From: Thermococcus nautili
GTDB lineage: Archaea > Methanobacteriota_B > Thermococci > Thermococcales > Thermococcaceae
Length of the DNA: 64,000 nucleotides
Direction of reading: 5' to 3'
Assembly: GCF_000585495.1 (NCBI RefSeq)
Contig: NZ_CP007264.1
Coordinates: forward strand, 1,178,001 to 1,242,000
Shown here piece after piece: positions 1-64,000 of this stretch. A program made the position numbers and the translations under genes. Numbering within the stretch: the first letter of the stretch is position 1; every line of letters begins with the position of its first letter. The notes under the pieces are model-generated. The model saw nothing but the letters and a program-made list of their open reading frames with translations. It was not told the DNA's origin and made no database searches.

Positions 1-1
1 C

Positions 2-406
2 GTTTTGAGCAGTGTCGCGGTTTTAATCGGCCTCGGCCTCCAGAAGTTCGGCTTCCAGTACGGCGACGCTTTGGCCGGCCTCGTCGTCGCGGTCTTCCTC
101 GTTAAGGTTTCGCTTGAGATAATCCTTGAGAACGTCGGCTACCTGACCGGAAGGGCGCCCTCGTTCGAGGTCTGCGAGGAAATCAAGAGGCGCGCGCTGA
201 GCGTGCCCAACGTCCTTGGAATCCACGATTTGAGGGCCCACTACGTTGGGAACAGGCTCCACGTCGAGCTCCACATCGAGGTTCCTCCAAACCTGTCCCT
301 GAAAGAAGCCCACGACGTCAGCGAGGAGGTGAAGAAGAGGATAGAGGAAATCCCCGAGGTCGAGAGGGCCTTCGTTCACGTAGACATCAAGGGGGTTACG
401 GAGTGA
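2..406 (+). CDS. Cation diffusion facilitator (CDF) efflux transporter, C-terminal part
   Basis: The reading frame is open from the window edge, so this is the 3' end of a gene that starts upstream; the TTG at position 5 is probably not the true start. The visible part has the last membrane helices (about residues 5-45), followed by a cytoplasmic ferredoxin-like domain with the pattern seen in CDF metal transporters. CDF proteins export divalent metals such as zinc, iron or manganese by proton exchange. The metal cannot be told from this fragment because the transmembrane Asp/His site lies upstream. It is followed by a short convergent gap before the mfnA-like gene. Confidence 0.75.
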   Translation, partial: VLSSVAVLIGLGLQKFGFQYGDALAGLVVAVFLVKVSLEIILENVGYLTGRAPSFEVCEEIKRRALSVPNVLGIHDLRAHYVGNRLHVELHIEVPPNLSLKEAHDVSEEVKKRIEEIPEVERAFVHVDIKGVTE

Positions 407-445
407 TTTCACACTTTTAGTATCGCGATATTAAATCCTGCGTTA

Positions 446-1597
446 TTAACCCTGCACAATCTCCCTCAAATCCCTCAAAAACTCCTCCAAGTGCCCCCGC
501 CTCACGTGGGGCATCAGGACAATTCTGATGTAGCCCCTGTGCGCGCTGATTCCCCAGCCCCTCCTCTTCAGCTCCTCCTCGACCCACTCAAGGTTCTCAG
601 TGCCGAAGGAGACGATGTTGAGAACCGGCTCGCGGATGAGGTAAACGCCCGGTATCTTCTTCAGCTCTCCCGCGAACCACCGGCTCAGCTCCATGGCCTT
701 CCTCACGATTTCCTTGTAGCCCTCGAAGCCGAGGTGCTTAATCATCGCCCAGACCGCTAATGCGTTTGCCCCGGGCCTCGTTCCCGTTATAGTGGCCTGC
801 CATATCCTTCCTCCTGCTAAGTAAGGGGCCAAAACGCTTATCGCGTCTATATACTTCTTCTCGCGGAAGATTATCCCGCCCGCTGGAATCGGCACCATGC
901 CCATCTTGTGGGGGTCTATGGTTACGCTCTTCACGCCTTTAAGCCGGAAGTCAAAGTCCGGGATATCGTAGCCTAAAGCCTTCGCGAAGGGAATGACGAA
1001 ACCGCCAAATGCCGCATCGACGTGGAGCGGAAGCCCGTAGTCCAGAGCTAAATCGCTCAAAGCGGGTATGTCGTCAACCACCCCGAGGCCCGTCGTTCCC
1101 GCTATTCCGACGATTCCAATAGTGTTGTCCGTAATCTTCTCCTCTACGTCCCTCACGTTGACGGTGTAATCATCGTTCAGCTCCGCCCAGACGAGTTTAA
1201 CTCCGAGCATCTCGCCGGCCTTGATGAAGGAGAAGTGGGCGCTTTTCGGAAGAATCAGCTCCGGCTTTTCCACCTCCGCTAGGTTGCGGAAGGCCCTCAC
1301 AGCCAGGATGTTGGCCTCTGTTCCGCCGGAAACTATGTGTCCGTAGCCCCTTTCGAGGCCGAGTAGGTTTGAGAGCATCTCGACGGCCTCTTCCTCGACT
1401 TTACGGCTCCCCGTGTGCAGGCCGGGGTCGCCGAGGTTCCTGTCTATGAACTCCGTGATGATTCTAACCGCGAAGGGATGTGGATACGTGCACATCGAGC
1501 CGAGAATCTTCCCGGAGTCGAAGGTCAGGTCTTCGGCAGTCTTCAGCCGTAGCTCGTCGAGCACTTCATCCTCGTCCGCTCCCCTCTCTGGAAACAT
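446..1597 (-). CDS. mfnA: PLP-dependent L-tyrosine/L-aspartate decarboxylase (MfnA family)
   Basis: A 383-residue group II pyridoxal-phosphate decarboxylase. The PLP-binding lysine is K231 in the motif TIDPHKMG, with the coenzyme-contacting H121 and D194 (HVDAAFGG) in place. Archaeal MfnA homologues decarboxylate tyrosine for methanofuran synthesis or aspartate to beta-alanine for coenzyme A. Thermococcales lack methanofuran, so the aspartate/beta-alanine role is the more likely one (family knowledge, not shown by the sequence). The ATG at 1597 is preceded by GGTGAGAGC, a good ribosome-binding site. It is transcribed in the same direction as the antiporter gene upstream, after a 33-base gap. 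Confidence 0.88.
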   Translation of the reverse strand: MFPERGADEDEVLDELRLKTAEDLTFDSGKILGSMCTYPHPFAVRIITEFIDRNLGDPGLHTGSRKVEEEAVEMLSNLLGLERGYGHIVSGGTEANILAVRAFRNLAEVEKPELILPKSAHFSFIKAGEMLGVKLVWAELNDDYTVNVRDVEEKITDNTIGIVGIAGTTGLGVVDDIPALSDLALDYGLPLHVDAAFGGFVIPFAKALGYDIPDFDFRLKGVKSVTIDPHKMGMVPIPAGGIIFREKKYIDAISVLAPYLAGGRIWQATITGTRPGANALAVWAMIKHLGFEGYKEIVRKAMELSRWFAGELKKIPGVYLIREPVLNIVSFGTENLEWVEEELKRRGWGISAHRGYIRIVLMPHVRRGHLEEFLRDLREIVQG

Positions 1598-1630
1598 GCT
1601 CTCACCTGGGGGCGGTAGGGTTCGTTGAAT

Positions 1631-2803
1631 TTAAGCTTTTACCTTTTCGATATACTTCTTAAAGAATATTGGTGTCGTCAGCGCCGTCAGCATCGAGACC
1701 GTTACGACGCTTGCGAAGAGGGCTTGGTCTATTATTCCACTGCTGAGTCCGAAGGTGAGTATCGCGAGCTCAAGGCTTCCCCTTCCGCCCATTCCTATGC
1801 CGACGGTGATGGAATCGTCCCAGCTGAGGCCCGAGAGCTTCGCGCCGAGACCGCACCCGAGGAGCTTTCCGAGGACTGCCGAGAGGTAGAGGAGGCCTAT
1901 GAGGGTTGGGTCGAGGGCTTTCACGGGCGGGTTGAAGACGAGACCGACGTAGATGAAGAACAGCGGTATGAAGAACTCGGTGAGGACGACCTGGAGGTCT
2001 TCAATCAGCTCGTTGAGCTTAATCCTCGTGACGACGAGCGGGTCTTTCCTCTCGCGAAGCCTGCTTATTGTGAGTCCCGCTAAGTAAGCCCCGATTATCT
2101 GGTTGAGGCCGACCCACTCCGCTATTATGGCCAGGGTGAAGGTGAGGATGAGCGTGAAGGTGAAGAAGACGTTGAGGTTCCTGACTATGGAGTAGAACCA
2201 CTTGGCCCGCTTGAAGACGAGCTCCGAGACGAGGAGGGTGAAGGCTATGAAGGCGAATATCTTGACCGTCAGGATTCCAAAGGAGACGGCGTCGAGGCCT
2301 CCCTTCGTCATACCGGTTATTATACCGATGAGGTAAACCGCGACGATGTCGTCAACGAAGGCCGCACCCATGAGAATCGAGGAAACCTCCCTCTTCACCC
2401 TCTCCTTGACGAGGACACCGCTCGTGACCTCTATCGCGGTGTTTCCGAGGGTCGCGCCTATGAATATGGCCGCGGCTATTCCCTTTCCGAAGGCGTAAAC
2501 CGTGAGGAAGCCGAAGAGGAACGAAAAGGCAACGCCGAGGATTGCCACCAGAACGGCCTTGCCCGTGTTCTGGGCTATCGCCGAGAAGTTGCTCGTCAGG
2601 CCCATGTAAAGCATCATCATTATGAGTCCGAACTCCGCTAAAACTTTGAGCTCTTCCCCCGGCTCAACGATTCCAAGGATGAAGGGCCCGAGGAGTATTC
2701 CGGTAACCACGTGGGCTATTATGGGGTGTATCTCAATCCTCTCGAAGGCCCACTCGAGGCTCTTTGCAACGACCAGGAGAAGGGCGAGGTAGCCGAGGTA
2801 CAC
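1631..2803 (-). CDS. Sodium/proton antiporter, CPA2 (KefB/NapA-like) family
   Basis: A 390-residue polytopic membrane protein with about 12 hydrophobic helices over its whole length and the CPA2 features IGATLGNTAIE and GIGMGGRGSLELAI near the ends of the two repeats. Family members exchange Na+ or K+ for H+. No C-terminal TrkA/RCK regulatory domain is present. The start is a GTG at 2803, preceded by GGAGGGG five bases upstream, and lies only 1 base after the stop codon of the small DUF131-like gene, so the two are translationally linked. The second antiporter at 11696 is of the same family. Confidence 0.88.
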   Translation of the reverse strand: MYLGYLALLLVVAKSLEWAFERIEIHPIIAHVVTGILLGPFILGIVEPGEELKVLAEFGLIMMMLYMGLTSNFSAIAQNTGKAVLVAILGVAFSFLFGFLTVYAFGKGIAAAIFIGATLGNTAIEVTSGVLVKERVKREVSSILMGAAFVDDIVAVYLIGIITGMTKGGLDAVSFGILTVKIFAFIAFTLLVSELVFKRAKWFYSIVRNLNVFFTFTLILTFTLAIIAEWVGLNQIIGAYLAGLTISRLRERKDPLVVTRIKLNELIEDLQVVLTEFFIPLFFIYVGLVFNPPVKALDPTLIGLLYLSAVLGKLLGCGLGAKLSGLSWDDSITVGIGMGGRGSLELAILTFGLSSGIIDQALFASVVTVSMLTALTTPIFFKKYIEKVKA

Positions 2804-2804
2804 T

Positions 2805-3050
2805 TCATCCCCTCCTCGCCAGGAGAACCCCTGTTATCCAGAGGAGCATGAGGACGAGCGCGATTACTGAGGCAACGGTTACCGCGCTTTTGCTCGTACC
2901 GAATACGATGGGTATCGGGCCAATCATTATCACTCCCCCGCCCTCGACGTCGCCGCTCCCGAGGGCTGAAATAAGCGTCCCCAGAAACACTAACAGAAAG
3001 CCGATGAGTATCAGCACTATTCCCGCTCCGATGAGAACTTCTCCCTTCAT
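2805..3050 (-). CDS. Small two-helix membrane protein, DUF131/TIGR00304 type
   Basis: An 81-residue protein with two hydrophobic segments (about residues 4-27 and 54-78) separated by a glycine-rich stretch with GVIMIGPIPIVFG, typical of the archaeal DUF131 family. The function is unknown. The open frame extends upstream to 3200, but that would overlap the divergent HAD gene, and the added residues are polar and unlike a membrane protein, so the ATG at 3050 is chosen. It sits directly before the antiporter gene and probably belongs to the same transcript. Confidence 0.72.
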   Translation of the reverse strand: MKGEVLIGAGIVLILIGFLLVFLGTLISALGSGDVEGGGVIMIGPIPIVFGTSKSAVTVASVIALVLMLLWITGVLLARRG

Positions 3051-3128
3051 CGGCGTGAAGTTGAGGTTCCGGTTTTTAAACTTTCCCGCCCACCGGAAGG
3101 GTTTAAAGAGTTCCCTCCAACTCCTAAC

Positions 3129-3824
3129 ATGCTCGTGCTCGTTGACCTCGACGATACCCTGTGCAACACGTGGGAAGCTGGAAAGAGGACGATGCTCCAC
3201 GCGATTCCTTTCCTCCTGCGCAGGGGCAAGCTCAGGGCCCTTCTCTACCTCCTGACTGCCAAGTACCGCGGTCTTGAGGGTTCAAAAAAGCTCCACACCC
3301 TTGACCTTCACGAGCTCGTTGAAGAGCTTTTCAGGAGGATATACCCCAAAATAACCGAGGAGGAGCTTGCCGAGCTATCCTCATTCGTGGAGGAGCACTT
3401 CTTCAGGTATCTCCGGCTTTACGATGATGCCCTGCCTTTCCTTCGAGGCCTTCGGGAGCTCGGTGCGAGGGTCGTTCTCGTCACTGACTCCTCCACGAAC
3501 TGGCAGAGGAAGAAGCTTGAGGTGCTCGGGATAGGGGCTTACTTCGACGACGTAATAATAAGCGGTGAAACCGGCCACAGCAAGTTTGAGGACTACAACT
3601 TCCGCCTCGCCCTGAAGAGGTTCCCGGACAGGGAAGTCTACGTCGTCGGCGACCGCGACGAGACTGACATGGCCGGTGCGAGAGCCCTCGGTGCCGTCGG
3701 AATACTGGTGAGGAGGGGCTACTTCAGCGGAAGAAAGGTCAGGAATGCCAACTATATTGTCAGGAACCTTTATGAGGCCCTGGAGGTGATTAAACGTGAG
3801 CATCAAAAGAGAGCTGAAGCGTAA
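3129..3824 (+). CDS. HAD superfamily hydrolase
   Basis: A 231-residue HAD-family phosphatase. Motif I is DLDDT (D6, D8), motif II is VTDSS, and motif IV is GDRDETD with acidic magnesium ligands. A helical cap region lies between motifs I and II (about residues 20-95), which suggests a phosphoglycolate-phosphatase-like subfamily. The substrate is unknown. The C-terminus overlaps the SEC59-like gene by 29 bases, so the two are co-transcribed. The predicted promoter lies in the 78-base divergent gap shared with the DUF131-like gene. Confidence 0.82.
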   Translation: MLVLVDLDDTLCNTWEAGKRTMLHAIPFLLRRGKLRALLYLLTAKYRGLEGSKKLHTLDLHELVEELFRRIYPKITEEELAELSSFVEEHFFRYLRLYDDALPFLRGLRELGARVVLVTDSSTNWQRKKLEVLGIGAYFDDVIISGETGHSKFEDYNFRLALKRFPDREVYVVGDRDETDMAGARALGAVGILVRRGYFSGRKVRNANYIVRNLYEALEVIKREHQKRAEA

Positions 3825-4419
3825 GGCCCTTCACATCACCGGCCTGACGGTTCCGACCGTTTACCTGCTCCTCGGGAAGACATACACGCTCACCTTTGTG
3901 GGAGTCGCGTTCATCCTCTTCGTCGTTCTGGAGCCTTTCCGTGTAATCGAGGAGTGGAGAGACCGGATAAAGGAGAAGCTGAACCTCTACGTTTCTCCAG
4001 AGGTCGTGGAGAAGATAGAACTCCTCGAAAACCACATCAACGACATAACGCGCGAACACGAGAGGAACCGGGTTGCGGCGCACATCTACTTCGCCGCCGC
4101 GTCTTTCATAGTGGTCTACTTCTTCCCCGAGGAGGTTGCCATAGGTGCGATAGCACTCGCCACCCTCGGCGACGCGCTCGCGGCGATAATCGGGAAGACC
4201 TTTGGCAGGCACCGCTTCTCCAACGGGAAGAGCGTCGAGGGAAGCCTCGCCTACTTCATTACCGGAATGGCGCTACTGACTCCCCTCGTGGGTCCGGTTC
4301 CAGCCTTCGCGGGTTCGCTCGCCGGAACGATAGCGGAGTTCTACAACCTCCCGCCGGACGACAACTTCTCCAACCAGCTCGCGGTGGCGCTCGCGCTCTA
4401 CCTCTTCCTCCAGCTCTGA
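3796..4419 (+). CDS. SEC59/DGK1/VTE5-type CTP-dependent lipid kinase
   Basis: A 207-residue membrane protein related to COG0170 (dolichol kinase, phytol kinase, diacylglycerol kinase DGK1). The N-terminal KRKALHITGL element, the central GDALAAIIGKTFG motif and KSVEGSLA are the conserved nucleotide-binding features. Family members phosphorylate isoprenoid or lipid alcohols with CTP, and in archaea a role in polyprenol or geranylgeraniol salvage is plausible (inference). The start is GTG at 3796, inside the HAD gene. A charged coiled stretch (about residues 48-90) between the first helices is somewhat longer than usual. Confidence 0.78.
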   Translation: MSIKRELKRKALHITGLTVPTVYLLLGKTYTLTFVGVAFILFVVLEPFRVIEEWRDRIKEKLNLYVSPEVVEKIELLENHINDITREHERNRVAAHIYFAAASFIVVYFFPEEVAIGAIALATLGDALAAIIGKTFGRHRFSNGKSVEGSLAYFITGMALLTPLVGPVPAFAGSLAGTIAEFYNLPPDDNFSNQLAVALALYLFLQL

Positions 4420-4423
4420 GGGA

Positions 4424-4448
4424 AAAGGTTATATCACCTTAGGTGATA
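4424..4448 (+). promoter_or_regulatory. Promoter with Thermococcales glycolytic motif (TGM)
   Basis: The sequence TATCAC-CTTAG-GTGATA at 4432-4448 matches exactly the TGM consensus TATCAC-N5-GTGATA recognised by the sugar-responsive TrmB-family regulator Tgr/TrmBL1. A TATA-like AGGTTATAT at about 4426-4434 overlaps the left half-site, and the glucanotransferase start codon follows at 4467. Operators at or just downstream of the TATA box are associated with repression that is relieved by maltodextrins in this system. Confidence 0.88.
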
Positions 4449-4466
4449 CTGGTACTGGTGGGGGGC

Positions 4467-6398
4467 GTGAAGTTCATATTCGGAATCCACAACCACCAGC
4501 CCCTCGGGAACTTCGGGTGGGTGTTCGAGAGCGCCTACGAGAGGGCTTACAAACCGTTCCTTGAGACGCTCGAAGAGTATCCAAACATGAAGGTTGCCGT
4601 CCACTACTCCGGCCCGCTCCTGGAGTGGATAGCCGACAACAGGCCAGAGCACATCGACCTCCTCAAAAGCCTCGTGAGGAAGGGTCAGGTCGAGATTATC
4701 GTTGCCGGCTTCTACGAGCCGGTTCTGGCGTCCATCCCAGAGGAAGACCGGGTCGAGCAGATTAACCTTCTGAAGGACTTTGCGAGAAAGCTCGGCTATG
4801 AGGCGAAAGGTCTCTGGCTGACCGAGAGGGTCTGGGAGCCCGAACTCGTGAAAACCCTGCGGAAGGCGGGGATAGAGTACGTCGTCGTTGACGACTACCA
4901 CTTCATGAGCGCCGGCCTGCCGAAGGAGAGCCTCTACTGGCCCTACTACACGGAGGACGGCGGTGAAACTGTGGTGGTCTTTCCGATTGACGAGAGGCTC
5001 CGCTACCTGATTCCCTTCCGTCCGGTGGAGAAGACGATTGACTACCTCCACTCCCTCGACGACGGCGACGAGAGCAAGGTCGCGGTCTTCCACGACGACG
5101 GTGAGAAGTTCGGCGTCTGGCCCGGAACCTACGAGTGGGTTCACGAGAAGGGCTGGCTCAGGGAGTTCTTTGACAGGATTTCGAGCGATGAGAGGATAGA
5201 GGTTCTCCTTTACTCCGAGTACCTGGGGCAATTCAGGCCAAGGGGCCTCGTCTACCTGCCGATAGCTTCCTACTTCGAGATGAGCGAGTGGTCCCTACCG
5301 GCAGAGCAGGCGAGGCTTTTCGTCGAGTTCGTGAACCTGCTGAAGGCCGAGGGGATTTTTGACCGCTACCGCGTCTTCGTAAGGGGCGGAATCTGGAAGA
5401 ACTTCTTCTTCAAGTACCCCGAGGGCAACTACACCCACAAGAGGATGCTGATGGTCAGTAAACTCGTGAGGGACAACCCCGAGGCGAGGCGGTTCCTGCT
5501 GAAGGCCCAGTGCAACGACGCCTACTGGCACGGCGTCTTCGGCGGAATCTACCTCCCGCACCTCCGCAGGGTCGTCTGGGAGAACATCATACGGGCGAAC
5601 AGCTACGTTTCCACTGGAACGTTCGTCCGCGACATCGACTTCGACGGCCACGAGGAGGTCTTCATCGAGGGAGAGAACTTTTACTACTCCTTCAAGCCCG
5701 GCCTCGGCGGTTCTCTCGTCGAGCTGAGCTCGAAAGAACGGGCAGTTAACTACGCCGACGTCCTGGCAAGGCGCTACGAGCACTACCACTCCACCGGAAG
5801 CGCCGTCCCGGAGGAAGAGGGCGACGGTGTCGAGAGCATTCACGAGCTTTCGGGCGAGGTTCCGGAGGAGATTAGGAAAGAGGTCGCCTATGATTCAGTC
5901 AGGAGGGTGCTCCTCCAGGACCGGTTCCTGAAGCCTGAAACGACCCTCGATGGCTTCAGGCTGAACCGCTACAAACCTTTAGCTGACTTCGCCGGAAAGC
6001 CCTACTGGTATTCGCTCGACGGAAACGAGCTGAGGCTCTGGAGGAATGAGGGAGACTTCTCGGTCGTCAAGGTCTTTAGACCCCATGAGAAGGGCTTCAC
6101 CGTTGACTACACCGTCTCGGGAAGGGGGACCTTCGCGGTCGAGCTTAACGTTGCGGTCCACAGCGTGATGGAGACGCAGGGGGAGCTGGAAGGCTCGAGG
6201 GTTGAAGTGAACGACCGCTACGCCGTCGGGAGGTTTTCCATTGAGCTCGATAGAAAAGCGAGGATGTGGAAGTTCCCGGTAAAAACGCTGAGCAAGAGCG
6301 AAAGCGGGTGGGACTTCATTCAGCAGGGAGTGAGCTACACCTTCCTGTTCCCGCTCGACGGGGAGCTGAAGTTCAGGCTCTCCTTCAAAGAACGCTAG
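4467..6398 (+). CDS. GH57 4-alpha-glucanotransferase
   Basis: A 643-residue glycoside hydrolase family 57 enzyme that transfers maltooligosaccharide units, feeding maltodextrin use in the cytoplasm. The N-terminal GIHNHQP motif, the nucleophile E120 in WLTERVWEPEL and the acid/base D211 in FHDDGEKFG match the catalytic pair of the Thermococcus litoralis enzyme. The C-terminal half is the usual beta-rich domain. An earlier in-frame GTG at 4443 lies inside the TGM operator, so GTG 4467, just after GGTGGGGGGC, is the better start. The sugar-responsive operator agrees with this function. The 3' end overlaps the convergent DUF257 gene by 4 bases. Confidence 0.92.
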   Translation: MKFIFGIHNHQPLGNFGWVFESAYERAYKPFLETLEEYPNMKVAVHYSGPLLEWIADNRPEHIDLLKSLVRKGQVEIIVAGFYEPVLASIPEEDRVEQINLLKDFARKLGYEAKGLWLTERVWEPELVKTLRKAGIEYVVVDDYHFMSAGLPKESLYWPYYTEDGGETVVVFPIDERLRYLIPFRPVEKTIDYLHSLDDGDESKVAVFHDDGEKFGVWPGTYEWVHEKGWLREFFDRISSDERIEVLLYSEYLGQFRPRGLVYLPIASYFEMSEWSLPAEQARLFVEFVNLLKAEGIFDRYRVFVRGGIWKNFFFKYPEGNYTHKRMLMVSKLVRDNPEARRFLLKAQCNDAYWHGVFGGIYLPHLRRVVWENIIRANSYVSTGTFVRDIDFDGHEEVFIEGENFYYSFKPGLGGSLVELSSKERAVNYADVLARRYEHYHSTGSAVPEEEGDGVESIHELSGEVPEEIRKEVAYDSVRRVLLQDRFLKPETTLDGFRLNRYKPLADFAGKPYWYSLDGNELRLWRNEGDFSVVKVFRPHEKGFTVDYTVSGRGTFAVELNVAVHSVMETQGELEGSRVEVNDRYAVGRFSIELDRKARMWKFPVKTLSKSESGWDFIQQGVSYTFLFPLDGELKFRLSFKER

Positions 6399-7045
6399 AC
6401 CCTGAGGGAGACCCCCTCCATGTCCTTTCTTATTGACTTGACGACGTTGAATTCCGTCATTCTTCCCAGGGACGATACCCGGATGACCGTCGTGGCAACG
6501 TCTTCTAAGAGCCCCAAGAGAAACTTTCTGCTCTCATCTAGCAGGGACGTCTTGATGAAGTGAACCGCCAGTCTGTTCTCGTTTCCAACGTATTGGGATA
6601 GGAGGCTGAGAAGCAGGTGAACGTTTTTGGGCGCTACCTCTGAAGTCGCGAAGAGCTTCTCGATGCCCAAGGCTATCGTTAGAACGGGTGCATTTTCCTC
6701 AACAAACTTCTCATACGCCTCTCTGAACTTCCCCACGAGTATAACCGGCTCGCTGAGGTCGCTTATCCAGGCGATTACCTTTCCGGTCTTTATCTTCCCG
6801 CCTATCTTTATGACGTTAACGTTCTCAAACGTCTCCCCATCGAAGCCGGCCAGCTTGGCCTTGGCCTTGAGGAGGTGGAGGGAATCAACAACGTCCACAA
6901 CGAGGATTGTGTAACCCTTGGAGAGGCCCCAGGTTATGAGCTGGTGCATGCCAAAATACTGGTCTTTAACGTCCGTTCTCTCTATCAGAACTATTTCCCC
7001 GGGTTTCAGGGAGTTCCAGAGCCCGGTGATGATGTCGCCGAGCAT
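6395..7045 (-). CDS. DUF257-family protein (degenerate RecA/KaiC-like), copy 1
   Basis: A 216-residue soluble protein of the Thermococcales-specific DUF257 type. It shows the repeated pattern GEIVLIERTD followed by a helix, then a strand VVDVVDSLHLL, then VIKIGGKIKTG, and a late strand LAVHFIKT. This looks like a RecA/KaiC fold in which the Walker A loop has been lost. The function is unknown. Related genes lie at 8233, 8852, 14340 and probably 16453. The ATG at 7045 follows GGGGTGGTCGC. A palindrome at the predicted transcription start is shared with the kaiC-like gene at 33573. Confidence 0.78.
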   Translation of the reverse strand: MLGDIITGLWNSLKPGEIVLIERTDVKDQYFGMHQLITWGLSKGYTILVVDVVDSLHLLKAKAKLAGFDGETFENVNVIKIGGKIKTGKVIAWISDLSEPVILVGKFREAYEKFVEENAPVLTIALGIEKLFATSEVAPKNVHLLLSLLSQYVGNENRLAVHFIKTSLLDESRKFLLGLLEDVATTVIRVSSLGRMTEFNVVKSIRKDMEGVSLRV

Positions 7046-7060
7046 GCGACCACCCCTTTG

Positions 7061-7075
7061 GTAACTTTGGGTTAG
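7061..7075 (-). promoter_or_regulatory. Palindromic operator candidate GTAAC-N5-GTTAG with TATA box
   Basis: On the minus strand a TATA box (TTTATATAC, about 7096-7104) places the transcription start near 7075. The near-perfect inverted repeat GTAAC-TTTGG-GTTAG covers about +1 to +15. A perfect version, GTAAC-TAAAG-GTTAC, has the same geometry before the kaiC-like gene (33541-33555). The position suggests a repressor site; the binding protein is unknown. Confidence 0.5.
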
Positions 7076-7139
7076 TTTATATCGCCGGGGGTATATAAAC
7101 GATTCGAAATACCACCGCAGGGGGCTAAATGAAAAAGAA

Positions 7140-7235
7140 GGCCCGTTTGCAAGCCGTTACTCCCCTCTAACGGTTCACGCCCTCAACCCTCGCGTGAACC
7201 TCGGATAGGGTGGCCCTCATCACGGCTCAGGGCCC
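7140..7235 (-). ncRNA. Structured intergenic RNA candidate
   Basis: Between the TtuA-type and DUF257 genes there are three nested inverted repeats: GGCCC/GGGCC at 7231-7235 and 7140-7144, GCCGT/ACGGC at 7222-7226 and 7153-7157, and a 9-bp stem (GGTTCACGC at 7172-7180 with GCGTGAACC at 7192-7200) capped by an 11-base loop. Read on the minus strand, the internal loop starts with GATGA and the apical loop contains GA and TGA, as L7Ae kink motifs do, but I see no proper D box or ACA box. It may be a guide-like RNA, a 3' UTR structure or a terminator. Confidence 0.35.
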
Positions 7236-7245
7236 GAAAGTCTCC

Positions 7246-8166
7246 TCATCGGTTCAGCCTGAAGTCTATCGGCTTCTCAAGCCTCCAGAACCTGCAGAAC
7301 GAACAGACATCACCGCTCGACGGCATTCCGCAGACTCTGCACTCCCTCAGCTCGGCCTCCTGGAGTTCGGCCTCGAAGAGGTGCTTCTTCCGCAGGAAGC
7401 CCTTGACGAAGTTGATTTTCGTTCCGGGCCTCTTCTCCTCCATCCCGTTGAGTATCTCCTTGTACTCAATCGTCGTCGCTCCAACGGCGTGCGGACACTC
7501 CTCCATCATGTAATCGATGCCGTTGGCGAGGGCGTATGCAACAACCTCCCTCTCGGTGACCTCGTAGAGCGGTTTGACCTTCTTCACGAGCTTGCCGTTG
7601 AATTGACTCGGCGTCACCGGTCCCTGCTTCGCCAAGTACTGCGTGTTCCAGTGCATCATGTTCGAGAAGATGAAGCTCGCCTCGTCGTCGAGGTTGTGGC
7701 CGGTCGCTACGGCATCGAAGCCGTTGTCGTAGGCGAACTTGTTGAATATGTACCTCTTCGTCAGACCGCAGTAGGAGCACGTTGGTCTTCTCGTCCTGAC
7801 CTCGCCGATTCCCTTCCCGAGGAGTTCCCTAACGCGGACGATGTGGAGCGGAACACCTAAGGCCTCGCACTGCTTTTTAGCATAGCTCTCGCTCTTCTCG
7901 CTGTACTCGCCGATGCCGAGGTTTATGTGAAGGCACTCAATGTTGTAACCGAGCTTCTTGAGGATGTAAGCGGTAACGGCCGAGTCCTTTCCGCCGCTGA
8001 CGACGACCAAAACCCTCTCGTCTGGCTTTAGCATCTTGTAGCGCTCTATCGTCCGCTTGACCTTTCTCTCGAAGTATTCTTTGAAGTGCTCCGGGCAGAG
8101 GTACATTTTTGGGTAGTGGAGCTTGATGAAGGCTGGTTTCTCACAGAACTTGCATCTCATCGGCAT
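7246..8166 (-). CDS. tRNA-5-methyluridine(54) 2-sulfurtransferase-like PP-loop enzyme (TtuA/NcsA type)
   Basis: A 306-residue PP-loop tRNA thiolase of the TIGR00269 type. It has an N-terminal zinc finger (CKFC ... CPEH), the ATP-binding SGGKDS near residue 58, a CSYCGLTKR iron-sulfur/catalytic region, GHNLDDEA, and a C-terminal zinc finger (CRVC ... CSFC). Such enzymes adenylate and thiolate tRNA uridines; in hyperthermophiles 2-thioribothymidine at position 54 raises tRNA stability. The ATG at 8166 follows GGTGGAAAGA and is preferred to an upstream GTG at 8175. It is flanked by DUF257 genes with no evident functional link. Confidence 0.87.
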   Translation of the reverse strand: MPMRCKFCEKPAFIKLHYPKMYLCPEHFKEYFERKVKRTIERYKMLKPDERVLVVVSGGKDSAVTAYILKKLGYNIECLHINLGIGEYSEKSESYAKKQCEALGVPLHIVRVRELLGKGIGEVRTRRPTCSYCGLTKRYIFNKFAYDNGFDAVATGHNLDDEASFIFSNMMHWNTQYLAKQGPVTPSQFNGKLVKKVKPLYEVTEREVVAYALANGIDYMMEECPHAVGATTIEYKEILNGMEEKRPGTKINFVKGFLRKKHLFEAELQEAELRECRVCGMPSSGDVCSFCRFWRLEKPIDFRLNR

Positions 8167-8232
8167 TCTTTCCACCGGAAATAGAAGAGAGGGGTGGCTT
8201 TTAACGTTAACCTTTGGCCTGTTCGATGAGCT

Positions 8233-8862
8233 TCAAACCTGCTTTTTAAATCCCAAGTTCAGCTCTATCCCTTCCTCCTCCATCTCCGGCGATTTCAGGA
8301 CCCGGAGATTTCTTTTTCCTGTGAAGCAAAGAACCCTCGTAAAGGCTTCCTCGAGGAGGGCCAAGTAAATTCCTTCCGTCATCTCTCTGTTGACGAAGTA
8401 AAAGGTTATCCGCCGGGGGTTCCCTAAGAAGGCTGATGCCATGTTTGAAAGCATGAGTATGAAGTTTCTGTTTCCATTTTGGAGGGGGACGAGCCTTTCG
8501 GGATTCATTATGACCGTGACCGTGAAGTCGCTTTTGGAGTAAACTTCGCGTATCTTCCTGCTGAACTTGCTCAGGAATATCCCCGGGTCTTTGTGGGGGT
8601 CAATCTCCAGTATTATGTTGCCCCAGTCGGAAACGCCTCCGGCCTTTATCCTCGTCACGTTTTCCGGAACACTGAGGCCCGAGAGTCGGAGCCACCTCAC
8701 CGCAGGGACGCTTGAGTCTATTACGTCAACTAACAGAACCCTGTCCCAGCCGTACTTCTCGCCTATCGCGTAGAATGCAAGCGCATGCATTGACAGGGAG
8801 GTGTGCTCTATGAGAACGCTCTCTCCGGGTGAAACTTTGGAGAGGTAGTCGTTAAAGTTCAT
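8233..8862 (-). CDS. DUF257-family protein, copy 2
   Basis: A 209-residue protein with the same layout as the gene at 6395: GESVLIEHTS at the start, then VLLVDVIDSSVPAV, VTRIKAGG, VTVIMNPERL and a late strand ITFYFVNRE. No P-loop is present, so ATP binding as in KaiC is unlikely. The function is unknown. It overlaps the 3' end of copy 3 by 11 bases, and GGTGA just before the ATG supports this start, so both are read from one transcript. Identity to copy 3 is low, pointing to an old duplication. Confidence 0.77.
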   Translation of the reverse strand: MNFNDYLSKVSPGESVLIEHTSLSMHALAFYAIGEKYGWDRVLLVDVIDSSVPAVRWLRLSGLSVPENVTRIKAGGVSDWGNIILEIDPHKDPGIFLSKFSRKIREVYSKSDFTVTVIMNPERLVPLQNGNRNFILMLSNMASAFLGNPRRITFYFVNREMTEGIYLALLEEAFTRVLCFTGKRNLRVLKSPEMEEEGIELNLGFKKQV

Positions 8863-9457
8863 TCACCATCACCCCCGGCGACTTCAGAACGCGGACTTCC
8901 CTGCCCCTCACCCTCAGCACGTAGTCTGAATCCTGTTCCAGTCCCTTCCTGAGGTACTCCGAAGCAACGTCCGTGTTAAGGAAGAGAAAGCTTGTCCTTC
9001 CTTTGATGGACAGGTACCTTCTCGTTACGGTTTCAAAGTATCTCTCCAGCTTCGGAGGGTCGTCTATGAACGTGAAGGAGAACTTCTCCATTCCAACCAC
9101 TATCGTGTGGTCCCTTGACTCCTTTGGAACCTTCTTGGCCAGCTGGCCGTAGGTTGCCAGGTGGTAGTCAAAATCCTCGATGACCTCAACGTATCCCAGA
9201 ACTTTCCCGACCTCAACCATGCCCCTTTCCTTTATCACGGGGATGTCATCAACGCTCAGGTCTATTCCTTCGAACCGCAGGTTTTGAAGGAAGACGTGAA
9301 GGGTGTCCCCGATGTCCACTATCAGGGGCGTGATTCCCTTCTCCCTCCATCCGTTGAGAACCTCAAAGAACGTCAGCTCAGGGTGGCCCGTTGCAGGATA
9401 CTCGACGAGGAGAACGCCCTCTGTGACGTTTAAGAGGGTATCTATGATGTGAGTCAT
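8852..9457 (-). CDS. DUF257-family protein, copy 3
   Basis: A 201-residue protein of the DUF257 type: EGVLLVEYPATGHPELTFF at the N-terminus, the strand LIVDIGDTLHVFL, TIVVGMEKFSF, and SFLFLNTDVASEYL near the C-terminus. The ATG at 9457 follows GGTGAAGGTC; an upstream in-frame GTG at 9466 overlaps that ribosome-binding site and is less likely. A minus-strand TATA-like element (GGTATTTATG, about 9495-9505) lies upstream. It forms a two-gene operon with copy 2. The late strand LFLNTDV is also seen in the MCP-linked protein at 16453 (LLLNTDV), which supports a common origin. Confidence 0.75.
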   Translation of the reverse strand: MTHIIDTLLNVTEGVLLVEYPATGHPELTFFEVLNGWREKGITPLIVDIGDTLHVFLQNLRFEGIDLSVDDIPVIKERGMVEVGKVLGYVEVIEDFDYHLATYGQLAKKVPKESRDHTIVVGMEKFSFTFIDDPPKLERYFETVTRRYLSIKGRTSFLFLNTDVASEYLRKGLEQDSDYVLRVRGREVRVLKSPGVMVNEL

Positions 9458-9525
9458 GACCTTCACCGTTTTGAATTAGTGCTTGGTGCATAAATACCTT
9501 TTCAAACTTCAAAGAAGGGGGGAAG

Positions 9526-10989
9526 TTAGCTAAGGGCCTCTATTCTCTCCTTCCAGTTGCCAGGCTTCCTGAAGTCTTTCTCCGTGTATAACCCTTCTTT
9601 CTTGAGTATCCCCCTCGCCGCCAGAAGTCCGGTAGCGGCCGCGTTGACGATGTCCCTGCTCAAACCGGCTCCGTCGCCAGCGGCAAAGATTCCCTCGATG
9701 CTGGTCTCAAGGTTCTCGTCGACCTCGACCTTCATGGCGTAGTACTTGATTTCCGGCGCGTAGAGGAGCGTGTGGTCGCTGGCAACGCCGGGCAGAACCC
9801 TGTCAAGCTTCTCAAGACCCTCTATGATGTTCGTCACAACGCGGTGCGGTAAAGCCATCGCTATGTCGCCGGGCGTTACGTTCTTCAGCGTCGGCTCGAC
9901 GTCGCTCCTCCTTATCCTCGCCCACGTGCTCCTCCTTCCCCTCCTTAAATCCCCGAGGCGCTGAATCAGGGGTTTTCCACCGCCTATCGTTGTTGCCAGC
10001 TGAGCTATGCTCTTGCCGTAGGCCGTCGTGTCCTCAACCGGCTCGGTGAGCTCTATCCTGCTCAGGAAGGCGAAGTTGGTGTTGTTGCTCTTCTTCTCGT
10101 GCATCGAGTGGCCGTTTACACCGACGTAGCCGTCGTAGCGCTCCTCGACGACGAAGCCGTTCGGGTTGGTGCAGAAGGTTCTAACGAAGTCGTCGTAGGT
10201 GTCGGTGTAGATGTGGAACTTGGGGTCGTGGTTTATGCTCGTTATGGGCTCCATGACTATCGCAGGAACCTCGACGCGGACGCCAACGTCAATCGGACCG
10301 TGACGGGCCTTGAGGCCTATTTTCTGAGCCACCTCGTGGAACCAGTCCGCCCCACCCCTGCCGGGGGCGACGATGATGTACTTCGCCTTAATCTCGAAGA
10401 CGTCCTTTCCGCGCCTTACCTTCACCCAGCCCTTTCCGAACTCCAGGGCCTTCGTCCAGAGGAGGAACTCCACACCTTTGCTCTCGAGGTGCCGCTTGAT
10501 GTCGTCTATGACGTCGGGCGTCCTGTCCGAACCGATGTGCCTCTGGATTATCGGGATGAACTTGACGCCGGCCTGCGCCGCCTTTTGCTCCCAGTATCTA
10601 ACCTGCTCGGGGTCGCCCTTGTAGAGGTTCCTCGGGGCTTTATGTTTCAGAAAAATCTGGTCGACCTCCCAGACGAGCTGCCAGGCGTAGTTCTCGTCGT
10701 TGGTCAGCTCGCTTAAATCGCCTCCGATGTCCGGGCGGAGGTTTATCGTGCCGTCGCTTAATCCGCCGGCTCCTCCAACGCCGCTCATTATGTGGCAGGG
10801 CTTGCACTCTATGCAGTAGCCGAGCTCGAACATGGGGCAAACTCTCTGCTTGACGTCGCCACCTTCGTCAATGACGAGAACGCTCAGGTCGCTCTTTTCA
10901 GCCAGCTCGTAGGCCGCGAAAAGCCCGGCCGGGCCGGCTCCGATAATAACAACGTCGTAGAACCTTTCGCCTCCGTTTCCGGAAACCAT
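9526..10989 (-). CDS. FAD-dependent dehydrogenase, COG2509 type
   Basis: A 487-residue flavoprotein with an N-terminal Rossmann motif for FAD (GAGPAGLFAAYELAE, about residues 16-30), a cysteine cluster CPMFELGYCIECKPC (about 51-65), SGVGGAGGLSDG, and a C-terminal FAD-contacting GIFAAGDGAGLSRDIVNAAATG. It belongs to the uncharacterised NAD(FAD)-utilising dehydrogenases of COG2509. The electron acceptor and substrate are unknown, and the cysteine cluster could bind an iron-sulfur centre or act in thiol chemistry (inference). It is followed convergently by the DUF257 pair and is divergent from the CBS-domain gene. Confidence 0.85.
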   Translation of the reverse strand: MVSGNGGERFYDVVIIGAGPAGLFAAYELAEKSDLSVLVIDEGGDVKQRVCPMFELGYCIECKPCHIMSGVGGAGGLSDGTINLRPDIGGDLSELTNDENYAWQLVWEVDQIFLKHKAPRNLYKGDPEQVRYWEQKAAQAGVKFIPIIQRHIGSDRTPDVIDDIKRHLESKGVEFLLWTKALEFGKGWVKVRRGKDVFEIKAKYIIVAPGRGGADWFHEVAQKIGLKARHGPIDVGVRVEVPAIVMEPITSINHDPKFHIYTDTYDDFVRTFCTNPNGFVVEERYDGYVGVNGHSMHEKKSNNTNFAFLSRIELTEPVEDTTAYGKSIAQLATTIGGGKPLIQRLGDLRRGRRSTWARIRRSDVEPTLKNVTPGDIAMALPHRVVTNIIEGLEKLDRVLPGVASDHTLLYAPEIKYYAMKVEVDENLETSIEGIFAAGDGAGLSRDIVNAAATGLLAARGILKKEGLYTEKDFRKPGNWKERIEALS

Positions 10990-11146
10990 ATTTCCCTTGC
11001 CGAGTTCTATGGGTTCCCCCTTAAAAAGTTTTTGGCAAGTTTTTGGTTAATTAATCCTTATTTTTGTTGATTTTTTGACTTTTATCTGTCAAACAATAAC
11101 CGAAGCATTTAATACCCCCTGCGAGAACTCATTGGAACGTGATAGC

Positions 11147-11686
11147 ATGGAGCGTCCGCTGAGAATTAAGGCCAAAAAGGCTAGGGTTCTCCACACAAAG
11201 AAGAAGCTCCTCAAGCTCAAGCGCAAGGAGGAGCTCAGCCACAACATCCGCTACATCGGTAAGGTTCCCGTTGATATAGTCATGGACCGCGATTTTGTCA
11301 GGGTTAAACCGACGGATTCTCTGGCGGCTCTAATCTCCCTTCTTCGCGACGAGGAGAGCTCTGCCGTCGTCGTGGACGATTCGGGAAGGCTCGTCGGCTT
11401 CGTTACCATGAAGGACATACTCCACCTCTTCGCCCCGCCGAGGCATCACTCCGTCGTTGGCCTCTCGCTCCTCAAGCGCTACTCCATCAACAGGGCCACG
11501 AGCGTCGGGGACGTCATGGTGACGAGGCCGATAACGGTTCGTTCCGGCGACACGCTCGGCCACGCTATAGAGGTCATGCTCGAGAGCGGAAAGCACCACC
11601 TCCCCGTCGTTGACGATGAGAACCGCGTCGTCGGATTACTTGAGGTCAAGGACATAATACGACTTATAAGACTCGTTTCGCTGTGA
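11147..11686 (+). CDS. CBS-domain protein with basic N-terminus
   Basis: A 179-residue protein with a lysine/arginine-rich N-terminus (about residues 1-35) and two CBS motifs: MDRDFVRVKPTDSLAALISLL...VGFVTMKDI and MVTRPITVRSGDTLGHAIEVML...VVGLLEVKDI. CBS pairs bind adenosine nucleotides or SAM and regulate partner proteins. Its stop codon is 9 bases before the antiporter gene, so it may sense nucleotide or ionic state for that antiporter (inference). The open frame extends to 11075, but a TATA-like element (CATTTAATA, about 11106-11114) lies within that extension, so the ATG at 11147 is chosen. Confidence 0.8.
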   Translation: MERPLRIKAKKARVLHTKKKLLKLKRKEELSHNIRYIGKVPVDIVMDRDFVRVKPTDSLAALISLLRDEESSAVVVDDSGRLVGFVTMKDILHLFAPPRHHSVVGLSLLKRYSINRATSVGDVMVTRPITVRSGDTLGHAIEVMLESGKHHLPVVDDENRVVGLLEVKDIIRLIRLVSL

Positions 11687-11695
11687 GGTGTTAGA

Positions 11696-12841
11696 ATGGA
11701 CCCCTTCCTGGAGCTCGCTTTAATCCTCGTAACCGCAAAGCTGTCCGGCTATCTGAGTTCCAGGGTGGGCCTTCCATCGGCGATGGGCCAGATAATTGGA
11801 GGAATCCTCATTGGAGTCAGCTTCCTCGATTTGGTGACCTACGGGGAGGGGATAAGGTTAATCTCGGACATCGGCGTGGTGATGCTCCTCTTCTTGGCCG
11901 GGCTTGAGACCGACATCGAGGAGTTCAAGCGTGTTGGGCTTCCTTCCTTCGTGATTGCTTCCCTCGGTGTAATCGTTCCCTTCGTCTTCGGCTACGCCCT
12001 CGCGGTCGAGTGGGGCTATCCCAAGATGGAGGCCCTCTTCCTTGGGGGCGTGATGACGGCCACGAGCGTCAGCTTGACCGCCAACGTGCTCCTTGAGATG
12101 AAGCGTCTCCGTTCAAAGGTCGGCTCGACGATTTTAGCGGCGGCCGTCGTTGACGACGTCCTGGGCATAATCATTCTGACTATTCTCGTCGCCATGAGCA
12201 CGAAGGGGACGGTTTCTCCCCTCGACGTTGGGGTTATCCTCGCCGAGGTCTCGGCGTTCTTCCTGCTCAGCTACCTCCTCGGCAGGGGAGTGATAAAGGG
12301 AGTCCTCCGCTCGTCCCACAGGATAAACCTTCCCGAGACCGTGACGAGCATCGCGATAGTTATAATGCTCCTCTTCGCCTACCTCGCGGAGCGCTTTGAG
12401 ATAGCGGCCATAACAGGCTCTTATTTAGCGGGCGTTCTCGTTGCCGGGAGCGAGGACGCGAAGAAGATAACCGACAAGATGATAACCCTCGGCTACTCGC
12501 TCTTCATCCCCGTCTTTCTCGTCGGCGTTGGGGCCGAGACGGACGTTAGGGTTCTCCTCGTGGCGGGTTCCTTCACGCTCCTCTATTCCCTCCTGGCGGT
12601 AATCGGAAAGGTTCTCGGCTGCGGCGCCGGTGCGCTCCTTACCGGCTTCAGAAAGCTTGAGGCACTTCAGATAGGCGTTGGAATGATTCCGAGGATGGAG
12701 GTGGGTCTCATAATGGCCAACATCGGCCTCGCCGAGGGCGTTCTGACCCCGGGAAGCTTTTCCATAGCTATAGCGATGGTTCTTGTGACGACCCTCGTGA
12801 CGCCGCCGCTGCTTAAGGTGGTTTTCTCGGCAGGCCGCTGA
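11696..12841 (+). CDS. Sodium/proton antiporter, CPA2 family, second copy
   Basis: A 381-residue polytopic protein with about 12 hydrophobic helices. Conserved features include GQIIGGILIG, FLAGLETDIEEF, TSVSLTANVL, the charged AAAVVDDVLG in helix 5 and GVGMIPRMEVGLIMA. Family members exchange Na+ or K+ for H+, and the DD pair in helix 5 is the usual ion-binding site. The ATG at 11696 follows GAGGTGTTAGA. It is probably co-transcribed with the CBS-domain gene just upstream, unlike the copy at 1631, which is paired with a DUF131-like gene. Confidence 0.88.
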   Translation: MDPFLELALILVTAKLSGYLSSRVGLPSAMGQIIGGILIGVSFLDLVTYGEGIRLISDIGVVMLLFLAGLETDIEEFKRVGLPSFVIASLGVIVPFVFGYALAVEWGYPKMEALFLGGVMTATSVSLTANVLLEMKRLRSKVGSTILAAAVVDDVLGIIILTILVAMSTKGTVSPLDVGVILAEVSAFFLLSYLLGRGVIKGVLRSSHRINLPETVTSIAIVIMLLFAYLAERFEIAAITGSYLAGVLVAGSEDAKKITDKMITLGYSLFIPVFLVGVGAETDVRVLLVAGSFTLLYSLLAVIGKVLGCGAGALLTGFRKLEALQIGVGMIPRMEVGLIMANIGLAEGVLTPGSFSIAIAMVLVTTLVTPPLLKVVFSAGR

Positions 12842-12906
12842 TTCTTCCTATGACATTGGTCATTTATGTTACGTTTTGACCGTTGAAGCTCCGTGTTGGT
12901 TACAAA

Positions 12907-12946
12907 CCTTTATAAATTCTTGTTCGATAACTCAGTTATCGGGGGG
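12907..12946 (+). promoter_or_regulatory. Promoter with perfect 15-bp palindrome
   Basis: A TATA box (CTTTATAAATT, about 12908-12918) is followed by the perfect inverted repeat GATAAC-TCA-GTTATC at 12926-12940, around the expected transcription start, and then the ribosome-binding site GGGGGGTG before the ATG at 12954. The position fits a repressor site, perhaps for the DNA-binding protein encoded downstream. Confidence 0.55.
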
Positions 12947-12953
12947 TGATGTT

Positions 12954-13368
12954 ATGGAGGCGAGACTCGTTGGTGAGCTCTCACTCATCATGAGAACTTC
13001 AGAGAGGGGAATACTTGAGGCAATCAGAAGGGTGCGGCTTCGGCCTCGCGTGTCCGGCCTGCGGTTCGAGGGAAGTGGTTAGGATAGGCTACGTTGGCAG
13101 GGGAAGCTTTAGAGTCCAGCGCTTCCAGTGCAGGCGCTGTGGCAGGACGTTCACTGAACTCGAGGGTACTCCCTTCAAGGGCGTCCACGACCCCAAGGCC
13201 CTAGTGGCGGTTGCTTACCTGCGCCTCAGGGCAGGTCTCAGCGAGTCCAGTATAGCTAGGCTCCTCGGGATTCCGTATCCAACTGTGAGGCGGCTGTCAA
13301 GACGAGTGCTTGAACACAAGGGCTTCATGGAGCGGCTGCTGGACGTGTTACTGGAGGCTCACATCTGA
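12954..13368 (+). pseudogene. Transposase-derived zinc-ribbon/HTH protein, frameshifted
   Basis: Translation signals point to the ATG at 12954, but that frame stops at 13080-13082 after 42 codons. The frame with the zinc ribbon (CPACGS...CRRCGRTF) and a helix-turn-helix (SIARLLGIPYPTVRRL) is the +1 frame, open from 12994 to the stop at 13366-13368. Removing one G from the GGG run at 13030-13032 would join them. The fold resembles the IS1 InsA-type DNA-binding domain without a catalytic domain, so it may be a domesticated regulator. The break could be a real mutation, a sequencing error or programmed frameshifting. A related intact gene lies at 13577. Confidence 0.6.
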
Positions 13369-13576
13369 ACTTCCTGAAGAAATACTGTTTAGTGTTCCAC
13401 TTTATTTATTCCCTGTTTCGACTTTTATATGCCCATGGTTTCCTGTTCTTTCAGCTCTTGTTGTTGAGTTCTACGCTTGGTTTGAACGTTGAATTCCCCA
13501 CATTTTTTGAATTTGCGTTCGTTTCGTTTTGTTAATAAAGAAATTGGGTCACTTAATTCGAGATTCTGTTATTTAA
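13369..13576. other. AT-rich intergenic stretch
   Basis: About 208 bases, T-rich on the plus strand, between the two zinc-ribbon genes. It contains several T-runs that could end transcription and TATA-like sequences (TTTATATGC at about 13424-13432; TTATTTAAAT at about 13570-13578). I see no convincing ORF or stable hairpin. Confidence 0.5.
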
Positions 13577-14074
13577 ATGTTCCAAAAAATTGCAATAAAA
13601 CCTAAAAAATGTAAACTTAAGCTCGGCTTGGTGGAGAGCGTGAGAGGGGGAGAGGTTTTAAGGGCGCTGAGGCGAATCCTTGCTACACCAGAGGAGATAA
13701 TTGTAATGAAGGCATCGGCTATAGCCCCGCCGAGATGTCCGGACTGCGGCTCAACGTCCCTGGTAAGAATAGGGGGAGTCATCAAAGCGAACGGTCTAAG
13801 AGTTCAGCGGTTCAGGTGCAGGGTCTGCGGTAGAACCTTCACCGAATTGGAGGGGACTCCATTAAAGGGACTCCATGACATTCGTTTTGCCCTAGTAGTT
13901 GCGTATCTCTTTTTATGTCTTGGAATGGAGCCGAAGATAATAGCCAGAGTGACGGGGCGTTCTTATTCTACTGTGATTAGACTGGCAAAGCGGGTGAAGC
14001 AACATGAAACTTTTTTCAGGGACCTATTGGTTTCGTTGGGTGTTACTTTGGGAACAGAGTGTTACCTTAAATAA
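13577..14074 (+). CDS. Transposase-derived zinc-ribbon/HTH DNA-binding protein
   Basis: A protein of up to 165 residues, related to the frameshifted gene just upstream. A zinc ribbon (CPDCGS...CRVCGRTFTELEGTPLKG) is followed by a helix-turn-helix (IIARVTGRSYSTVIRL). It resembles the DNA-binding part of IS1-type InsA, but there is no transposase catalytic domain or terminal inverted repeat nearby, so a regulator or transposon remnant are the options. The start is uncertain: the ATG at 13577 has no ribosome-binding site and overlaps a TATA-like element, and GTG codons near 13631 and 13640 are alternatives. It sits just before the DUF257-MCP operon. Confidence 0.62.
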   Translation: MFQKIAIKPKKCKLKLGLVESVRGGEVLRALRRILATPEEIIVMKASAIAPPRCPDCGSTSLVRIGGVIKANGLRVQRFRCRVCGRTFTELEGTPLKGLHDIRFALVVAYLFLCLGMEPKIIARVTGRSYSTVIRLAKRVKQHETFFRDLLVSLGVTLGTECYLK

Positions 14075-14339
14075 CAAATTTTGTTGAGCTTCCTTTGAAA
14101 TTCATTTTTGTGCCGTGCATGTGCATTGCTTCTGTCCATGATGGTTAAAACTTCGACGTTTTGTGGGTTTATCCTCGAACTCTTAAACATATTTTGGCAG
14201 TATTTTCTATTTGTTCTATATTGTAAAATTTTTAGCCTATTTTGGCGATATTTGGATGATTTTTATAACAAAAATATGCAAAAATGCTTAAAAATGTTAC
14301 ATCCTACTCAAAACCATCAAGAGGGGAGGGTGATGTGAC
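14075..14339. other. AT-rich intergenic region and promoter of the DUF257-MCP operon
   Basis: About 265 AT-rich bases. T-runs after 14075 could terminate the zinc-ribbon gene. TATA-like elements occur at about 14256-14265 (ATTTTTATAA) and 14286-14295 (GCTTAAAAAT), and the second is well placed for a start about 25-30 bases before the ribosome-binding site GGGAGGGTGATG at 14326-14337. I see no clear ORF or palindrome. Confidence 0.5.
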
Positions 14340-14978
14340 GTGGGAATAGCGGAGATAGTGATGACCCGAAGGACGAGTGCCCTTGTTGAGCACACCTCCG
14401 AGGACATCGTGGGGTACGCCTTCGTTAAGTTCCTGAAGGAGACCATGGACCGCTACGACGGCTCTATGGACGTTGTTGTCACCGACTTCGTTGATGCACT
14501 GCCGGTTTACCTCTATCAGGCAGAGCTTCTCGGCTTGGACGTTGACTTCATCGGCAACATCTCAGTAATCAAGGTCGGGGGCAAGATAAACGTTGGAAAC
14601 GTCCTCTACAAGGTGCCAATATCTCCCTACCCGGTTTACAAGACCCGCTACGAGGATGCGCTCTCAAAGATAGTCGAGAGCAGGGCCGGCAGGGTTCAGC
14701 TCAACGTACAGCTCGGCATCGAGATGGTCATGAACCTCTTCGACAGGAAGGAGCTGATTGAGCAGATACACGACATCGGCAGGCAGATAATCCAGAACAA
14801 GGACGTTATCAACGTGGTCTTCGTCAACGTCGAGGCCGTTGAGCGGGCTTCCTCCGAGGCCCTGCCCCTTCTGAGGGTGATGTTCCCCATGGTTCTCCAG
14901 CTCAGGGGCGGGGGTGAGACGTTTACCGTGAGAAAGAGTGTCTTCCCGAGACTCAGGGGAATAAGCGGGGAGGTGTGA
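14340..14978 (+). CDS. DUF257-family protein, copy 4, MCP-linked
   Basis: A 212-residue protein with the DUF257 layout: SALVEHTSEDIVGYAFVKFLKE, then the strand VVVTDFVDALPVYL, VIKVGGKINVG, and NVVFVNVEAVERAS near the C-terminus. There is no Walker A loop, membrane segment or signal peptide, so it is probably cytoplasmic. The start is GTG at 14340 after a strong ribosome-binding site. The stop codon at 14976-14978 lies 3 bases before the MCP gene. The tight coupling to a methyl-accepting protein suggests a signalling role for at least this DUF257 member (inference). Confidence 0.77.
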   Translation: MGIAEIVMTRRTSALVEHTSEDIVGYAFVKFLKETMDRYDGSMDVVVTDFVDALPVYLYQAELLGLDVDFIGNISVIKVGGKINVGNVLYKVPISPYPVYKTRYEDALSKIVESRAGRVQLNVQLGIEMVMNLFDRKELIEQIHDIGRQIIQNKDVINVVFVNVEAVERASSEALPLLRVMFPMVLQLRGGGETFTVRKSVFPRLRGISGEV

Positions 14979-14981
14979 GCA

Positions 14982-16448
14982 ATGAACTTCCGGCGGAAGC
15001 TCCTCCTCTCCATTGCCCTTCCCCTCGTCCTCGTGCTTGTGAGTGCAATCCTCACCCAGCAGTTCGCCATGAGGGAGCTCACGAAGTCCCTGTCCTCGTC
15101 GGGGGCCTCTGTGCAGTCCGCCCTCAGCTCCCACGAGCAGGTTCTCTGGATGAGCGTGGGGATAATGGCCCTTACCGCCCTCGTCTCGGGAGGAATCGCC
15201 TACAGGTTGATGGGTTCTGCCCTCGAACCGGTCGTCGAGGTGACGCGCGTCGCCGGTGCAATCTCAGAGGGCCGGCTCAAAGAGGCTGAGAGGATGATAG
15301 AGAGAATCCGCTACCACGAGAGGGACGAGATAGGCCGGCTTCTTGACGCTTTTAGAGTCATCTCAACCGACGTCCTTGAGACGCTTGAGCTCATCGCGGA
15401 GAGAATGGAGAAGCTTGCTGAGGGTGACATTTCGGAGGAGCTGACCGCCCATGCCAAGGGAGATTTCGAGGAGATTCTCAACTCAATGCGCTCCGCGATA
15501 GGAAACCTGAAGAACCTGATGGTAACGGTTAAGGAACTCGCCACGACCCTTGAAAACCGCGCTGACGAGCTCACCCGCATTACTGCGGAGATAAGCGAAG
15601 CTGTAAACCAGGTCGCCGAGGCGATAAGCCAGGTAAGCGTCGAGGCCCAGAGACAGCAGGAGAGCATAACCATGGTGATGGACAGCGTCAATCTAACGGC
15701 TGACCTGACCCGGAAGACCCTGGATGCCGTTGAGGAGTTCAGCGGTGTCGTCAGCGAAGTTCTCAGCATAGCGAGGGAAGGTGAAGAGAAGGGGGACAGG
15801 GCGATATCCCAGATTGAGCAGATTCAGAGCTCTATGCGCTCCATAAGCGAGGCCGTTTCAGAGGTCGCCGACAGGAGCAGGCGGATTGACGAGATAATAA
15901 ACGCAATCAGCGCAATAGCTGAGCAAACCAACCTCCTGGCGCTCAACGCGGCGGTGGAAGCGGCCCGGGCAGGAGAGCTCGGAAAGGGATTTGCGGTCGT
16001 TGCAGATGAGATTAGGAAGCTCGCCGAGGAGAGCAAGCAGGCAGCGGAGAGGATAAAGAGCATCGTCAACGAGATTCAGGACAAGGTGGAGAACGCGGTC
16101 GTCGAGACCAGAAACGGCTCCAGGGTTATAGACGAGTCGGTGGACTTCCTGAGGGAGACCGTTGGATACCTCGTTAACATCGGCGAGCTCCTGAGGGACG
16201 TTGAGGAGCGCTTCTCCGAGCTCAAGTCCGAGATAGAGCGGACGAGCGAGGAGGTTGACGAGGCCAAGAAGGCCCTTGAGAACCTCGCCGCGAGCGCCGA
16301 AGAAACAACCGCCAGCGCCCAGCAGGTCAGCGCGAGCGCCCAGGAGCAGGCCTCCGCCCTTGAGGAGGTCAGGAGGAACATCCTTGACCTGAGGAAGATA
16401 GTCGGCGAGCTCAGGGGTGCCGTGGACTTCATAAAGGTGGAGGCCTGA
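14982..16448 (+). CDS. Methyl-accepting chemotaxis protein with minimal extracellular loop
   Basis: A 488-residue chemoreceptor. Two membrane helices (about residues 7-27 and 55-75) are separated by only about 28 residues, so there is no periplasmic ligand-binding domain. A HAMP-like region follows (about 75-130, with a second HAMP-like unit near 140-190), then a long coiled-coil signalling domain with the conserved hairpin tip [20 protein letters not shown] (about 313-332) that contacts CheA and CheW. It must sense membrane or cytoplasmic signals, or act through partners. Genes on both sides encode cytoplasmic DUF257-type or RecA-like proteins, 3 and 4 bases away. Confidence 0.92.
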
Positions 16449-16452
16449 GAAC

Positions 16453-17208
16453 ATGGAGCGCGTTGTTGGTGTCAACGTGATAAACGAGCTCATTGGAGGA
16501 AGCATGGAGAACGGCTCCGTGATGTCCATACTCTACGACGCCTATTCCCTAGGCTGGGTACTCGGCTTTGAGGTTTTCAGGGCCCTCCTCGATGAGGGCT
16601 TCTTTGGTGTTATCCACAATTATTCCCTTCCCGTCCCAAGGCTCGTCTCCAGGGCTTCCTTTGTGGGTTTAAACATCCCAGAGCTCGCCAAGAAGGATTC
16701 TCTAAGAATCGTTGACATCTTTGGTTCCAGGTACGGCATTCCCCCCGCTGATTCGTACGTTATCAAGGTGGACAACCCTAGCGAGGACACGCTGACGCCC
16801 AAGATAGAGAAGGTCTACCGGGACGTTATATACCCCGTCTCGGGGGGCAGGGGTATAATCAAGCTAATCTACACCCTGGATGGGGCAGTTATAATGTTTG
16901 GTGAGCGGCCGACGCTCAGGCTCCTCAACTCGGAGGTGGCCTTCCTCGCAAGGGAGTCCGTCAGCAGGAGAATTTCAACGATACTCCTCCTCAACACGGA
17001 CGTTGTCTCCGAGCGCCTCGTTGCGTGGGTTTCGAGCATTTCAGACACGATGGTCGCCTTCAGGTCCAGCATAAGGGAAGACACGCTCGTTGAGAGAATG
17101 CTCATACTCAAAACACCGAGCCCGAGCTTCGAGCCGACGACTTACGAGTTCCGGCTCTCAACGAGGAATGGCAAGGTTCACCTGCTCCACTTCGAGAGGC
17201 TCAACTAG
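16453..17208 (+). CDS. Degenerate RecA/KaiC-like protein, DUF257-related, MCP-linked
   Basis: A 251-residue soluble protein. It has the general order of a KaiC-like domain (GSVMSILYDAYSLGWVLGFEVFRALLDEG, then GVIHNYSLPV, then ISTILLLNTDVVSERL and VERMLILKTPSPSFEP) but no P-loop. The closing part resembles that of the DUF257 proteins in this window, so I regard it as a divergent member; this is an inference from patterns. It is the third gene of the DUF257-MCP operon, 4 bases after the MCP stop codon. The function is unknown, but a cytoplasmic input or adaptor role for the receptor is plausible. Confidence 0.65.
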   Translation: MERVVGVNVINELIGGSMENGSVMSILYDAYSLGWVLGFEVFRALLDEGFFGVIHNYSLPVPRLVSRASFVGLNIPELAKKDSLRIVDIFGSRYGIPPADSYVIKVDNPSEDTLTPKIEKVYRDVIYPVSGGRGIIKLIYTLDGAVIMFGERPTLRLLNSEVAFLARESVSRRISTILLLNTDVVSERLVAWVSSISDTMVAFRSSIREDTLVERMLILKTPSPSFEPTTYEFRLSTRNGKVHLLHFERLN

Positions 17209-17266
17209 CTCCGCCAACCGAGTGTTCATCACGACTCAGCCAGTGCCGGTCTCGTCATCGCCATCC
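17205..17266 (-). ncRNA. Probable C/D box sRNA
   Basis: Read on the minus strand the order is: C-like GATGACGA (17259-17252), a 12-base guide, box D' CTGA (17239-17236), a 3-base spacer, box C' GTGATGA (17232-17226), a 12-base guide, and a poor D box CGGA (17213-17210). Both guides are exactly 12 bases, as in archaeal methylation guides. A minus-strand TATA element (GATTTAAAAAGC, about 17280-17291) would start transcription close to 17264. The degenerate outer D box is the weak point. The 3' end just touches the end of the RecA-like gene on the other strand. Confidence 0.5.
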
Positions 17267-17309
17267 AGAGTTGGCATAGCTTTTTAAATCGCTTTCCCCA
17301 GCTTTCGGT

Positions 17310-17924
17310 ATGAGCGAGCTGTCAACGATACTGAGTTCGGCGCTGCTGATGCTCATCATGATTGACCCGAGCGACAAGATACTCCTCGTCAGCTTCCTGC
17401 GCGAGGACTTTCAGATTGACGACATCAAAGCCTTAATCGTGAGGGCCAACCTGATAGGCTTCCTTCTCTTGGCGAGCTTTGCGATAGCGGGCCAGATAAT
17501 CCTCCAGGAGATTTTCCACATCAACATAAACGCCCTGAAAGTTGCCGGCGGCTTCGTTCTCTTCAAAATCGGTCTCGAAGCTCTGGAAGGCGGTGGAATG
17601 TTCACCCTCAAGAGGGAGCGCGATATACTCGCCTTGGCGGCAGTCCCGGTCGCGATGCCCCTCATAGCTGGCCCCGCCGCTATAACCGCGGTAATAACCC
17701 TCACCGCCGAGTACGGCTATCTCGTCTCCCTTTCAGCGACGGCCATAGCGATTGCAGTCGTTGCGCTCTCGATGTTCGTGGCGCTCTACATGATGAAGTC
17801 CGTCAACAAGACCTTCCTGAGCGTCACAATCAGGATAATCGGTCTCTTCATAATGGCCATCGGCGCCCAGATGATGGTCGAGGGCGTCGTCGGGATATAC
17901 CTCCTCATGACCTCGGCTGGATAA
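17310..17924 (+). CDS. snatA: MarC-family neutral amino acid transporter (SnatA-like)
   Basis: A 204-residue membrane protein with six hydrophobic helices and the MarC signatures [13 protein letters not shown] and [20 protein letters not shown] homologue from Thermococcus, SnatA, is known to carry small neutral amino acids such as glycine and alanine. A TATA-like element (CTTTTTAAATC, about 17280-17290) lies about 20-25 bases before the ATG with no ribosome-binding site, so the mRNA is probably leaderless. The promoter is divergent from that of the minus-strand C/D sRNA candidate. Confidence 0.87.
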
Positions 17925-17988
17925 ACGTCAAAACCGGCCGGGATAACCTTTTAACTTCTCCCTCCTCTCTTCCGAAAAGGTGAGAGGA

Positions 17989-19296
17989 ATGAAGGTTGAG
18001 CGCGTTAAAGGGACGAGGGATTTTCTGCCCGAGGAGATGGCGAAGAGGAGATGGGTCTTCGAGAGGATTCGCGAGGTCTTCGAGCGCTACAACTTCCACG
18101 AGGTTCTAACTCCAACCTTCGAGTACACCGAGCTCTTCAAACTCAGGAGTGGTGAAGAAGTCGTAAAACAGCTCTACGCCTTCCTTGACAAGGGCGGAAG
18201 GGACATCTCGCTCCGCCCGGACATGACGTCGAGCGTCGCGAGGCTCTACGTTTCGGCCTTCCAGACGGCTCCGAAGCCAATCAAGTGGTACTACATGGCC
18301 AACATGTTCCGCTACGAGGAACCGCAAAGCGGTCGCTACCGCGAGTTCTGGCAGGCAGGGGTTGAGCTCATCGGGAGCGACAGGGTTGAGGCCGATGCTG
18401 AAGTTATAGCGCTCTTCACCGAGAGCTACCTCGCGACCGGTTTGGAGGACTTCACCGTCAACATCGGCGACAGGGTTCTGCTCGACGAGTTCGCCAGGAT
18501 GCTCGGCGTCAAAGACGACATCGGGCTCATGAGGCTCATAGACAAGAAGGACAAGCTTACCAGAGAGGAGTTCGTAAATGCTTTGAAGAACTTCGGGCTG
18601 AGCGATGAAGGAGTTGAGAAGGTCCTCTCGCTGGTTGAAATCAAGGGCGAACCGAACGAGGTTCTCCCGAAGGCCGAGGAGCTGTTCACAAGCGAGGAAG
18701 CTAAAGCCGAGATAAGGCGCCTCTACGAGCTCGTCGATTTGCTCGACGCCTACGGGGTCTCGAAGTGGATTAGGATTGACCTCGGCATAGCGAGGGGCTT
18801 CGACTACTACACGAGCGTCGTCTTCGAGGCGATAGCGCCGAACGACCTTGGAATCGGCTCGATTGGCGGCGGCGGTCGTTACGACAACCTCATCGAGGTC
18901 TTTGGCGGAAAGCCGACCCCGGCGACGGGCTTCGCGATTGGAGTGGAGAGGCTCATTCCAATCCTTGAGTGGAAGGGTCTGATTCCGGAAGTCAAGCTCA
19001 GGCCCGACGTTTACGTGATTCCTATTGGCAAGGAAGTCGAGCTCAGGAAGACGGCCGTCGAGGTGGTATCTGCCCTCAGAAGGGCGGGCGTTAAGGCCGA
19101 CGTCGAGCTGACTGGAAGGAAGCTGAGAAAGGCCCTCGACTACGCTGGCAGGCTTAACGTCCCCTATGTCGTCCTCATCGGGAAGAGGGACCTCGAGAAC
19201 GGCAATGTCACGGTAAGGGACATGGAAACGGGCGAGCAGAGGGTCGTGAAGAAAGAAGACGTTGTGAAGGAGCTAGTGGGAGCGCTGGGGCTTTAA
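17989..19296 (+). CDS. hisS: Histidyl-tRNA synthetase
   Basis: A 435-residue class II aminoacyl-tRNA synthetase. Near the N-terminus it has KGTRDFLPEEM, then motif 2 (FRYEEPQSGRYREFWQAGVELIG), the histidine-specific GLARGFDYY-type segment (here LGIARGFDYYTSVVFEA), and motif 3 (GFAIGVERLI), followed by an anticodon-binding domain. It charges tRNA-His in the cytoplasm. ATG 17989 is preceded by AAAGGTGAGAGGA; an upstream in-frame GTG at 17980 overlaps the ribosome-binding site and is rejected. A TATA-like element (CCTTTTAACTT, about 17947-17957) lies upstream. Confidence 0.95.
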   Translation: MKVERVKGTRDFLPEEMAKRRWVFERIREVFERYNFHEVLTPTFEYTELFKLRSGEEVVKQLYAFLDKGGRDISLRPDMTSSVARLYVSAFQTAPKPIKWYYMANMFRYEEPQSGRYREFWQAGVELIGSDRVEADAEVIALFTESYLATGLEDFTVNIGDRVLLDEFARMLGVKDDIGLMRLIDKKDKLTREEFVNALKNFGLSDEGVEKVLSLVEIKGEPNEVLPKAEELFTSEEAKAEIRRLYELVDLLDAYGVSKWIRIDLGIARGFDYYTSVVFEAIAPNDLGIGSIGGGGRYDNLIEVFGGKPTPATGFAIGVERLIPILEWKGLIPEVKLRPDVYVIPIGKEVELRKTAVEVVSALRRAGVKADVELTGRKLRKALDYAGRLNVPYVVLIGKRDLENGNVTVRDMETGEQRVVKKEDVVKELVGALGL

Positions 19297-19403
19297 AGCT
19301 TGAATTCTTTTGCCTTCCTCCTCATCCTCCACTCCTCAAGCCTTCTGACGAAGGGACAGCGGGCGCGCCACCTCTGGAGTGCCCTCCTCAGAAACCCGCA
19401 CAT
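19293..19403 (-). CDS. Possible 36-residue basic protein
   Basis: A short minus-strand ORF, rich in arginine and lysine (MCGFLRRALQ...EEWRMRRKAKEFKL), with two cysteines. The ATG at 19401-19403 is preceded by GGTGGTCGAG, a good ribosome-binding site, and a TATA-like GTTTTAACG lies about 30 bases upstream. Its last 4 bases overlap the end of hisS on the other strand. The unbroken frame, start signals and stop placed right at the hisS stop favour a real gene, but no function can be named. Chance remains possible at this length. Confidence 0.42.
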   Translation of the reverse strand: MCGFLRRALQRWRARCPFVRRLEEWRMRRKAKEFKL

Positions 19404-19448
19404 CTCGACCACCAGATTTTATAAGAGGCAACCGTTAAAACCCTTTGT

Positions 19449-19512
19449 GCCGTAGGGATGATGAGTCTGGAGCCCCCTGATTGGTGACGACGTTTCGCGG
19501 GGCTGACCGGCA
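19449..19512 (+). ncRNA. C/D box sRNA (2'-O-methylation guide)
   Basis: All four boxes are present with canonical spacing: box C ATGATGA (19458-19464), a 12-base guide (19465-19476), box D' CTGA (19477-19480), a 3-base spacer, box C' GTGACGA (19484-19490), a 12-base guide (19491-19502), and box D CTGA (19503-19506). The ends GCCG (19449-19452) and CGGC (19508-19511) can pair to form the terminal stem. A TATA-like TTTTATAAG (about 19415-19423) would start transcription near 19447. The guide targets are not known to me; they should base-pair with rRNA or tRNA. It ends at the start codon of the coiled-coil gene. Confidence 0.85.
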
Positions 19513-19763
19513 TGAAGAGGCGCCTCTGCCGTGAGTACATAGAGGAGATTGAGAGGCTTGAGCGCTCGATTCGCGAGCTTGAGGAGGAGATAATAGAGCT
19601 GAGGATGCAGTTGAAGCTCAAGGTTGATGAAGCCAACAGGCTTGCCATCGAGAACGCGAGCCTAAGGCACAAGCTTGAGATGCAGAAGAAGACTTACCAG
19701 CGCATGGTCGAACTGCTGAAGAAAATGAAGTTCCCCATAATCTTCCTTCCAGATGATGAGTGA
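19512..19763 (+). CDS. Small coiled-coil protein
   Basis: An 83-residue protein, almost entirely a predicted coiled coil: heptad-like leucine/isoleucine spacing with many Glu, Arg and Lys residues (about residues 8-68), ending in a hydrophobic KFPIIFLP and an acidic tail. The function is not recognisable. The ATG at 19512 directly follows the D box and terminal stem of the C/D sRNA, and there is no clear ribosome-binding site, so either the sRNA is processed from this mRNA leader or the two are independent. An alternative start is not obvious. Confidence 0.6.
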   Translation: MKRRLCREYIEEIERLERSIRELEEEIIELRMQLKLKVDEANRLAIENASLRHKLEMQKKTYQRMVELLKKMKFPIIFLPDDE

Positions 19764-20045
19764 TTCGGATGTAGTCTTGTATTCTTGTATGTATTTGTGT
19801 ATCATTGTGGTTTTGCCATGTTCCTTAGTATTTAATTGTGTTGTTCCCAATGTAACTAGCTGAGCTCGGGTTGTCCCTACTCCGAATGTTGGAGATTATC
19901 CAAATTACTATTGAAAATTTTGGGCATTATATAACCCGCAAAGTTTAAATAGAACTTCGACGTTACTCTGTTTGGTATAACCAGGTTGTGCTACAATCTG
20001 TTCTCTAAAATACGGTTTGCAATCTTTCCTGTTGGGGGTTGGGGC
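19764..20045. other. AT-rich intergenic region before the winged-helix gene
   Basis: About 280 AT-rich bases. The T-rich start may end transcription of the coiled-coil gene. TATA-like elements occur at about 19927-19934 (ATTATATAA) and 19944-19953 (GTTTAAATAG), either of which could serve the winged-helix gene; TTGGGGGTTGGGG precedes its ATG. I see no convincing ORF or strong hairpin. Confidence 0.5.
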
Positions 20046-20318
20046 ATGAGGCGTTCGAGAGTTGAAATTATTGCTGATATCCTAGAGTCAGCCAACGGTA
20101 AGGGTGCGACGAAGACCCAGATAGTTTACCGAGCGAATCTGAACTTCAAGCTGGCCACGAACTACATACGGTACCTCCTCCGAAAGGGGTACCTTATTGA
20201 GGCCATAGAAGGTAACCGGCGGATATACAGGGTCACGGACAAGGGAAGAACGTTTTTACGCAGTTTCTCAACGATTTACCGTGAACTAGGTGATTTTGAT
20301 TCCTTCGATGGCTTTTGA
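20046..20318 (+). CDS. Winged-helix transcriptional regulator, PF14947 (HTH_45) type
   Basis: A 90-residue protein with one winged-helix domain: RVEIIADILESA, then ATKTQIVYRANLNFKLATNYIRYLLRKGYL as the recognition region, then the wing RRIYRVTDKGRTFL. Archaeal proteins of this type are local transcription factors, for example ArnR-like. The open frame reaches to 19986, but GGGGGTTGGGGC before ATG 20046 supports the shorter form. It lies just upstream of the TasA-like secretion operon in the same direction. The palindromes in the gap between them are candidate binding sites. Confidence 0.78.
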   Translation: MRRSRVEIIADILESANGKGATKTQIVYRANLNFKLATNYIRYLLRKGYLIEAIEGNRRIYRVTDKGRTFLRSFSTIYRELGDFDSFDGF

Positions 20319-20363
20319 TTTCTTCCAATGTCTCTGAACTCCGGGGTCCTTTCGTTTTCTTTT

Positions 20364-20401
20364 CCGTAACAAAGTTACGGATTTCATGTCAGAACGTTCT
20401 G
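20364..20401 (+). promoter_or_regulatory. Two palindromes upstream of the TasA-like operon
   Basis: A perfect 17-bp inverted repeat CCGTAAC-AAA-GTTACGG (20364-20380) is followed by a perfect 12-bp palindrome CAGAACGTTCTG (20390-20401). They lie upstream of a TATA box (GAGCTTATAAAGC, about 20421-20433), which predicts transcription from about 20450. Sites upstream of the TATA box often serve activators in archaea, but repression cannot be excluded. The core TAAC-N3-GTTA is also seen at 12926-12940. Confidence 0.55.
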
Positions 20402-20452
20402 TTCTAAACTCATTTTCTCGGAGCTTATAAAGCTGAAAAATAACATACAGTA

Positions 20453-20467
20453 CGGGCATATTGCCCG
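20453..20467 (+). promoter_or_regulatory. Leader hairpin abutting the ribosome-binding site
   Basis: The perfect inverted repeat CGGGCA-TAT-TGCCCG at 20453-20467 would form a short GC-rich hairpin at or near the 5' end of the mRNA. Its last base is the first base of the ribosome-binding site GGAGGTG (20467-20473) for the ATG at 20480. It could modulate translation or protect the 5' end of the message. Confidence 0.5.
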
Positions 20468-20479
20468 GAGGTGCATGGA

Positions 20480-21058
20480 ATGAAGAGTGGAATCCTGGCC
20501 CTGTTGGTTGTTGGTGTTGTACTGTTTGGACTTGGAGCAGGAACCTGGGCGTACTTCGACGACACGGAGTCAAGCACGGGGAACTACATAACGGCGGACA
20601 TCCTTAACCTTAAAGTCAGCCCGGATAACAGCACCTGGTATGATGGAACTGACGTTCCTTCGAACATCGATTTTGGAAAGGTTTATCCCGGTTGGAGTGG
20701 TAGCGATGACGTTTACGTCATGAACGAGGGCGGACTGCCCGGTGAAGTCTATCTATACCTGAACTACTCCCTCGATGAGAACATCAACCCGGAGTCAGAG
20801 ACCAACGGCGGGCAGACCCTTGCGGATGTTATATACGTCAAGATTTACTACAACGATGAACTCGTTTGGGATGGGTATCTCAAGGACTGGACTTATGACG
20901 ACCCCGGAAACATGCTTGACCTCGGTCCTCTCGATGGCGGAAAGACCGGAAAGATAACTGTTGAGGCTTCTATTGACTACGAAGACGCTGGAAACGACAT
21001 CCAGGGTGATAAGCTTACCTTCGATGTCCACCTGTACCTTAAGCAGGTGCAGGGGTGA
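20480..21058 (+). CDS. TasA/camelysin-like secreted fibre subunit with SipW-type signal
   Basis: A 192-residue exported protein. The N-terminal hydrophobic segment (about residues 3-21) ends in GTWAYFDDTESS, the typical SipW-dependent signal peptide context. The rest is predicted beta-rich, with repeated Asp/Gly/Tyr and few charged-basic residues, like TasA, CalY and the archaeal bundling-pilus subunit AbpA. Such subunits assemble outside the cell into fibres through strand exchange (family knowledge). A dedicated SipW-like peptidase is encoded 1.5 kb downstream. ATG 20480 follows GGAGGTG. A T-run after the stop could make this first gene the most highly expressed. Confidence 0.78.
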   Translation: MKSGILALLVVGVVLFGLGAGTWAYFDDTESSTGNYITADILNLKVSPDNSTWYDGTDVPSNIDFGKVYPGWSGSDDVYVMNEGGLPGEVYLYLNYSLDENINPESETNGGQTLADVIYVKIYYNDELVWDGYLKDWTYDDPGNMLDLGPLDGGKTGKITVEASIDYEDAGNDIQGDKLTFDVHLYLKQVQG

Positions 21059-21069
21059 TTTCCCCTTAA

Positions 21070-21077
21070 CCTTTTTA
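21070..21077 (+). terminator. Intercistronic oligo-T, possible partial terminator
   Basis: CCTTTTTAC lies between the first and second TasA-like genes (T5 at 21072-21076). Archaeal transcription ends readily at short T-runs, so partial termination here would give more mRNA for the first subunit. The same sequence occurs after atpK (41684-41692). Confidence 0.3.
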
Positions 21078-21092
21078 CTGGGGTGAGCAGGG

Positions 21093-21851
21093 ATGCGCAG
21101 TGCCTTCTTTGCCTTTTTCTTGGCTGGAATCGTTGTATTGGCCGTGGGTTACGGCACATGGGCCTACTTCAGCGACCTTGAGGTCAGTGCCGGAGACTAT
21201 GTAACTGCTGATACTCTTGACCTTGTGCTTACAGACCATACTAGCGATGCTAACGCTCAGTGGGGTTACTTTTACATAGCCCCCGGCAGGGTACCCGGGG
21301 TGAACGGAGGGTATAGTGAGGGCGATAGGGCAATTCATATCTTCAACAATGGTACCTATCCTAATACTACAGTTGAGATATGGTTCACATTTGAGTGCTA
21401 TGAAGACAACGATGGTAATTACACAAATGGACTTCAGCCGGGTCCTGAATCAGATACCCTGCAGACAAACGAGAGCGCTTATCTGATGCTGAGTGAGATA
21501 ACATTGAACACTATGGAATACACGGATAGTCAGACTATTCGCCTTATCTATGACAAAAAACTCACTGAAACTGGATATGAATATCTTGCTCCAGAACTCA
21601 AAAGTGAGTTCAGTCCCGGACAGGAAATTACCCTTGCGGACTTGGCCAGAATGAGATTCGTGGGATTGCCAGGTCCGGAGCCTCTCTACGGGACGTTAGA
21701 CACTAGCAGTATCCAGTACTTGGACGAGCCCAACACTCAGCTTTCCTTTGATGGCCCAGAAGGAAAAATGCTAGACTCCAGCCAGAACTACTGGCAGGGC
21801 GACGTCTGTATAATGACCGTCCACGTGAGGTTATTGCAGTCGGAGCCGTGA
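21093..21851 (+). CDS. Second SipW-dependent secreted protein, TasA-like
   Basis: A 252-residue exported protein with the same start as its neighbour: a hydrophobic segment (about residues 4-20) and GTWAYFSDLEVSAGDYVTADTLDL, which aligns with the first gene. The mature part is longer, with acidic and tyrosine-rich beta-like sequence, several possible N-glycosylation sites (for example NGTY, NTTV and NESA), and two cysteines. It may be a minor or tip subunit of the same fibre, as AbpB or TapA are in other systems (inference). GGGGTGAGCAGGG precedes the ATG. Codon use is less GC-rich than in neighbouring genes. Confidence 0.75.
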   Translation: MRSAFFAFFLAGIVVLAVGYGTWAYFSDLEVSAGDYVTADTLDLVLTDHTSDANAQWGYFYIAPGRVPGVNGGYSEGDRAIHIFNNGTYPNTTVEIWFTFECYEDNDGNYTNGLQPGPESDTLQTNESAYLMLSEITLNTMEYTDSQTIRLIYDKKLTETGYEYLAPELKSEFSPGQEITLADLARMRFVGLPGPEPLYGTLDTSSIQYLDEPNTQLSFDGPEGKMLDSSQNYWQGDVCIMTVHVRLLQSEP

Positions 21852-21856
21852 GCCCC

Positions 21857-22108
21857 ATGCGGGTCCTCTACGCCATCTTTTTCTTTGTTGCAGTTACGTT
21901 CACCCTCTACCTCCTTGCCATGTATGAGGTAGGCAACACTGAACCTCAGGCTTCTAGTGTCTTTGATAACGTGACCCAGAACGTTAGTGCTTCCCCGGCC
22001 GAGATGACGATGGCCCTTGGAACGATTTCGTTCCTCGCGAGGGTTGGCCTTGCCGTGGTGTTCCTGAGCATGGCCGTCTACGTAATCTCCGAGCTGGTGA
22101 TGAAATGA
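21857..22108 (+). CDS. Small two-helix membrane protein of the TasA-like operon
   Basis: An 83-residue protein with two hydrophobic helices (about residues 2-20 and 58-79) and a polar stretch with possible N-glycosylation sites (NVTQ, NVSA) between them, so that loop probably faces outside. The function is unknown. It begins 5 bases after the preceding stop codon and ends in an ATGATGA overlap with the next gene, so it belongs firmly to this operon. It could be an assembly or anchoring factor. An upstream in-frame GTG at 21848 overlaps the preceding stop and is less likely. Confidence 0.65.
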   Translation: MRVLYAIFFFVAVTFTLYLLAMYEVGNTEPQASSVFDNVTQNVSASPAEMTMALGTISFLARVGLAVVFLSMAVYVISELVMK

Positions 22109-22593
22109 TGAGGACTCTCTTGGCATGGCTCGTGGTCGTTTCAATTTTCGTCTACTCGTACTTCGGCTCGTTTGCTTACTTCTCGGATTCCGCTTCAATA
22201 AGGCTGTCGCTTCAAATGGAGCAGACTTCGGTTCAAATCAGCTGTGAAAACCTTACCCTCGTTCACTGTCACTGCCCCTGCTCCTGCTCCTGCGGCTACT
22301 ACATCCTCAGGGGCATCATCGTTAACACCACCGGCAACTCCACGCTTGATGGAATCTATTTCAGTAGCAGGGGATGGGTTTTGGGCGGTGTGATTGTTGA
22401 CAATTCAAGCTTTAATGCCGGGGCCGGTCTGTACCTACCTCTGAACGCTACTCTATCCCCTGGGGTTCACGACGTTTCCCTAATCCTCTACAAGACGAAT
22501 TCCCGCGGAAATAGGCATGCCATGTACTTGGTGTTCTACATTGATGGTAGAGAGTACCCTCTGTCAATCGTTCCAAGGTGGTGTCGGCGATGA
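22105..22593 (+). CDS. SipW-type exported protein with a cysteine cluster
   Basis: A 162-residue protein with a hydrophobic N-terminus (about residues 5-22) ending in GSFAYFSDSAS, similar to the signals of the two TasA-like proteins. Shortly after comes HCHCPCSCSCG (about residues 54-64), five cysteines and two histidines in eleven residues, which is rare in a secreted archaeal protein and could bind metal or form disulfides. The C-terminal half is beta-like with possible N-glycosylation sites. The start overlaps the upstream stop codon (ATGATGA), and the stop overlaps the peptidase start codon. The function is unknown. Confidence 0.68.
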   Translation: MMRTLLAWLVVVSIFVYSYFGSFAYFSDSASIRLSLQMEQTSVQISCENLTLVHCHCPCSCSCGYYILRGIIVNTTGNSTLDGIYFSSRGWVLGGVIVDNSSFNAGAGLYLPLNATLSPGVHDVSLILYKTNSRGNRHAMYLVFYIDGREYPLSIVPRWCRR

Positions 22594-23504
22594 GAAGGCT
22601 TCTCTCATTCGCGGTCATCCTCGTGCTCCTGCTGACCTTTCCAAGGCTCAGGACGCTAACGCCACTCGTGGTTCTAAGCGGGAGCATGGAGCCCTACTTT
22701 AACCCCGGTGACATGGTCTTAATCGAGCCGGTGAACGCCTCCGGTGTTCAAATCGGGGACGTGGTGGCCTTCCATCCGGCGTGGGCTAAGGGAGAAGAGG
22801 CGCGCAATACACTGTACACCCATAGGGTCGTTGGCATAATCAGGAACGCAACCGGTTTATACTTCGTCACCAAGGGGGACAACAACGAGGAAAATGACCC
22901 CGCGCCAGTTCCCGCCCAGAACGTCGTCGGGAAGGTCACCATCGTCCTTCCTTATCTTGGCTATATGACGAGGCACAATCCGGATAGGAGGGTGCTCCTG
23001 GCTGTTTACGTGCTGTTCATTTTGCTCCCGGGAATTTACATACTCGTGTCTACGCTTCGAGAGCTCTCTGAGCGTCCAGTAGTGGCGCGGAGGAAAGAAC
23101 GCCTCCAGCTAATTAGCTCAAGGTATTCCCGTCTTGTTTTCCCCAAGAAAGCTCTCTCCATCTTCATAGGTTTTCTGCTGTTTTTCACTGTCTTACTAAC
23201 CCCCCGGCTTGATTCGGCCAGGGATGGGTTTGCCAACGGCGGAAAACTGCCGGTGCTCCTAATCTCCGGGGGAGTTCCTGGATACGTTTACCTCAACCCC
23301 GGCGACTCCTGCGCCTGCAACTACACCTACGCAGTAAACGCCGTCCTGCCGGTTCAGTGGCTTGTCCTTCTCTCCGGGATTCCTCTTTTTCCCCGGTCGC
23401 TCGCTCTTCTCCTAGCTCTGCTCTCAACTCTCATGCTGTATCCTCTCTGGACGTCCAGGTTCCCGAACGTGGAGGTGAAAAGGCATGGACCCCGCTTTAT
23501 TTGA
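22590..23504 (+). CDS. SipW/ER-type signal peptidase I with extra C-terminal membrane domain
   Basis: A 304-residue membrane protein. The first half is an archaeal/ER-type signal peptidase: membrane anchor (about residues 5-20), catalytic serine S32 in SGSMEP, catalytic histidine H78 in YTHRV replacing the bacterial lysine, and the conserved TKGDNNEENDP. It should process the SipW-type signals of the neighbouring proteins. The second half (about 135-290) adds four or more hydrophobic segments around an exported loop with CAC, and ordinary signal peptidases lack this. The ATG at 22590 overlaps the previous stop codon; GGTGGTG upstream supports it. Confidence 0.83.
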   Translation: MRRLLSFAVILVLLLTFPRLRTLTPLVVLSGSMEPYFNPGDMVLIEPVNASGVQIGDVVAFHPAWAKGEEARNTLYTHRVVGIIRNATGLYFVTKGDNNEENDPAPVPAQNVVGKVTIVLPYLGYMTRHNPDRRVLLAVYVLFILLPGIYILVSTLRELSERPVVARRKERLQLISSRYSRLVFPKKALSIFIGFLLFFTVLLTPRLDSARDGFANGGKLPVLLISGGVPGYVYLNPGDSCACNYTYAVNAVLPVQWLVLLSGIPLFPRSLALLLALLSTLMLYPLWTSRFPNVEVKRHGPRFI

Positions 23505-24507
23505 AGTCCTTCTTAAAATTAGGCGGAACTGGCTGGCCGTTTTCCTCGTTTCCCTGCTACTCTCCGGGGCGCTGGCGTACGCCTACACGGTGACCCCTGC
23601 CGTCGTCCGGGAAACCTCAAAGGTCTCCAAGCCCCTCTACCGCTGGGGCGGTGTTCTCAACGCTTCCGCCGTCGTTGCAAAGGAGAACCCCATCTGGTCT
23701 TTGGGGGAGAGGGTTAGCCTTCCCATTTACCCCCTCGACGTCACCCCCGTGCTTGAGCCTACGCTAACATGGAAAATCTACGCCAAATCCGCCGACGTCA
23801 ACGTCACCGCTCACATGGAAGTTCTCTATTACGTCTCCTACAACGGCGAAAGGCTGTTTGAGAAGGTGTACAACGCCTCTTCGGCATCGGGACGTAACGG
23901 AGTTGTCCTTTCAATTCCGGTCAACGTCTCCGATGTCGTTTCAAGGATTGAGGCCGATGTGGCTTTCCTGAAGTTGCCCCGCTTTGAGAGCGGTATCGAG
24001 GTGAAAGGGGACTTCTCCTACTCGGGAACCGTCGAAGGAAGGCCCGTTTCGGGAAGCGGTTCCCTGAACGGAAACGTTAAGGTGTCCTATGGCTCGGTCT
24101 ACACCTTCACCGGTGACGCCGTCAACGGCACGGGCACGTACACTGAAACCGTAACCTTCACGAGGCCGGTCAACCGCGTAAAGCGCACACTGCTCCTCGG
24201 GGGCTCTGTCCTGGCCCTCGCCCTGGCCATTGTGGCGCTTGTGTTGAGGTTCCGTTTCAACCCCTCCCCGGAGGAGGTGGAAAGGGTCAGGGCCATGGCG
24301 GAGCTCAGGCGGTACGGCAAGTGGATAAGCACTGGAAAGCTCCCTGAAAGCTACGTCCACTCACCGCCCAAGGTGGAGTTCCCAAGCCTTGGAGACCTCG
24401 TTGAAACGGCCATTGACCACGGGAAGAGGGTAATCCACGACCCGGAAAGGGGACTTTACTTCTTCGTTGACGGGGGAGTTCTCTACATCTTCTCTCCGAA
24501 ATCCTAA
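23485..24507 (+). CDS. DUF5305-like bitopic membrane protein
   Basis: A 340-residue protein with an N-terminal membrane helix (about residues 16-36), a large extracytoplasmic beta-rich domain with several possible N-glycosylation sites (about 37-230), a second helix (about 232-252) and a cytoplasmic tail of about 85 residues. This is the layout of DUF5305 proteins, which in archaea often sit beside SipW-like peptidases. It overlaps the peptidase gene by 20 bases and closes the operon. A role in anchoring or exporting the fibre subunits is an inference; no enzymatic motif is visible. Confidence 0.72.
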
Positions 24508-24554
24508 CGAAAGCCTTTTTTACATCCCCTTTCAGTTACCCCCAGGTGAGAATT

Positions 24555-27302
24555 ATGAGCATGGACATGACCACGAGAATGTTTAAAGAGGAAGGCTGGA
24601 TAAGGAAGCGGTGCCCCAAGTGTGGGAAGTTCTTCTGGACGCTCGACCCGGACAGGGAAACCTGCGGCGACCCGCCCTGTGACGAGTACCAGTTCATAGG
24701 AAAGCCCGGCATACCGAAGAAGTACACCCTCGACGAGATGCGTGAGAAGTTCCTGAGCTTCTTCGAGAAGCACGGCCACGGAAGGGTCAAGCGCTACCCT
24801 GTTCTTCCGCGCTGGAGGGATGATGTCCTCCTCGTCGGCGCTTCAATCATGGACTTCCAGCCCTGGGTCATCAGCGGTGAGGCCGACCCGCCGGCGAACC
24901 CGCTCACGATAAGCCAGCCATCGATTCGCTTTACCGACATAGACAACGTCGGAATAACTGGCAGGCACTTCACGATTTTCGAGATGATGGCCCACCACGC
25001 CTTCAACTACCCGGGCAAGCCGATTTACTGGATGGACGAGACGGTTGAGCTCGCCTTCGAGTTCTTCACCAAGGAGCTGAAGATGAAGCCCGAGGACATA
25101 ACCTTCAAGGAAAACCCCTGGGCAGGCGGAGGAAACGCCGGACCGGCCTTTGAGGTGCTCTACCGCGGTCTGGAAGTGGCAACGCTCGTCTTCATGCAGT
25201 ACAAGAAGGCCCCGGAGAACGCCGACCCAAGTCAGGTGGTCGAGATAAAGGGCGACTATTACGTCCCGATGGAGACCCGCGTTGTTGACACCGGCTACGG
25301 CCTTGAGAGGCTCGTCTGGATGAGCCACGGCACTCCAACGGCCTACGACGCCGTTCTTGGCTACGTCATCGAACCGCTCAAGAAGATGGCCGGCGTTGAA
25401 AAGATAGACGAGCGCATTTTGATGGAGAACTCTCGCCTTGCCGGAATGTTCGACATCGAGGACATGGGCGACCTGAGGTATTTGAGGGAGCAGGTGGCAA
25501 AGCGCGTTGGCATAACCGTCGAGGAGCTTGAGAAGGCCGTTAGGCCCTACGAGTTAATCTACGCCATAGCTGACCACACGAAGGCCCTAACCTTCATGCT
25601 CGCCGACGGCGTAATCCCGTCCAACGTCAAGGCCGGCTATCTGGCGAGGCTTCTCATCAGGAAGAGCATAAGGCACCTCCGCGAGCTCGGCCTCGAGATA
25701 CCGCTCGCTGAAATCGTCGCGATGCACATAAAGGAGCTCTCACCGACGTTCCCCGAGTTCAAGGAGATGGAGGACGTTATACTAGACATCATCAACGTCG
25801 AGGAGAAGCGTTACCACGAGACCCTCAGGCGCGGAAGCGACCTGGTGAAGCGCGAGATAGCCAAGCTCAAGAAGAAGGGCATCAACGAGCTCCCGCTCGA
25901 AAAGCTCATTCTCTTCTACGAGAGCCACGGTCTAACGCCGGAGATAGTGGCAGAAGTGGCGCAGAAGGAAGGTATAAAGGTCGAGATTCCGGACAACTTC
26001 TATACGCTCGTGGCGAAGCAGGCCGAGAAGACCGAGAAGAAGACCGCCGCTGAGTACGTGGTGGACTTCGAGCTCGTTAAGGACTTACCCGAGACGAGGA
26101 CGCTCTACTACGAGGACCCCTTCATGAAGGAGTTCGATGCGGAAGTCGTTAAGGTCATAGACGACTGGGTCGTGCTCAACCAGACGGCCTTCTATCCGGA
26201 GGGTGGCGGTCAGCCCTACGACACCGGAACGCTCGAGGTTAACGGCGAGGAAGTCAAGGTCACCAACGTCCAGAAGGTCGGAAAGGTAATCCTCCACAGG
26301 GTCGAGAAGCCGGAGCTCTTCAAGCCGGGCGTTAAGGTTCATGGAAAGCTCGACTGGGACAGGAGAATCCAGCACATGCGCCACCACACGGGAACGCATG
26401 TCCTCATGGGCGCGCTCGTCAGGGTTCTTGGAAAGCACGTCTGGCAAGCTGGAAGTCAGCTCCACAAGGACTGGGCGAGGCTGGACATCTCCCACTACAA
26501 GCGCATAACCGAGGAGGAGCTCAGGGAGATAGAGCGCCTCGCCAACCGCGTCGTCATGGAGAACAGGAAGGTGACCTGGGAGTGGCTTCCGAGGACCGAA
26601 GCAGAAATGAAGTACGGCTTCCGCCTTTACCAGGGTGGCGTCGTTCCGGGAAGGGTCATCAGGGTGCTCAAGATAGAGGACTGGGACGTTCAGGCCTGCG
26701 GTGGAACGCACCTGCCGAACACGGGCTTAATAGGTCCGATTAAGATTCTCCGCACCGAGAGAATCCAGGACGGCGTTGAGAGGATAATCTTCGCCGCTGG
26801 AGAGGCCGCGATAGACTGGATGCAGGAGACCGAGAAGTTGCTCAAGAAGACCGCTGAAATCTTCCGCGTGCCGCCGGAGAAGGTACCGGAGACAGCCGAG
26901 AGGTTCTTCAACGAGTGGAAGGAGGCCAGGAAGGAGGTCGAGAAGCTCAGGAAGGAGCTTGCCAAGCTCCTCGTCTACGAGCTGGAGAACAAGGTTGAGA
27001 AGGTAGGTGAGGTAGAGTTCATCGGCGCGGTCGTTGAGGGCACGATGGACGACCTCCGCGAAGCGGCCAACAGGCTCAGGAAGGAGAAGCGCGTCGTTGT
27101 CCTCATAAGCAGGGAGGGCCACTTCGTTGTTGCAGTCGGCGATGGCCTCGACCTTAAAGCGGGAGAGCTGGCGAAAATAATAACCTCCGTCGCCGGCGGT
27201 GGCGGTGGTGGAAGGAAAGAACTCGCGCAGGGCAGGATAAAGAACCCGCTGAAGGCCGAGGAGGCGATAGAGGAGGTTAAGAAGAGGCTGTCGGGAAGTT
27301 AG
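24555..27302 (+). CDS. alaS: Alanyl-tRNA synthetase
   Basis: A 915-residue class II synthetase of the archaeal type. An N-terminal zinc-binding region (CPKCGKFF...CGDPPCDEY) precedes the catalytic core; the editing domain has HHTGTH and CGGTH zinc ligands, and a C-terminal DHHA1 domain carries the glycine-rich [16 protein letters not shown]. It charges tRNA-Ala and clears mischarged Ser/Gly-tRNA. AGGTGAGAATT precedes the ATG at 24555; GTG 24546 overlaps that site and is rejected. A free-standing editing relative, alaX, lies at 49206. Confidence 0.96.
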
Positions 27303-27364
27303 GTTTTTATACTGTATTTTATTACTTAACTTGTCATAATGTTGAAGAATTAAAGGTGAGTAAT

Positions 27365-27655
27365 ATGAAAGAGGTTATCATTTTATTTAGATGCTCAATA
27401 ATTCAGGGAAATAGAATTAAAGTGAAAGAAGTGAAAGTTACCAAGGAATATGCAAACAGGAAGTGTGAAACTCTAGTAAAATTCCCAGAGGGTTGGTCTC
27501 TTAATGATATTGAAAGATGTCTATTATACACTTGGGGATGCTATAAACTCAATGGTAAGTATGTGGGAGATAACTTTTATTTAAGCTTTGATTGTTCTGA
27601 GTCTTATCACTTTGATTTTGATTATAATGAGTGTTACGTAGAGTTGATATTATAA
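27365..27655 (+). CDS. AT-rich hypothetical protein
   Basis: A 96-residue protein of unknown function. The gene is far richer in A and T than its neighbours and uses codons such as ATA, TTA and AAT freely, which points to recent gain. It has seven cysteines and a tyrosine/aspartate-rich C-terminus (FDCSESYHFDFDYNECYVELIL). AAAGGTGAGTAAT before the ATG at 27365 and a TATA-like TTTTTATACTG (about 27303-27313) support expression. There is no membrane segment or known motif. It may belong with the nuclease-like gene just downstream. Confidence 0.55.
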   Translation: MKEVIILFRCSIIQGNRIKVKEVKVTKEYANRKCETLVKFPEGWSLNDIERCLLYTWGCYKLNGKYVGDNFYLSFDCSESYHFDFDYNECYVELIL

Positions 27656-27675
27656 GGGGGGTTAAGCACTTAGAG

Positions 27676-28044
27676 GTGTCCTCAATCAAGGTCAAAACCC
27701 TAACCCGTCAGATAATCGCGCTCGCCGATGAGCTCGGCTTCAAGGCCGTTCCCGAGTACCGAACGCCGGACGGCACGAGGATAGACGTGGCGATACTCGA
27801 CGGTGAGAGGAAGCTTTTGGCGATAGAACTCGAAGCATCTTTTAAGTGGTTTCCTCAGAGGGTTCTCTACGACGTTGTCAAGGCCCACCGCGCCGGCTTC
27901 CCCGAGCTGTGGGTGGTAACACCTTTTAGAGCTAGTCCCGGCTGGGTTCTCAAATACGCAGAGGAACTCGGCATTTCTGTCAGGATAATGGGAGAAGAAA
28001 AGGTTCTCTCGGAGCTCAGGACTTCTCTTCCTTCCGGTACTTGA
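27676..28044 (+). CDS. PD-(D/E)XK-like nuclease-fold protein
   Basis: About 122 residues. The sequence RIDVAILDGERKLLAIELEAS (D, then ExE after a short loop) matches the core of PD-(D/E)XK nucleases, with the lysine replaced, followed by a helix containing FKWFPQRVLYDVVKAHRAG and the strand LWVVTPF. It could be a nuclease, a restriction-endonuclease-like remnant or an inactive relative. The start is uncertain: GTG 27676 is used here, while GTG 27631 would overlap the upstream gene and has no ribosome-binding site. The 3' end overlaps the convergent gene by 29 bases. Confidence 0.55.
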   Translation: MSSIKVKTLTRQIIALADELGFKAVPEYRTPDGTRIDVAILDGERKLLAIELEASFKWFPQRVLYDVVKAHRAGFPELWVVTPFRASPGWVLKYAEELGISVRIMGEEKVLSELRTSLPSGT

Positions 28045-28480
28045 TGTAAATGACGTCTTCGGCGTGCCAGAACGGGGCCTTTTCGCCGATAACCTTTATC
28101 TCGGGGCTCTCGCCTTCGTAGATTATCCTCCGCGTGAGCTCCTCCGGGAGCTGGAACTGAACGTACACCTCGGCGGGAACGCTGTCCTTGTCAACGGTAA
28201 TCTTGAACGTATCCGTTCCCCGGTAGTCCCTGTCTCCGTAGCGGACGAGGTAGCTCGTTCCCTCCGGGAACTGTATCGTCAGCTCGAAGGAGCTTATCTT
28301 GGGCTTTATGTGCATTGTGAAGAGTCCATAGCCGTCTTTTGTGATAAATGTGATGCTCTGGTTGTCTATATAGAACACTTCTTTGTATTCAATGGTCGCT
28401 GGCGGCAGCTGGGCTGTCTCAAATGCGTACGCGACGAGTGCAATCGTGATAATCGCCATGATAGCGAGGGCCTTGTTCAT
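28016..28480 (-). CDS. Hypothetical exported or membrane-anchored protein
   Basis: A 154-residue protein with one hydrophobic N-terminal segment (about residues 3-19) and a predicted beta-rich extracytoplasmic body (about 30-135), ending in a basic tail. There is no lipoprotein cysteine and no known domain. GGGTGACAGGG precedes the ATG at 28480; GTG at 28489 overlaps the ribosome-binding site. It is convergent with the nuclease-like gene, overlapping its 3' end. The function is unknown. Confidence 0.6.
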   Translation of the reverse strand: MNKALAIMAIITIALVAYAFETAQLPPATIEYKEVFYIDNQSITFITKDGYGLFTMHIKPKISSFELTIQFPEGTSYLVRYGDRDYRGTDTFKITVDKDSVPAEVYVQFQLPEELTRRIIYEGESPEIKVIGEKAPFWHAEDVIYIKYRKEEKS

Positions 28481-28555
28481 CCCTGTCACCCAAGAAACTT
28501 TGTTTCGGCCGGTTATTAACGCTTTTGTGTAGGTGGTTACGCCGAAAAAACGAAA

Positions 28556-29308
28556 TTAAAGGCCCGTTGGTTCGTCTATGAAGAAGACGCTCAGCCCAAA
28601 GCGCTCCCTAACGAGCTCCATCAGGGCCTTAACGCCGAGAGTCTCGGTCTTGTAATGCCCTGCAACCAAAACGCTCTGGGGCAGGTCGAGGGCCGTCAGA
28701 TAGTCCGCGTGCGTGAACTCTCCCGTTATGAGGAGGTCTATTCCCCTCCTGCGGGCCTCCTCCAGTGCAAAGGCTCCGGCCCCGCTTATCGCGCCGACGG
28801 TTTTAATCTCCCTCTCCCCGAACTCGTAGGTTTTGACGGTCGTGTCGAGCTTTTCAGCTATAACCTGAGCCACTTTCTCAATCGGCTGTGGCTCTTCGAA
28901 CTCGCCGTAGAAGCCTATGCTCAGTCCCCTGTACTCGCCGAAGGGCTCTTTGGGCTCCAGACCGAGGAGTTTGAGCAGGCCGACGTTGTTGCCGACTTCC
29001 GGGTGCGCATCGAGGGGCAGGTGAGCCACGTAGAGGTTCAGGCCGTTTTCGATTAGCGCTTTCAGCCTTTTGTAGTGGATACCTGTTATATAATTAAGGC
29101 CTCCCCAAATCATTCCGTGATGCACTACCAGCATGTCGGCCTTTCCCTTAGCGGCCCTCTCGATTGTTCTGAGCGTCGTATCAACGGCAAACGCTACCCT
29201 CTCAACCTCAGTCTTTCCCTCCACCTGCAGTCCGTTGCTCGACTTGTCGGGATAAGCCGAAACCTGAAGGTATTCGTTGAGGAAAGCGACCAGCTCGTCG
29301 CGGTTCAT
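28556..29308 (-). CDS. Nif3-like dinuclear metal centre protein
   Basis: A 250-residue protein of the NIF3/YbgI family (GTP cyclohydrolase I type 2 homologue). The metal ligands are visible in VVHHGMIW near residue 65, in AHLPLDAHPEVGNN, and in the late GHYKTETLGVKAL. The family forms toroidal hexamers with a two-metal site; its true reaction is still debated. The ATG at 29308 follows GGTGATAGCC. Two tandem palindromes lie over its predicted transcription start. Confidence 0.87.
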   Translation of the reverse strand: MNRDELVAFLNEYLQVSAYPDKSSNGLQVEGKTEVERVAFAVDTTLRTIERAAKGKADMLVVHHGMIWGGLNYITGIHYKRLKALIENGLNLYVAHLPLDAHPEVGNNVGLLKLLGLEPKEPFGEYRGLSIGFYGEFEEPQPIEKVAQVIAEKLDTTVKTYEFGEREIKTVGAISGAGAFALEEARRRGIDLLITGEFTHADYLTALDLPQSVLVAGHYKTETLGVKALMELVRERFGLSVFFIDEPTGL

Positions 29309-29319
29309 GGCTATCACCT

Positions 29320-29350
29320 ATTCACTTGGTGAATTATTCAGTAACTGAAT
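29320..29350 (-). promoter_or_regulatory. Tandem 6-3-6 palindromes between nif3-like gene and elp3
   Basis: Two perfect inverted repeats stand 1 base apart: ATTCAC-TTG-GTGAAT (29320-29334) and ATTCAG-TAA-CTGAAT (29336-29350). They share the half-site ATTCA and are spaced 16 bases centre to centre. A shared TATA-like TTTTAAAA (29364-29372) would start the nif3-like transcript near 29340, inside the repeats, and the elp3 transcript near 29396. Repression of the nif3-like gene by a dimeric regulator is the simplest reading. Confidence 0.6.
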
Positions 29351-29404
29351 ATGCCCCACAAACCCTTTTAAAACCCCGCCCTACATCGAGCGAGAGGTGT
29401 CGCT

Positions 29405-31177
29405 ATGGATGAGAGATTCCAAGAGGCAGTTAGAGAGCTTGCGAGACTCGTGATGGAGGGCGAGATTAAGAGCAGGGACGAGCTCAACCGCTGGAAGATT
29501 AAAATAGCTAGGAAGTATCATCTCTCAAAGATTCCGGGCAATTCCGATATCCTGAAGGCCATTCCTGAGGAGAGGCGCGAGGAGTTCAGGGACTTGCTGA
29601 AGAGAAAGCCAACGAGGACGATAAGTGGCGTCGCGGTCGTTGCCATGATGACGAAGCCCTTTCCCTGCCCCCATGGCAGGTGTATATACTGTCCCGGTGG
29701 GCCGAGCGTCGGTTCGCCCCAGAGCTACACGGGAAGGGAGCCTTCCGCTTTGAGGGCGATTCAGAGCGCTTACCATCCTTACATCATCATGATGCGTCGC
29801 CTTAAACAGCTCACCGACATAGGCCACGACGTTGACAAGGTCGAGGTCATAATCCAGGGCGGGACCTTTCCGGCGGTTGACCTGGACTACCAGGAGTGGT
29901 TCATCAAGTGCGCCTTTAAGGCTATGAACGACTTCCCGCACTTCAAAGATGTAGAGAACCTCGAGGAGAAGCTGATTAGGCTGATAGTGAAGAAGGACGA
30001 GTCCGTTTTTGAGGAGGACCCGAAGTTCCGCGAGGCGTGGCTCAAAACTCACTCCAAGCCCTACTACTACCTTGAAGACGAGCAGAGGAAGAACGAGAAA
30101 GCTAAGGTCAGGATGGTAGGCCTTACGATAGAGACAAGGCCCGACTGGGCCTTCGAGAGGCAGATTGACAGGATGCTCAAGCTCGGAACGACGCGCGTTG
30201 AGCTTGGAGTCCAGACGGTCTTCAACTTCATCCACGAGAGGACCAAGCGCGGTCACGGCGTCGAGGAGATAGTGAAGGCCACACAGCTCCTCCGCGATGC
30301 TGGATTGAAAATCAACTACCACATAATGCCTGGTCTGCCGGGGAGCAACTTCGAGCGTGACCTATACACCTTCAGGACGATTTTCGAGGATTCCCGCTTT
30401 AGACCGGACATGCTCAAGGTTTACCCGACGCTCGTAACCAAGGACGCCCCCCTTTACCGCTGGTGGAAGGAAGGTAAATATCGCCCATACCGCACGGAAG
30501 AAGCCGTTGAGCTCCTCGTTGAGGCTTACAAGCTCTTCCCGAAGTGGGTTAGGGTAATGAGAATCCAGCGCGACATTCCAGTTCAGCTCATCGTTGACGG
30601 CGTCAAGCACTCGAACCTCGGCCAGCTGGTCTTCAACGAGCTGATAAAGCGCGGTATAAGGCCGAGGGAGATTCGCTTTAGGGAAGTCGGCCACATGATG
30701 GAGAAGTTCGGAATCCAGCCGGAGGTTGAGCATATAAAGCTCCTCCGCGAGGACTACGGGGCATCTGGCGGAAGGGAGATTTTCCTAAGCTTTGAAGATA
30801 CCAAGAACGACATCCTAATCGGATTCCTCCGCCTCAGAATTCCGAGCGAAAAGGCCCACAGAAAGGAGATAAACTGCTGTTCCTCGGCGATAGTCAGGGA
30901 ACTCCATGTTTACGGCCCGCTCGTGCCGATTGGCGGGAAGCCACGCTATGAGTGGCAGCACCGCGGCTATGGAAGGGAGCTTCTGGCCGAGGCTGAAAGA
31001 ATCGCCCGCGAGGAGTTCGACGTCAAGAAGATGCTCGTAATCAGCGGCGTTGGCGTCAGAGAGTATTACAGAAAGTTCGGCTACCGGAAGAACGGCCCCT
31101 ACGTTGCAAAGAGGCTCGATAAGGGCTACGCCGAATATAAAAAGAGCGGGGAGTTCGACGCGCACCTGAACACTTAA
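29405..31177 (+). CDS. elp3: tRNA uridine(34) acetyltransferase, archaeal Elp3
   Basis: A 590-residue enzyme with a radical SAM domain, whose iron-sulfur cysteines are C88, C93 and C96 (CPHGRCIYC), and a C-terminal GNAT acetyltransferase domain (about 440-580) with HRGYGRELLAEAERIA. Elp3 makes the carboxymethyl side chain of wobble uridine from acetyl-CoA and SAM. Archaeal Elp3 acts alone, without the other Elongator subunits. GAGAGGTGTCGCT precedes ATG 29405. The 3' end overlaps the convergent HdeD-like gene by 4 bases. Confidence 0.95.
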   Translation: MDERFQEAVRELARLVMEGEIKSRDELNRWKIKIARKYHLSKIPGNSDILKAIPEERREEFRDLLKRKPTRTISGVAVVAMMTKPFPCPHGRCIYCPGGPSVGSPQSYTGREPSALRAIQSAYHPYIIMMRRLKQLTDIGHDVDKVEVIIQGGTFPAVDLDYQEWFIKCAFKAMNDFPHFKDVENLEEKLIRLIVKKDESVFEEDPKFREAWLKTHSKPYYYLEDEQRKNEKAKVRMVGLTIETRPDWAFERQIDRMLKLGTTRVELGVQTVFNFIHERTKRGHGVEEIVKATQLLRDAGLKINYHIMPGLPGSNFERDLYTFRTIFEDSRFRPDMLKVYPTLVTKDAPLYRWWKEGKYRPYRTEEAVELLVEAYKLFPKWVRVMRIQRDIPVQLIVDGVKHSNLGQLVFNELIKRGIRPREIRFREVGHMMEKFGIQPEVEHIKLLREDYGASGGREIFLSFEDTKNDILIGFLRLRIPSEKAHRKEINCCSSAIVRELHVYGPLVPIGGKPRYEWQHRGYGRELLAEAERIAREEFDVKKMLVISGVGVREYYRKFGYRKNGPYVAKRLDKGYAEYKKSGEFDAHLNT

Positions 31178-31731
31178 GCAGGAACCCCGCTTTTCTCCCC
31201 TTCTGCCTTCGCCGCCAGCGCTATCGCTATGAAGTTGGCACCGCTCATTATGAGGTCAACGGACACGAACAGTCCAATCGCCCAGAGGCTCGACCAGGGC
31301 CACTGGAGCACTATCAGGACGCCGAGGAATATCGTCAGGACTCCCGAGAGTGTCATCAGCGCCCACTGGCTTATATCTCTGTTCTGGAAGGCAACGCCAA
31401 TCCTTATCGCGCCTATTGCAATCAGCGAGAACCCGAGGACGAGCGTTAGTATCGTCGTCGCGAGAACGGGGTTCTCAAGGGTCGCTATACCGCCGATGAC
31501 GTAGATAACGCCCATGAGGATGTGCAGGCCCCTGCTCTTCCAGTCCCTGGCCTTTGCTATTCCCTGCACAATCTGGAGCGCTCCGGCGACGAGCATGAAG
31601 GCTCCGAAGATGGCAACGCTCGTTATCGTCACCAGCGGCAGGAGGAGCAGGCCGGCGAATCCGAGGGTTACGAAGATTATTCCAAGGCCCAGCAGCCATG
31701 CCCAGTTCTTCTTGAGCTCACCGTACTCCAT
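31174..31731 (-). CDS. HdeD/DUF308-family membrane protein
   Basis: A 185-residue protein with six hydrophobic helices arranged as three repeats of paired helices, the layout of the HdeD/DUF308 family (acid-resistance membrane protein in Escherichia coli). The role in archaea is unknown. The segments GIIFVTLGFAGLLLLP and GVLTIFLGVLIVLQWPWSSLWAIGLF show the repeat. GGAGGTGGTAGA precedes the ATG at 31731, which is preferred to the upstream start at 31755. Confidence 0.8.
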   Translation of the reverse strand: MEYGELKKNWAWLLGLGIIFVTLGFAGLLLLPLVTITSVAIFGAFMLVAGALQIVQGIAKARDWKSRGLHILMGVIYVIGGIATLENPVLATTILTLVLGFSLIAIGAIRIGVAFQNRDISQWALMTLSGVLTIFLGVLIVLQWPWSSLWAIGLFVSVDLIMSGANFIAIALAAKAEGEKSGVPA

Positions 31732-31845
31732 TCTACCACCTCCAAGTTTTTTCACAAAAAGTAACTTTAACTGCTTAAAAAGTTTTCTGTAATTTAGTTA
31801 CTAAAATATCGAGAGCTTTATAAAGGGAGAGCCCAACACTCGCCC

Positions 31846-32361
31846 ATGCGCTTCAAACCGAGACCCTTCACAGAGCCGGTCGGCTTCCGCTGTCTCTACT
31901 GCCTCGACTGCTGCAGGGGAAGGCACGTCTACCTGACTCTGAAAGACGTCGAGCGAATAGCCAAAGCCGGCCACGACCCCCAGGACTTCGTGACGTTCTC
32001 GGTCGAGGGGGATAAGATACGCTTCGTTCTCGCCGTCCGGGAGTGGGATTTGGGTTGCGTCTTTCACGACCCGGAAACCGGTAAGTGCAGGATTCACGAG
32101 GTCAGGCCGGTTATCTGCCGCATCTACCCCTTCATGGTCTCCAGAAAACCGCTCGGCATCGAGGGTGAGAAGCCGTTCAATTACAAAGGCGAAACCCTGT
32201 GGCTCTACTACGACGAGAGCTGTCCCGGGATAAACGCCGAAAACCCGGAAACGACGATAACGCCCGAGGAGATAGCGGAGCTCGGGCTTGAGTTCGAGAG
32301 GGAGTTCGAGAAGACCGATATGGACGGCTTTGCAAGGCTTCTCGACGAGCTCGAAAAGTAG
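31846..32361 (+). CDS. YkgJ-type cysteine-cluster protein
   Basis: A 171-residue protein of the PF03692 family, a putative Fe or Zn cluster binder. Cysteines are at CLYCLDCC near the N-terminus, in GCVFHDPETGKCRIHEVRPVICRIYPF, and in a later SCPG. The conserved C-x-IH-x-RP-x-C-R-x-(Y/F)P pattern is clear. The function of the family is uncertain. A TATA box (GCTTTATAAAG, about 31814-31824) about 25-30 bases before the ATG suggests a leaderless or nearly leaderless mRNA. Confidence 0.85.
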   Translation: MRFKPRPFTEPVGFRCLYCLDCCRGRHVYLTLKDVERIAKAGHDPQDFVTFSVEGDKIRFVLAVREWDLGCVFHDPETGKCRIHEVRPVICRIYPFMVSRKPLGIEGEKPFNYKGETLWLYYDESCPGINAENPETTITPEEIAELGLEFEREFEKTDMDGFARLLDELEK

Positions 32362-32388
32362 ATATACAACTTCTCCCTAACACCTCTT

Positions 32389-32955
32389 ATGAGGGGTCTC
32401 CTGCTGACTTCCATTTATCTCGTTCAGGGCGTTCTCAACCTCGTCTTCTACGGGATTCCCTTAGTAATGTTCTCGGTTCTCCTACCCCAGTGGGTGTTTC
32501 GTGAAGTTGCGTGGCTCCTTCCGTTCCTGGTTCTCCTGTACTTTGCCCTCGGGGCTTTCTCACTCTATTTTCTTGGTTTCACCCCACGGCCCGGTATGGG
32601 GAGGCGCATTGGAGTCGTTTACTTCTCCATTGGGCTGGTTGGTTCAACGGCGGTCTCCCTTGAACCCTTCGGTGAGACTCCCCTCCTGAGGGTTCTTTTC
32701 GTTGCCTGGGCTCTCCTCTCGCTCCTCGGCCTGTTCCTCCTGCTCCGCACGGAAAACCTTGGGGAAGTCTCGCCCCTGCTCATCGTTTCGGCGCTCCTGA
32801 TTCTGCTGTTCTCGGGCGCGGTGAGCTTTCTGACGGCCCAGTGGATTGTTGAGGATTACTACGCCCACATTCATATGAACGAAAGCGTTCCCGAGAACGC
32901 GACCGTTATAGTTGCCTACCCAGAAAACGTCAGCCCTCCCAACGGAACGGGCTAA
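32389..32955 (+). CDS. Hypothetical multi-pass membrane protein
   Basis: A 188-residue protein with five hydrophobic helices between about residues 5 and 150 and an exported C-terminal tail with possible N-glycosylation sites (NESV, NATV). It has no recognised domain. A TATA-like GTAGATATAC (about 32358-32367) about 22-28 bases before the ATG and the lack of a ribosome-binding site suggest a leaderless mRNA. The function is unknown. Confidence 0.62.
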   Translation: MRGLLLTSIYLVQGVLNLVFYGIPLVMFSVLLPQWVFREVAWLLPFLVLLYFALGAFSLYFLGFTPRPGMGRRIGVVYFSIGLVGSTAVSLEPFGETPLLRVLFVAWALLSLLGLFLLLRTENLGEVSPLLIVSALLILLFSGAVSFLTAQWIVEDYYAHIHMNESVPENATVIVAYPENVSPPNGTG

Positions 32956-32985
32956 GCTTTTAAGTTCCGCACCAAGCATAGTGAC

Positions 32986-33489
32986 ATGAGCCAGGAACTC
33001 CGCTACCGCCGTGCCTCCGCATGGGAATACGACCTCATACTCCGCGAGGCCGAAAAGTACGGCGAGTTAAAGCACCATTTTTTCGCCGTCGTCGAGGGTA
33101 AGTTCAGGGACGTCTACGCCGTCAACGAGCGGGTCTGGAGGGAGCTTGAGGGATTAAAGGTTAAGCCCTACGCCTACGGAACCTTTGTCGGCACGATTAA
33201 GGTTGACAACCTTGTTGAAAAGTTCTACCCCAACGTCGAGTTCTTCTACTTCGTTGAGGTCGAGAAGAACTACGCGGTGCTGAGTCCGAAGGCCGGCTTC
33301 CTCTTCACCACGGGCAAGGACGTCCCGAGGAGTGGCGTGCGAAAGTACGTCTGGCAGGGGACGAAGAAGCTCGTAATATACGACGAGAACGGGATTATCC
33401 TCGGCATTGGCAGGATAAACCCCGAAAGCAGGAGGAAGTTCATCCTGAACGTTACCGACATTGGGGAGTTTTTGAGGCGGAAGCGCTGA
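32986..33489 (+). CDS. NIP7-like PUA-domain ribosome biogenesis protein
   Basis: A 167-residue protein with an N-terminal alpha/beta domain (about residues 1-90) and a C-terminal PUA RNA-binding domain (about 92-165, with the PUA-like [26 protein letters not shown]). Length and order match archaeal Nip7, which takes part in large-subunit rRNA processing. A TATA-like AGCTTTTAAG (about 32954-32963) about 25 bases upstream of the ATG suggests a leaderless mRNA. It is next to the kaiC-like operon but has its own promoter. Confidence 0.77.
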
Positions 33490-33540
33490 ATTTTCTAACT
33501 GCACGTAACCTTTTTAAGACCTTTTGCGTAGAGCCTAATG

Positions 33541-33555
33541 GTAACTAAAGGTTAC
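33541..33555 (+). promoter_or_regulatory. Perfect palindrome GTAAC-N5-GTTAC at kaiC-like promoter
   Basis: The inverted repeat GTAAC-TAAAG-GTTAC lies about 30 bases after a TATA box (CTTTTTAAGA, about 33510-33519), so it covers about +1 to +15. A near-identical element, GTAAC-TTTGG-GTTAG, has the same position in the DUF257 promoter at 7061-7075. The ribosome-binding site GGGGGTGA follows at 33559-33566. Confidence 0.55.
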
Positions 33556-33572
33556 TAAAGGGGGTGACGCTC

Positions 33573-34319
33573 ATGATTAAGAAGGTCAAGACCGGCATTC
33601 CTGGCATGGACGAAATCCTTCACGGCGGAATTCCCGAGAGGAACGTCGTCCTGCTCAGCGGCGGGCCGGGAACCGGCAAGTCCATATTCAGCCAGCAGTT
33701 CATCTGGAACGGACTCCAGATGGGCGAGCCCGGCATTTACGTCGCCCTTGAGGAGCACCCGGTTCAGGTCAGGCAGAACATGGCCCAGTTCGGCTGGGAC
33801 GTGAGAAAGTATGAGGAGGAAGGTTTATTCGCGATGGTTGACGCCTTCACCGCTGGAATCGGCAAGAGCAAGGAGTACGAGAAGTACATCGTCCACGACT
33901 TAACCGACATCAGGGAGTTCATAGACGTCCTTAGAACGGCCGTTAAAGACCTCGGGGCCAAGCGCGTCGTTATCGACTCGGTTACAACTCTCTACATCAA
34001 CAAGCCGGCGATGGCGAGGAGCATCGTCATGCAGCTCAAGCGCGTCTTAGCTGGTCTCGGGGTTACGAGCATACTCGTGAGCCAGATAAGCGTCGGCGAG
34101 CGCGGATTCGGCGGACCGGGAGTTGAGCACGGCGTAGACGGCATAATAAGGCTCGATTTGGATGAGATTGACGGTGAGCTCAAGCGCTCACTCATAGTCT
34201 GGAAGATGCGCGGAACGAGCCACAGCATGAGGAGGCACCCCTTCGAGATAACCGATAAGGGAATCGTGGTTTACCCCGACAAGGTGCTGAAGAGGAAGAC
34301 CGTTGTTGAGATTGAGTGA
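33573..34319 (+). CDS. Single-domain KaiC/RadA-like ATPase
   Basis: A 248-residue P-loop ATPase with one KaiC domain. Walker A is GGPGTGKS (about residues 31-38), a Walker B-type VVIDSVTTL lies near 131, and the acidic EE-like pair is replaced by EEH in VALEEHPVQ. It is related to the archaeal RecA-like proteins seen in structures from Pyrococcus. The role may be signalling or regulation; no kinase partner is visible. ATG 33573 follows GGGGGTGACGCTC. The next gene, 22 bases downstream, encodes an HTH protein, and the pair is probably one operon. Confidence 0.88.
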
Positions 34320-34341
34320 AAACTGAAGGGAGGTGAGAGGT

Positions 34342-34887
34342 ATGGAGGTTCCGCTGAACCCGATGGGAAGGGAGGAGATACACAGGCTCGAGAGCATACT
34401 GCTCTTCGCGACGCTCTTCAGGCCCGAGGTCATAGAGCTCATCAAGGACCCGGCCGAGAGGCTCACCTGGGTCGACAGCCTCGCGGTAGCAGCCGGAGCG
34501 ATAGCGAGGGAGAAGGCAGGCATGACAGTCAGGGAAATCGCCGAGGAACTCGGCAGGACGGAGGCGACCATAAGGAAGCACCTCAAGGGAGAAACTAAGG
34601 CCGGTCAGCTCGTCAGAGAAACCTACGAGCTCATAAAGCAGGGCAAGCTCGATGAGCTGGTTAAGAACGTTGAGGTTCTAGCTAAAGGCGGTCAGCTCGT
34701 TGCCATGGAGGAGTACGAGAAGCTCAAGAAGGAGAAGGAGGAGCTTGAGGCGAAGCTCAACGAACTCAGGGAGCAGGTCAAGAAGCTTGAGGAGCAGAAC
34801 CGCGAGCTCCAGGCGAAGCTTGAGAACGTCAGAAAGGTACTCAGCGATGCCCTAGAAAGGATAAGGGAAATAGAGAAGCTCCTTTAA
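34342..34887 (+). CDS. HTH regulator with long coiled coil, partner of KaiC-like ATPase
   Basis: A 181-residue protein. A helical N-terminal part (about 1-55) leads to a helix-turn-helix (MTVREIAEELGRTEATIRKHLKG, about 61-83) and then a long coiled coil from about 120 to the end, with Glu/Lys/Leu heptads. It is probably a DNA-binding regulator, and the coiled coil may dimerise it or contact the KaiC-like ATPase encoded just upstream (inference). GGGAGGTGAGAGGT precedes ATG 34342. The 3' end overlaps the convergent speD by 4 bases. Confidence 0.72.
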   Translation: MEVPLNPMGREEIHRLESILLFATLFRPEVIELIKDPAERLTWVDSLAVAAGAIAREKAGMTVREIAEELGRTEATIRKHLKGETKAGQLVRETYELIKQGKLDELVKNVEVLAKGGQLVAMEEYEKLKKEKEELEAKLNELREQVKKLEEQNRELQAKLENVRKVLSDALERIREIEKLL

Positions 34888-35312
34888 CTTCCGTTTCCGT
34901 TTTTCCTGAGGCTCTCTTCCCAGGTCATTATCATGTGGGTGAAGGTGTCGTCGTCTTCCTCGATTCCGCGCTTTATCTCGGAGACGTGGGCGTACTTGGC
35001 CTTCAGTTTGTCGAGGATGTAGTCAACGGCCTTCTCGGGCTCGGCCTTGGTTCCGCAGGTGTAAACGTCCAGAGCCGCGTAACCCTTCTCCGGCCAGGTG
35101 TGGATTGAGATGTGGCTCTCCGCGACGATGACGACGCCACTGACGCCGGTCGGTGAGAACTTGAAGAAGTAGCTCGACTTGACCTCCATGTTGCCTACCT
35201 TTGCCGCCTCAAGGAATATCTGTCTTATCTTGTCAGCGTCACCGAGTATCTCTGGGTCACAGCCAGCGGCTTCAACAACGTAGTGAAAGCCAATGGTCTC
35301 TATCTCGCTCAT
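34884..35312 (-). CDS. speD: S-adenosylmethionine decarboxylase proenzyme
   Basis: A 142-residue class 1B AdoMet decarboxylase precursor. The conserved ESHISIHTWPE gives self-cleavage between E65 and S66, which forms the pyruvoyl cofactor; H71 and C86 are the other expected active-site residues. The enzyme makes decarboxylated SAM for aminopropylation in polyamine synthesis, which is important for thermophiles. AGGTGAGAGGCC precedes the ATG. A minus-strand TATA-like CTTTAAAAAG (35346-35355) is the likely promoter. Confidence 0.94.
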   Translation of the reverse strand: MSEIETIGFHYVVEAAGCDPEILGDADKIRQIFLEAAKVGNMEVKSSYFFKFSPTGVSGVVIVAESHISIHTWPEKGYAALDVYTCGTKAEPEKAVDYILDKLKAKYAHVSEIKRGIEEDDDTFTHMIMTWEESLRKNGNGS

Positions 35313-35617
35313 GGCCTCTCACCTGAGGGGTGGGTAGTGCGCTCCCTTTTTAAAGTTAATCCCCGAAGTGAACGGGAATGGCCGGGCCGTTTCGGTTCTG
35401 AACTAACCGGAGCGGAGCTTTATTGATTTAAACTGAAAGTTTCTGGCAGTTTTCGGAGAATTCTGTTACTCTCTGCCAAAACGGACTTTAAGGCTTGTGA
35501 AGCCGTTTAAACCTTTCTGGTGAGCGGTGCTCAACTTAAACCAGCGAACCACTAATTTTAAAACTCGCCCTTCAAATTAACCACAAGTTGGGATTAAAAA
35601 CTCTCAGGGGTGAACGT
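35313..35617. other. Divergent intergenic region speD/secF
   Basis: About 305 bases. It holds the speD promoter (TATA at 35346-35355, minus strand) and, for secF, a TATA-like TAATTTTAAAAC (about 35551-35562). In the middle, AAACGG...GGCTT-GTG-AAGCCGTTT (about 35479-35510) could fold into a stem, preceded by a TATA-like GATTTAAAC (about 35425-35433), so a small RNA is possible but unsupported by further motifs. I see no ORF. Confidence 0.4.
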
Positions 35618-36526
35618 ATGGCCAGGAAGAAGGCTAAAAAGCCCGGGGAGGCCAACGAGTTCCGGGCAAAAAAGCGCGAAAAGCTCAGGTTTTTGGCCGA
35701 GATGGAACCAAGGAAGATGATAATCTACCCGCTCGCGGTTTTCATAGTCGCACTGCTCCTGCTGGCGGTGCACTTCCCTCCACTCGGCATTGACCTCAAG
35801 GGCGGTGTCGTGGTTACTGGTTACGGGATAAACGCAAACCCCGACCAGGTGGAGAAGTGGCTCAGCAGTGAGCTCGGCGTCAACGTCAACGTTGAAAGCT
35901 TCACAAGCGTTGAGGGAACGAAGGGAATCCGCGTTTACGCTCCCGCCGGAGTTGACCCGGTTAAGATTATTAACCTCCTCAAGCAGAAGTACCCCAACGC
36001 CGAGTACACCCACAGCGAGGTTCTTCCGACGTTTGGAGAGCTCGCCAAGAAACAGGGAATCAAGGCAATAGCCTTCGCCTTCCTTGCGATGGCGGTGGTG
36101 GTTTTCCTGTTCTTCAGGAACCCCGTTTCATCGCTGGCAATAATATTCTCGGCCCTCTCAGACATGACGATAGCGGTTGCCATGATGGGCGTCTTCGGAA
36201 TCCAGCTGACGACCGCGACTATAGCCGCGTTGCTGATGCTCATAGGTTACACCGTCGACAGTAACATCCTCCTGACCACCAAGCTCACGCGCAGGAAGGA
36301 GGACACAATAGAGGAGGCCTATCTAAGCGCGGTATCGACGGGCTTTACCATGAGCACCACAACGCTTGGAGCCCTCTTCATGCTCTGGCTCATCTCAACG
36401 TCGCCGACGATAGACAACATAGCCATAGTCCTCATCTTCGGTCTCCTCGCGGACTTCATGAACACCTGGATTTTCAACGCCGGCGTTCTCAGGTGGTATC
36501 TCTCCACAAGGGGGGTTAAGGCATGA
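35618..36526 (+). CDS. secF: Protein-export membrane protein SecF
   Basis: A 302-residue membrane protein with a basic N-terminus, a first helix (about 42-62), an exported domain with GIDLKGGVVVTGYG, and five further helices with the SecD/SecF-type DMTIAVAMMGVFG and GYTVDSNILLTT motifs. With SecD it aids protein export through SecYEG, using the ion gradient. GGGGTGAACGT precedes ATG 35618; an in-frame start at 35588 has no such signal. It overlaps secD by 4 bases; archaea usually have the order secF-secD. Confidence 0.93.
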   Translation: MARKKAKKPGEANEFRAKKREKLRFLAEMEPRKMIIYPLAVFIVALLLLAVHFPPLGIDLKGGVVVTGYGINANPDQVEKWLSSELGVNVNVESFTSVEGTKGIRVYAPAGVDPVKIINLLKQKYPNAEYTHSEVLPTFGELAKKQGIKAIAFAFLAMAVVVFLFFRNPVSSLAIIFSALSDMTIAVAMMGVFGIQLTTATIAALLMLIGYTVDSNILLTTKLTRRKEDTIEEAYLSAVSTGFTMSTTTLGALFMLWLISTSPTIDNIAIVLIFGLLADFMNTWIFNAGVLRWYLSTRGVKA

Positions 36527-38043
36527 ACAGGAAGCTTAAGAAGTTGCTCTTCAACTGGAGGATAATCCTTCTCATAATATTCCTCTCGGGCTCCATAGCA
36601 ACCCTCGCCACCCGGCCCCTGACCTTTGGAATAGACATCTCGGGTGGAGTTGCCCTCATAGCGCAGACCGAGCACCCCGTTGACTCCAAGACGATGGAAC
36701 TCGTCGTGGATTCCCTCCAGAAGCGTTTGAACACCTACGGCCTCCGCGACGTCCAGGTTCAGGGACAGGGTAACGACATAGTCGTAGTCAAGGTTGCGAA
36801 CGTGACGAGCGCTGAGGAAGCAAACGCCCTCAAGAAGGTCATTGAGAGCCAGGGTGTCTTCTACATGGAGTTCGACGGCGTAATCTTTGGAACGGGTAAG
36901 GACATAACCTACGTTGGCGTCTATAAAATTAACCCCGACAACAGCTGGGAAGTGCCGTTCCGTATCTCCAAGACTGCCGCCGAGAAGTTCGCCACGCTTG
37001 CAAAGGGCAAGGCCGGCTGGCCCGTTGACATGTTCCTCGACCCGCCTATCAACTCGCTCCTCGTTGTTCCCAAGAGCATGTACGACCTCATGAACAGCAC
37101 CGCCTTCAACGCGAACGCCCCGCAGGCGCCTTATCTTGTGGAGAGAATCCACGATGCTTTCAACATAACCACGATAGCCTACGCCAACCAGAGCGCCGAG
37201 GAGCTCAAGAAGCTCGCCGACGGTAAGCCGATAGTTCTCGTTGACGTTGGAGCGAGCCTCGTTGACAAGCTCAGGGCAATGAACGTGAGCGTCCGCTACG
37301 TACCGAGACAGAGCGGTGTTAGTGATGCGGAGCTCGTTCGCAGCGTTCTCGGTCTCTACGGCCCGTATTCACTTGGCGAGGGCCTTGCCAACGGGGTTCC
37401 TCAGACCGACGTTCAGATAACCGGCCACGCGGCAAACAGGCTCCAGGCTGAGCAGGAGGCCAAGACCGTCTACACCGTCCTCAAGAGCGGTTCGCTCCCG
37501 GTCAAGCTCAAGGTCATCGGAATGCAGTTTATCTCGCCCAAGCTTGGTGAGAGCTTCAAGACCCAGGCCCTCTACGCTGGAATAGCGGCTTTGATAGCCG
37601 TCCTGCTGATAGTTTACTTCCACTACCGGAACTGGAAGATAGCCATACCCGTCGCCAGCACGAGCCTCTTCGAGGTCACGATAATCCTCGGAATCGCCGC
37701 CTTAATCAAGTGGAACCTCGACCTCCCGAGTATAGCCGGTATCATAGCGGCCATCGGTACGGGAGTAGACCAGCAGATAGTCATAACCGACGAGCTTCTC
37801 GGAGGCGAAAAGCTCACGAAGATAACGAGGCGTTCAAGCACGCTCAAGAGGATTGGAAGGGCGTTCTTCATCATATTCGCCTCGGCAGCAACCACGATAG
37901 CGGCCATGAGCTTCCTCCTGGTTTACTTCGTCGGAACCCTCAAGGGCTTCGCGGTGACGACCATTATCGGCGTCCTCATCGGAATCTTCGTCACGAGGCC
38001 TGCCTACGCCGAGATAGCCAAGTACCTCGTCGGTGAGGACTGA
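36523..38043 (+). CDS. secD: Protein-export membrane protein SecD
   Basis: A 506-residue protein with an N-terminal helix (about 12-30), FGIDISGGVALIAQ, a large exported domain (about 40-345), and five C-terminal helices with GTGVDQQIVITDE. It works with SecF in the membrane to help release or pull exported proteins. Its start codon overlaps the secF stop codon (ATGA), and its stop codon TGA overlaps the trkA-like ATG (38043), so all three genes are co-transcribed. Confidence 0.93.
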   Translation: MNRKLKKLLFNWRIILLIIFLSGSIATLATRPLTFGIDISGGVALIAQTEHPVDSKTMELVVDSLQKRLNTYGLRDVQVQGQGNDIVVVKVANVTSAEEANALKKVIESQGVFYMEFDGVIFGTGKDITYVGVYKINPDNSWEVPFRISKTAAEKFATLAKGKAGWPVDMFLDPPINSLLVVPKSMYDLMNSTAFNANAPQAPYLVERIHDAFNITTIAYANQSAEELKKLADGKPIVLVDVGASLVDKLRAMNVSVRYVPRQSGVSDAELVRSVLGLYGPYSLGEGLANGVPQTDVQITGHAANRLQAEQEAKTVYTVLKSGSLPVKLKVIGMQFISPKLGESFKTQALYAGIAALIAVLLIVYFHYRNWKIAIPVASTSLFEVTIILGIAALIKWNLDLPSIAGIIAAIGTGVDQQIVITDELLGGEKLTKITRRSSTLKRIGRAFFIIFASAATTIAAMSFLLVYFVGTLKGFAVTTIIGVLIGIFVTRPAYAEIAKYLVGED

Positions 38044-38720
38044 TGTACGTCATAATAATGGGTGCCGGAAGGGTTGGCTACCTCGTCGCCAAAATGCTCG
38101 AGGAGGACGGCCACGACGTCACGATAATCGAGATGGACAGGGACAGAGCGAAGGAGCTCTCGATGCAGATAAACGGCCTCGTCATAGAGGGCGACGCAAC
38201 GGACCCGAAGACACTGGAAGAAGCAAACATAAAGCAGGCCGACGCCTTCGCGGCTTTAACGGGCAAGGACGACGCCAACCTGCTCGCCTGCATCTTGGCT
38301 AAGAACCTCAACCCGAACGTCAAGACCTCGCTGAGGATAAGCAACCCCAAGAACAGGAGAATCTTTGAGGAAGTCGGCGACCTGAAGAAGTACTTCGACT
38401 TCGTGATTTCGCCGGAGGAGATAGCTGCCGAGTACATCAGCAGGAACATAGTCACACCGGGCTTTGACCGCGTTCTCTTCCCCAAGGAGGGGGCCGAGAT
38501 AGTGAGGTTCACGATAGACGAGAACAGCAGGATTGCTGGAAAGCTCGTTAAAGAGCTCAACCTCCCCAAGGACGCGCTGATTATAGCGGTTTACGACGAA
38601 AAAGGCAACCTAATCATTCCCTCCGGAGATACGAAGTTGCCCGAGAAAGGTCAGGTCATCGTCTTTGCCAAGAACTCCGTCCTCAAGGAAGTGAAGGAAC
38701 TTTTGGAGGGCGGGGAGTAG
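38043..38720 (+). CDS. trkA: TrkA-type potassium uptake regulatory protein
   Basis: A 225-residue cytoplasmic protein with an RCK_N Rossmann domain (GAGRVGYLVAKMLEE, then E31 of IIEMDRD and GDATDPKTLEEA) and an RCK_C domain (about residues 140-222). Such proteins bind nucleotides and gate Trk/Ktr potassium channels; no channel gene is adjacent, so the partner lies elsewhere. It is read through from secD (start overlaps the stop) and ends 144 bases before the ATP synthase operon. Confidence 0.9.
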   Translation: MYVIIMGAGRVGYLVAKMLEEDGHDVTIIEMDRDRAKELSMQINGLVIEGDATDPKTLEEANIKQADAFAALTGKDDANLLACILAKNLNPNVKTSLRISNPKNRRIFEEVGDLKKYFDFVISPEEIAAEYISRNIVTPGFDRVLFPKEGAEIVRFTIDENSRIAGKLVKELNLPKDALIIAVYDEKGNLIIPSGDTKLPEKGQVIVFAKNSVLKEVKELLEGGE

Positions 38721-38790
38721 ACCTAAAATCCGACGAAAATGCGTGCACCCCTCTAATCATTTTTCCATGTTCCTTATCCCAAACCATAAA

Positions 38791-38800
38791 CTATTTAAAC
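38791..38800 (+). promoter_or_regulatory. Promoter of the A-type ATP synthase operon
   Basis: CTATTTAAAC is the best TATA box in the 144-base gap before atpH, predicting transcription from about 38820 and a leader of about 45 bases. The ribosome-binding site CGGAGGGA lies at 38849-38856. Confidence 0.55.
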
Positions 38801-38864
38801 CAGTTAGGGAAGCCAAAGGTGGCGAAAAGCTCAACTGTTTTCAGGGTCATCGGAGGGACGGCTC

Positions 38865-39176
38865 ATGGAGGACGTCATCAAGCGGATTGTTGATGCAGAA
38901 AAGGAAGCAGAGGAGCGTATTGAGCGCGCCAAAGAGGAAGCAAAGGCCATCGTCCTCAGGGCCAAGGAAGAAGCAAAGGCCGTTGAGGAGGAAATACTTG
39001 CCAAGGCCCAGGTCGAGGCCGATTCCCTCGTTCAGAAGGCGAGGGAAGAGGGGGAGGCCGAGGCTAAGAAGATTCTTGAGGAGGGCGAGAGGGAAATTGA
39101 GTCCCTCCGTTCGAAGGCCGAGGCCAACTTCGAGAGCGCAATAACCCAGGCAATAGAGCTTGTGAGAGGGGGCTGA
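38865..39176 (+). CDS. atpH: A-type ATP synthase subunit H
   Basis: A 103-residue, highly charged protein, almost all coiled coil with Glu/Lys/Ala heptads, as expected of subunit H. With subunit E it forms the peripheral stalks that hold the A3B3 head against rotation. GGAGGGACGGCTC precedes the ATG. It is the first gene of the nine-gene operon and ends 1 base before atpI. Confidence 0.88.
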   Translation: MEDVIKRIVDAEKEAEERIERAKEEAKAIVLRAKEEAKAVEEEILAKAQVEADSLVQKAREEGEAEAKKILEEGEREIESLRSKAEANFESAITQAIELVRGG

Positions 39177-39177
39177 G

Positions 39178-41187
39178 ATGTTCAGGCCCGAGGAGATGGT
39201 CAAGCTCGACGTCATAACGCTCAACCGTTACAAGGACGAGCTGCTGACCTACCTTCACGAGGCCGGGCTCGTGGAGATTCGCGAGCTCGACGTTAAAATC
39301 GCCCAGAAAGATACTCCAAACGAGTACCATCGAAAGGCCGCTTCCTACAGCATAACAATCTCAAGGCTCGTTGATTTCCTGAAGGCCCACAAGAAGGCTC
39401 AGGGAGGGGGAATAAAGGAGTTCTTCTTCCCCAAGGAGAAGGCTAAGAGAACCTACCGCTACGAGGGCATTGAGAAGCTCATCAAGGACGTTGAGGAGTT
39501 CCTCGCAAAGGCTGAGCCCGAGATAAAGGCCGTCGAAGGGAAGCTCAGCTCTCTCCAGTCGGAGATAGAGAGGATTAAAGAGGCGATATCAACCCTTGAA
39601 CTGCTCTCCGTCTTCAAGCTCCCCGTTCAGTACCTCAGGCACAGCGGTCTCGTCGAGGTTTCCGTCGGTTCCGTTGAAAGGCTAAAGCTCCCGGCGCTCA
39701 TCGAGGACCTTAGGAAAATCACAGAGGGTAGGGTCGCCCTTGTGAGCAAAGAGCTCGGAGACAAGGCGCTTCTCGTCGTTGCGAACCTCTCAAAGGACCA
39801 CGACAAGGTCAACTCCGTCCTGGCCAAGCACTCCTTTGAGAGGATTGAGGTTCCCGAGGGAGAGGGAACGCCCGAGGAACTCGTCAGGGAGTACAGGAAG
39901 AAGCTCGATGCCAAGCTCAGGGAGCTCGACGAGGCTAAGAAGGAAGCCGAAAAGCTCGCCGAGAAGTACTACGACGACGTCGTCTTCTACCAGGAGCTGA
40001 TGGAAAACGAGCGCGACAAGGCCTCAGTGCTCCCGATGCTCGCGAGGACGAACATGACCTTCGCCCTAACCGGCTGGCTCCCGAGGGTTGACGTTCCAAA
40101 GGTTCTCGAGGGGATAAAGAAGGTCACCGAAGGGAAGGCCTACATAAACGTACGTGAGCCGAGGAAGGAGGAAATTGAGGAGATTCCGATTAAGCTCAAG
40201 AACCCCGGCTGGGCGAGACCCTTCGAGATGCTCACCGAGATGTACGGCGTTCCGAGGTACGACGAGATAGACCCGACGCCGATTATAGCCTTCACGTACT
40301 CGTTCTTCTTCGGCTTCATGCTCACCGACTTCATGTACGGTCTCATCGTCGGCATCGTTGCGGCACTCCTCGTCAAGGGCCACAAGAAGTTCAACGACGG
40401 AACCTACAAGTTCGCATATACACTGCTCGTCAGCTCGTTCTTCACGATGCTCATGGGAATCCTCTTCGGTAGCTACTTCGGCAACGCCGGAGACATAGTC
40501 CTCCAGTACGTCACGGGCAATCCGAACGCCCAGTTCTGGCGCATAGCGGATGCATTGAAGGACCCGATGTTCGTCCTAATGCTCGCACTCGCCATAGGTC
40601 TCGCGCACCTCTTCACCGGCTACACCATAGGCTTCATAGTTAAGTGGAAGAACGGCGACGCCAAGGGGGCAGTACTTGAGCAGCTTCCCTGGATGCTCAT
40701 AATACTCAGCATAGTCTTCTTCGCGACCAAGAACGCCTCGCTGATGCTACCGGCCAAGGCACTCTTCGGAATCGGCATAGTCCTCTTCGCGGTCGGCGAG
40801 ATAGTTGCCAACGGCGGACTCGCGGCGCTGATGATAATCTCTGACTTCTTTGGCTTCGTCGGAACTTGGCTCAGCTACGCCAGGCTTATGGCCCTCGCAC
40901 TGGCAACCAGCGGAATAGCGATGGTCATCAACGTCCTTGCCGCGATGGTCTGGGGAATCAAGATAAGCGTCGTTCCGCTCGGAATTATCATAGGTTTGAT
41001 TATCTTCGTCGGCGGTCAGCTGTTTTCGACCGCCATAAACGCCCTCGGAGCGTTCGTTCACTCGCTCCGTCTCCAGTACGTTGAGTTCTTCGGAACCTTT
41101 TACTCGGGCGATGGAAAGCCCTTCACCCCGTTCAAGTCCAAGAGGGAGGTTTCGAAACTCGAGTTGAAAGCTGATGGAGGTGCATGA
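39178..41187 (+). CDS. atpI: A-type ATP synthase subunit I (membrane a-subunit)
   Basis: A 669-residue protein. The N-terminal half (about 1-350) is cytoplasmic and binds the peripheral stalks; the C-terminal half has about eight helices. The conserved arginine in FVGTWLSYARLMALALATSG (near residue 568) is the one that faces the rotor carboxylates and is needed for ion transfer. The long hydrophilic arm with several coiled coils is normal for archaeal subunit I. Confidence 0.94.
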   Translation: MFRPEEMVKLDVITLNRYKDELLTYLHEAGLVEIRELDVKIAQKDTPNEYHRKAASYSITISRLVDFLKAHKKAQGGGIKEFFFPKEKAKRTYRYEGIEKLIKDVEEFLAKAEPEIKAVEGKLSSLQSEIERIKEAISTLELLSVFKLPVQYLRHSGLVEVSVGSVERLKLPALIEDLRKITEGRVALVSKELGDKALLVVANLSKDHDKVNSVLAKHSFERIEVPEGEGTPEELVREYRKKLDAKLRELDEAKKEAEKLAEKYYDDVVFYQELMENERDKASVLPMLARTNMTFALTGWLPRVDVPKVLEGIKKVTEGKAYINVREPRKEEIEEIPIKLKNPGWARPFEMLTEMYGVPRYDEIDPTPIIAFTYSFFFGFMLTDFMYGLIVGIVAALLVKGHKKFNDGTYKFAYTLLVSSFFTMLMGILFGSYFGNAGDIVLQYVTGNPNAQFWRIADALKDPMFVLMLALAIGLAHLFTGYTIGFIVKWKNGDAKGAVLEQLPWMLIILSIVFFATKNASLMLPAKALFGIGIVLFAVGEIVANGGLAALMIISDFFGFVGTWLSYARLMALALATSGIAMVINVLAAMVWGIKISVVPLGIIIGLIIFVGGQLFSTAINALGAFVHSLRLQYVEFFGTFYSGDGKPFTPFKSKREVSKLELKADGGA

Positions 41188-41676
<489 letters not shown>

Positions 41677-41683
41677 ACCCTCT

Positions 41684-41692
41684 CCTTTTTAC
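41684..41692 (+). terminator. Intercistronic oligo-T after atpK
   Basis: TCCTTTTTAC lies in the gap between atpK and atpE (T5 at 41686-41690). Partial termination here would give extra atpK message, useful because the rotor needs about ten K copies per complex. There is no direct evidence beyond the T-run. Confidence 0.3.
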
Positions 41693-41711
41693 AGCTTGAG
41701 GAGGATTGAAG

Positions 41712-42323
41712 ATGGAAGGGGCTGAACTGATAATTCAGGAGATAAACAGGGAGGCCGAGCAGAAGATACAGTACATACTCAGCGAAGCCAAGGAAGAGGC
41801 CGAGAAGCTCAAGGAAGAGGCCAGGAAGAGGGCGGAGGCCAAGGCCGAGTGGATACTCCGAAAGGCCAAGACGCAGGCCGAGATAGAGAAGCAGAGGATA
41901 ATCGCCAACGCCAAGCTCGAGGTCAGGAAGAAGAAGCTCGCCGTTCAGGAGGAGCTCATAAGGTCCGTCATTGAGTCCCTCAAAGAGAGGCTCTCGAACC
42001 TTCCCGAGGACGAGTACTTCCCGATGCTCGTTGAACTCACCGTCAAGGCCGTTGAGGAGCTCGGAACCGATAAGGTCGTCGTCCGCTCCAACGAGAGGAC
42101 CCTCAAGCTCATCGTTGAGAGGCTTTCCGAGTTCAGGGAGAAGCTCCGCGAGGCCCTTGGAAAGGACGTCGAGGTCACCGTCGGTGAGCCGATTCAGACC
42201 ATCGGCGGAATCCTCGTGGAGAGCTCCGACGGAACGGTTAGGGTTGACAACACCTTCGAGTCCAGGATAGAGCGCTTTGAAAGTGACCTGAGGGCTACCA
42301 TCGCCAAGGCCCTCTTCGGGTGA
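41712..42323 (+). CDS. atpE: A-type ATP synthase subunit E
   Basis: A 203-residue peripheral-stalk protein. The N-terminal half (about 1-105) is an Ala/Glu/Lys-rich coiled coil that pairs with subunit H; the C-terminal half is globular and binds the head (GGILVESSDGTVRVDNTFESRIER). GAGGATTGAAG precedes the ATG at 41712; an upstream TTG at 41706 is weaker. Confidence 0.92.
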   Translation: MEGAELIIQEINREAEQKIQYILSEAKEEAEKLKEEARKRAEAKAEWILRKAKTQAEIEKQRIIANAKLEVRKKKLAVQEELIRSVIESLKERLSNLPEDEYFPMLVELTVKAVEELGTDKVVVRSNERTLKLIVERLSEFREKLREALGKDVEVTVGEPIQTIGGILVESSDGTVRVDNTFESRIERFESDLRATIAKALFG

Positions 42324-42328
42324 TTGAG

Positions 42329-43728
<1,400 letters not shown>

Positions 43729-43734
43729 AGGGAA

Positions 43735-45492
43735 ATGGGAAGGATAATTCGTGTTACGGGACCACTCGTCGTTGCGGACGGCATGAAAGGAAGCAAGATG
43801 TACGAGGTCGTTCGCGTCGGTGAGATGGGTCTCATCGGAGAAATCATCCGTCTCGAAGGCGACAAGGCAGTCATCCAGGTCTACGAGGAAACCGCTGGTA
43901 TAAGGCCCGGTGAGCCGGTCGAGGGAACCGGTTCGTCGCTCAGCGTCGAGCTCGGTCCCGGTCTGCTCACTTCGATGTACGACGGAATTCAGAGACCGCT
44001 CGAAAAGCTGAGAGAGCTCAGCGGTGACTTCATAGCGAGGGGTCTTACCGCTCCTGCCCTTCCTAGGGACAAGAAGTGGCACTTCACGCCAACCGTCAAG
44101 GTCGGCGACAAGGTCACCGGTGGAGACATCCTCGGTGTCGTTCCGGAAACGAGCATCATCGAGCACAAGATACTCGTTCCGCCCTGGGTCGAGGGTGAGA
44201 TAGTCGAGATAGCCGAGGAAGGCGACTACACCGTCGAAGAGGTTATCGCCAAGGTCAAAAAGCCCGACGGGAGCATAGAGGAGCTTAAGATGTACCACAA
44301 GTGGCCGGTCCGTGTCAAGAGGCCCTACAAGAACAAGCTCCCGCCCGAGGTTCCGCTCATCACCGGACAGAGAACGATAGACACCTTCTTCTCGATAGCC
44401 AAGGGTGGAACTGCAGCAATTCCGGGTCCGTTCGGTTCAGGAAAGACCGTCACCCAGCACCAGCTCGCTAAGTGGAGTGACGCGCAGGTCGTCGTCTACA
44501 TCGGTTGCGGTGAGCGCGGAAACGAGATGACCGACGTCCTTGAGGAGTTCCCCAAGCTCAAGGACCCGAAGACCGGTAAACCGCTCATGGAGAGAACCGT
44601 CCTCATAGCCAACACCTCGAACATGCCGGTCGCGGCTCGTGAGGCTTCAATCTACACCGGAATCACCATAGCGGAATACTTCCGCGACCAGGGCTACGAC
44701 GTCGCTCTGATGGCCGACTCCACCTCAAGATGGGCCGAGGCCCTGCGTGAGATTTCCGGCCGTCTCGAGGAGATGCCCGGTGAGGAAGGCTACCCGGCCT
44801 ACCTCGCGAGCAAGATAGCGGAGTTCTACGAGCGTGCCGGCCGCGTTGTGACCCTTGGAAGCGAGCCCAGGGTCGGTAGCGTCTCCGTCATCGGTGCCGT
44901 TTCACCGCCGGGTGGTGACTTCAGCGAGCCCGTCGTCCAGAACACCCTGCGTGTCGTCAAGGTCTTCTGGGCCCTCGATGCCGACCTCGCTAGGAGGAGG
45001 CACTTCCCGGCAATCAACTGGCTGAGGAGCTACTCCCTCTACCTCGACTCGATACAGGACTGGTGGCACAAGAACGTTGACCCCGAGTGGAGGAAGATGC
45101 GCGACACCGCTATGGCCCTCCTCCAGAAGGAGGCTGAACTCCAGGAGATTGTCAGAATCGTCGGTCCAGATGCCCTGCCGGACAGGGAGAAGGCCATACT
45201 CATCGTCACCAGGATGCTCCGTGAGGACTACCTCCAGCAAGATGCTTTCGACGAGGTCGACACCTACTGCCCGCCGAAGAAGCAGGTCACCATGATGCGC
45301 GTTATCCTCAACTTCTACGAGAGGACAATGGAGGCCGTTGACAGGGGCGTTCCAGTTGACGAGATAGCCAAGCTCCCGGTCAGGGAGAAGATAGGTCGTA
45401 TGAAGTTCGAGCCCGATATCGAGAAGATTAGGGCGCTCATAGATGAGACGAACGAGCAGTTTGAAGAGCTCTTCAAGAAGTACGGGGCGTGA
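43735..45492 (+). CDS. atpA: A-type ATP synthase catalytic subunit A
   Basis: A 585-residue catalytic subunit. The P-loop is GPFGSGKT, the archaeal variant of the V-type loop, followed by the bulge region and the [31 protein letters not shown] segment with catalytic glutamates. It is the standard length with no intein, although several relatives carry one in this gene. It hydrolyses or makes ATP with subunit B. Its last 4 bases overlap the long frame of atpB. Confidence 0.97.
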
Positions 45493-45497
45493 TGCTC

Positions 45498-46889
45498 ATG
45501 CCGGGAATGGAGTACTCCACCGTTAGCAAGATTTACGGCCCGCTGATGATTGTCGAGGGCGTCAAGGGAGTTGCCTACGGTGAGGTCGTCGAGATAGAGA
45601 CCGAGAGCGGAGAGAAGAGGAAGGGACAGGTGCTCGAGGCCAGGGAGAACCTTGCGATAGTCCAGGTCTTCGAGGGAACCCGCGATTTGGACGTCAAGAC
45701 CACCAGCGTCCGCTTCACCGGCGAGACCCTCAAGGTTCCCGTTTCAATGGACATGCTGGGAAGAATCTTCAACGGTATCGGTAAGCCCATCGACGGCGGA
45801 CCGGAAATCATCCCCGAGGACAGGAGAGACGTTCACGGTGCTCCCCTCAACCCGGTCGCCCGTGCCTATCCGAGGGACTTCATCCAGACGGGTATCTCGG
45901 CCATAGACGGTATGAACACCCTCGTTCGCGGTCAGAAGCTTCCGATATTCAGCGGTTCAGGTCTGCCACACAACATGCTCGCGGCACAGATAGCGAGGCA
46001 GGCGAAGGTCCTCGGTGAGGAGGAGCAGTTTGCAGTGGTCTTCGCGGCGATGGGTATCACCTACGAGGAGGCCAACTTCTTCAAGAAGAGCTTCGAGGAG
46101 ACCGGAGCAATAGAGAGGGCCGTCCTGTTCCTCAACCTCGCCGACGACCCGGCAATCGAGCGTATCATCACCCCGCGTATGGCCCTGACCGTTGCAGAGT
46201 ATCTCGCCTTCGACTACGACATGCAGGTTCTGGTTATCCTCACGGACATGACCAACTACGCCGAGGCCCTGCGTGAGATTTCAGCTGCCAGAGAAGAGGT
46301 TCCCGGAAGGCGCGGTTATCCGGGTTACATGTACACTGACTTGGCCACAATCTACGAGCGTGCCGGCCGTGTCAGGGGCAAGAAGGGAAGCATAACCCAG
46401 ATGCCAATCCTCACGATGCCCGACGACGATATCACCCACCCGATTCCAGACCTTACCGGTTACATTACCGAGGGCCAGATAGTCCTCAGCAGGGAGCTCC
46501 ACAGGAAGGGTATCTACCCGCCGATAGACGTCCTCCCGAGCCTCAGCCGTCTGATGAAGGACGGTATTGGTAAGGGAAGAACCAGGGAGGACCACCCGCA
46601 GCTCAGCCAGCAGCTCTACGCGGCCTACGCCGAGGGACGCTCCCTTAGAGACCTCGTCGCCGTCGTCGGTGAGGAAGCTCTCAGCGAGACCGACAGGAAG
46701 TACCTCAAGTTCGCAGACAGGTTCGAGCGCGAGTTCATCGCCCAGCGCTACGACGAGGACAGGAGCATCTTCGAAACCCTCGACCTCGGCTGGGAGCTCC
46801 TGGCGGAGCTTCCGGAGAGCGAGCTCAAGCGTGTCAGGAAGGAGTACATCCTCAAGTACCACCCCAAGTACAGGAAGAGGGGCGAGTGA
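45498..46889 (+). CDS. atpB: A-type ATP synthase subunit B
   Basis: A 463-residue non-catalytic nucleotide-binding subunit, paralogous to subunit A but without a canonical P-loop ([18 protein letters not shown] at that place). It ends with the usual RKRGE-type tail. Several in-frame starts lie at the 5' end (GTG 45489, ATG 45492, ATG 45498, ATG 45510). ATG 45498 ([15 protein letters not shown]) is chosen because it clears the atpA stop codon and gives the familiar N-terminus. Confidence 0.95.
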
Positions 46890-46917
46890 GCCCCTACCAA
46901 CTTTTTAGGTGGTCGAG

Positions 46918-47562
46918 ATGGCAGAACTGCTCAACGTGAAGCCGACGCGAATGGAGCTCCTCAACCTGAAGAGGCGCATCCAGCTGGCCAAGAAGGGCCA
47001 CAAGCTCCTCAAGGACAAGCAAGATGCTTTAGTCATGGAGTTCTTCACAATCTACGACGAGGCGCTTCAGCTGAGGCGCGAGCTCAACCTCAAGATGAAG
47101 GAGGCCTTTGAGGCCCTTCAGATGGCCGAGATTGACGTCGGAACGCTCCGCCTTAAAGAGATAAGCCTCTCCGTGAAGCCCAACAGGGAGGTTGAGATTA
47201 GGAAGAGGAACGTCATGGGCGTTCCGGTTCCCCTCATCGAGGCCGAGAGCTTCAGGAGGAACGCGGGGGAGAGGGGTTACGCCTTCGTTTCGAGCTCCGC
47301 CAAGGTTGACCTCGTGGCCGAGAAGTTCGAGGAAGTTCTTGATTTAGCGGTCCGCCTTGCAGAGGTCGAGGAGACCCTCAAGAGGCTCGCGAGGGAAATC
47401 GAGGTCACCAAGAGGCGCGTCAACGCGCTCGAGTACATCATAATCCCGCGCATGGAGGCAACGGTTAAGTTCATCAAGCAGCGCCTTGATGAGATGGAGC
47501 GCGAGAACTTCTTCAGGCTCAAGAGGGTTAAGGCGTTAATCGAGGCCAGGGGCGGTTCCTGA
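46918..47562 (+). CDS. atpD: A-type ATP synthase subunit D
   Basis: A 214-residue protein with long helices at both ends (about 8-75 and 120-205), which form the central rotor axle inside the A3B3 head, and a short beta hairpin between. The pattern [30 protein letters not shown] is typical. AGGTGGTCGAG precedes ATG 46918. It is the last gene of the operon, followed by CTCCTTTTTCTG, a probable terminator. Confidence 0.94.
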
Positions 47563-47573
47563 GCCCTTTGCGC

Positions 47574-47585
47574 TCTCCTTTTTCT
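47574..47585 (+). terminator. Probable terminator after atpD
   Basis: A pyrimidine-rich CTCTCCTTTTTC follows the last ATP synthase gene by about 10 bases, as is usual for archaeal oligo-T termination. A new TATA box (CGCTTAAATATAC, 47621-47633) then starts the ODP-MCP operon. Confidence 0.4.
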
Positions 47586-47662
47586 GAGGGACGTTTATGT
47601 AGGTGCTTGTGTAGGCAAATCGCTTAAATATACCCTTCTCGTAATTAAGCTGGGGGTGAGCG

Positions 47663-48430
47663 ATGGGAGAGTACTTTATTGAGCCCGGACTCGACCCGAG
47701 AAAAGACCACGTTCTCTACCGCGATGACGAGCACCTCGTCGTTTACCTTGGAACACAGGAGGGCGGCGAGGACGTTGACGTCAACAGCTACCTCATAGTC
47801 AGCAGGGGGAAGGGAGTTCTCATAGACCCCGGAGGATACAAGATTTTCTCGAAGGTTCTCGCCAACATATCCAAGTACATCGACCCGAGGGACATCGAGT
47901 ACATCTACATATGCCACCAGGACCCGGACGTTGCCGGTAGCTTGCCCCTGTGGAGGGAGGTGAGCAACGCGAAAATCATAGTCCACTGGCTCTGGACGAG
48001 GTTTTTGCCGCACTTCGGCTTTGAGGATGCCAAGGCGGTGACCCACGAGCTGCCGGACGAGGGCGAGACGATGCCCTTCGGCGCGACCACGCTCGAGTTC
48101 ATACCTGCCCACTTCCTCCACAGCCCGGGACACTTCACGATATACGACCACAGGAGCAAGTTCCTCTTCACCGGTGATATCGGCATAGCGCTCCTGGACG
48201 AGCCCTACATAGTCGTTGAGAACATGGAAAGGCACATTCAGGCGATGAGGCCGGTTCACGAGAGGCTTATGGCCAGCAACAGGGCCATAAAGGCCTGGCT
48301 CGACAGGGTGAAGTTCCTTGACGTCGAGGCGATACTGCCCCAGCACGGGGCGATAATACCGAAGAGGTTCATACCGCGCTTTTACGACTTCCTCGAGAAC
48401 CTGAAGTGCGGCGTTGACCTCTACCGCTGA
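47663..48430 (+). CDS. ODP-like di-iron metallo-beta-lactamase-fold protein
   Basis: A 255-residue MBL-fold protein lacking the flavodoxin domain of flavo-diiron proteins. The metal ligands are of the di-iron type rather than zinc hydrolase type: H85, D87 and D89 in HQDPDVAG, a histidine-rich loop with H150, H153 and H157, D172 in FTGDIG, and H228 in QHG. Stand-alone proteins of this kind (ODP) bind oxygen and partner with chemoreceptors in some bacteria, for example Treponema denticola. A soluble MCP gene follows within 9 bases, so an oxygen or redox sensing role is likely. GGGGGTGAGCG precedes the ATG. Confidence 0.82.
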   Translation: MGEYFIEPGLDPRKDHVLYRDDEHLVVYLGTQEGGEDVDVNSYLIVSRGKGVLIDPGGYKIFSKVLANISKYIDPRDIEYIYICHQDPDVAGSLPLWREVSNAKIIVHWLWTRFLPHFGFEDAKAVTHELPDEGETMPFGATTLEFIPAHFLHSPGHFTIYDHRSKFLFTGDIGIALLDEPYIVVENMERHIQAMRPVHERLMASNRAIKAWLDRVKFLDVEAILPQHGAIIPKRFIPRFYDFLENLKCGVDLYR

Positions 48431-48439
48431 GGTGGTAGC

Positions 48440-49195
48440 ATGAACGTCAGGAGCATCGAGAAGGCATCGAACGCCCTGGCCCAGTCGGTTCGTATAAAAA
48501 CCTCCAGCAGGGAGTCCAGCAAAATCATAGACGAGCTGGCGGAGCAGATTAGCGGGCAGTTCCTTGAGAACAACATGGTGATTATTGAGAACATTGAGAA
48601 ACTGTCTCAGGTCATGAAAGAGCTTGAGCGCTTTCAAGAGGAGTTCCTTCCCTTCTTCCAGCGCTTTGAGGTCTTTGCCAAGGAGTTCAACACCCTCGTC
48701 GAGAACCTTGAGTACGTGTCGAGGATAAGCGACTCGATAGCGAGCGTGGCGAAGCAGACCAACCTCGTTGCCCTGAACGCCTCGATAGAGGCCGCGAGAG
48801 CCGGGGAAGCGGGAAGGGGCTTCGCGGTTGTCGCCGATGAGATTCGAAAGATGGCCGTTCAAACGATGAACCTCGCCAAGGAGATAAAGGACTTCAACAC
48901 CCGCGTCATGGGCCAGCTCGAGACGCTCCGCGACGCTTTAGCCGTAATGGACAGGATTAAGGAGGGTACCGAGATACTCGGCAGGGACATTGAAGCGATG
49001 GTTGAGATTAGCTCCGTCCTCGACGAGATTTCGCGCGAGCAGGAGGAGATAGTGAACGACATCAAGAGGCTCAAGGGAATAGCCTTAGCTTTGAGGAAGT
49101 TCGCCGACATGCAGGACAAGTACAACAAGGAGCTGGCTTCACTCCTCAGGATGATGGTCAGCGAGTATGCGAAGGAGCAGAAGGATGAGTTGTGA
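48440..49195 (+). CDS. Soluble methyl-accepting chemotaxis-type signalling protein
   Basis: A 251-residue MCP without membrane helices, HAMP or a recognised sensor domain. The hairpin tip that binds CheA/CheW is present ([36 protein letters not shown], about residues 108-143), framed by shorter coiled coils than in the membrane MCP at 14982. It must take its signal from a partner, most likely the ODP-like protein encoded 9 bases upstream. GGTGGTAGC precedes the ATG. Confidence 0.88.
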
Positions 49196-49205
49196 GGTGT
49201 TGGGA

Positions 49206-50429
49206 ATGACGGAGAGGCTTTACTACTCCGACCCCTACCTCAGGGAGACCACCGCAAAGGTGGTTGAGGTTAAGGATTTGGGCAACGGCCTCGTTGAGGT
49301 TCTCCTTGACAGGACGATATTCTACCCTGAAGGCGGTGGCCAGCCCTCAGACAGGGGGCTTATAGAGGGCGACGGGTTCACGATAGAGGTCACCAAGGTT
49401 AAGGAGCGGGAGGAAATCTGGCACGAGGGCGTTATCGAGGGCAGGTTTCCTGAGAAGGGCGAGGAAGTTAAGCTGAAGCTTGACTGGGACTGGAGATACG
49501 AGAACATGAAGAACCACACCGGCCAGCATATCCTCTCGGCCGTTCTGAAGAAGCTCTACGACCTCGACACGACGGGCTTCCAGATTTTTGAGCACTACAA
49601 CAAGATTGAGGTCAACGGCCCGCTCGACTGGGAGATGATTACCGAGGCCGAAATCGAGGCCAACAGGGTGATAGCGGAGGGAATTCCCGTAACGGTCGAG
49701 GAGTTCAAGTACCTTCCCGACGACATCGTCAAGACCCTCAGGAAGCACGTGAGCAAGGTAACTGACAGGGTCAGGATAGTGAGCATCGGCGACGTTGACA
49801 GGACTCCCTGCGGTGGAACCCACGTTAGGAACACCTCCGAGATAGGGTTCATCAAGGTTCTCCGCTTCTACAAGAAGTCCAAGAACCTCTGGAGAATAGA
49901 GTTCGTCGCCGGAAACAGGGCTTTAAGGACGCTCAACGAGCTCCTAGAAGACTACTGGAGCGCTCTGGATGAAATGCCAAACAAGAACAGGCCGCTCGTT
50001 GAGAGGGTCAGAGAGCTGAAGGAGGAGATGGATTCCCTTGAGGAAAAGCTCGACGAGCTCAGGCACGAGCTCTGGCGCTGGAAGGGACTGGCCTTGATTG
50101 ACAAGGCTGAGGAGATAGGTGATTACAACGTGGTTGCCCTCGTCGAGAAGTGGCCCATGAAGGACGCCCAGGCATTTGCAGTCAACTTTGTCGAGAACAA
50201 TCCCGGTTCGATACTCCTCCTCGCGAGCGAGGATTACGTCCTCTTCGCCCGGAACGAGGAAGTCGATGTGTCAATGAAGGAGCTCCTCTCGAAGGTCATC
50301 GAGGAGCTCGGCGGCAAGGGCGGTGGAACCGACAACCTAGCCAGGGGAAGGGTTGAGGCGGAACCGGAAGACGTTCTCGACGTTGCAAAGGAAAAGCTGA
50401 GGGAGCTCATAGGCTCTCCCAGGGATTGA
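49206..50429 (+). CDS. alaX: Alanyl-tRNA editing protein AlaX (long form)
   Basis: A 407-residue free-standing editing protein of the AlaX-L type. It has an AlaRS-like editing domain with zinc ligands HTGQH and CGGTH (near residues 103 and 202), a coiled linker, and a C-terminal DHHA1-like domain with GGKGGGTDNLARGRV. It deacylates mischarged Ser- or Gly-tRNA-Ala. An upstream in-frame start at 49167 lies inside the MCP gene; ATG 49206 follows GAGGTGTTGGGA. It probably shares a transcript with the ODP-MCP genes. The 3' end overlaps the convergent permease gene by 23 bases. Confidence 0.92.
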   Translation: MTERLYYSDPYLRETTAKVVEVKDLGNGLVEVLLDRTIFYPEGGGQPSDRGLIEGDGFTIEVTKVKEREEIWHEGVIEGRFPEKGEEVKLKLDWDWRYENMKNHTGQHILSAVLKKLYDLDTTGFQIFEHYNKIEVNGPLDWEMITEAEIEANRVIAEGIPVTVEEFKYLPDDIVKTLRKHVSKVTDRVRIVSIGDVDRTPCGGTHVRNTSEIGFIKVLRFYKKSKNLWRIEFVAGNRALRTLNELLEDYWSALDEMPNKNRPLVERVRELKEEMDSLEEKLDELRHELWRWKGLALIDKAEEIGDYNVVALVEKWPMKDAQAFAVNFVENNPGSILLLASEDYVLFARNEEVDVSMKELLSKVIEELGGKGGGTDNLARGRVEAEPEDVLDVAKEKLRELIGSPRD

Positions 50430-51672
50430 TGAACCTCTCCTCCACTTCGCTTTTTATCAGCAGGAGGGCTATCGCTATCACCGTTATGGCCACTCCAACG
50501 GGCAGGACCATCCACCAGGCGCCGTTGTAGATGGCCCTCTGAGTTACCACCATCGCGAGCAGTTCTCCCCAGTTGAAGCCGAAGTTGACGTTGAAGAATC
50601 CGAGGATTGAGATTATGGCTATTACCTTGGCCGCCGTTAGTATGAGCTGGGAAACCGCGTAGGGTAGAACGGCCTTCAGAACGTGCCTTCTGAGAATCCA
50701 GAGCTCACTTCCACCAACGGCCTTTGAGGCGAGGATGTGTTCTTTTGAGAGTTCTGTCATGGTTATCGTTCTGACGTTCTGGCTGACCTTACCGAAGAGG
50801 AGGAGCGACAGGGCAAAGACGAACGCACCGGTTGATATCTCTATGGTTCCATAGTAGCTGACGCTTCCGAGGATTGGAACGAGGAGAATCATCGCTGGAA
50901 CAAGGGGGAGCATCGAGGAAACCTTTGCAAAGCCTTCCACTAGGGCTCCCAGCTTTCCTGAGAGGGCCCCGAACAAACCGGTTGCAGTGCCGAGGAGAAC
51001 CGTTGTCAGGGCGGTCAGGAAAACTATCACAAGGGTCTGGGGTAGTCCGCCGAGGAATATAACCGCTATGTCCCTCCCGTCCGAGTCCGTTCCGAGGGGA
51101 CCGTAAGTTCTTCCAACGACGCGGAGGGTTATTTTTGATGATGCGTTGACTCTAAAGGTGTACTTTCCTTTTACTGGAACCCACTCGTCTCCCTCCTTCC
51201 TGAAAAACAGAATCTTAAGACCCTCCCCCTTGACTATCATGTCCGAGATGTCGTCGTTGACTCCCATCTGCCTTGCGAGGTCAAAAACTGTGAAGAAAGC
51301 CTTTCCTGTGGACGTTATTCCCGTTATGGTGCCGGAGTAGAGCGTTACTTTCTTCCCGTCCGGTGTCAGCACCGTTACCTCTACGAAGCCGGACCAGTTT
51401 GCCGGGGGTATTATTAGGATGTCCTGTGGTGGCTGGTCGTAGTGGAAGTTGTACACGTACTCTCCGGGCTTTTCCTCCCTGAGGTTTCCCGTTGGAGGGA
51501 GGCTTTTTCCAAAGAGGTTAACCCACTCTGGTGGGGCCATTCTGGGATTCTTCAGCCAGTAGGTTTTGTAGTTCCAGTTCTTGACGTCCTCCACTGGAAT
51601 CACGTGGGGTGAGATGAGTGCGAGGAGGACGTAGATTAAGAGAATCGCAAAGCCCGCCTTCATCTTCCTCAT
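50407..51672 (-). CDS. DppC-type ABC permease with large extracytoplasmic insert, pair 1
   Basis: A 421-residue permease. Helix 1 (about 5-25) is followed by an exported domain of about 170 residues (about 26-195, including EKPGEYVYNFHYDQPPQDILIIPPANWSG) that ordinary DppC proteins lack, then the usual five-helix BPD_transp core with the EAA-type loop ELSKEHILASKAVGGSELWILRRHVLKAVLP. It would form a heterodimer with the DppB-type protein encoded just upstream (4-base overlap). No ATPase or binding protein is encoded beside it. The exported domain shares long near-identical stretches with pair 2. Confidence 0.85.
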   Translation of the reverse strand: MRKMKAGFAILLIYVLLALISPHVIPVEDVKNWNYKTYWLKNPRMAPPEWVNLFGKSLPPTGNLREEKPGEYVYNFHYDQPPQDILIIPPANWSGFVEVTVLTPDGKKVTLYSGTITGITSTGKAFFTVFDLARQMGVNDDISDMIVKGEGLKILFFRKEGDEWVPVKGKYTFRVNASSKITLRVVGRTYGPLGTDSDGRDIAVIFLGGLPQTLVIVFLTALTTVLLGTATGLFGALSGKLGALVEGFAKVSSMLPLVPAMILLVPILGSVSYYGTIEISTGAFVFALSLLLFGKVSQNVRTITMTELSKEHILASKAVGGSELWILRRHVLKAVLPYAVSQLILTAAKVIAIISILGFFNVNFGFNWGELLAMVVTQRAIYNGAWWMVLPVGVAITVIAIALLLIKSEVEERFINPWESL

Positions 51673-52736
51673 TGTCTTCTCACCCTTGGGTCAAGGTATA
51701 CGTAGACTATCTCGGTTAGGAGCGAGTTGATGAAGTAAATCAACAGCATGGCAAAACCAACGACGAAGATGGCCTCTGGGTAGTAGACGAACTCAACGCC
51801 CTCCGGCGGCTTGTTGATTACCCTGAAGGAGTGCAACAGGATGTATCCGAGGCCTGGAACGTCGAAGACGAGCTCTATGACGAGGACGCTCATGAAAACG
51901 TCCATGAAGTTGTAGGTTGTGTAGGTTAGAAAACTCGGAAAGACCACACGGAGGAGCTTTTTCATGATTCTGCCGTCAGGCAGGCCCCTTGCGATGTCGT
52001 AGGTTATGTGGTCGCTCTTCCTTTCACTCACGACGATGTTCCTCAGCGTGAAGGCGTACTCCCACGTTGCCGAGAGAATCATTGCGATAGCGGGCAGGGC
52101 GAAGCCGACGGCGTACTCACCCAGCCCTGGGGAACCGTCAGTTGAGGCGAGCTGGATTCTCATGGCGAAATCAGGAAGGACTGAAAACCTCCAGGCGAGC
52201 AGGAACACAACGGCGCCTATAAACCACACCGGGATTGCGGAGAAGAGCTGGGCCATGGTGGAAATCAAGGAATCAAGGCGTCCGCCCCTGTAGCCTGCCC
52301 GCAGGCCGAGGTACGTTCCAACCGCGAGGATGCACAGTTCCACGAGGATTAGGATTACGATGGTGTTCTTGAGGTAATAGCCCATAGGGTGGCTGAAGCC
52401 CTTGAGTCCTGCGCTCCCGAGGTCTTTGAAAACTGATAATGAGGTTTTGAAGTAGTACTCAAGGGTTCCCGTGAAAGTTGGCTTTATCCTGAGCACCTTA
52501 TAGGTCCAGTACCATGCGTACTCCGTTTCGTTCATTCCCAGCTTTTCCATCTGGGCCTCAAAGTACTGCCTGTTCTCATGTATGACCTTGAGGTTCTGCG
52601 TAAAGACGTCCTGTATTTTGTACTGCGTTAACTTCCACTGGGCGGACGTCACGAGAATTAGGAACACGAGGACGGCAACGGTAAAAAACACGAAGTTTTT
52701 GACTATTACTTTTCCAACTTGTCTTCGCGCACCCAC
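51669..52736 (-). CDS. DppB-type ABC permease, pair 1
   Basis: A 355-residue permease with an N-terminal helix (about 10-30), an exported segment (about 31-125), five further helices and the EAA-type loop DIARGLPDGRIMKKLLRVVFPSFLTY. It is the usual partner of DppC in peptide or oligosaccharide ABC importers. The start is GTG (52736). The gene is closely related to the DppB at 54099, with the same exported pattern KLGMNETEYAWYWTYK, so pairs 1 and 2 arose by duplication of the two-gene unit. Confidence 0.87.
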   Translation of the reverse strand: MGARRQVGKVIVKNFVFFTVAVLVFLILVTSAQWKLTQYKIQDVFTQNLKVIHENRQYFEAQMEKLGMNETEYAWYWTYKVLRIKPTFTGTLEYYFKTSLSVFKDLGSAGLKGFSHPMGYYLKNTIVILILVELCILAVGTYLGLRAGYRGGRLDSLISTMAQLFSAIPVWFIGAVVFLLAWRFSVLPDFAMRIQLASTDGSPGLGEYAVGFALPAIAMILSATWEYAFTLRNIVVSERKSDHITYDIARGLPDGRIMKKLLRVVFPSFLTYTTYNFMDVFMSVLVIELVFDVPGLGYILLHSFRVINKPPEGVEFVYYPEAIFVVGFAMLLIYFINSLLTEIVYVYLDPRVRRQ

Positions 52737-52830
52737 TTATTCCACCATGAGAAATACTCGCCATGAGTTTAAAAGTTTTGACATTTTTCTTTTTCAGGCC
52801 TCGTTCCCTTCCGTAAGAAATTGAAAAATT

Positions 52831-54102
52831 TCAAAGGGCTCCCTGGGAGTTTGTGAACTTTTTCTCGATTTCCCTTTTTATCAGGATGAGTGCAACCGCC
52901 AGGAGGGTTATGGCGACTCCCACGGGAAGAATCATCCACCAGGCGCCGTTGTAGATGGCCCTCTGAGTCACCACCATCGTGAACAGCTCCCCCCAGTTGA
53001 AACCAAAGCTCACACCGAAGAACCCGAGTATCGATATTAGCGCTATTACCTTGGCGCTCGTCAGGACGAACTGGGAGCTCACGTAGGGCAGGACCGTTCT
53101 CAAAACGTGTCTTCTGAGAATCCACACTTCGCTCGCGCCGGCCGCCTTTGAGGCGAGGATGTGTTCTTTTGAGAGTTCTGTCATGGTTATCGTTCTGACG
53201 TTCTGGCTGACCTTGCCGAAGAGGAGGAGCGACAGGGCAAGGACAATGGGCCAGATGGATACTTTAATCGCCCCGTAATAGCTGACCCCTCCGAGTATCG
53301 GGACCAGGAGAATCATTGCAGGAACCAGCGGGAGCATCGAGGAAACCTTACCAAACCCTTCTACGAGCCTTCCGGCCTTTCCGGAGAGGGCCCCGAAGAT
53401 GCCGATAAGTGCACCGAGGAAAACCGTTAGGAACGCCGTGGCGAAGACTATAACCAGGGTTTCCGGCAGTCCGGCAAAGAAAATGACGCTTATGTCTCTA
53501 CCGTACAGGTCAGTTCCCAGTGGGCCGTAAACCCTTCCAACGACGCGTAATTTCACGTGGACACTTGAATTTACCGTAAAGGTGTACGTCCCGTGAACAG
53601 GAACCCATCTGCCGTTGTCCCGCCTTTCAAAGAGTATTTCGATGCCGTTTCCGCCCATCACCAAGCTCGTGGCGGTGTCCTCTGGTACCCCCAGCTCCTT
53701 GGCCGCCTGGAGCATCGTGTACAGGGATTTCCCGATGAAGGTTGGGCCCGAGACAAGACCGGAGTATAGAACCACCTCCTTTCCGTCGGGGGTTTTAGCT
53801 GAGACTGTCACATCTCCGCTCCAGTTTGCTGGGGGGATTATTAGGATGTCCTGTGGTGGCTGGTCGTAGTGGAAGTTGTACACGTACTCTCCGGGCTTTT
53901 CCTCCCTCAGGTTCTCCGTTGGGGGAAGGCTCTTTCCAAAGATGTTGACCCACTCCGGAGGGGCAAGTTTGGGGTTTCCCTCCCAGTACGTGGCGTAGTG
54001 CCAGTTCTCGATGTCGTTCGGATTTACCAGAATCGGAGAAAGCACTGCCAGGAGCAGGTAGGCGGCGATTATCGCGGTTCCGGCTTTGAGCTTTCCGCTC
54101 AT
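52831..54102 (-). CDS. DppC-type ABC permease with large extracytoplasmic insert, pair 2
   Basis: A 423-residue permease with the same order as the pair 1 protein: helix 1, an exported insert of about 170 residues, then the five-helix core with ELSKEHILASKAAGASEVWILRRHVLRTVLP. The insert includes the shared EKPGEYVYNFHYDQPPQDILIIPPANWSG. The ATG at 54102 follows GGTGAGAAC and overlaps the DppB stop codon by 4 bases. The substrate is unknown; peptide or sugar-chain import is usual for the family. Confidence 0.85.
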   Translation of the reverse strand: MSGKLKAGTAIIAAYLLLAVLSPILVNPNDIENWHYATYWEGNPKLAPPEWVNIFGKSLPPTENLREEKPGEYVYNFHYDQPPQDILIIPPANWSGDVTVSAKTPDGKEVVLYSGLVSGPTFIGKSLYTMLQAAKELGVPEDTATSLVMGGNGIEILFERRDNGRWVPVHGTYTFTVNSSVHVKLRVVGRVYGPLGTDLYGRDISVIFFAGLPETLVIVFATAFLTVFLGALIGIFGALSGKAGRLVEGFGKVSSMLPLVPAMILLVPILGGVSYYGAIKVSIWPIVLALSLLLFGKVSQNVRTITMTELSKEHILASKAAGASEVWILRRHVLRTVLPYVSSQFVLTSAKVIALISILGFFGVSFGFNWGELFTMVVTQRAIYNGAWWMILPVGVAITLLAVALILIKREIEKKFTNSQGAL

Positions 54103-55166
54103 GTTCTCACCCTCGGGTCGAGGTAAACGTACAGCAGGTCAACGAGGAGGGAGTTGATGTAGTAGAGCAGTATCATGAAGAAGCCGACCGCGAATATTGC
54201 CTGGGGATAGTAGTAGTACTCGACGCCGTGAGGGGGTATGTTGACGGCTCTGAATGAATTCAGCAGGATGTAGCCCAGGCCTGGAACGTCAAAGACAACC
54301 TCGACGACGAGAACGCTCATGAGAATGTCCATGAAGTTGTAGCTCGTGTACGTCAGAAAACTCGGAAAGACCAGCCTCAAAAGTTTCCGTCTAATCCTGC
54401 CTTCTGGAAGCCCCCTGGCCCTGTCGTAGATGACGTAGTCGCTCCCCTTCTCAGTTGTCACTATGTTCCTGAGTGTGTAAGCGTACTCCCATATTGAGGC
54501 GATGCCCATCGTTATCGCTGGCAGAATGAAGCCGACGATGTACGCGCTCGCCTTTCCAATTGTGTCCGTTGCGGCGAGCTGAACCCTTATTGTGAAATCG
54601 GGAACGATGGAAAACCTCCAGGCGAGCAGGAAAATTAGGGCTCCGATGAACCACACCGGCACCGCAGAGAAGAGCTGGGCGAGCGCTGAGACGAGTGCGT
54701 CAAGCCGTCCACCGTTGTAGCCCGCTTTGAGACCGAGGTAAGTTCCGAGTCCGAGGACGGTGAGTTCAACCATTATGAGGATTACAACCGTGTTTTTGAG
54801 GTAGTACCAGAGGGGATGACCAAAGCTTCCAAACACTGGACCGTACTCGACCTTTCCGAAAATCGAAAAGGCCGTTCTTGCGTAGTACTCAAGGGTTCCC
54901 GTAAAGGTCTGCCTTATGTTGAGTTGCTTGTAGGTTAAATACCAAGCGTACTCCGTCTCGTTCATTCCAAGCTTTTCCATTTCTCCTTCAAAGCGTTCCC
55001 TGTACTCGCGGATAAATATGAGGTTGCTGATGAGCATATCGTTCATTTTGAACCTCGTGACGCTCCACTGGGCGGCGGTCACCAGTGTCAGAAAAATGAG
55101 TGTCGCTATCAGAAACAACGCCGTGTTCTTGAGTATAACTCGTCCTACTTGGTTTCTTTTCCCCAC
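54099..55166 (-). CDS. DppB-type ABC permease, pair 2
   Basis: A 355-residue permease: N-terminal helix (about 12-31), exported segment with KLGMNETEYAWYLTYK, and five helices with the EAA-type loop YDRARGLPEGRIRRKLLRLVFPSFLTY. The start is GTG (55166). It is the first gene of a four-gene run (B2-C2-B1-C1) transcribed on the minus strand, with about 95 bases between the pairs. High similarity to pair 1 suggests tandem duplication followed by divergence. Confidence 0.87.
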   Translation of the reverse strand: MGKRNQVGRVILKNTALFLIATLIFLTLVTAAQWSVTRFKMNDMLISNLIFIREYRERFEGEMEKLGMNETEYAWYLTYKQLNIRQTFTGTLEYYARTAFSIFGKVEYGPVFGSFGHPLWYYLKNTVVILIMVELTVLGLGTYLGLKAGYNGGRLDALVSALAQLFSAVPVWFIGALIFLLAWRFSIVPDFTIRVQLAATDTIGKASAYIVGFILPAITMGIASIWEYAYTLRNIVTTEKGSDYVIYDRARGLPEGRIRRKLLRLVFPSFLTYTSYNFMDILMSVLVVEVVFDVPGLGYILLNSFRAVNIPPHGVEYYYYPQAIFAVGFFMILLYYINSLLVDLLYVYLDPRVRT

Positions 55167-55216
55167 GGTCTACACCGAATTATCTATCACATGAAAGTTA
55201 AAAAAATTTATGTGTG

Positions 55217-56050
55217 TCAAAGTTTGAACCGGTTTCTATCCAGTCCAAGCTTTTCCAGCACGACCTTCCACTGCTCCTCAGGTACCTCCGGCTTTTGGAG
55301 CTCTTTCTCCGCCCTCTCCCTGCTCATGAGGCCGTAGCGAACGAGGGCCGCTATCCGTCTGTGCTCGAAGCTGTGGCCGTGCCTCTCCCAGTAGAGTTGC
55401 AGAGCCGGCCCAAGAACGAGGCAGTTGGTGGTGTAGCCCGGAAGCTCCGGGAACTCGAAGGGAAGCTTTTCCAGGATTTCAAAGCGCTCTTCCTCGGTCA
55501 TCATTGAGAGGAGCCTAATCTGAACGACTCCACCGCTCATGAGCCTGTATGGATGGTGGCCGAATGGAAGCTCGTGGCCCGTTATTATGTACCTGTAGCC
55601 GTTCCTGAGGGCGTACTTCCTCAGCTTCTCCATCGTCCTCTTCGAGCAGGCCCGGCACGGGCTCTGGCCCTTCAGGAGGGCGTTTCTGAAGATGTCGGAG
55701 TAGTCGTAGCGTAAGACTTTGAAGGGAACTCCAAGATGCTCGGCTATTCGCTTCGCGTTCTCTATAGCTTCCTCGGCCATGAGCCCGTGGTCTATCATCA
55801 CCGCTTCGAGCTCCGGGATTCTGTAGACCTCCTTGGCCAGGTAGAGCGCTACGACGCTGTCCTTTCCACCGGAGTAGGCAACCACTGCCCTGTCGACGTC
55901 CTTCATGAGTTCTTCGAGTTCCTTTCTGATTTTCTCCCTGTCGAGGGGGTGCTTTAGGTAAACCTGGCATTCACGGCATATCGGCTTTCCGTTTACGATG
56001 TCTATCCTCGACGTTCTCTCATCGTTGACGCAGAGTGAGCACTTCAGCAT
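55217..56050 (-). CDS. PP-loop ATPase with N-terminal zinc ribbon
   Basis: A 277-residue protein. It has two CxxC motifs at the N-terminus (CSLC ... CREC), the PP-loop SGGKDS (near residue 60), a later SPCRACSKR and GHELPFGHHPYR. It belongs to the broad PP-loop adenylating/thiolating group related to tRNA thiolases, but its target is unknown. It differs from the TtuA-type protein at 7246, which has a C-terminal zinc finger. It sits between two permease pairs with no obvious functional link. Confidence 0.78.
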   Translation of the reverse strand: MLKCSLCVNDERTSRIDIVNGKPICRECQVYLKHPLDREKIRKELEELMKDVDRAVVAYSGGKDSVVALYLAKEVYRIPELEAVMIDHGLMAEEAIENAKRIAEHLGVPFKVLRYDYSDIFRNALLKGQSPCRACSKRTMEKLRKYALRNGYRYIITGHELPFGHHPYRLMSGGVVQIRLLSMMTEEERFEILEKLPFEFPELPGYTTNCLVLGPALQLYWERHGHSFEHRRIAALVRYGLMSRERAEKELQKPEVPEEQWKVVLEKLGLDRNRFKL

Positions 56051-56077
56051 GGCGAGAGAAAAGAAAGGCCCTTTAAA

Positions 56078-56743
56078 TCATTTTTTGAAGCGCGAGGCCA
56101 GTGAATTTTTCTTGGACTTTATGAGCTCGACTTTTTCCTCGGTCTTTTCAACGCCCTTCTTTCCCGCGAAGAGGAGTACGAGGGCAATCTGGTCCCTCAG
56201 CAGGATTCCCCCGTTGTTTCTAGCGACGAACCACCCAAAGACAAAGCCCGAGAGCAATCCTAGAAGCCATAGTTTGAGAATGAAAATTCCAACGGGGCCT
56301 CTGGACGTTGAAAGGGTGGAGAGGGCTTTGTAAGCCAGGGCTAGGGCCAGGATGAAAGTTCCTTCGAGGAGAAGTCCGAGCCTCGTGACCCTTGCAAGGG
56401 TTCCGAGGAGCCTTCCCCTTAGATTCTTCAGGATTTTTCCATCGTGGTGGCTGTAGACGAGGAGCTTAGATACGTTTGCTCCGCTTCTGAACGCTAGAAA
56501 AGCAAAGAGCATCGCCAAATAGTCCCAGCGGACCTTCCAGGCGCCGTAGAGGCCAACCCCAATCCAAATCGGCGTGAACAGCCTTTCGATGGCTTTCTTT
56601 TCGTTCTCTGGGAGCTCCACGCGGAGGGCCTTCCGGACGAGCTTTCCGGTTATCCTCGTCATCAGCCGCGTTAGCGAAAGCCATAGGTTTGTCCCAATGA
56701 ATACCAGCAGGATGAACAGGGAGAGAGCGTTTTGGACTCCCAT
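56078..56743 (-). CDS. Hypothetical multi-pass membrane protein
   Basis: A 221-residue protein with about five hydrophobic segments (first at about 5-25, others between 60 and 180) and a basic C-terminal tail with GKKGVEKTEEKVELIKSKK. No family is recognised. GGTGGCGCCC precedes the ATG at 56743. It ends 27 bases before the PP-loop ATPase gene in the same direction and may share its transcript. Confidence 0.62.
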   Translation of the reverse strand: MGVQNALSLFILLVFIGTNLWLSLTRLMTRITGKLVRKALRVELPENEKKAIERLFTPIWIGVGLYGAWKVRWDYLAMLFAFLAFRSGANVSKLLVYSHHDGKILKNLRGRLLGTLARVTRLGLLLEGTFILALALAYKALSTLSTSRGPVGIFILKLWLLGLLSGFVFGWFVARNNGGILLRDQIALVLLFAGKKGVEKTEEKVELIKSKKNSLASRFKK

Positions 56744-56769
56744 GGGCGCCACCTACTGGGATTTACTGC

Positions 56770-58074
56770 TCATGTTTTAGACCTTTTGAGGAACCTCGCC
56801 TCGACGAACCTTCCGAGGTCTATGAAAGCGTAGGCTATCAGACCGAGGGAGAGGCCGAGGGGGACTATCTGCCACCAGTACGGAACGTACTTCGCTATTC
56901 CTGCCATCAGGGGCGTGCTCATTATGGTGCCCCAGTTGAACCCCGGAACGACGTTAAAGAACCCGAGGAGGGTTATGAAGGCTATTATCCCCGGTACTGA
57001 GATTGCGAAGAGGTAAACCACGTACGGGAGCAGAACCGGAAATATGTGGAACCTCAGGATTTGGAGCGGGCTTGCTCCCATTGCCCTGCTCGACTCTATG
57101 TAATCCTTTCTCAGCTCTTCCTCGACTATGGAGCGGATTTCCCTCGAAGAGGTGCCTATGAAGACTATGGCGACTATGAGCGCCATCACGTAGGGGTTGA
57201 CGTGTATCTTGATGTCATTGGGAGTTAGACCATACTCGATATGGCCGAGAACTACGACGAGGAGCACTGCCAGTGGTAGGGAGGGGGTTGAGGTTAAAAT
57301 CTTGGAGGCCGCGTTTACTACGGAACCGAACTTCGTTGAAATGACGCTCAGGGAACCTACGGCAAAGGCGAGGAGCGCAAGAATGCCCGCGCCGAGTATT
57401 GAAATCATTATCGTTTCCCTCGCGCCGTAGGCGTAGCCGGTCCACACGTCCCTTCCGTAAACATCCGTTCCCAGCCGGCCGTAGCTTAACCCCAGGATTC
57501 TAACCTTTGGCTCGTCGTTGGATTCGAGCTTTCCGAAGGTGCCGGTTATTACGATTTTGTAGGTTCCCTTTAGCGGGACGAAGTGAAAGACGCAGTCCGT
57601 TCCTGGTTCGGCGAATACTGCCTTGAGCGGGTTGTGGAACAGGAGCTGGGACCATGTTGGCTTTGGATTGCACTTTTCTTCTGCGATACGCATTATCGAT
57701 GAACTGATGGTGCCTAGGTTGAGGGAATCGGGAACTATTCCGTTCCAGATGGAATACTCCTTTCCGTGCGGGTCAACGATTGATATCCTCAGGCTCTTGG
57801 TGAGGTTTGGGATGACCAAGATGTTCTGGGGAACGCTCTCATAGTGAAAGTCGTAGTAGTACACGAAACTGCCGTTCTGGTAGGTCCCCTCAAGCCATTC
57901 CGTCTTGGGGAGCCCTGTTAGCTTACCGTACCACTCAGGGGGAACCCCGATGGGGTTGTACTTCCAGTAGGAGGCGTTGTTCCAGTTCTCGGCGTTTTTT
58001 TCGACAACCATGTGGGGCCCAATGATTGAGAATGCAACGAAGAATGCTATTATAAGAACCGAGAGCTTACGCAT
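56770..58074 (-). CDS. DppC-type ABC permease with large extracytoplasmic insert, pair 3
   Basis: A 434-residue permease, more distant from pairs 1 and 2. Helix 1 (about 5-22) is followed by an exported insert (about 23-210) with YYDFHYESVPQNILVIPN, recognisably similar to the FHYDQPPQDILIIP of the other copies, then the five-helix core with EELRKDYIESSRAMGASPLQILRFHIFPVLLP. The start at 58074 overlaps the DppB gene by 8 bases. The shared insert indicates one ancestral transporter for all three pairs. Confidence 0.85.
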   Translation of the reverse strand: MRKLSVLIIAFFVAFSIIGPHMVVEKNAENWNNASYWKYNPIGVPPEWYGKLTGLPKTEWLEGTYQNGSFVYYYDFHYESVPQNILVIPNLTKSLRISIVDPHGKEYSIWNGIVPDSLNLGTISSSIMRIAEEKCNPKPTWSQLLFHNPLKAVFAEPGTDCVFHFVPLKGTYKIVITGTFGKLESNDEPKVRILGLSYGRLGTDVYGRDVWTGYAYGARETIMISILGAGILALLAFAVGSLSVISTKFGSVVNAASKILTSTPSLPLAVLLVVVLGHIEYGLTPNDIKIHVNPYVMALIVAIVFIGTSSREIRSIVEEELRKDYIESSRAMGASPLQILRFHIFPVLLPYVVYLFAISVPGIIAFITLLGFFNVVPGFNWGTIMSTPLMAGIAKYVPYWWQIVPLGLSLGLIAYAFIDLGRFVEARFLKRSKT

Positions 58075-59065
58075 CCCGCCTCACCCTCGGGTCGAGCTTT
58101 AGGTACAGGCCTTCAAGGATTGAAGCGTTCACGAAGTACAGGGTGGACATTACAAGACTCGCAAAGAAGAGCATGCTCCCGTTCAGGGAGAAGATTAACT
58201 TCCCGACTCCCATCATAAACGTCCTGCCGATTCCTGGAACGTTGAAGAGAACCTCCACCGCCATGTCGTTCATCAGCAGGTTTAGGAAGCTGTAGCTCGT
58301 AAAGGTCAGGAAGCTCGGAAGGACAACGCGGAGGAGCTTGCGCTCTATCCTGCCGTCTGGGAGACCCTTCAGGACGTCGGTTATGACGTAGTCTTCCTCC
58401 CTTGCCCTGATGATTAGGTTCCTGACGGTCATTGCATAAACGGGAATGTTGACTAGGGTTAGGGTGAGAATCGGCAGGGCCAGGCCCTTCAGGTGGGTGA
58501 AAATGGTAACCCTGCCCTCAACGCTTGCCCTATGAATGTAGTCGAGGTAGCTCAGGGGGAGAACGCTAAGCTTCCACCAGAGAATCCAGAGGAGTGCAAC
58601 TGCCCAGAACCAGCCTGGGATGGCGGAGAAAGAGGGCCCGAGAATTCTAAGGATTCTATCTGAGATTCCCTCCCGATAACCGGCTCTCAAGCCCCACAGG
58701 GCCCCGAAGATGAGAATCAACAGGAGCGAAACCGAAAGAATTGCCAGGGTCAGGAGAATTGACGTGCCCGGGGTTGTTCCAACTGTGGAAGTGAAGATGC
58801 TGTGTGGGGTTGGGATGTAGTATATGAGAGTTGAGTTGCCCCTGGTTATCTTTACTACCTTCTCATCTTCATTTTTGAAGACGTCGGCCGAAAACTGGAA
58901 GTACTCTTTTGTTTTGTTGACGAGGTTCGCGGGGTGCAGTGCACTTCCAATGGATTCCCCACGTAGAGTGGCTTCTGAGGAGGCTATGAGAGCCGACAGT
59001 ATCATAACCACCGTTATAAATATGACCAACTCTCTGAGGATAACTCCAATTATTCTGGTGGTCAT
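58067..59065 (-). CDS. DppB-type ABC permease, pair 3
   Basis: A 332-residue permease with an N-terminal helix (about 8-28), a short exported segment, five further helices and the EAA-type loop TDVLKGLPDGRIERKLLRVVLPSFLTF. It is the partner of the DppC encoded just downstream. It is less similar to pairs 1 and 2 than they are to each other. The ATG at 59065 has no strong ribosome-binding site; a TATA-like sequence (TTTAATTACAC on the plus strand, about 59069-59079) lies close upstream. Confidence 0.85.
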   Translation of the reverse strand: MTTRIIGVILRELVIFITVVMILSALIASSEATLRGESIGSALHPANLVNKTKEYFQFSADVFKNEDEKVVKITRGNSTLIYYIPTPHSIFTSTVGTTPGTSILLTLAILSVSLLLILIFGALWGLRAGYREGISDRILRILGPSFSAIPGWFWAVALLWILWWKLSVLPLSYLDYIHRASVEGRVTIFTHLKGLALPILTLTLVNIPVYAMTVRNLIIRAREEDYVITDVLKGLPDGRIERKLLRVVLPSFLTFTSYSFLNLLMNDMAVEVLFNVPGIGRTFMMGVGKLIFSLNGSMLFFASLVMSTLYFVNASILEGLYLKLDPRVRRDA

Positions 59066-59106
59066 CGGTTTAATTACACAAAAGATGAATAAAAAAGTTG
59101 CGGTCG

Positions 59107-60009
59107 CTACTCAAGTCTCGTCCTCTTCACAACCGGCGCTACCTCTCTCGCGACCCTCCTGACGCTGAAGAGCGTGAGCGCGTCCATTTTCTTGAGCTGG
59201 GCTAAAAGGCAACCGCTTATCCTGACGTCTATGTACTTCTTTGCCTCCATCGCCGTTTTGAGAAGCTCCCTCATGCTCTCGGCCCTCTCGAAATCGAGGC
59301 CCGCCCTCTTAAGTCGGTCCACGTTGAGCTCGTGAACCGTCAGCGGCTGTAGGTGCATCTCGTCTATTCCAAGGGAAGCTGCCAGCTCCGCTATCCTCGG
59401 TATGTCCTCATCGTTTATCCCGGGCATGAATATTGTTCTCACAACCGAGCGGACGCTTTTGTCCGAGCCAACTATCCTCAGCGCGTTGACGACTGCGTCG
59501 AACGTGTCGGCGTTCGTAATTTTGAGATGCTTTTCGCGCGTCGAGGCGTCGAGGCTTATCATGACGATGTCGAAGTCGAGCTTTTGCCAGAGCTCCTCGG
59601 TGAGGAGCGAGCCGTTGGTCTGGAGGTCGAGCCTCGCCTCCGGAAACCTCTCGCGGAGCATTCTGTTGACCTCTACTATTCGCTTGCTCAGCAGTGGCTC
59701 CCCGTACTGCGAAACGGTTATCGCTTTCGGGTTCTCCCAGCCGTAGTAGCCCGGTTTTGGCGCCTTTCCGAGCTTCACCGCGACGTTCGAGTAGCAGAAG
59801 ATGCAGTCGTGGTTGCAGGCGGGCGTTAGCTCGTAGCTCGGGTGATGAACGGGGTTTGGATTGCTCAAATCGAGGCCCTGGCAGTATCTGCAGTGGCTCG
59901 GGTAGAGCATCTCGTCAACGAACTTCTTTAGGAGTCTCGCCTCCTCGTTCTCAAGAATCTGGGGCTCGACGCCCATCTTCCTCGCAAACTCCTCCCAGCT
60001 GTACCTCAT
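59107..60009 (-). CDS. Radical SAM protein
   Basis: A 300-residue radical SAM enzyme. The cluster-binding cysteines are in CNHDCIFC (near residues 59-66), preceded by an extra HCRYC pair near residue 41 that may bind another cluster or metal. Later elements include LDLQTNGSLL and MISLDASTREKH, typical of the fold. The substrate is unknown. The open frame extends upstream into pyrK, but ATG 60009 follows GGTGAGAGG and is chosen. It lies 47 bases after pyrK in the same direction, so it may share the pyrimidine transcript. Confidence 0.83.
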   Translation of the reverse strand: MRYSWEEFARKMGVEPQILENEEARLLKKFVDEMLYPSHCRYCQGLDLSNPNPVHHPSYELTPACNHDCIFCYSNVAVKLGKAPKPGYYGWENPKAITVSQYGEPLLSKRIVEVNRMLRERFPEARLDLQTNGSLLTEELWQKLDFDIVMISLDASTREKHLKITNADTFDAVVNALRIVGSDKSVRSVVRTIFMPGINDEDIPRIAELAASLGIDEMHLQPLTVHELNVDRLKRAGLDFERAESMRELLKTAMEAKKYIDVRISGCLLAQLKKMDALTLFSVRRVAREVAPVVKRTRLE

Positions 60010-60056
60010 CCTCTCACCGGCCGGAGCGGATAAAAGGGGCTTAAAAAGGTGATTGG

Positions 60057-60758
60057 TCAGAGAAGCCCCCTGAGCTGAACCCCGTCGAAGACCGGGCCGT
60101 CCCTGCATACGAGGTACTTTCCGAGGTTGCAGGAACCGCAGACACCGATTCCGCACTTCATGTAGCGCTCCGCCGAGACCTGGACGTTTCCGTAGTCCAT
60201 GACCCTCAGAACGGCCTTGAGCATGGGCTCCGGACCGCAGGCGTAAACCCCGTCAAATTCGCCCTTCCTCTCGGCTAAGACGTCAGTTGGGAAGCCCCTT
60301 CTGCCGGCCGAGCCGTCGTCAGTAGTGATTACAACCTCGTCCACGTAGTCTTCGATATCGAGAAGGGCCAGCTCTTCCTTCGAGCGGGCGCCGTAGATTA
60401 GGGTTACCCCCTCGAAGTCCTTTCCCCAGGCCCTCGCCAGCGCGTAGAGCGGTGGAATCCCAATTCCTCCGGCGACGAGCGCTACTCTCTTCCATTTTCT
60501 CTCGAAGCCCCTCCCGTAGGGCCCGCGAACCCAGAGCCTCTCGCCTTCGCTTAGCTCGAAGAGCTTCGAGGTGAAGGGTCCGACGCGCTTGACGACGAGC
60601 AGGTCTTTCCAGGCTAAACTGAAAGGTTTTTCTCCGACTCCTGGAAGCCAGACCATCACGAACTGTCCCGGCGTGAAGTCGAACCCCTTTGAGAGCCTGA
60701 AGGCCCTAACGTCCTTTGCAACATCCCAGGTTTCCCTCAGCTCAACCACGCTGTACAT
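60057..60758 (-). CDS. pyrK: Dihydroorotate dehydrogenase electron transfer subunit PyrK
   Basis: A 233-residue flavoprotein with an FAD-binding N-terminal domain (FRLSKGFDFTPGQFVMVWLPG), a nucleotide-binding domain (VALVAGGIGIPPLYALA) and a C-terminal 2Fe-2S cluster site (CGIGVCGSC...C, near residue 205). It passes electrons from dihydroorotate dehydrogenase PyrD to NAD in pyrimidine synthesis. It overlaps pyrC by 17 bases. A pyrD gene is not visible in the window. Confidence 0.93.
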   Translation of the reverse strand: MYSVVELRETWDVAKDVRAFRLSKGFDFTPGQFVMVWLPGVGEKPFSLAWKDLLVVKRVGPFTSKLFELSEGERLWVRGPYGRGFERKWKRVALVAGGIGIPPLYALARAWGKDFEGVTLIYGARSKEELALLDIEDYVDEVVITTDDGSAGRRGFPTDVLAERKGEFDGVYACGPEPMLKAVLRVMDYGNVQVSAERYMKCGIGVCGSCNLGKYLVCRDGPVFDGVQLRGLL

Positions 60759-61965
60759 CCAAACGAACCCCCTCCGGCTTTCCTACGATTTCGTCATCCT
60801 CCATAACGACCTTTCCGCGGAGAATCGTCATCACAACCTTTCCCTTCAGCTTCCGCCCCTCCCAGGGGCTCCACTTGGCCTTGGTGTAAAACTCCTCCGG
60901 TTTGACCGTCCACTCCCGCTTAAGGTCAACGACCGTAAAGGTGGCCTCGTTTCCGATGGCAAAGTTCCTACCTCTGATTCCGAAGACCTTAATCGGGTTG
61001 TCGTGCATTTTCTCAACGATGTCAAAGATATCTATAATCCCTCTGTTCACCGCATCGAGGAGGAGTGCAACCTCCGTCTCGAGCCCCGGAATCCCCGCCG
61101 CTCCCGCTTCCTTGTCCTCGAGTGTGTGCGGTGCGTGGTCGCTCGCTATTATGGGAATCCGCGAGAAGTTCTCCCAGAGCGCTTTAACGTGCTCCTCCGT
61201 CCGCAGAGGGGGGTAAACCTTGAGGAGCGGGTTCCTCTCGTAGTTCCTCCTCGTCAGGAACAGGTGGTGGGGCGTGACCTCGAAGCTCACCCAGGGGAGG
61301 TTTTTTCGGAGTATGGCTTCAATTCCCCCCTTCGTTGATACGTGGCAGATGTTCAGCGGTTTTTTAAGTTTCTCAGCGCTTTCAAGGGCTCGCTTTATGG
61401 CAACTTCCTCGACTTCCGGTGGCCTCTCGGGTTTCTCGTGGATTAGCTCCGCATCTTCCGCGTGGACGCTCAGAACGCCGGGTGAGCAGGCGTAATCGCT
61501 CTCAAAGTCCTCTGAGTAGATTCCGCCTGTGGAGGCGCCCATAAAGGCTTTGTAGAAATCTGCCCGGGCTTTTTTAGCCTCCCCGCAGTTGCTCCTTATC
61601 AAAAAGCTGAGGGCGTAGTCGGCGTAGGCCTCTCTCTGGAAAAGCTCAAGGCGCTTCTCAAAGGTCCTGGAGTCCATGACAGGTGGCTTCGTGTTGGGCA
61701 TGTCAAAAACTGCCGTGATTCCCCCGTGGAGGGCCGCTTTCGTCCCACTTTTGACCGTTTCTTTGTCCTTCTGCTCGAAGTCTCTGAGGTGGACGTGGGT
61801 GTCCATGAGGCCTGGAAGGATTAGATACCCGGATAAATCCAGCTCTTTTTCTCCACGAAGCTCTTGAACAGATATCTTTGATATTCTGCCGTTATCAATA
61901 CCCACGCTGCCATCAAAGGATTCCCCTCTGAGAATGAACTTTCCCTTTAAAACGAGCTCGTGCAT
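60742..61965 (-). CDS. pyrC: Dihydroorotase
   Basis: A 407-residue metal-dependent amidohydrolase. The metal motif DTHVHLRDFEQKDKET lies near residue 55, later metal histidines are in SVHAED and NICHVSTKGG, and the conserved SDHAPH is near residue 295. It closes carbamoyl-aspartate to dihydroorotate, the third step of pyrimidine synthesis. ATG 61965 is preferred to an upstream GTG at 61977. It leads a pyrC-pyrK-radical SAM run on the minus strand. Confidence 0.93.
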   Translation of the reverse strand: MHELVLKGKFILRGESFDGSVGIDNGRISKISVQELRGEKELDLSGYLILPGLMDTHVHLRDFEQKDKETVKSGTKAALHGGITAVFDMPNTKPPVMDSRTFEKRLELFQREAYADYALSFLIRSNCGEAKKARADFYKAFMGASTGGIYSEDFESDYACSPGVLSVHAEDAELIHEKPERPPEVEEVAIKRALESAEKLKKPLNICHVSTKGGIEAILRKNLPWVSFEVTPHHLFLTRRNYERNPLLKVYPPLRTEEHVKALWENFSRIPIIASDHAPHTLEDKEAGAAGIPGLETEVALLLDAVNRGIIDIFDIVEKMHDNPIKVFGIRGRNFAIGNEATFTVVDLKREWTVKPEEFYTKAKWSPWEGRKLKGKVVMTILRGKVVMEDDEIVGKPEGVRLDVQRG

Positions 61966-62304
61966 TGAAGCCCGCACGGGGTTTTTTCGGTCAGGGTTTT
62001 AAGATTTTTGATTGTGAAATCGGGAGGAGATACTTTTTCCGGCTTTCTATAGGAAGAGTATCTAGTTATTTTGTGTTTAACCAACCGGTACTACCGATTG
62101 CTTTCTCCTGGGAATGCTCGATATCGCATTGCTGTGTTCCTCCTTAGGCTTCTTTCCAATTTTGAATAGCGCCGTTGTCCTCTTGGTTGCATTCTAGTTC
62201 CTTTTACATTAACGTAACCCTTAAATAGGGCTCGGATGTATAGCTTCATGCCATTATACCCCGTATATGGCAACGTTGCCAAAAAGTGAAGGAGGCAGTG
62301 GAGT
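61966..62304. other. Divergent intergenic region pyrC / peptide-binding protein
   Basis: About 340 bases, moderately AT-rich. It holds the plus-strand promoter (TATA-like CCCTTAAATAGG, about 62218-62229) and leader of the binding protein, with the perfect 12-bp palindrome GGCAACGTTGCC at 62269-62280 lying after the expected start (about 62250) and before the ribosome-binding site GGAGG (62291-62295). The pyrC promoter should lie near 61995-62010 (TTTTAAGATTTTTG). A 93-codon minus-strand ORF here looks spurious. Confidence 0.45.
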
Positions 62305-64000
62305 ATGAATAGGAAAGCCCTAAGCCTGTTCGTTATGGGCTTGATGTTGTTTAGCGTTTTCTTGGTTGCCAAGCCAGCAAGCGCGCAGACGGTCCAGGGA
62401 GATAAGCTTAAAATCGTGTACCTTGCCGCTCAGGGCAGCCTCTTCATGGGTGTCTTCAACCCGTCCCCGAGCGGAATGACCGACGTTTACACCAACCGCA
62501 TCTGGTACTTCCTCAACGACCCCATGATAATGATGGGCCCGGACGCCCAGAGGCACAACTACAGGTGCCAGCTCGTTGACGTCAAGTACAACGTTCAGGT
62601 TCCGGACGATGCTGTAATCTGGAATGGAACCGAGAAGAAGTGGGTCAGCCCCTACGCGGGCAAGACCGCTACCAGCGCCGTCACCTGGAAGTGCGGTCTC
62701 GGAACCTGGGTTGACGGCCAGAAGATAACCCTCGCCGACTACCTCTTTAGCTATGCTATGACCTGGGAGTGGGCCTACCAGGACGGCAAGGACGACAAGT
62801 ACTACGATGAGGAGTGGGGCAACAACTACCAGGGAACCCTCGAGACCATAATGGGTCTCAAGGTCAACAAGGTCACCGACGACTACATCGAGTACACCGT
62901 TTACCAGGACTACATAGTTCCCTACAGCAAGTGGGCTACTGCCCTCAACTTCGGTGTGAAGCCGAGCGTTCCGTGGGAGCTCTACAACGTTATGAGCGAG
63001 ATGGTTGCCAACGGCGTCGAGGGCAAGGCCTTCTCCTGGAGCGAGCAGCCGCAGGGCGGATACCAGATTGATATGATTGACCCCGACCAGATGAAGTACT
63101 TCAAGGCCGAAGCCCAGGCCATCCTCAACAGCGGAAAGCTCATCCCGGTCTGGCTTGAGACCGCCAAGGACGTCCTCCAGAAGTGGGGCATCAGCGAGGA
63201 GCAGGCTGGAATAACCACCGACCTTGCCAAGGAGGGCTACGAGAGCGTCATCAGCTGGGTTGACAAGTACAACAACGCCATCATCGGCGACGGTCCGTAC
63301 TACGTTGAGAAGTACGACCCGAAGGCTATGACCGTCGTTCTCAAGATGGCCAACAACAAGAGGATTGGCTATCCGGGAGAGGTCAACGGCAAGAAGCTTC
63401 CGTGGGACCCGTACTGGAAGGAGATTGACATCTACGGTAGCCTTAACGACGACACCGCTATCCTCGCCGTTGCCAAGGGCGAGTACGACCTCTACTGGTA
63501 CGCCAGGCCCTACAACAAGATAGCCAAGGCCCTTCAGGAGTACGGTGACAACCTCAACCCGATGAAGACCATCGCCGTCTGGTGGAGCGTCAACCTCAAC
63601 CTCGTCGGCGACCCGCAGACTGGTCTCGTCAACTCGAGCGGCCAGACCAAGTTCAACCCGTTCGCGCTCCGTGAGGTCAGGTACGCTATGAACTGGCTCA
63701 TCAACAGGCAGTACATCGTCAGCCAGGTCCTCCAGGGAAGCGGTGCTCCGCTCTTCGGTACCGCCGTCAGCGGTCAGGTTGACGCTTACAGCAACTACAT
63801 GATGGTTGCCAAGGCCCTCGGCTTCACCCCGCAGGGTGACGAGGCCTACGCCATCAAGATGATTGACGAGGCCATGAACAAGGCCGCCCAGGCCCTTAAG
63901 GCCAAGGGCCACACCCTTGAGAAGAAGGACGGCGTCTGGTACTTCGACGGCGAGCCGGTTACTGTGAAGGTTATCGCTCGTGTTGAGGACGAGAGGCTTG
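62305..64000 (+). CDS. ABC transporter substrate-binding protein (SBP_bac_5 type), N-terminal part
   Basis: The frame is open from ATG 62305 to the window edge, so at least 565 codons of a longer gene are present. The signal peptide (about residues 1-27, ending PASA) is followed by a secreted solute-binding domain of the peptide/nickel family (SBP_bac_5), rich in Trp, Tyr and Asp. Family members capture oligopeptides or oligosaccharides for Dpp/Opp importers. GGAGG lies 9 bases before the ATG. The permease and ATPase genes of its operon probably follow outside the window, and it might also serve the orphan permease pairs at 50.4-59.1 kb. The long minus-strand frame opposite is a shadow. Confidence 0.9.
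   Translation, partial: MNRKALSLFVMGLMLFSVFLVAKPASAQTVQGDKLKIVYLAAQGSLFMGVFNPSPSGMTDVYTNRIWYFLNDPMIMMGPDAQRHNYRCQLVDVKYNVQVPDDAVIWNGTEKKWVSPYAGKTATSAVTWKCGLGTWVDGQKITLADYLFSYAMTWEWAYQDGKDDKYYDEEWGNNYQGTLETIMGLKVNKVTDDYIEYTVYQDYIVPYSKWATALNFGVKPSVPWELYNVMSEMVANGVEGKAFSWSEQPQGGYQIDMIDPDQMKYFKAEAQAILNSGKLIPVWLETAKDVLQKWGISEEQAGITTDLAKEGYESVISWVDKYNNAIIGDGPYYVEKYDPKAMTVVLKMANNKRIGYPGEVNGKKLPWDPYWKEIDIYGSLNDDTAILAVAKGEYDLYWYARPYNKIAKALQEYGDNLNPMKTIAVWWSVNLNLVGDPQTGLVNSSGQTKFNPFALREVRYAMNWLINRQYIVSQVLQGSGAPLFGTAVSGQVDAYSNYMMVAKALGFTPQGDEAYAIKMIDEAMNKAAQALKAKGHTLEKKDGVWYFDGEPVTVKVIARVEDERL

Follow-up and report, generated by a model that had tools for sequence, protein, structure and literature searches.

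A TasA-type gene cluster with its own SipW-like signal peptidase in Thermococcus nautili, a candidate surface-fibre locus

Described SipW-dependent systems and the Thermococcus locus

The tapA-sipW-tasA operon of Bacillus subtilis combines TasA-family subunits bearing SipW-type signals with an ER-type signal peptidase encoded in the same operon. F29, P62 and Q232 of TasA form a proline box that locks adjacent fibre subunits (PMC10151520), and a third substrate keeps the donor end only. SipW copes with an aromatic residue at the P2' position of its substrates, which an ordinary bacterial peptidase does poorly (PMC10269814). In the sipW-tasA/calY/capP region of Bacillus cereus, one SipW serves two camelysin-family subunits (PMC13082335, PMC10151520). 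AbpA of Pyrobaculum and AbpX of Pyrodictium are TasA-related donor-strand fibres of hyperthermophilic archaea (cited in PMC9674648 and PMC11952670), and the Sulfolobus thread filament (Saci_0406) is likewise an archaeal donor-strand filament. Annotated but uncharacterised DUF1102-SipW-DUF5305 clusters also occur in Thermococcus and haloarchaea.

The window analysed here is a 64,000-nucleotide stretch of the Thermococcus nautili genome. Seven genes lie together at positions 20046-24507, each open reading frame at the coordinates given in the initial annotation:

20046..20318, + strand: gene 1, DNA-binding protein of the winged-helix HTH_45 / Sso10a type, probably a local regulator (Pfam, NCBIfam)
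20480..21058, + strand: gene 2, P0002, TasA/camelysin-like subunit 1 and probably the main component of a fibre (families, profile, fold, interface box)
21093..21851, + strand: gene 3, TasA-like subunit 2 (P0003), a longer paralogue (profile-profile match to subunit 1)
21848..22108, + strand: gene 4, P0004, a small membrane protein for which two helices are predicted (residues 1-29 and 53-86 are hydrophobic)
22105..22593, + strand: gene 5, P0005, the third secreted protein with a SipW-type signal; a TapA-like role as starter or anchor is proposed (profile comparison)
22590..23504, + strand: gene 6, SipW/ER-type signal peptidase with an extra C-terminal membrane part (P0006; TIGR02228, PDB)
23485..24507, + strand: gene 7, DUF5305 protein (P0007; PF17231, AlphaFold, linkage to long SipW)

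The proposed seven-gene parts list is borne out, as coordinates and family matches agree. The coding regions do overlap as claimed, but this begins one gene earlier than had been noted: four nucleotides are shared by genes 3/4 (21848-21851), 4/5 (22105-22108) and 5/6 (22590-22593), and 20 by genes 6/7 (23485-23504).

The features named above for the B. subtilis operon, including the proline box and a third substrate with the donor end only, recur in this locus. It differs in belonging to an archaeal hyperthermophile, in having two subunits and no TapA homologue by sequence, and in adding the two-helix protein and DUF5305. Its peptidase has additional membrane helices as well as a C-terminal insert, and its regulator is of the HTH_45 type, not SinR. 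The B. cereus region is alike in its two subunits served by one peptidase; no DUF5305 has been described there, and the Thermococcus locus showed no counterpart to the chaperone-like CapP. The DUF1102 clusters share secreted subunit(s), a long SipW, a small secreted protein and DUF5305 in the same order, but their subunits are DUF1102-type ('ANFRxYxADR' start), not TasA-type.

Subunits and signal peptidase

Gene 2 exceeds the cut-offs of Pfam PF12389 (Peptidase_M73/camelysin; 25.4 bits against 22.5) and of the SipW-signal family TIGR04088 (29.6 against 19). With the TasA equivalog NF046066 it scores 17 against 450, below the cut-off, so that it is a member of the family and not necessarily an orthologue of TasA. 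Searched singly against the PDB, the sequences of genes 2 and 3 gave no meaningful match, and for gene 2 a profile was required: that of family 1 matched TasA at 4e-6 (8aur/5of1) and also AbpX (1e-3 and 3e-3). AbpA was absent among these matches; the suggested likeness to archaeal bundling pili is thus supported in part, through the weak match to AbpX (E 1e-3).

A TasA-like fold had been anticipated, and the comparison, run on gene 2, agrees with this. Among PDB entries, the predicted structure of gene 2 is best matched by 8aur, the fibre form of TasA (E 1.7e-6, probability 1.00; moderate overlap, TM 0.50/0.42), ahead of the TasA monomer 5of1 (2.4e-3). The donor-strand pili thread (7pnb), CS20 (8eht) and CFA/I (4y2l) are also near the top; of these, the Sulfolobus thread filament is the fourth match, at E 1e-3 and with low structural overlap (TM 0.37). 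In the monomer model, N-terminal residues 18-37 have low pLDDT. The proline box of TasA is retained in family 1 as F26 (20/20), P70 (20/20) and Q189 (19/20), where P70 and Q189 were mapped by alignment to 8aur and F26 by its position relative to the signal. This F26, in all 20 sequences, is also the P2' aromatic of a SipW-type signal.

Gene 3 scores 19.8 with TIGR04088 (cut-off 19). Its profile alone found no relative in the PDB, and profile-profile comparison with subunit 1 gave a match over 192 columns (99.5%, E 3.7e-23). The P2' aromatic, P64 and Q249 of the proline box are each present in 10/10 members of family 2. Across the whole 1.98-Mb genome, the TIGR04088 profile matches only genes 2 and 3 and, weakly (12.5 bits), gene 5. 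The two-helix protein of gene 4 has a counterpart in each intact locus.

Gene 5 matches no family in Pfam or NCBIfam, and it is therefore TapA-like in role at most. Its N-terminal 54 columns match the gene 2 profile (94.9%), which identifies a SipW-type signal. That part of the earlier description stands; the exact cysteine cluster is not conserved, half of it being gone in a 61%-identical relative (L034). F26 and D28 are invariant in the family, and no proline or glutamine is fully conserved; the proline box and the C-terminal Gln are absent. As only the donor-side aromatic is retained, the sequences suggest a donor N-terminus without an acceptor site, as in the TapA starter.

The presence of a dedicated processing enzyme is supported by the sequence of gene 6, which belongs to the ER-type peptidase family with an intact Ser-His-Asp site. 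It matches the archaeal signal peptidase family TIGR02228 (108.8 against 51.85, E 2.3e-31) and SEC11A in the PDB (4e-25), and S32, H78, D97 and D103 are invariant in 24 sequences. The Bacillus SipW equivalog NF046067 scores 85.4 against 190, below its cut-off. Judged by its sequence, the enzyme would work like SipW, though it is not the Bacillus SipW orthologue. The C-terminal insert was considered as a TasA-like domain and dropped, at 15% or less in profile comparison.

DUF5305, distribution and inheritance

Gene 7 is a clear DUF5305 member (PF17231; 111.3 against 29, E 5.8e-32), in which two membrane helices flank a long beta ectodomain and the C-terminal domain is probably cytosolic. The DUF5305 profile has no relative in the PDB. 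Although the AlphaFold model has a mean pLDDT of 89, its fold matches are weak (best E 7e-4, TM 0.17), and no function is therefore read from the fold. A long SipW peptidase accompanies DUF5305 in 92 of 97 matches, and pairing of a short SipW with DUF5305 was found in 0/50. Long SipW and DUF5305 are thus almost inseparable, which is new here, and the pairing occurs in haloarchaea and in Thermococcales, where the subunits are of the TasA or the DUF1102 type. For DUF5305, a family of unknown function, the near-obligate partnership with long SipW is a strong context. It is possible, if somewhat doubtful, that the two constitute a general archaeal machine for SipW-dependent surface polymers, with DUF5305 as the platform or anchor receiving cut subunits. 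The subunits would then be lineage-specific, TasA-type here and DUF1102-type in most Thermococcales and in haloarchaea, and DUF1102 proteins are predicted to be SipW-processed surface subunits in many archaea.

The locus is present in 11 of 94 genomes, and this patchy presence indicates that it is not essential. As the initial annotation had anticipated, peptidase and subunits remain linked: the seven-gene order is kept in 10 species of two genera, and the locus is not a chance grouping, because identical genes recur in identical order. In the eleventh genome (G076) both subunits are lost and the peptidase and DUF5305 are retained, so these two may have other work. The same two flanking genes border all 11 loci, G076 included, and eroded remnants are found in G007 and G027. 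In the peptidase and DUF5305 trees, G076, from another genus, groups with four g1 species, unlike in the alaS tree. Inheritance has therefore not been purely vertical, and exchange via flanking homology is likely besides loss. A mobile-element origin was rejected, as the site is fixed and the remnants lie at or beside it.

Proposed assembly and local control

The locus probably encodes both the subunits and the assembly apparatus of a donor-strand surface fibre of the TasA type; fibre formation and a biofilm function are what we infer from sequence and predicted structure. Sec would export the products of genes 2, 3 and 5, and the gene 6 peptidase would cleave after Ala24, so that the mature N-terminus begins with Tyr-Phe. 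The freed strand would enter the next subunit, its Phe packing on the P70 and Q189 of neighbours as in TasA. Gene 2 would supply the main subunit and gene 3 the second, as in TasA/CalY, while the product of gene 5, a donor without an acceptor box, may start or end the fibre like TapA. The peptidase, the two-helix protein and DUF5305 may together form the membrane site of subunit release.

It appears unlikely, if by no means negligible, that the products, processed by SipW, make no fibres and instead decorate the envelope as a surface coat or as monomeric proteins, or build a cannula-like sheet or tube. TasA monomers are indeed stable and self-complemented in solution (PMC9674648), and many Thermococcaceae have solitary camelysin-like proteins without an adjoining peptidase. 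Against this, the fold search favours the TasA fibre over the monomer, and the subunit-contact residues, unneeded by a monomer, are among the few invariant ones. The Pfam name would also suggest a secreted metalloprotease (camelysin, family M73), given that PF12389 is exceeded. HExxH is the zinc protease motif; it occurs in 0/41 aligned sequences (A1, A4, A5), and the same alignments match the fibre protein TasA by profile and fold, which makes this reading scarcely credible. That the cluster is a relic or a mobile cassette with no function today is very improbable. The patchy distribution, the erosion in two genomes, the subunit-less G076 and its placement in the trees speak for it, but all frames are open, with catalytic and interface residues kept, in ten species. 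Moreover, the site is the same in 11/11, no integrase-like gene is among the seven, and promoter elements are conserved.

With a surface fibre of this kind, the range of TasA-type fibres would widen to Thermococcales and to a locus that is complete and self-contained. Genetics is established in this order, e.g., in T. kodakarensis, and archaeal TasA-type assembly is therefore testable by gene deletion.

Control of the locus may reside in gene 1, found in 10/10 intact loci, which matches Pfam HTH_45 (79.8 bits against 25.5, E 1.5e-22) and the Sso10a family NF053610 (86 against 60, E 1.3e-24). Four elements lie around it:

19944..19951, + strand: TATA-like box TTTAAATA for gene 1 (sequence reading, comparison of loci)
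20363..20381, no strand: operator-like inverted repeat TCCGTAACAAAGTTACGGA (8-bp arms)
20424..20431, + strand: TATA-like box CTTATAAA in front of the subunit operon (comparison of loci)
20453..20467, + strand: G+C-rich leader hairpin immediately preceding the gene 2 ribosome-binding site (folding prediction)

The proposal of a local regulator gains support from an operator-like repeat, conserved at the promoter of the subunit genes, to which the protein would presumably bind: CGTAACNNNGTTNCG stands at the operator-like position in 7/10 genomes and hardly elsewhere. Gene 1 may thus control the subunit promoter via CGTAAC repeats. One further operator-like match (G000:461187) falls within a coding frame and is probably due to chance. 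A TATA-like motif precedes gene 1 in 10/10 loci, and CTTATAAA or CTTAAATA is found at a comparable distance in 9/10. The leader hairpin is predicted in all nine leaders folded, with differing sequences and z-scores from -0.2 to -2.9.

Gene content and layout of the locus

The initial annotation had proposed a TasA-like/SipW secretion locus, possibly fibre-building, in the window (G000:C1:1178001-1242000) of the 1.98 Mb, Thermococcus-type genome of Thermococcus nautili (G000). The open reading frames and family matches bear out its seven genes, which occupy the + strand at 20046-24507: a winged-helix protein (gene 1), two TasA-like subunits (genes 2 and 3), a two-helix protein (gene 4), a third protein with a SipW-type signal (gene 5), a SipW-type peptidase (gene 6) and a DUF5305 protein (gene 7). 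A family profile search assigns gene 1 to HTH_45/Sso10a, gene 2 to the camelysins with a SipW-type signal, gene 6 to the archaeal ER-type signal peptidases and gene 7 to DUF5305. The same search detects a SipW-type signal in gene 3 and no notable family match for genes 4 and 5. Genes 2-7 are tightly spaced, with 34 nt between genes 2 and 3 and overlaps of 4, 4, 4 and 20 nt thereafter, and alaS follows downstream at 24546. The features preceding genes 1 and 2 are:

19944-19951, TATA-like box of gene 1's own (from the sequence)
20424-20431, second TATA-like box, inside the 161-bp gap between genes 1 and 2 (from the sequence)
20453-20467, G+C-rich leader hairpin of gene 2, just 5′ of the ribosome-binding site (from folding)

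Such a hairpin is present at this position in all nine leaders folded (9/9); its sequence differs among relatives and the pairing is maintained. The sequence CGTAACNNNGTTNCG lies upstream of gene 2, on either strand, in 7 of 10 genomes. It has few further matches in those genomes, one of which, in a relative (G030), falls in the intergenic stretch ahead of another TasA-like gene. At the same place upstream of gene 2, the remaining three genomes have variant repeats (GTTAC/GTAAC). It is plausible that gene 1 binds at CGTAACNNNGTTNCG as a putative operator.

Predicted subunit fold and putative fibre-contact residues

Profile comparison shows gene 3 to be homologous to gene 2 over its full length (99.5%, 192 columns); gene 5 matches gene 2 along the signal and the start of the mature protein alone (94.9% over 54 columns). 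The SipW-signal model matches just three sites in the whole of G000, namely genes 2 and 3 and, weakly, gene 5. This exclusivity is strong evidence, at the level of sequence, that the gene 6 peptidase and the predicted products of genes 2, 3 and 5 belong together. It is the signals that are unique and not the enzyme, as three further peptidase homologues reside elsewhere in the genome.

The TasA-like fold expected by the initial annotation is recovered in the AlphaFold2 model of gene 2 (20 relatives), which is beta-rich with a mean pLDDT of 76, 74-96 in most core blocks and low values at residues 18-37. Among PDB folds, the TasA fibre 8aur matches this model best (E 1.7e-6, probability 1.00, TM 0.50/0.42), with further donor-strand pili high in the list. 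Independently, the sequence profile of gene 2 matches TasA (4e-6) and archaeal AbpX (1e-3, 3e-3). Sequence and predicted structure support the TasA-like reading of the locus to this extent.

The inter-subunit contact of TasA, the proline box, is built from successive subunits, with F29 contributed by the first, Q232 by the second and P62 (with F200) by the third, and is the most conserved part of the camelysins (PMC10151520). Profile alignment equates P62 with the invariant P70 and Q232 with Q189 of gene 2, and F29, the P2′ residue, has its positional counterpart in the invariant F26. Among gene 2 relatives, F26 and P70 are each kept in 20/20 and Q189 in 19/20; among gene 3 relatives, the aromatic residue, P64 and Q249 are each kept in 10/10. 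The gene 5 family keeps the aromatic residue and D28, and its alignment holds no fully conserved P or Q. Conservation across the three families thus suggests a donor end and an acceptor end in each of genes 2 and 3, and a donor end alone in gene 5. A TapA-like starter would be expected to show this pattern, TapA being the starter protein of the Bacillus TasA fibre; TapA homology is not detectable in gene 5.

Many Thermococcaceae have a solitary camelysin-like protein of ~200 aa that shares the proline box (L091-L095, L097-L099), without an adjoining peptidase in these loci; G000 has no match to it.

The long peptidase and its coupling to DUF5305

Residues S32, H78, D97 and D103 of gene 6 are invariant among 24 aligned relatives, and its profile matches human SEC11A/C (4e-25). 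Peptidases of the gene 6 type differ from the short SipW-like ones of Thermococcales (~190 aa) by extra hydrophobic segments flanking an insert with a conserved LPV motif at its end, ~50 aa long in gene 6 and ~95 aa in paralogues. Tested for likeness to TasA by profile comparison, the insert scored no higher than 15%. A short peptidase (187 aa) adjoins a 143-aa secreted protein lacking a TasA-type signal at L043 (G000:C1:1670691-1671755); this kind occurs in ~50 genomes, with the pairing seen in the loci read. A variant locus (L047, G073:C1) combines two winged-helix genes, one TasA-like gene, a C-terminally extended SipW and DUF5305; the extension weakly matches the Ig-like Big_3_5 (E 0.03).

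The gene 7 model is confident (pLDDT 89) and places an elongated domain, built of very long strands, between two helices, with a small C-terminal domain after the second; profile and fold searches of the PDB gave no clear likeness among solved structures. Across 115 genomes of the phylum, a long SipW-type peptidase lies ≤4 kb from DUF5305 in 92 of 97 DUF5305 matches, and DUF5305 accompanies 92 of 101 long peptidases; the peptidase queries came from DUF5305-adjoining loci, but the search was genome-wide. Of the five DUF5305 matches outside this pattern, two are remnants of the seven-gene locus and three lie in fragmented assemblies. None of 50 short SipWs has DUF5305 beside it.

A second SipW-DUF5305 cluster in G000 (L100, G000:C1:1321178-1325353) encodes two DUF1102 proteins together with a SipW of 352 aa, a secreted protein of 292 aa and DUF5305. 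Nearly all Thermococcaceae have the peptidase and the DUF5305 of this cluster; the DUF1102 protein at L100:4178-4852 weakly matches PDB entry 9lwa, 'major tail protein' (E 7e-4). A different family of the same class has a 327-aa secreted protein with SipW and DUF5305. In another family of the class, HTH_45 is fused to a response-regulator receiver (L104:2764-3444, L105:2749-3438, L109), adjoining a sensor-kinase-like gene ~2 kb from the SipW-DUF5305 cluster. On haloarchaeal plasmids, a long signal peptidase I lies within two genes of DUF5305 in 5 of 7 genes examined, and the DUF1102 cluster's gene order is reproduced twice among these loci.

Archaea are known to have TasA homologues, and their bundling pili are related to TasA (PMC10151520, PMC9674648); archaeal TasA-like fibres as such are already known. 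A literature search found DUF5305 named with none of SipW, camelysin, DUF1102 or Thermococcus and, judged by titles, no paper on TasA in Thermococcus. What is new is therefore confined to the locus itself, the contact residues conserved in the two subunits, a third protein with a donor end alone, and the coupling of SipW to DUF5305. Some of these homologues may already be included in the Pyrobaculum bundling-pilus paper.

Distribution and history

Gene 6 orthologues are present in 11 of 94 Thermococcaceae genomes, and ten of these hold the complete seven-gene set in unchanged order, in agreement with the conserved synteny that had been proposed as a check. G076 (L039/L117, G076:C5) has lost genes 1-3, the putative regulator and both subunits, and retains the peptidase and DUF5305; its upstream coiled-coil gene is fused to gene 4, and no gene 2 relative occurs elsewhere in its genome. 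The same coiled-coil gene and alaS flank the set in 11/11 genomes, 4.0-6.6 kb apart; they are <200 bp apart in 65 other genomes. A DUF5305 tail is left at this site in G027; in G007, of another genus, genes 1, 2, 6 and 7 survive as fragments on the far side of the coiled-coil gene. The trees are discordant on G076. From the fixed flanks, the remnants, the loss in G076 and the discordant trees, we read the locus as old, confined to a single site, frequently lost and at times exchanged via flanking homology.

Between the window and G043 (L034), gene 5 stands at 61% and gene 6 at 79% (22105-23504), against 96% for genes 1 and 7; genes 5 and 6 are much the faster-diverging.
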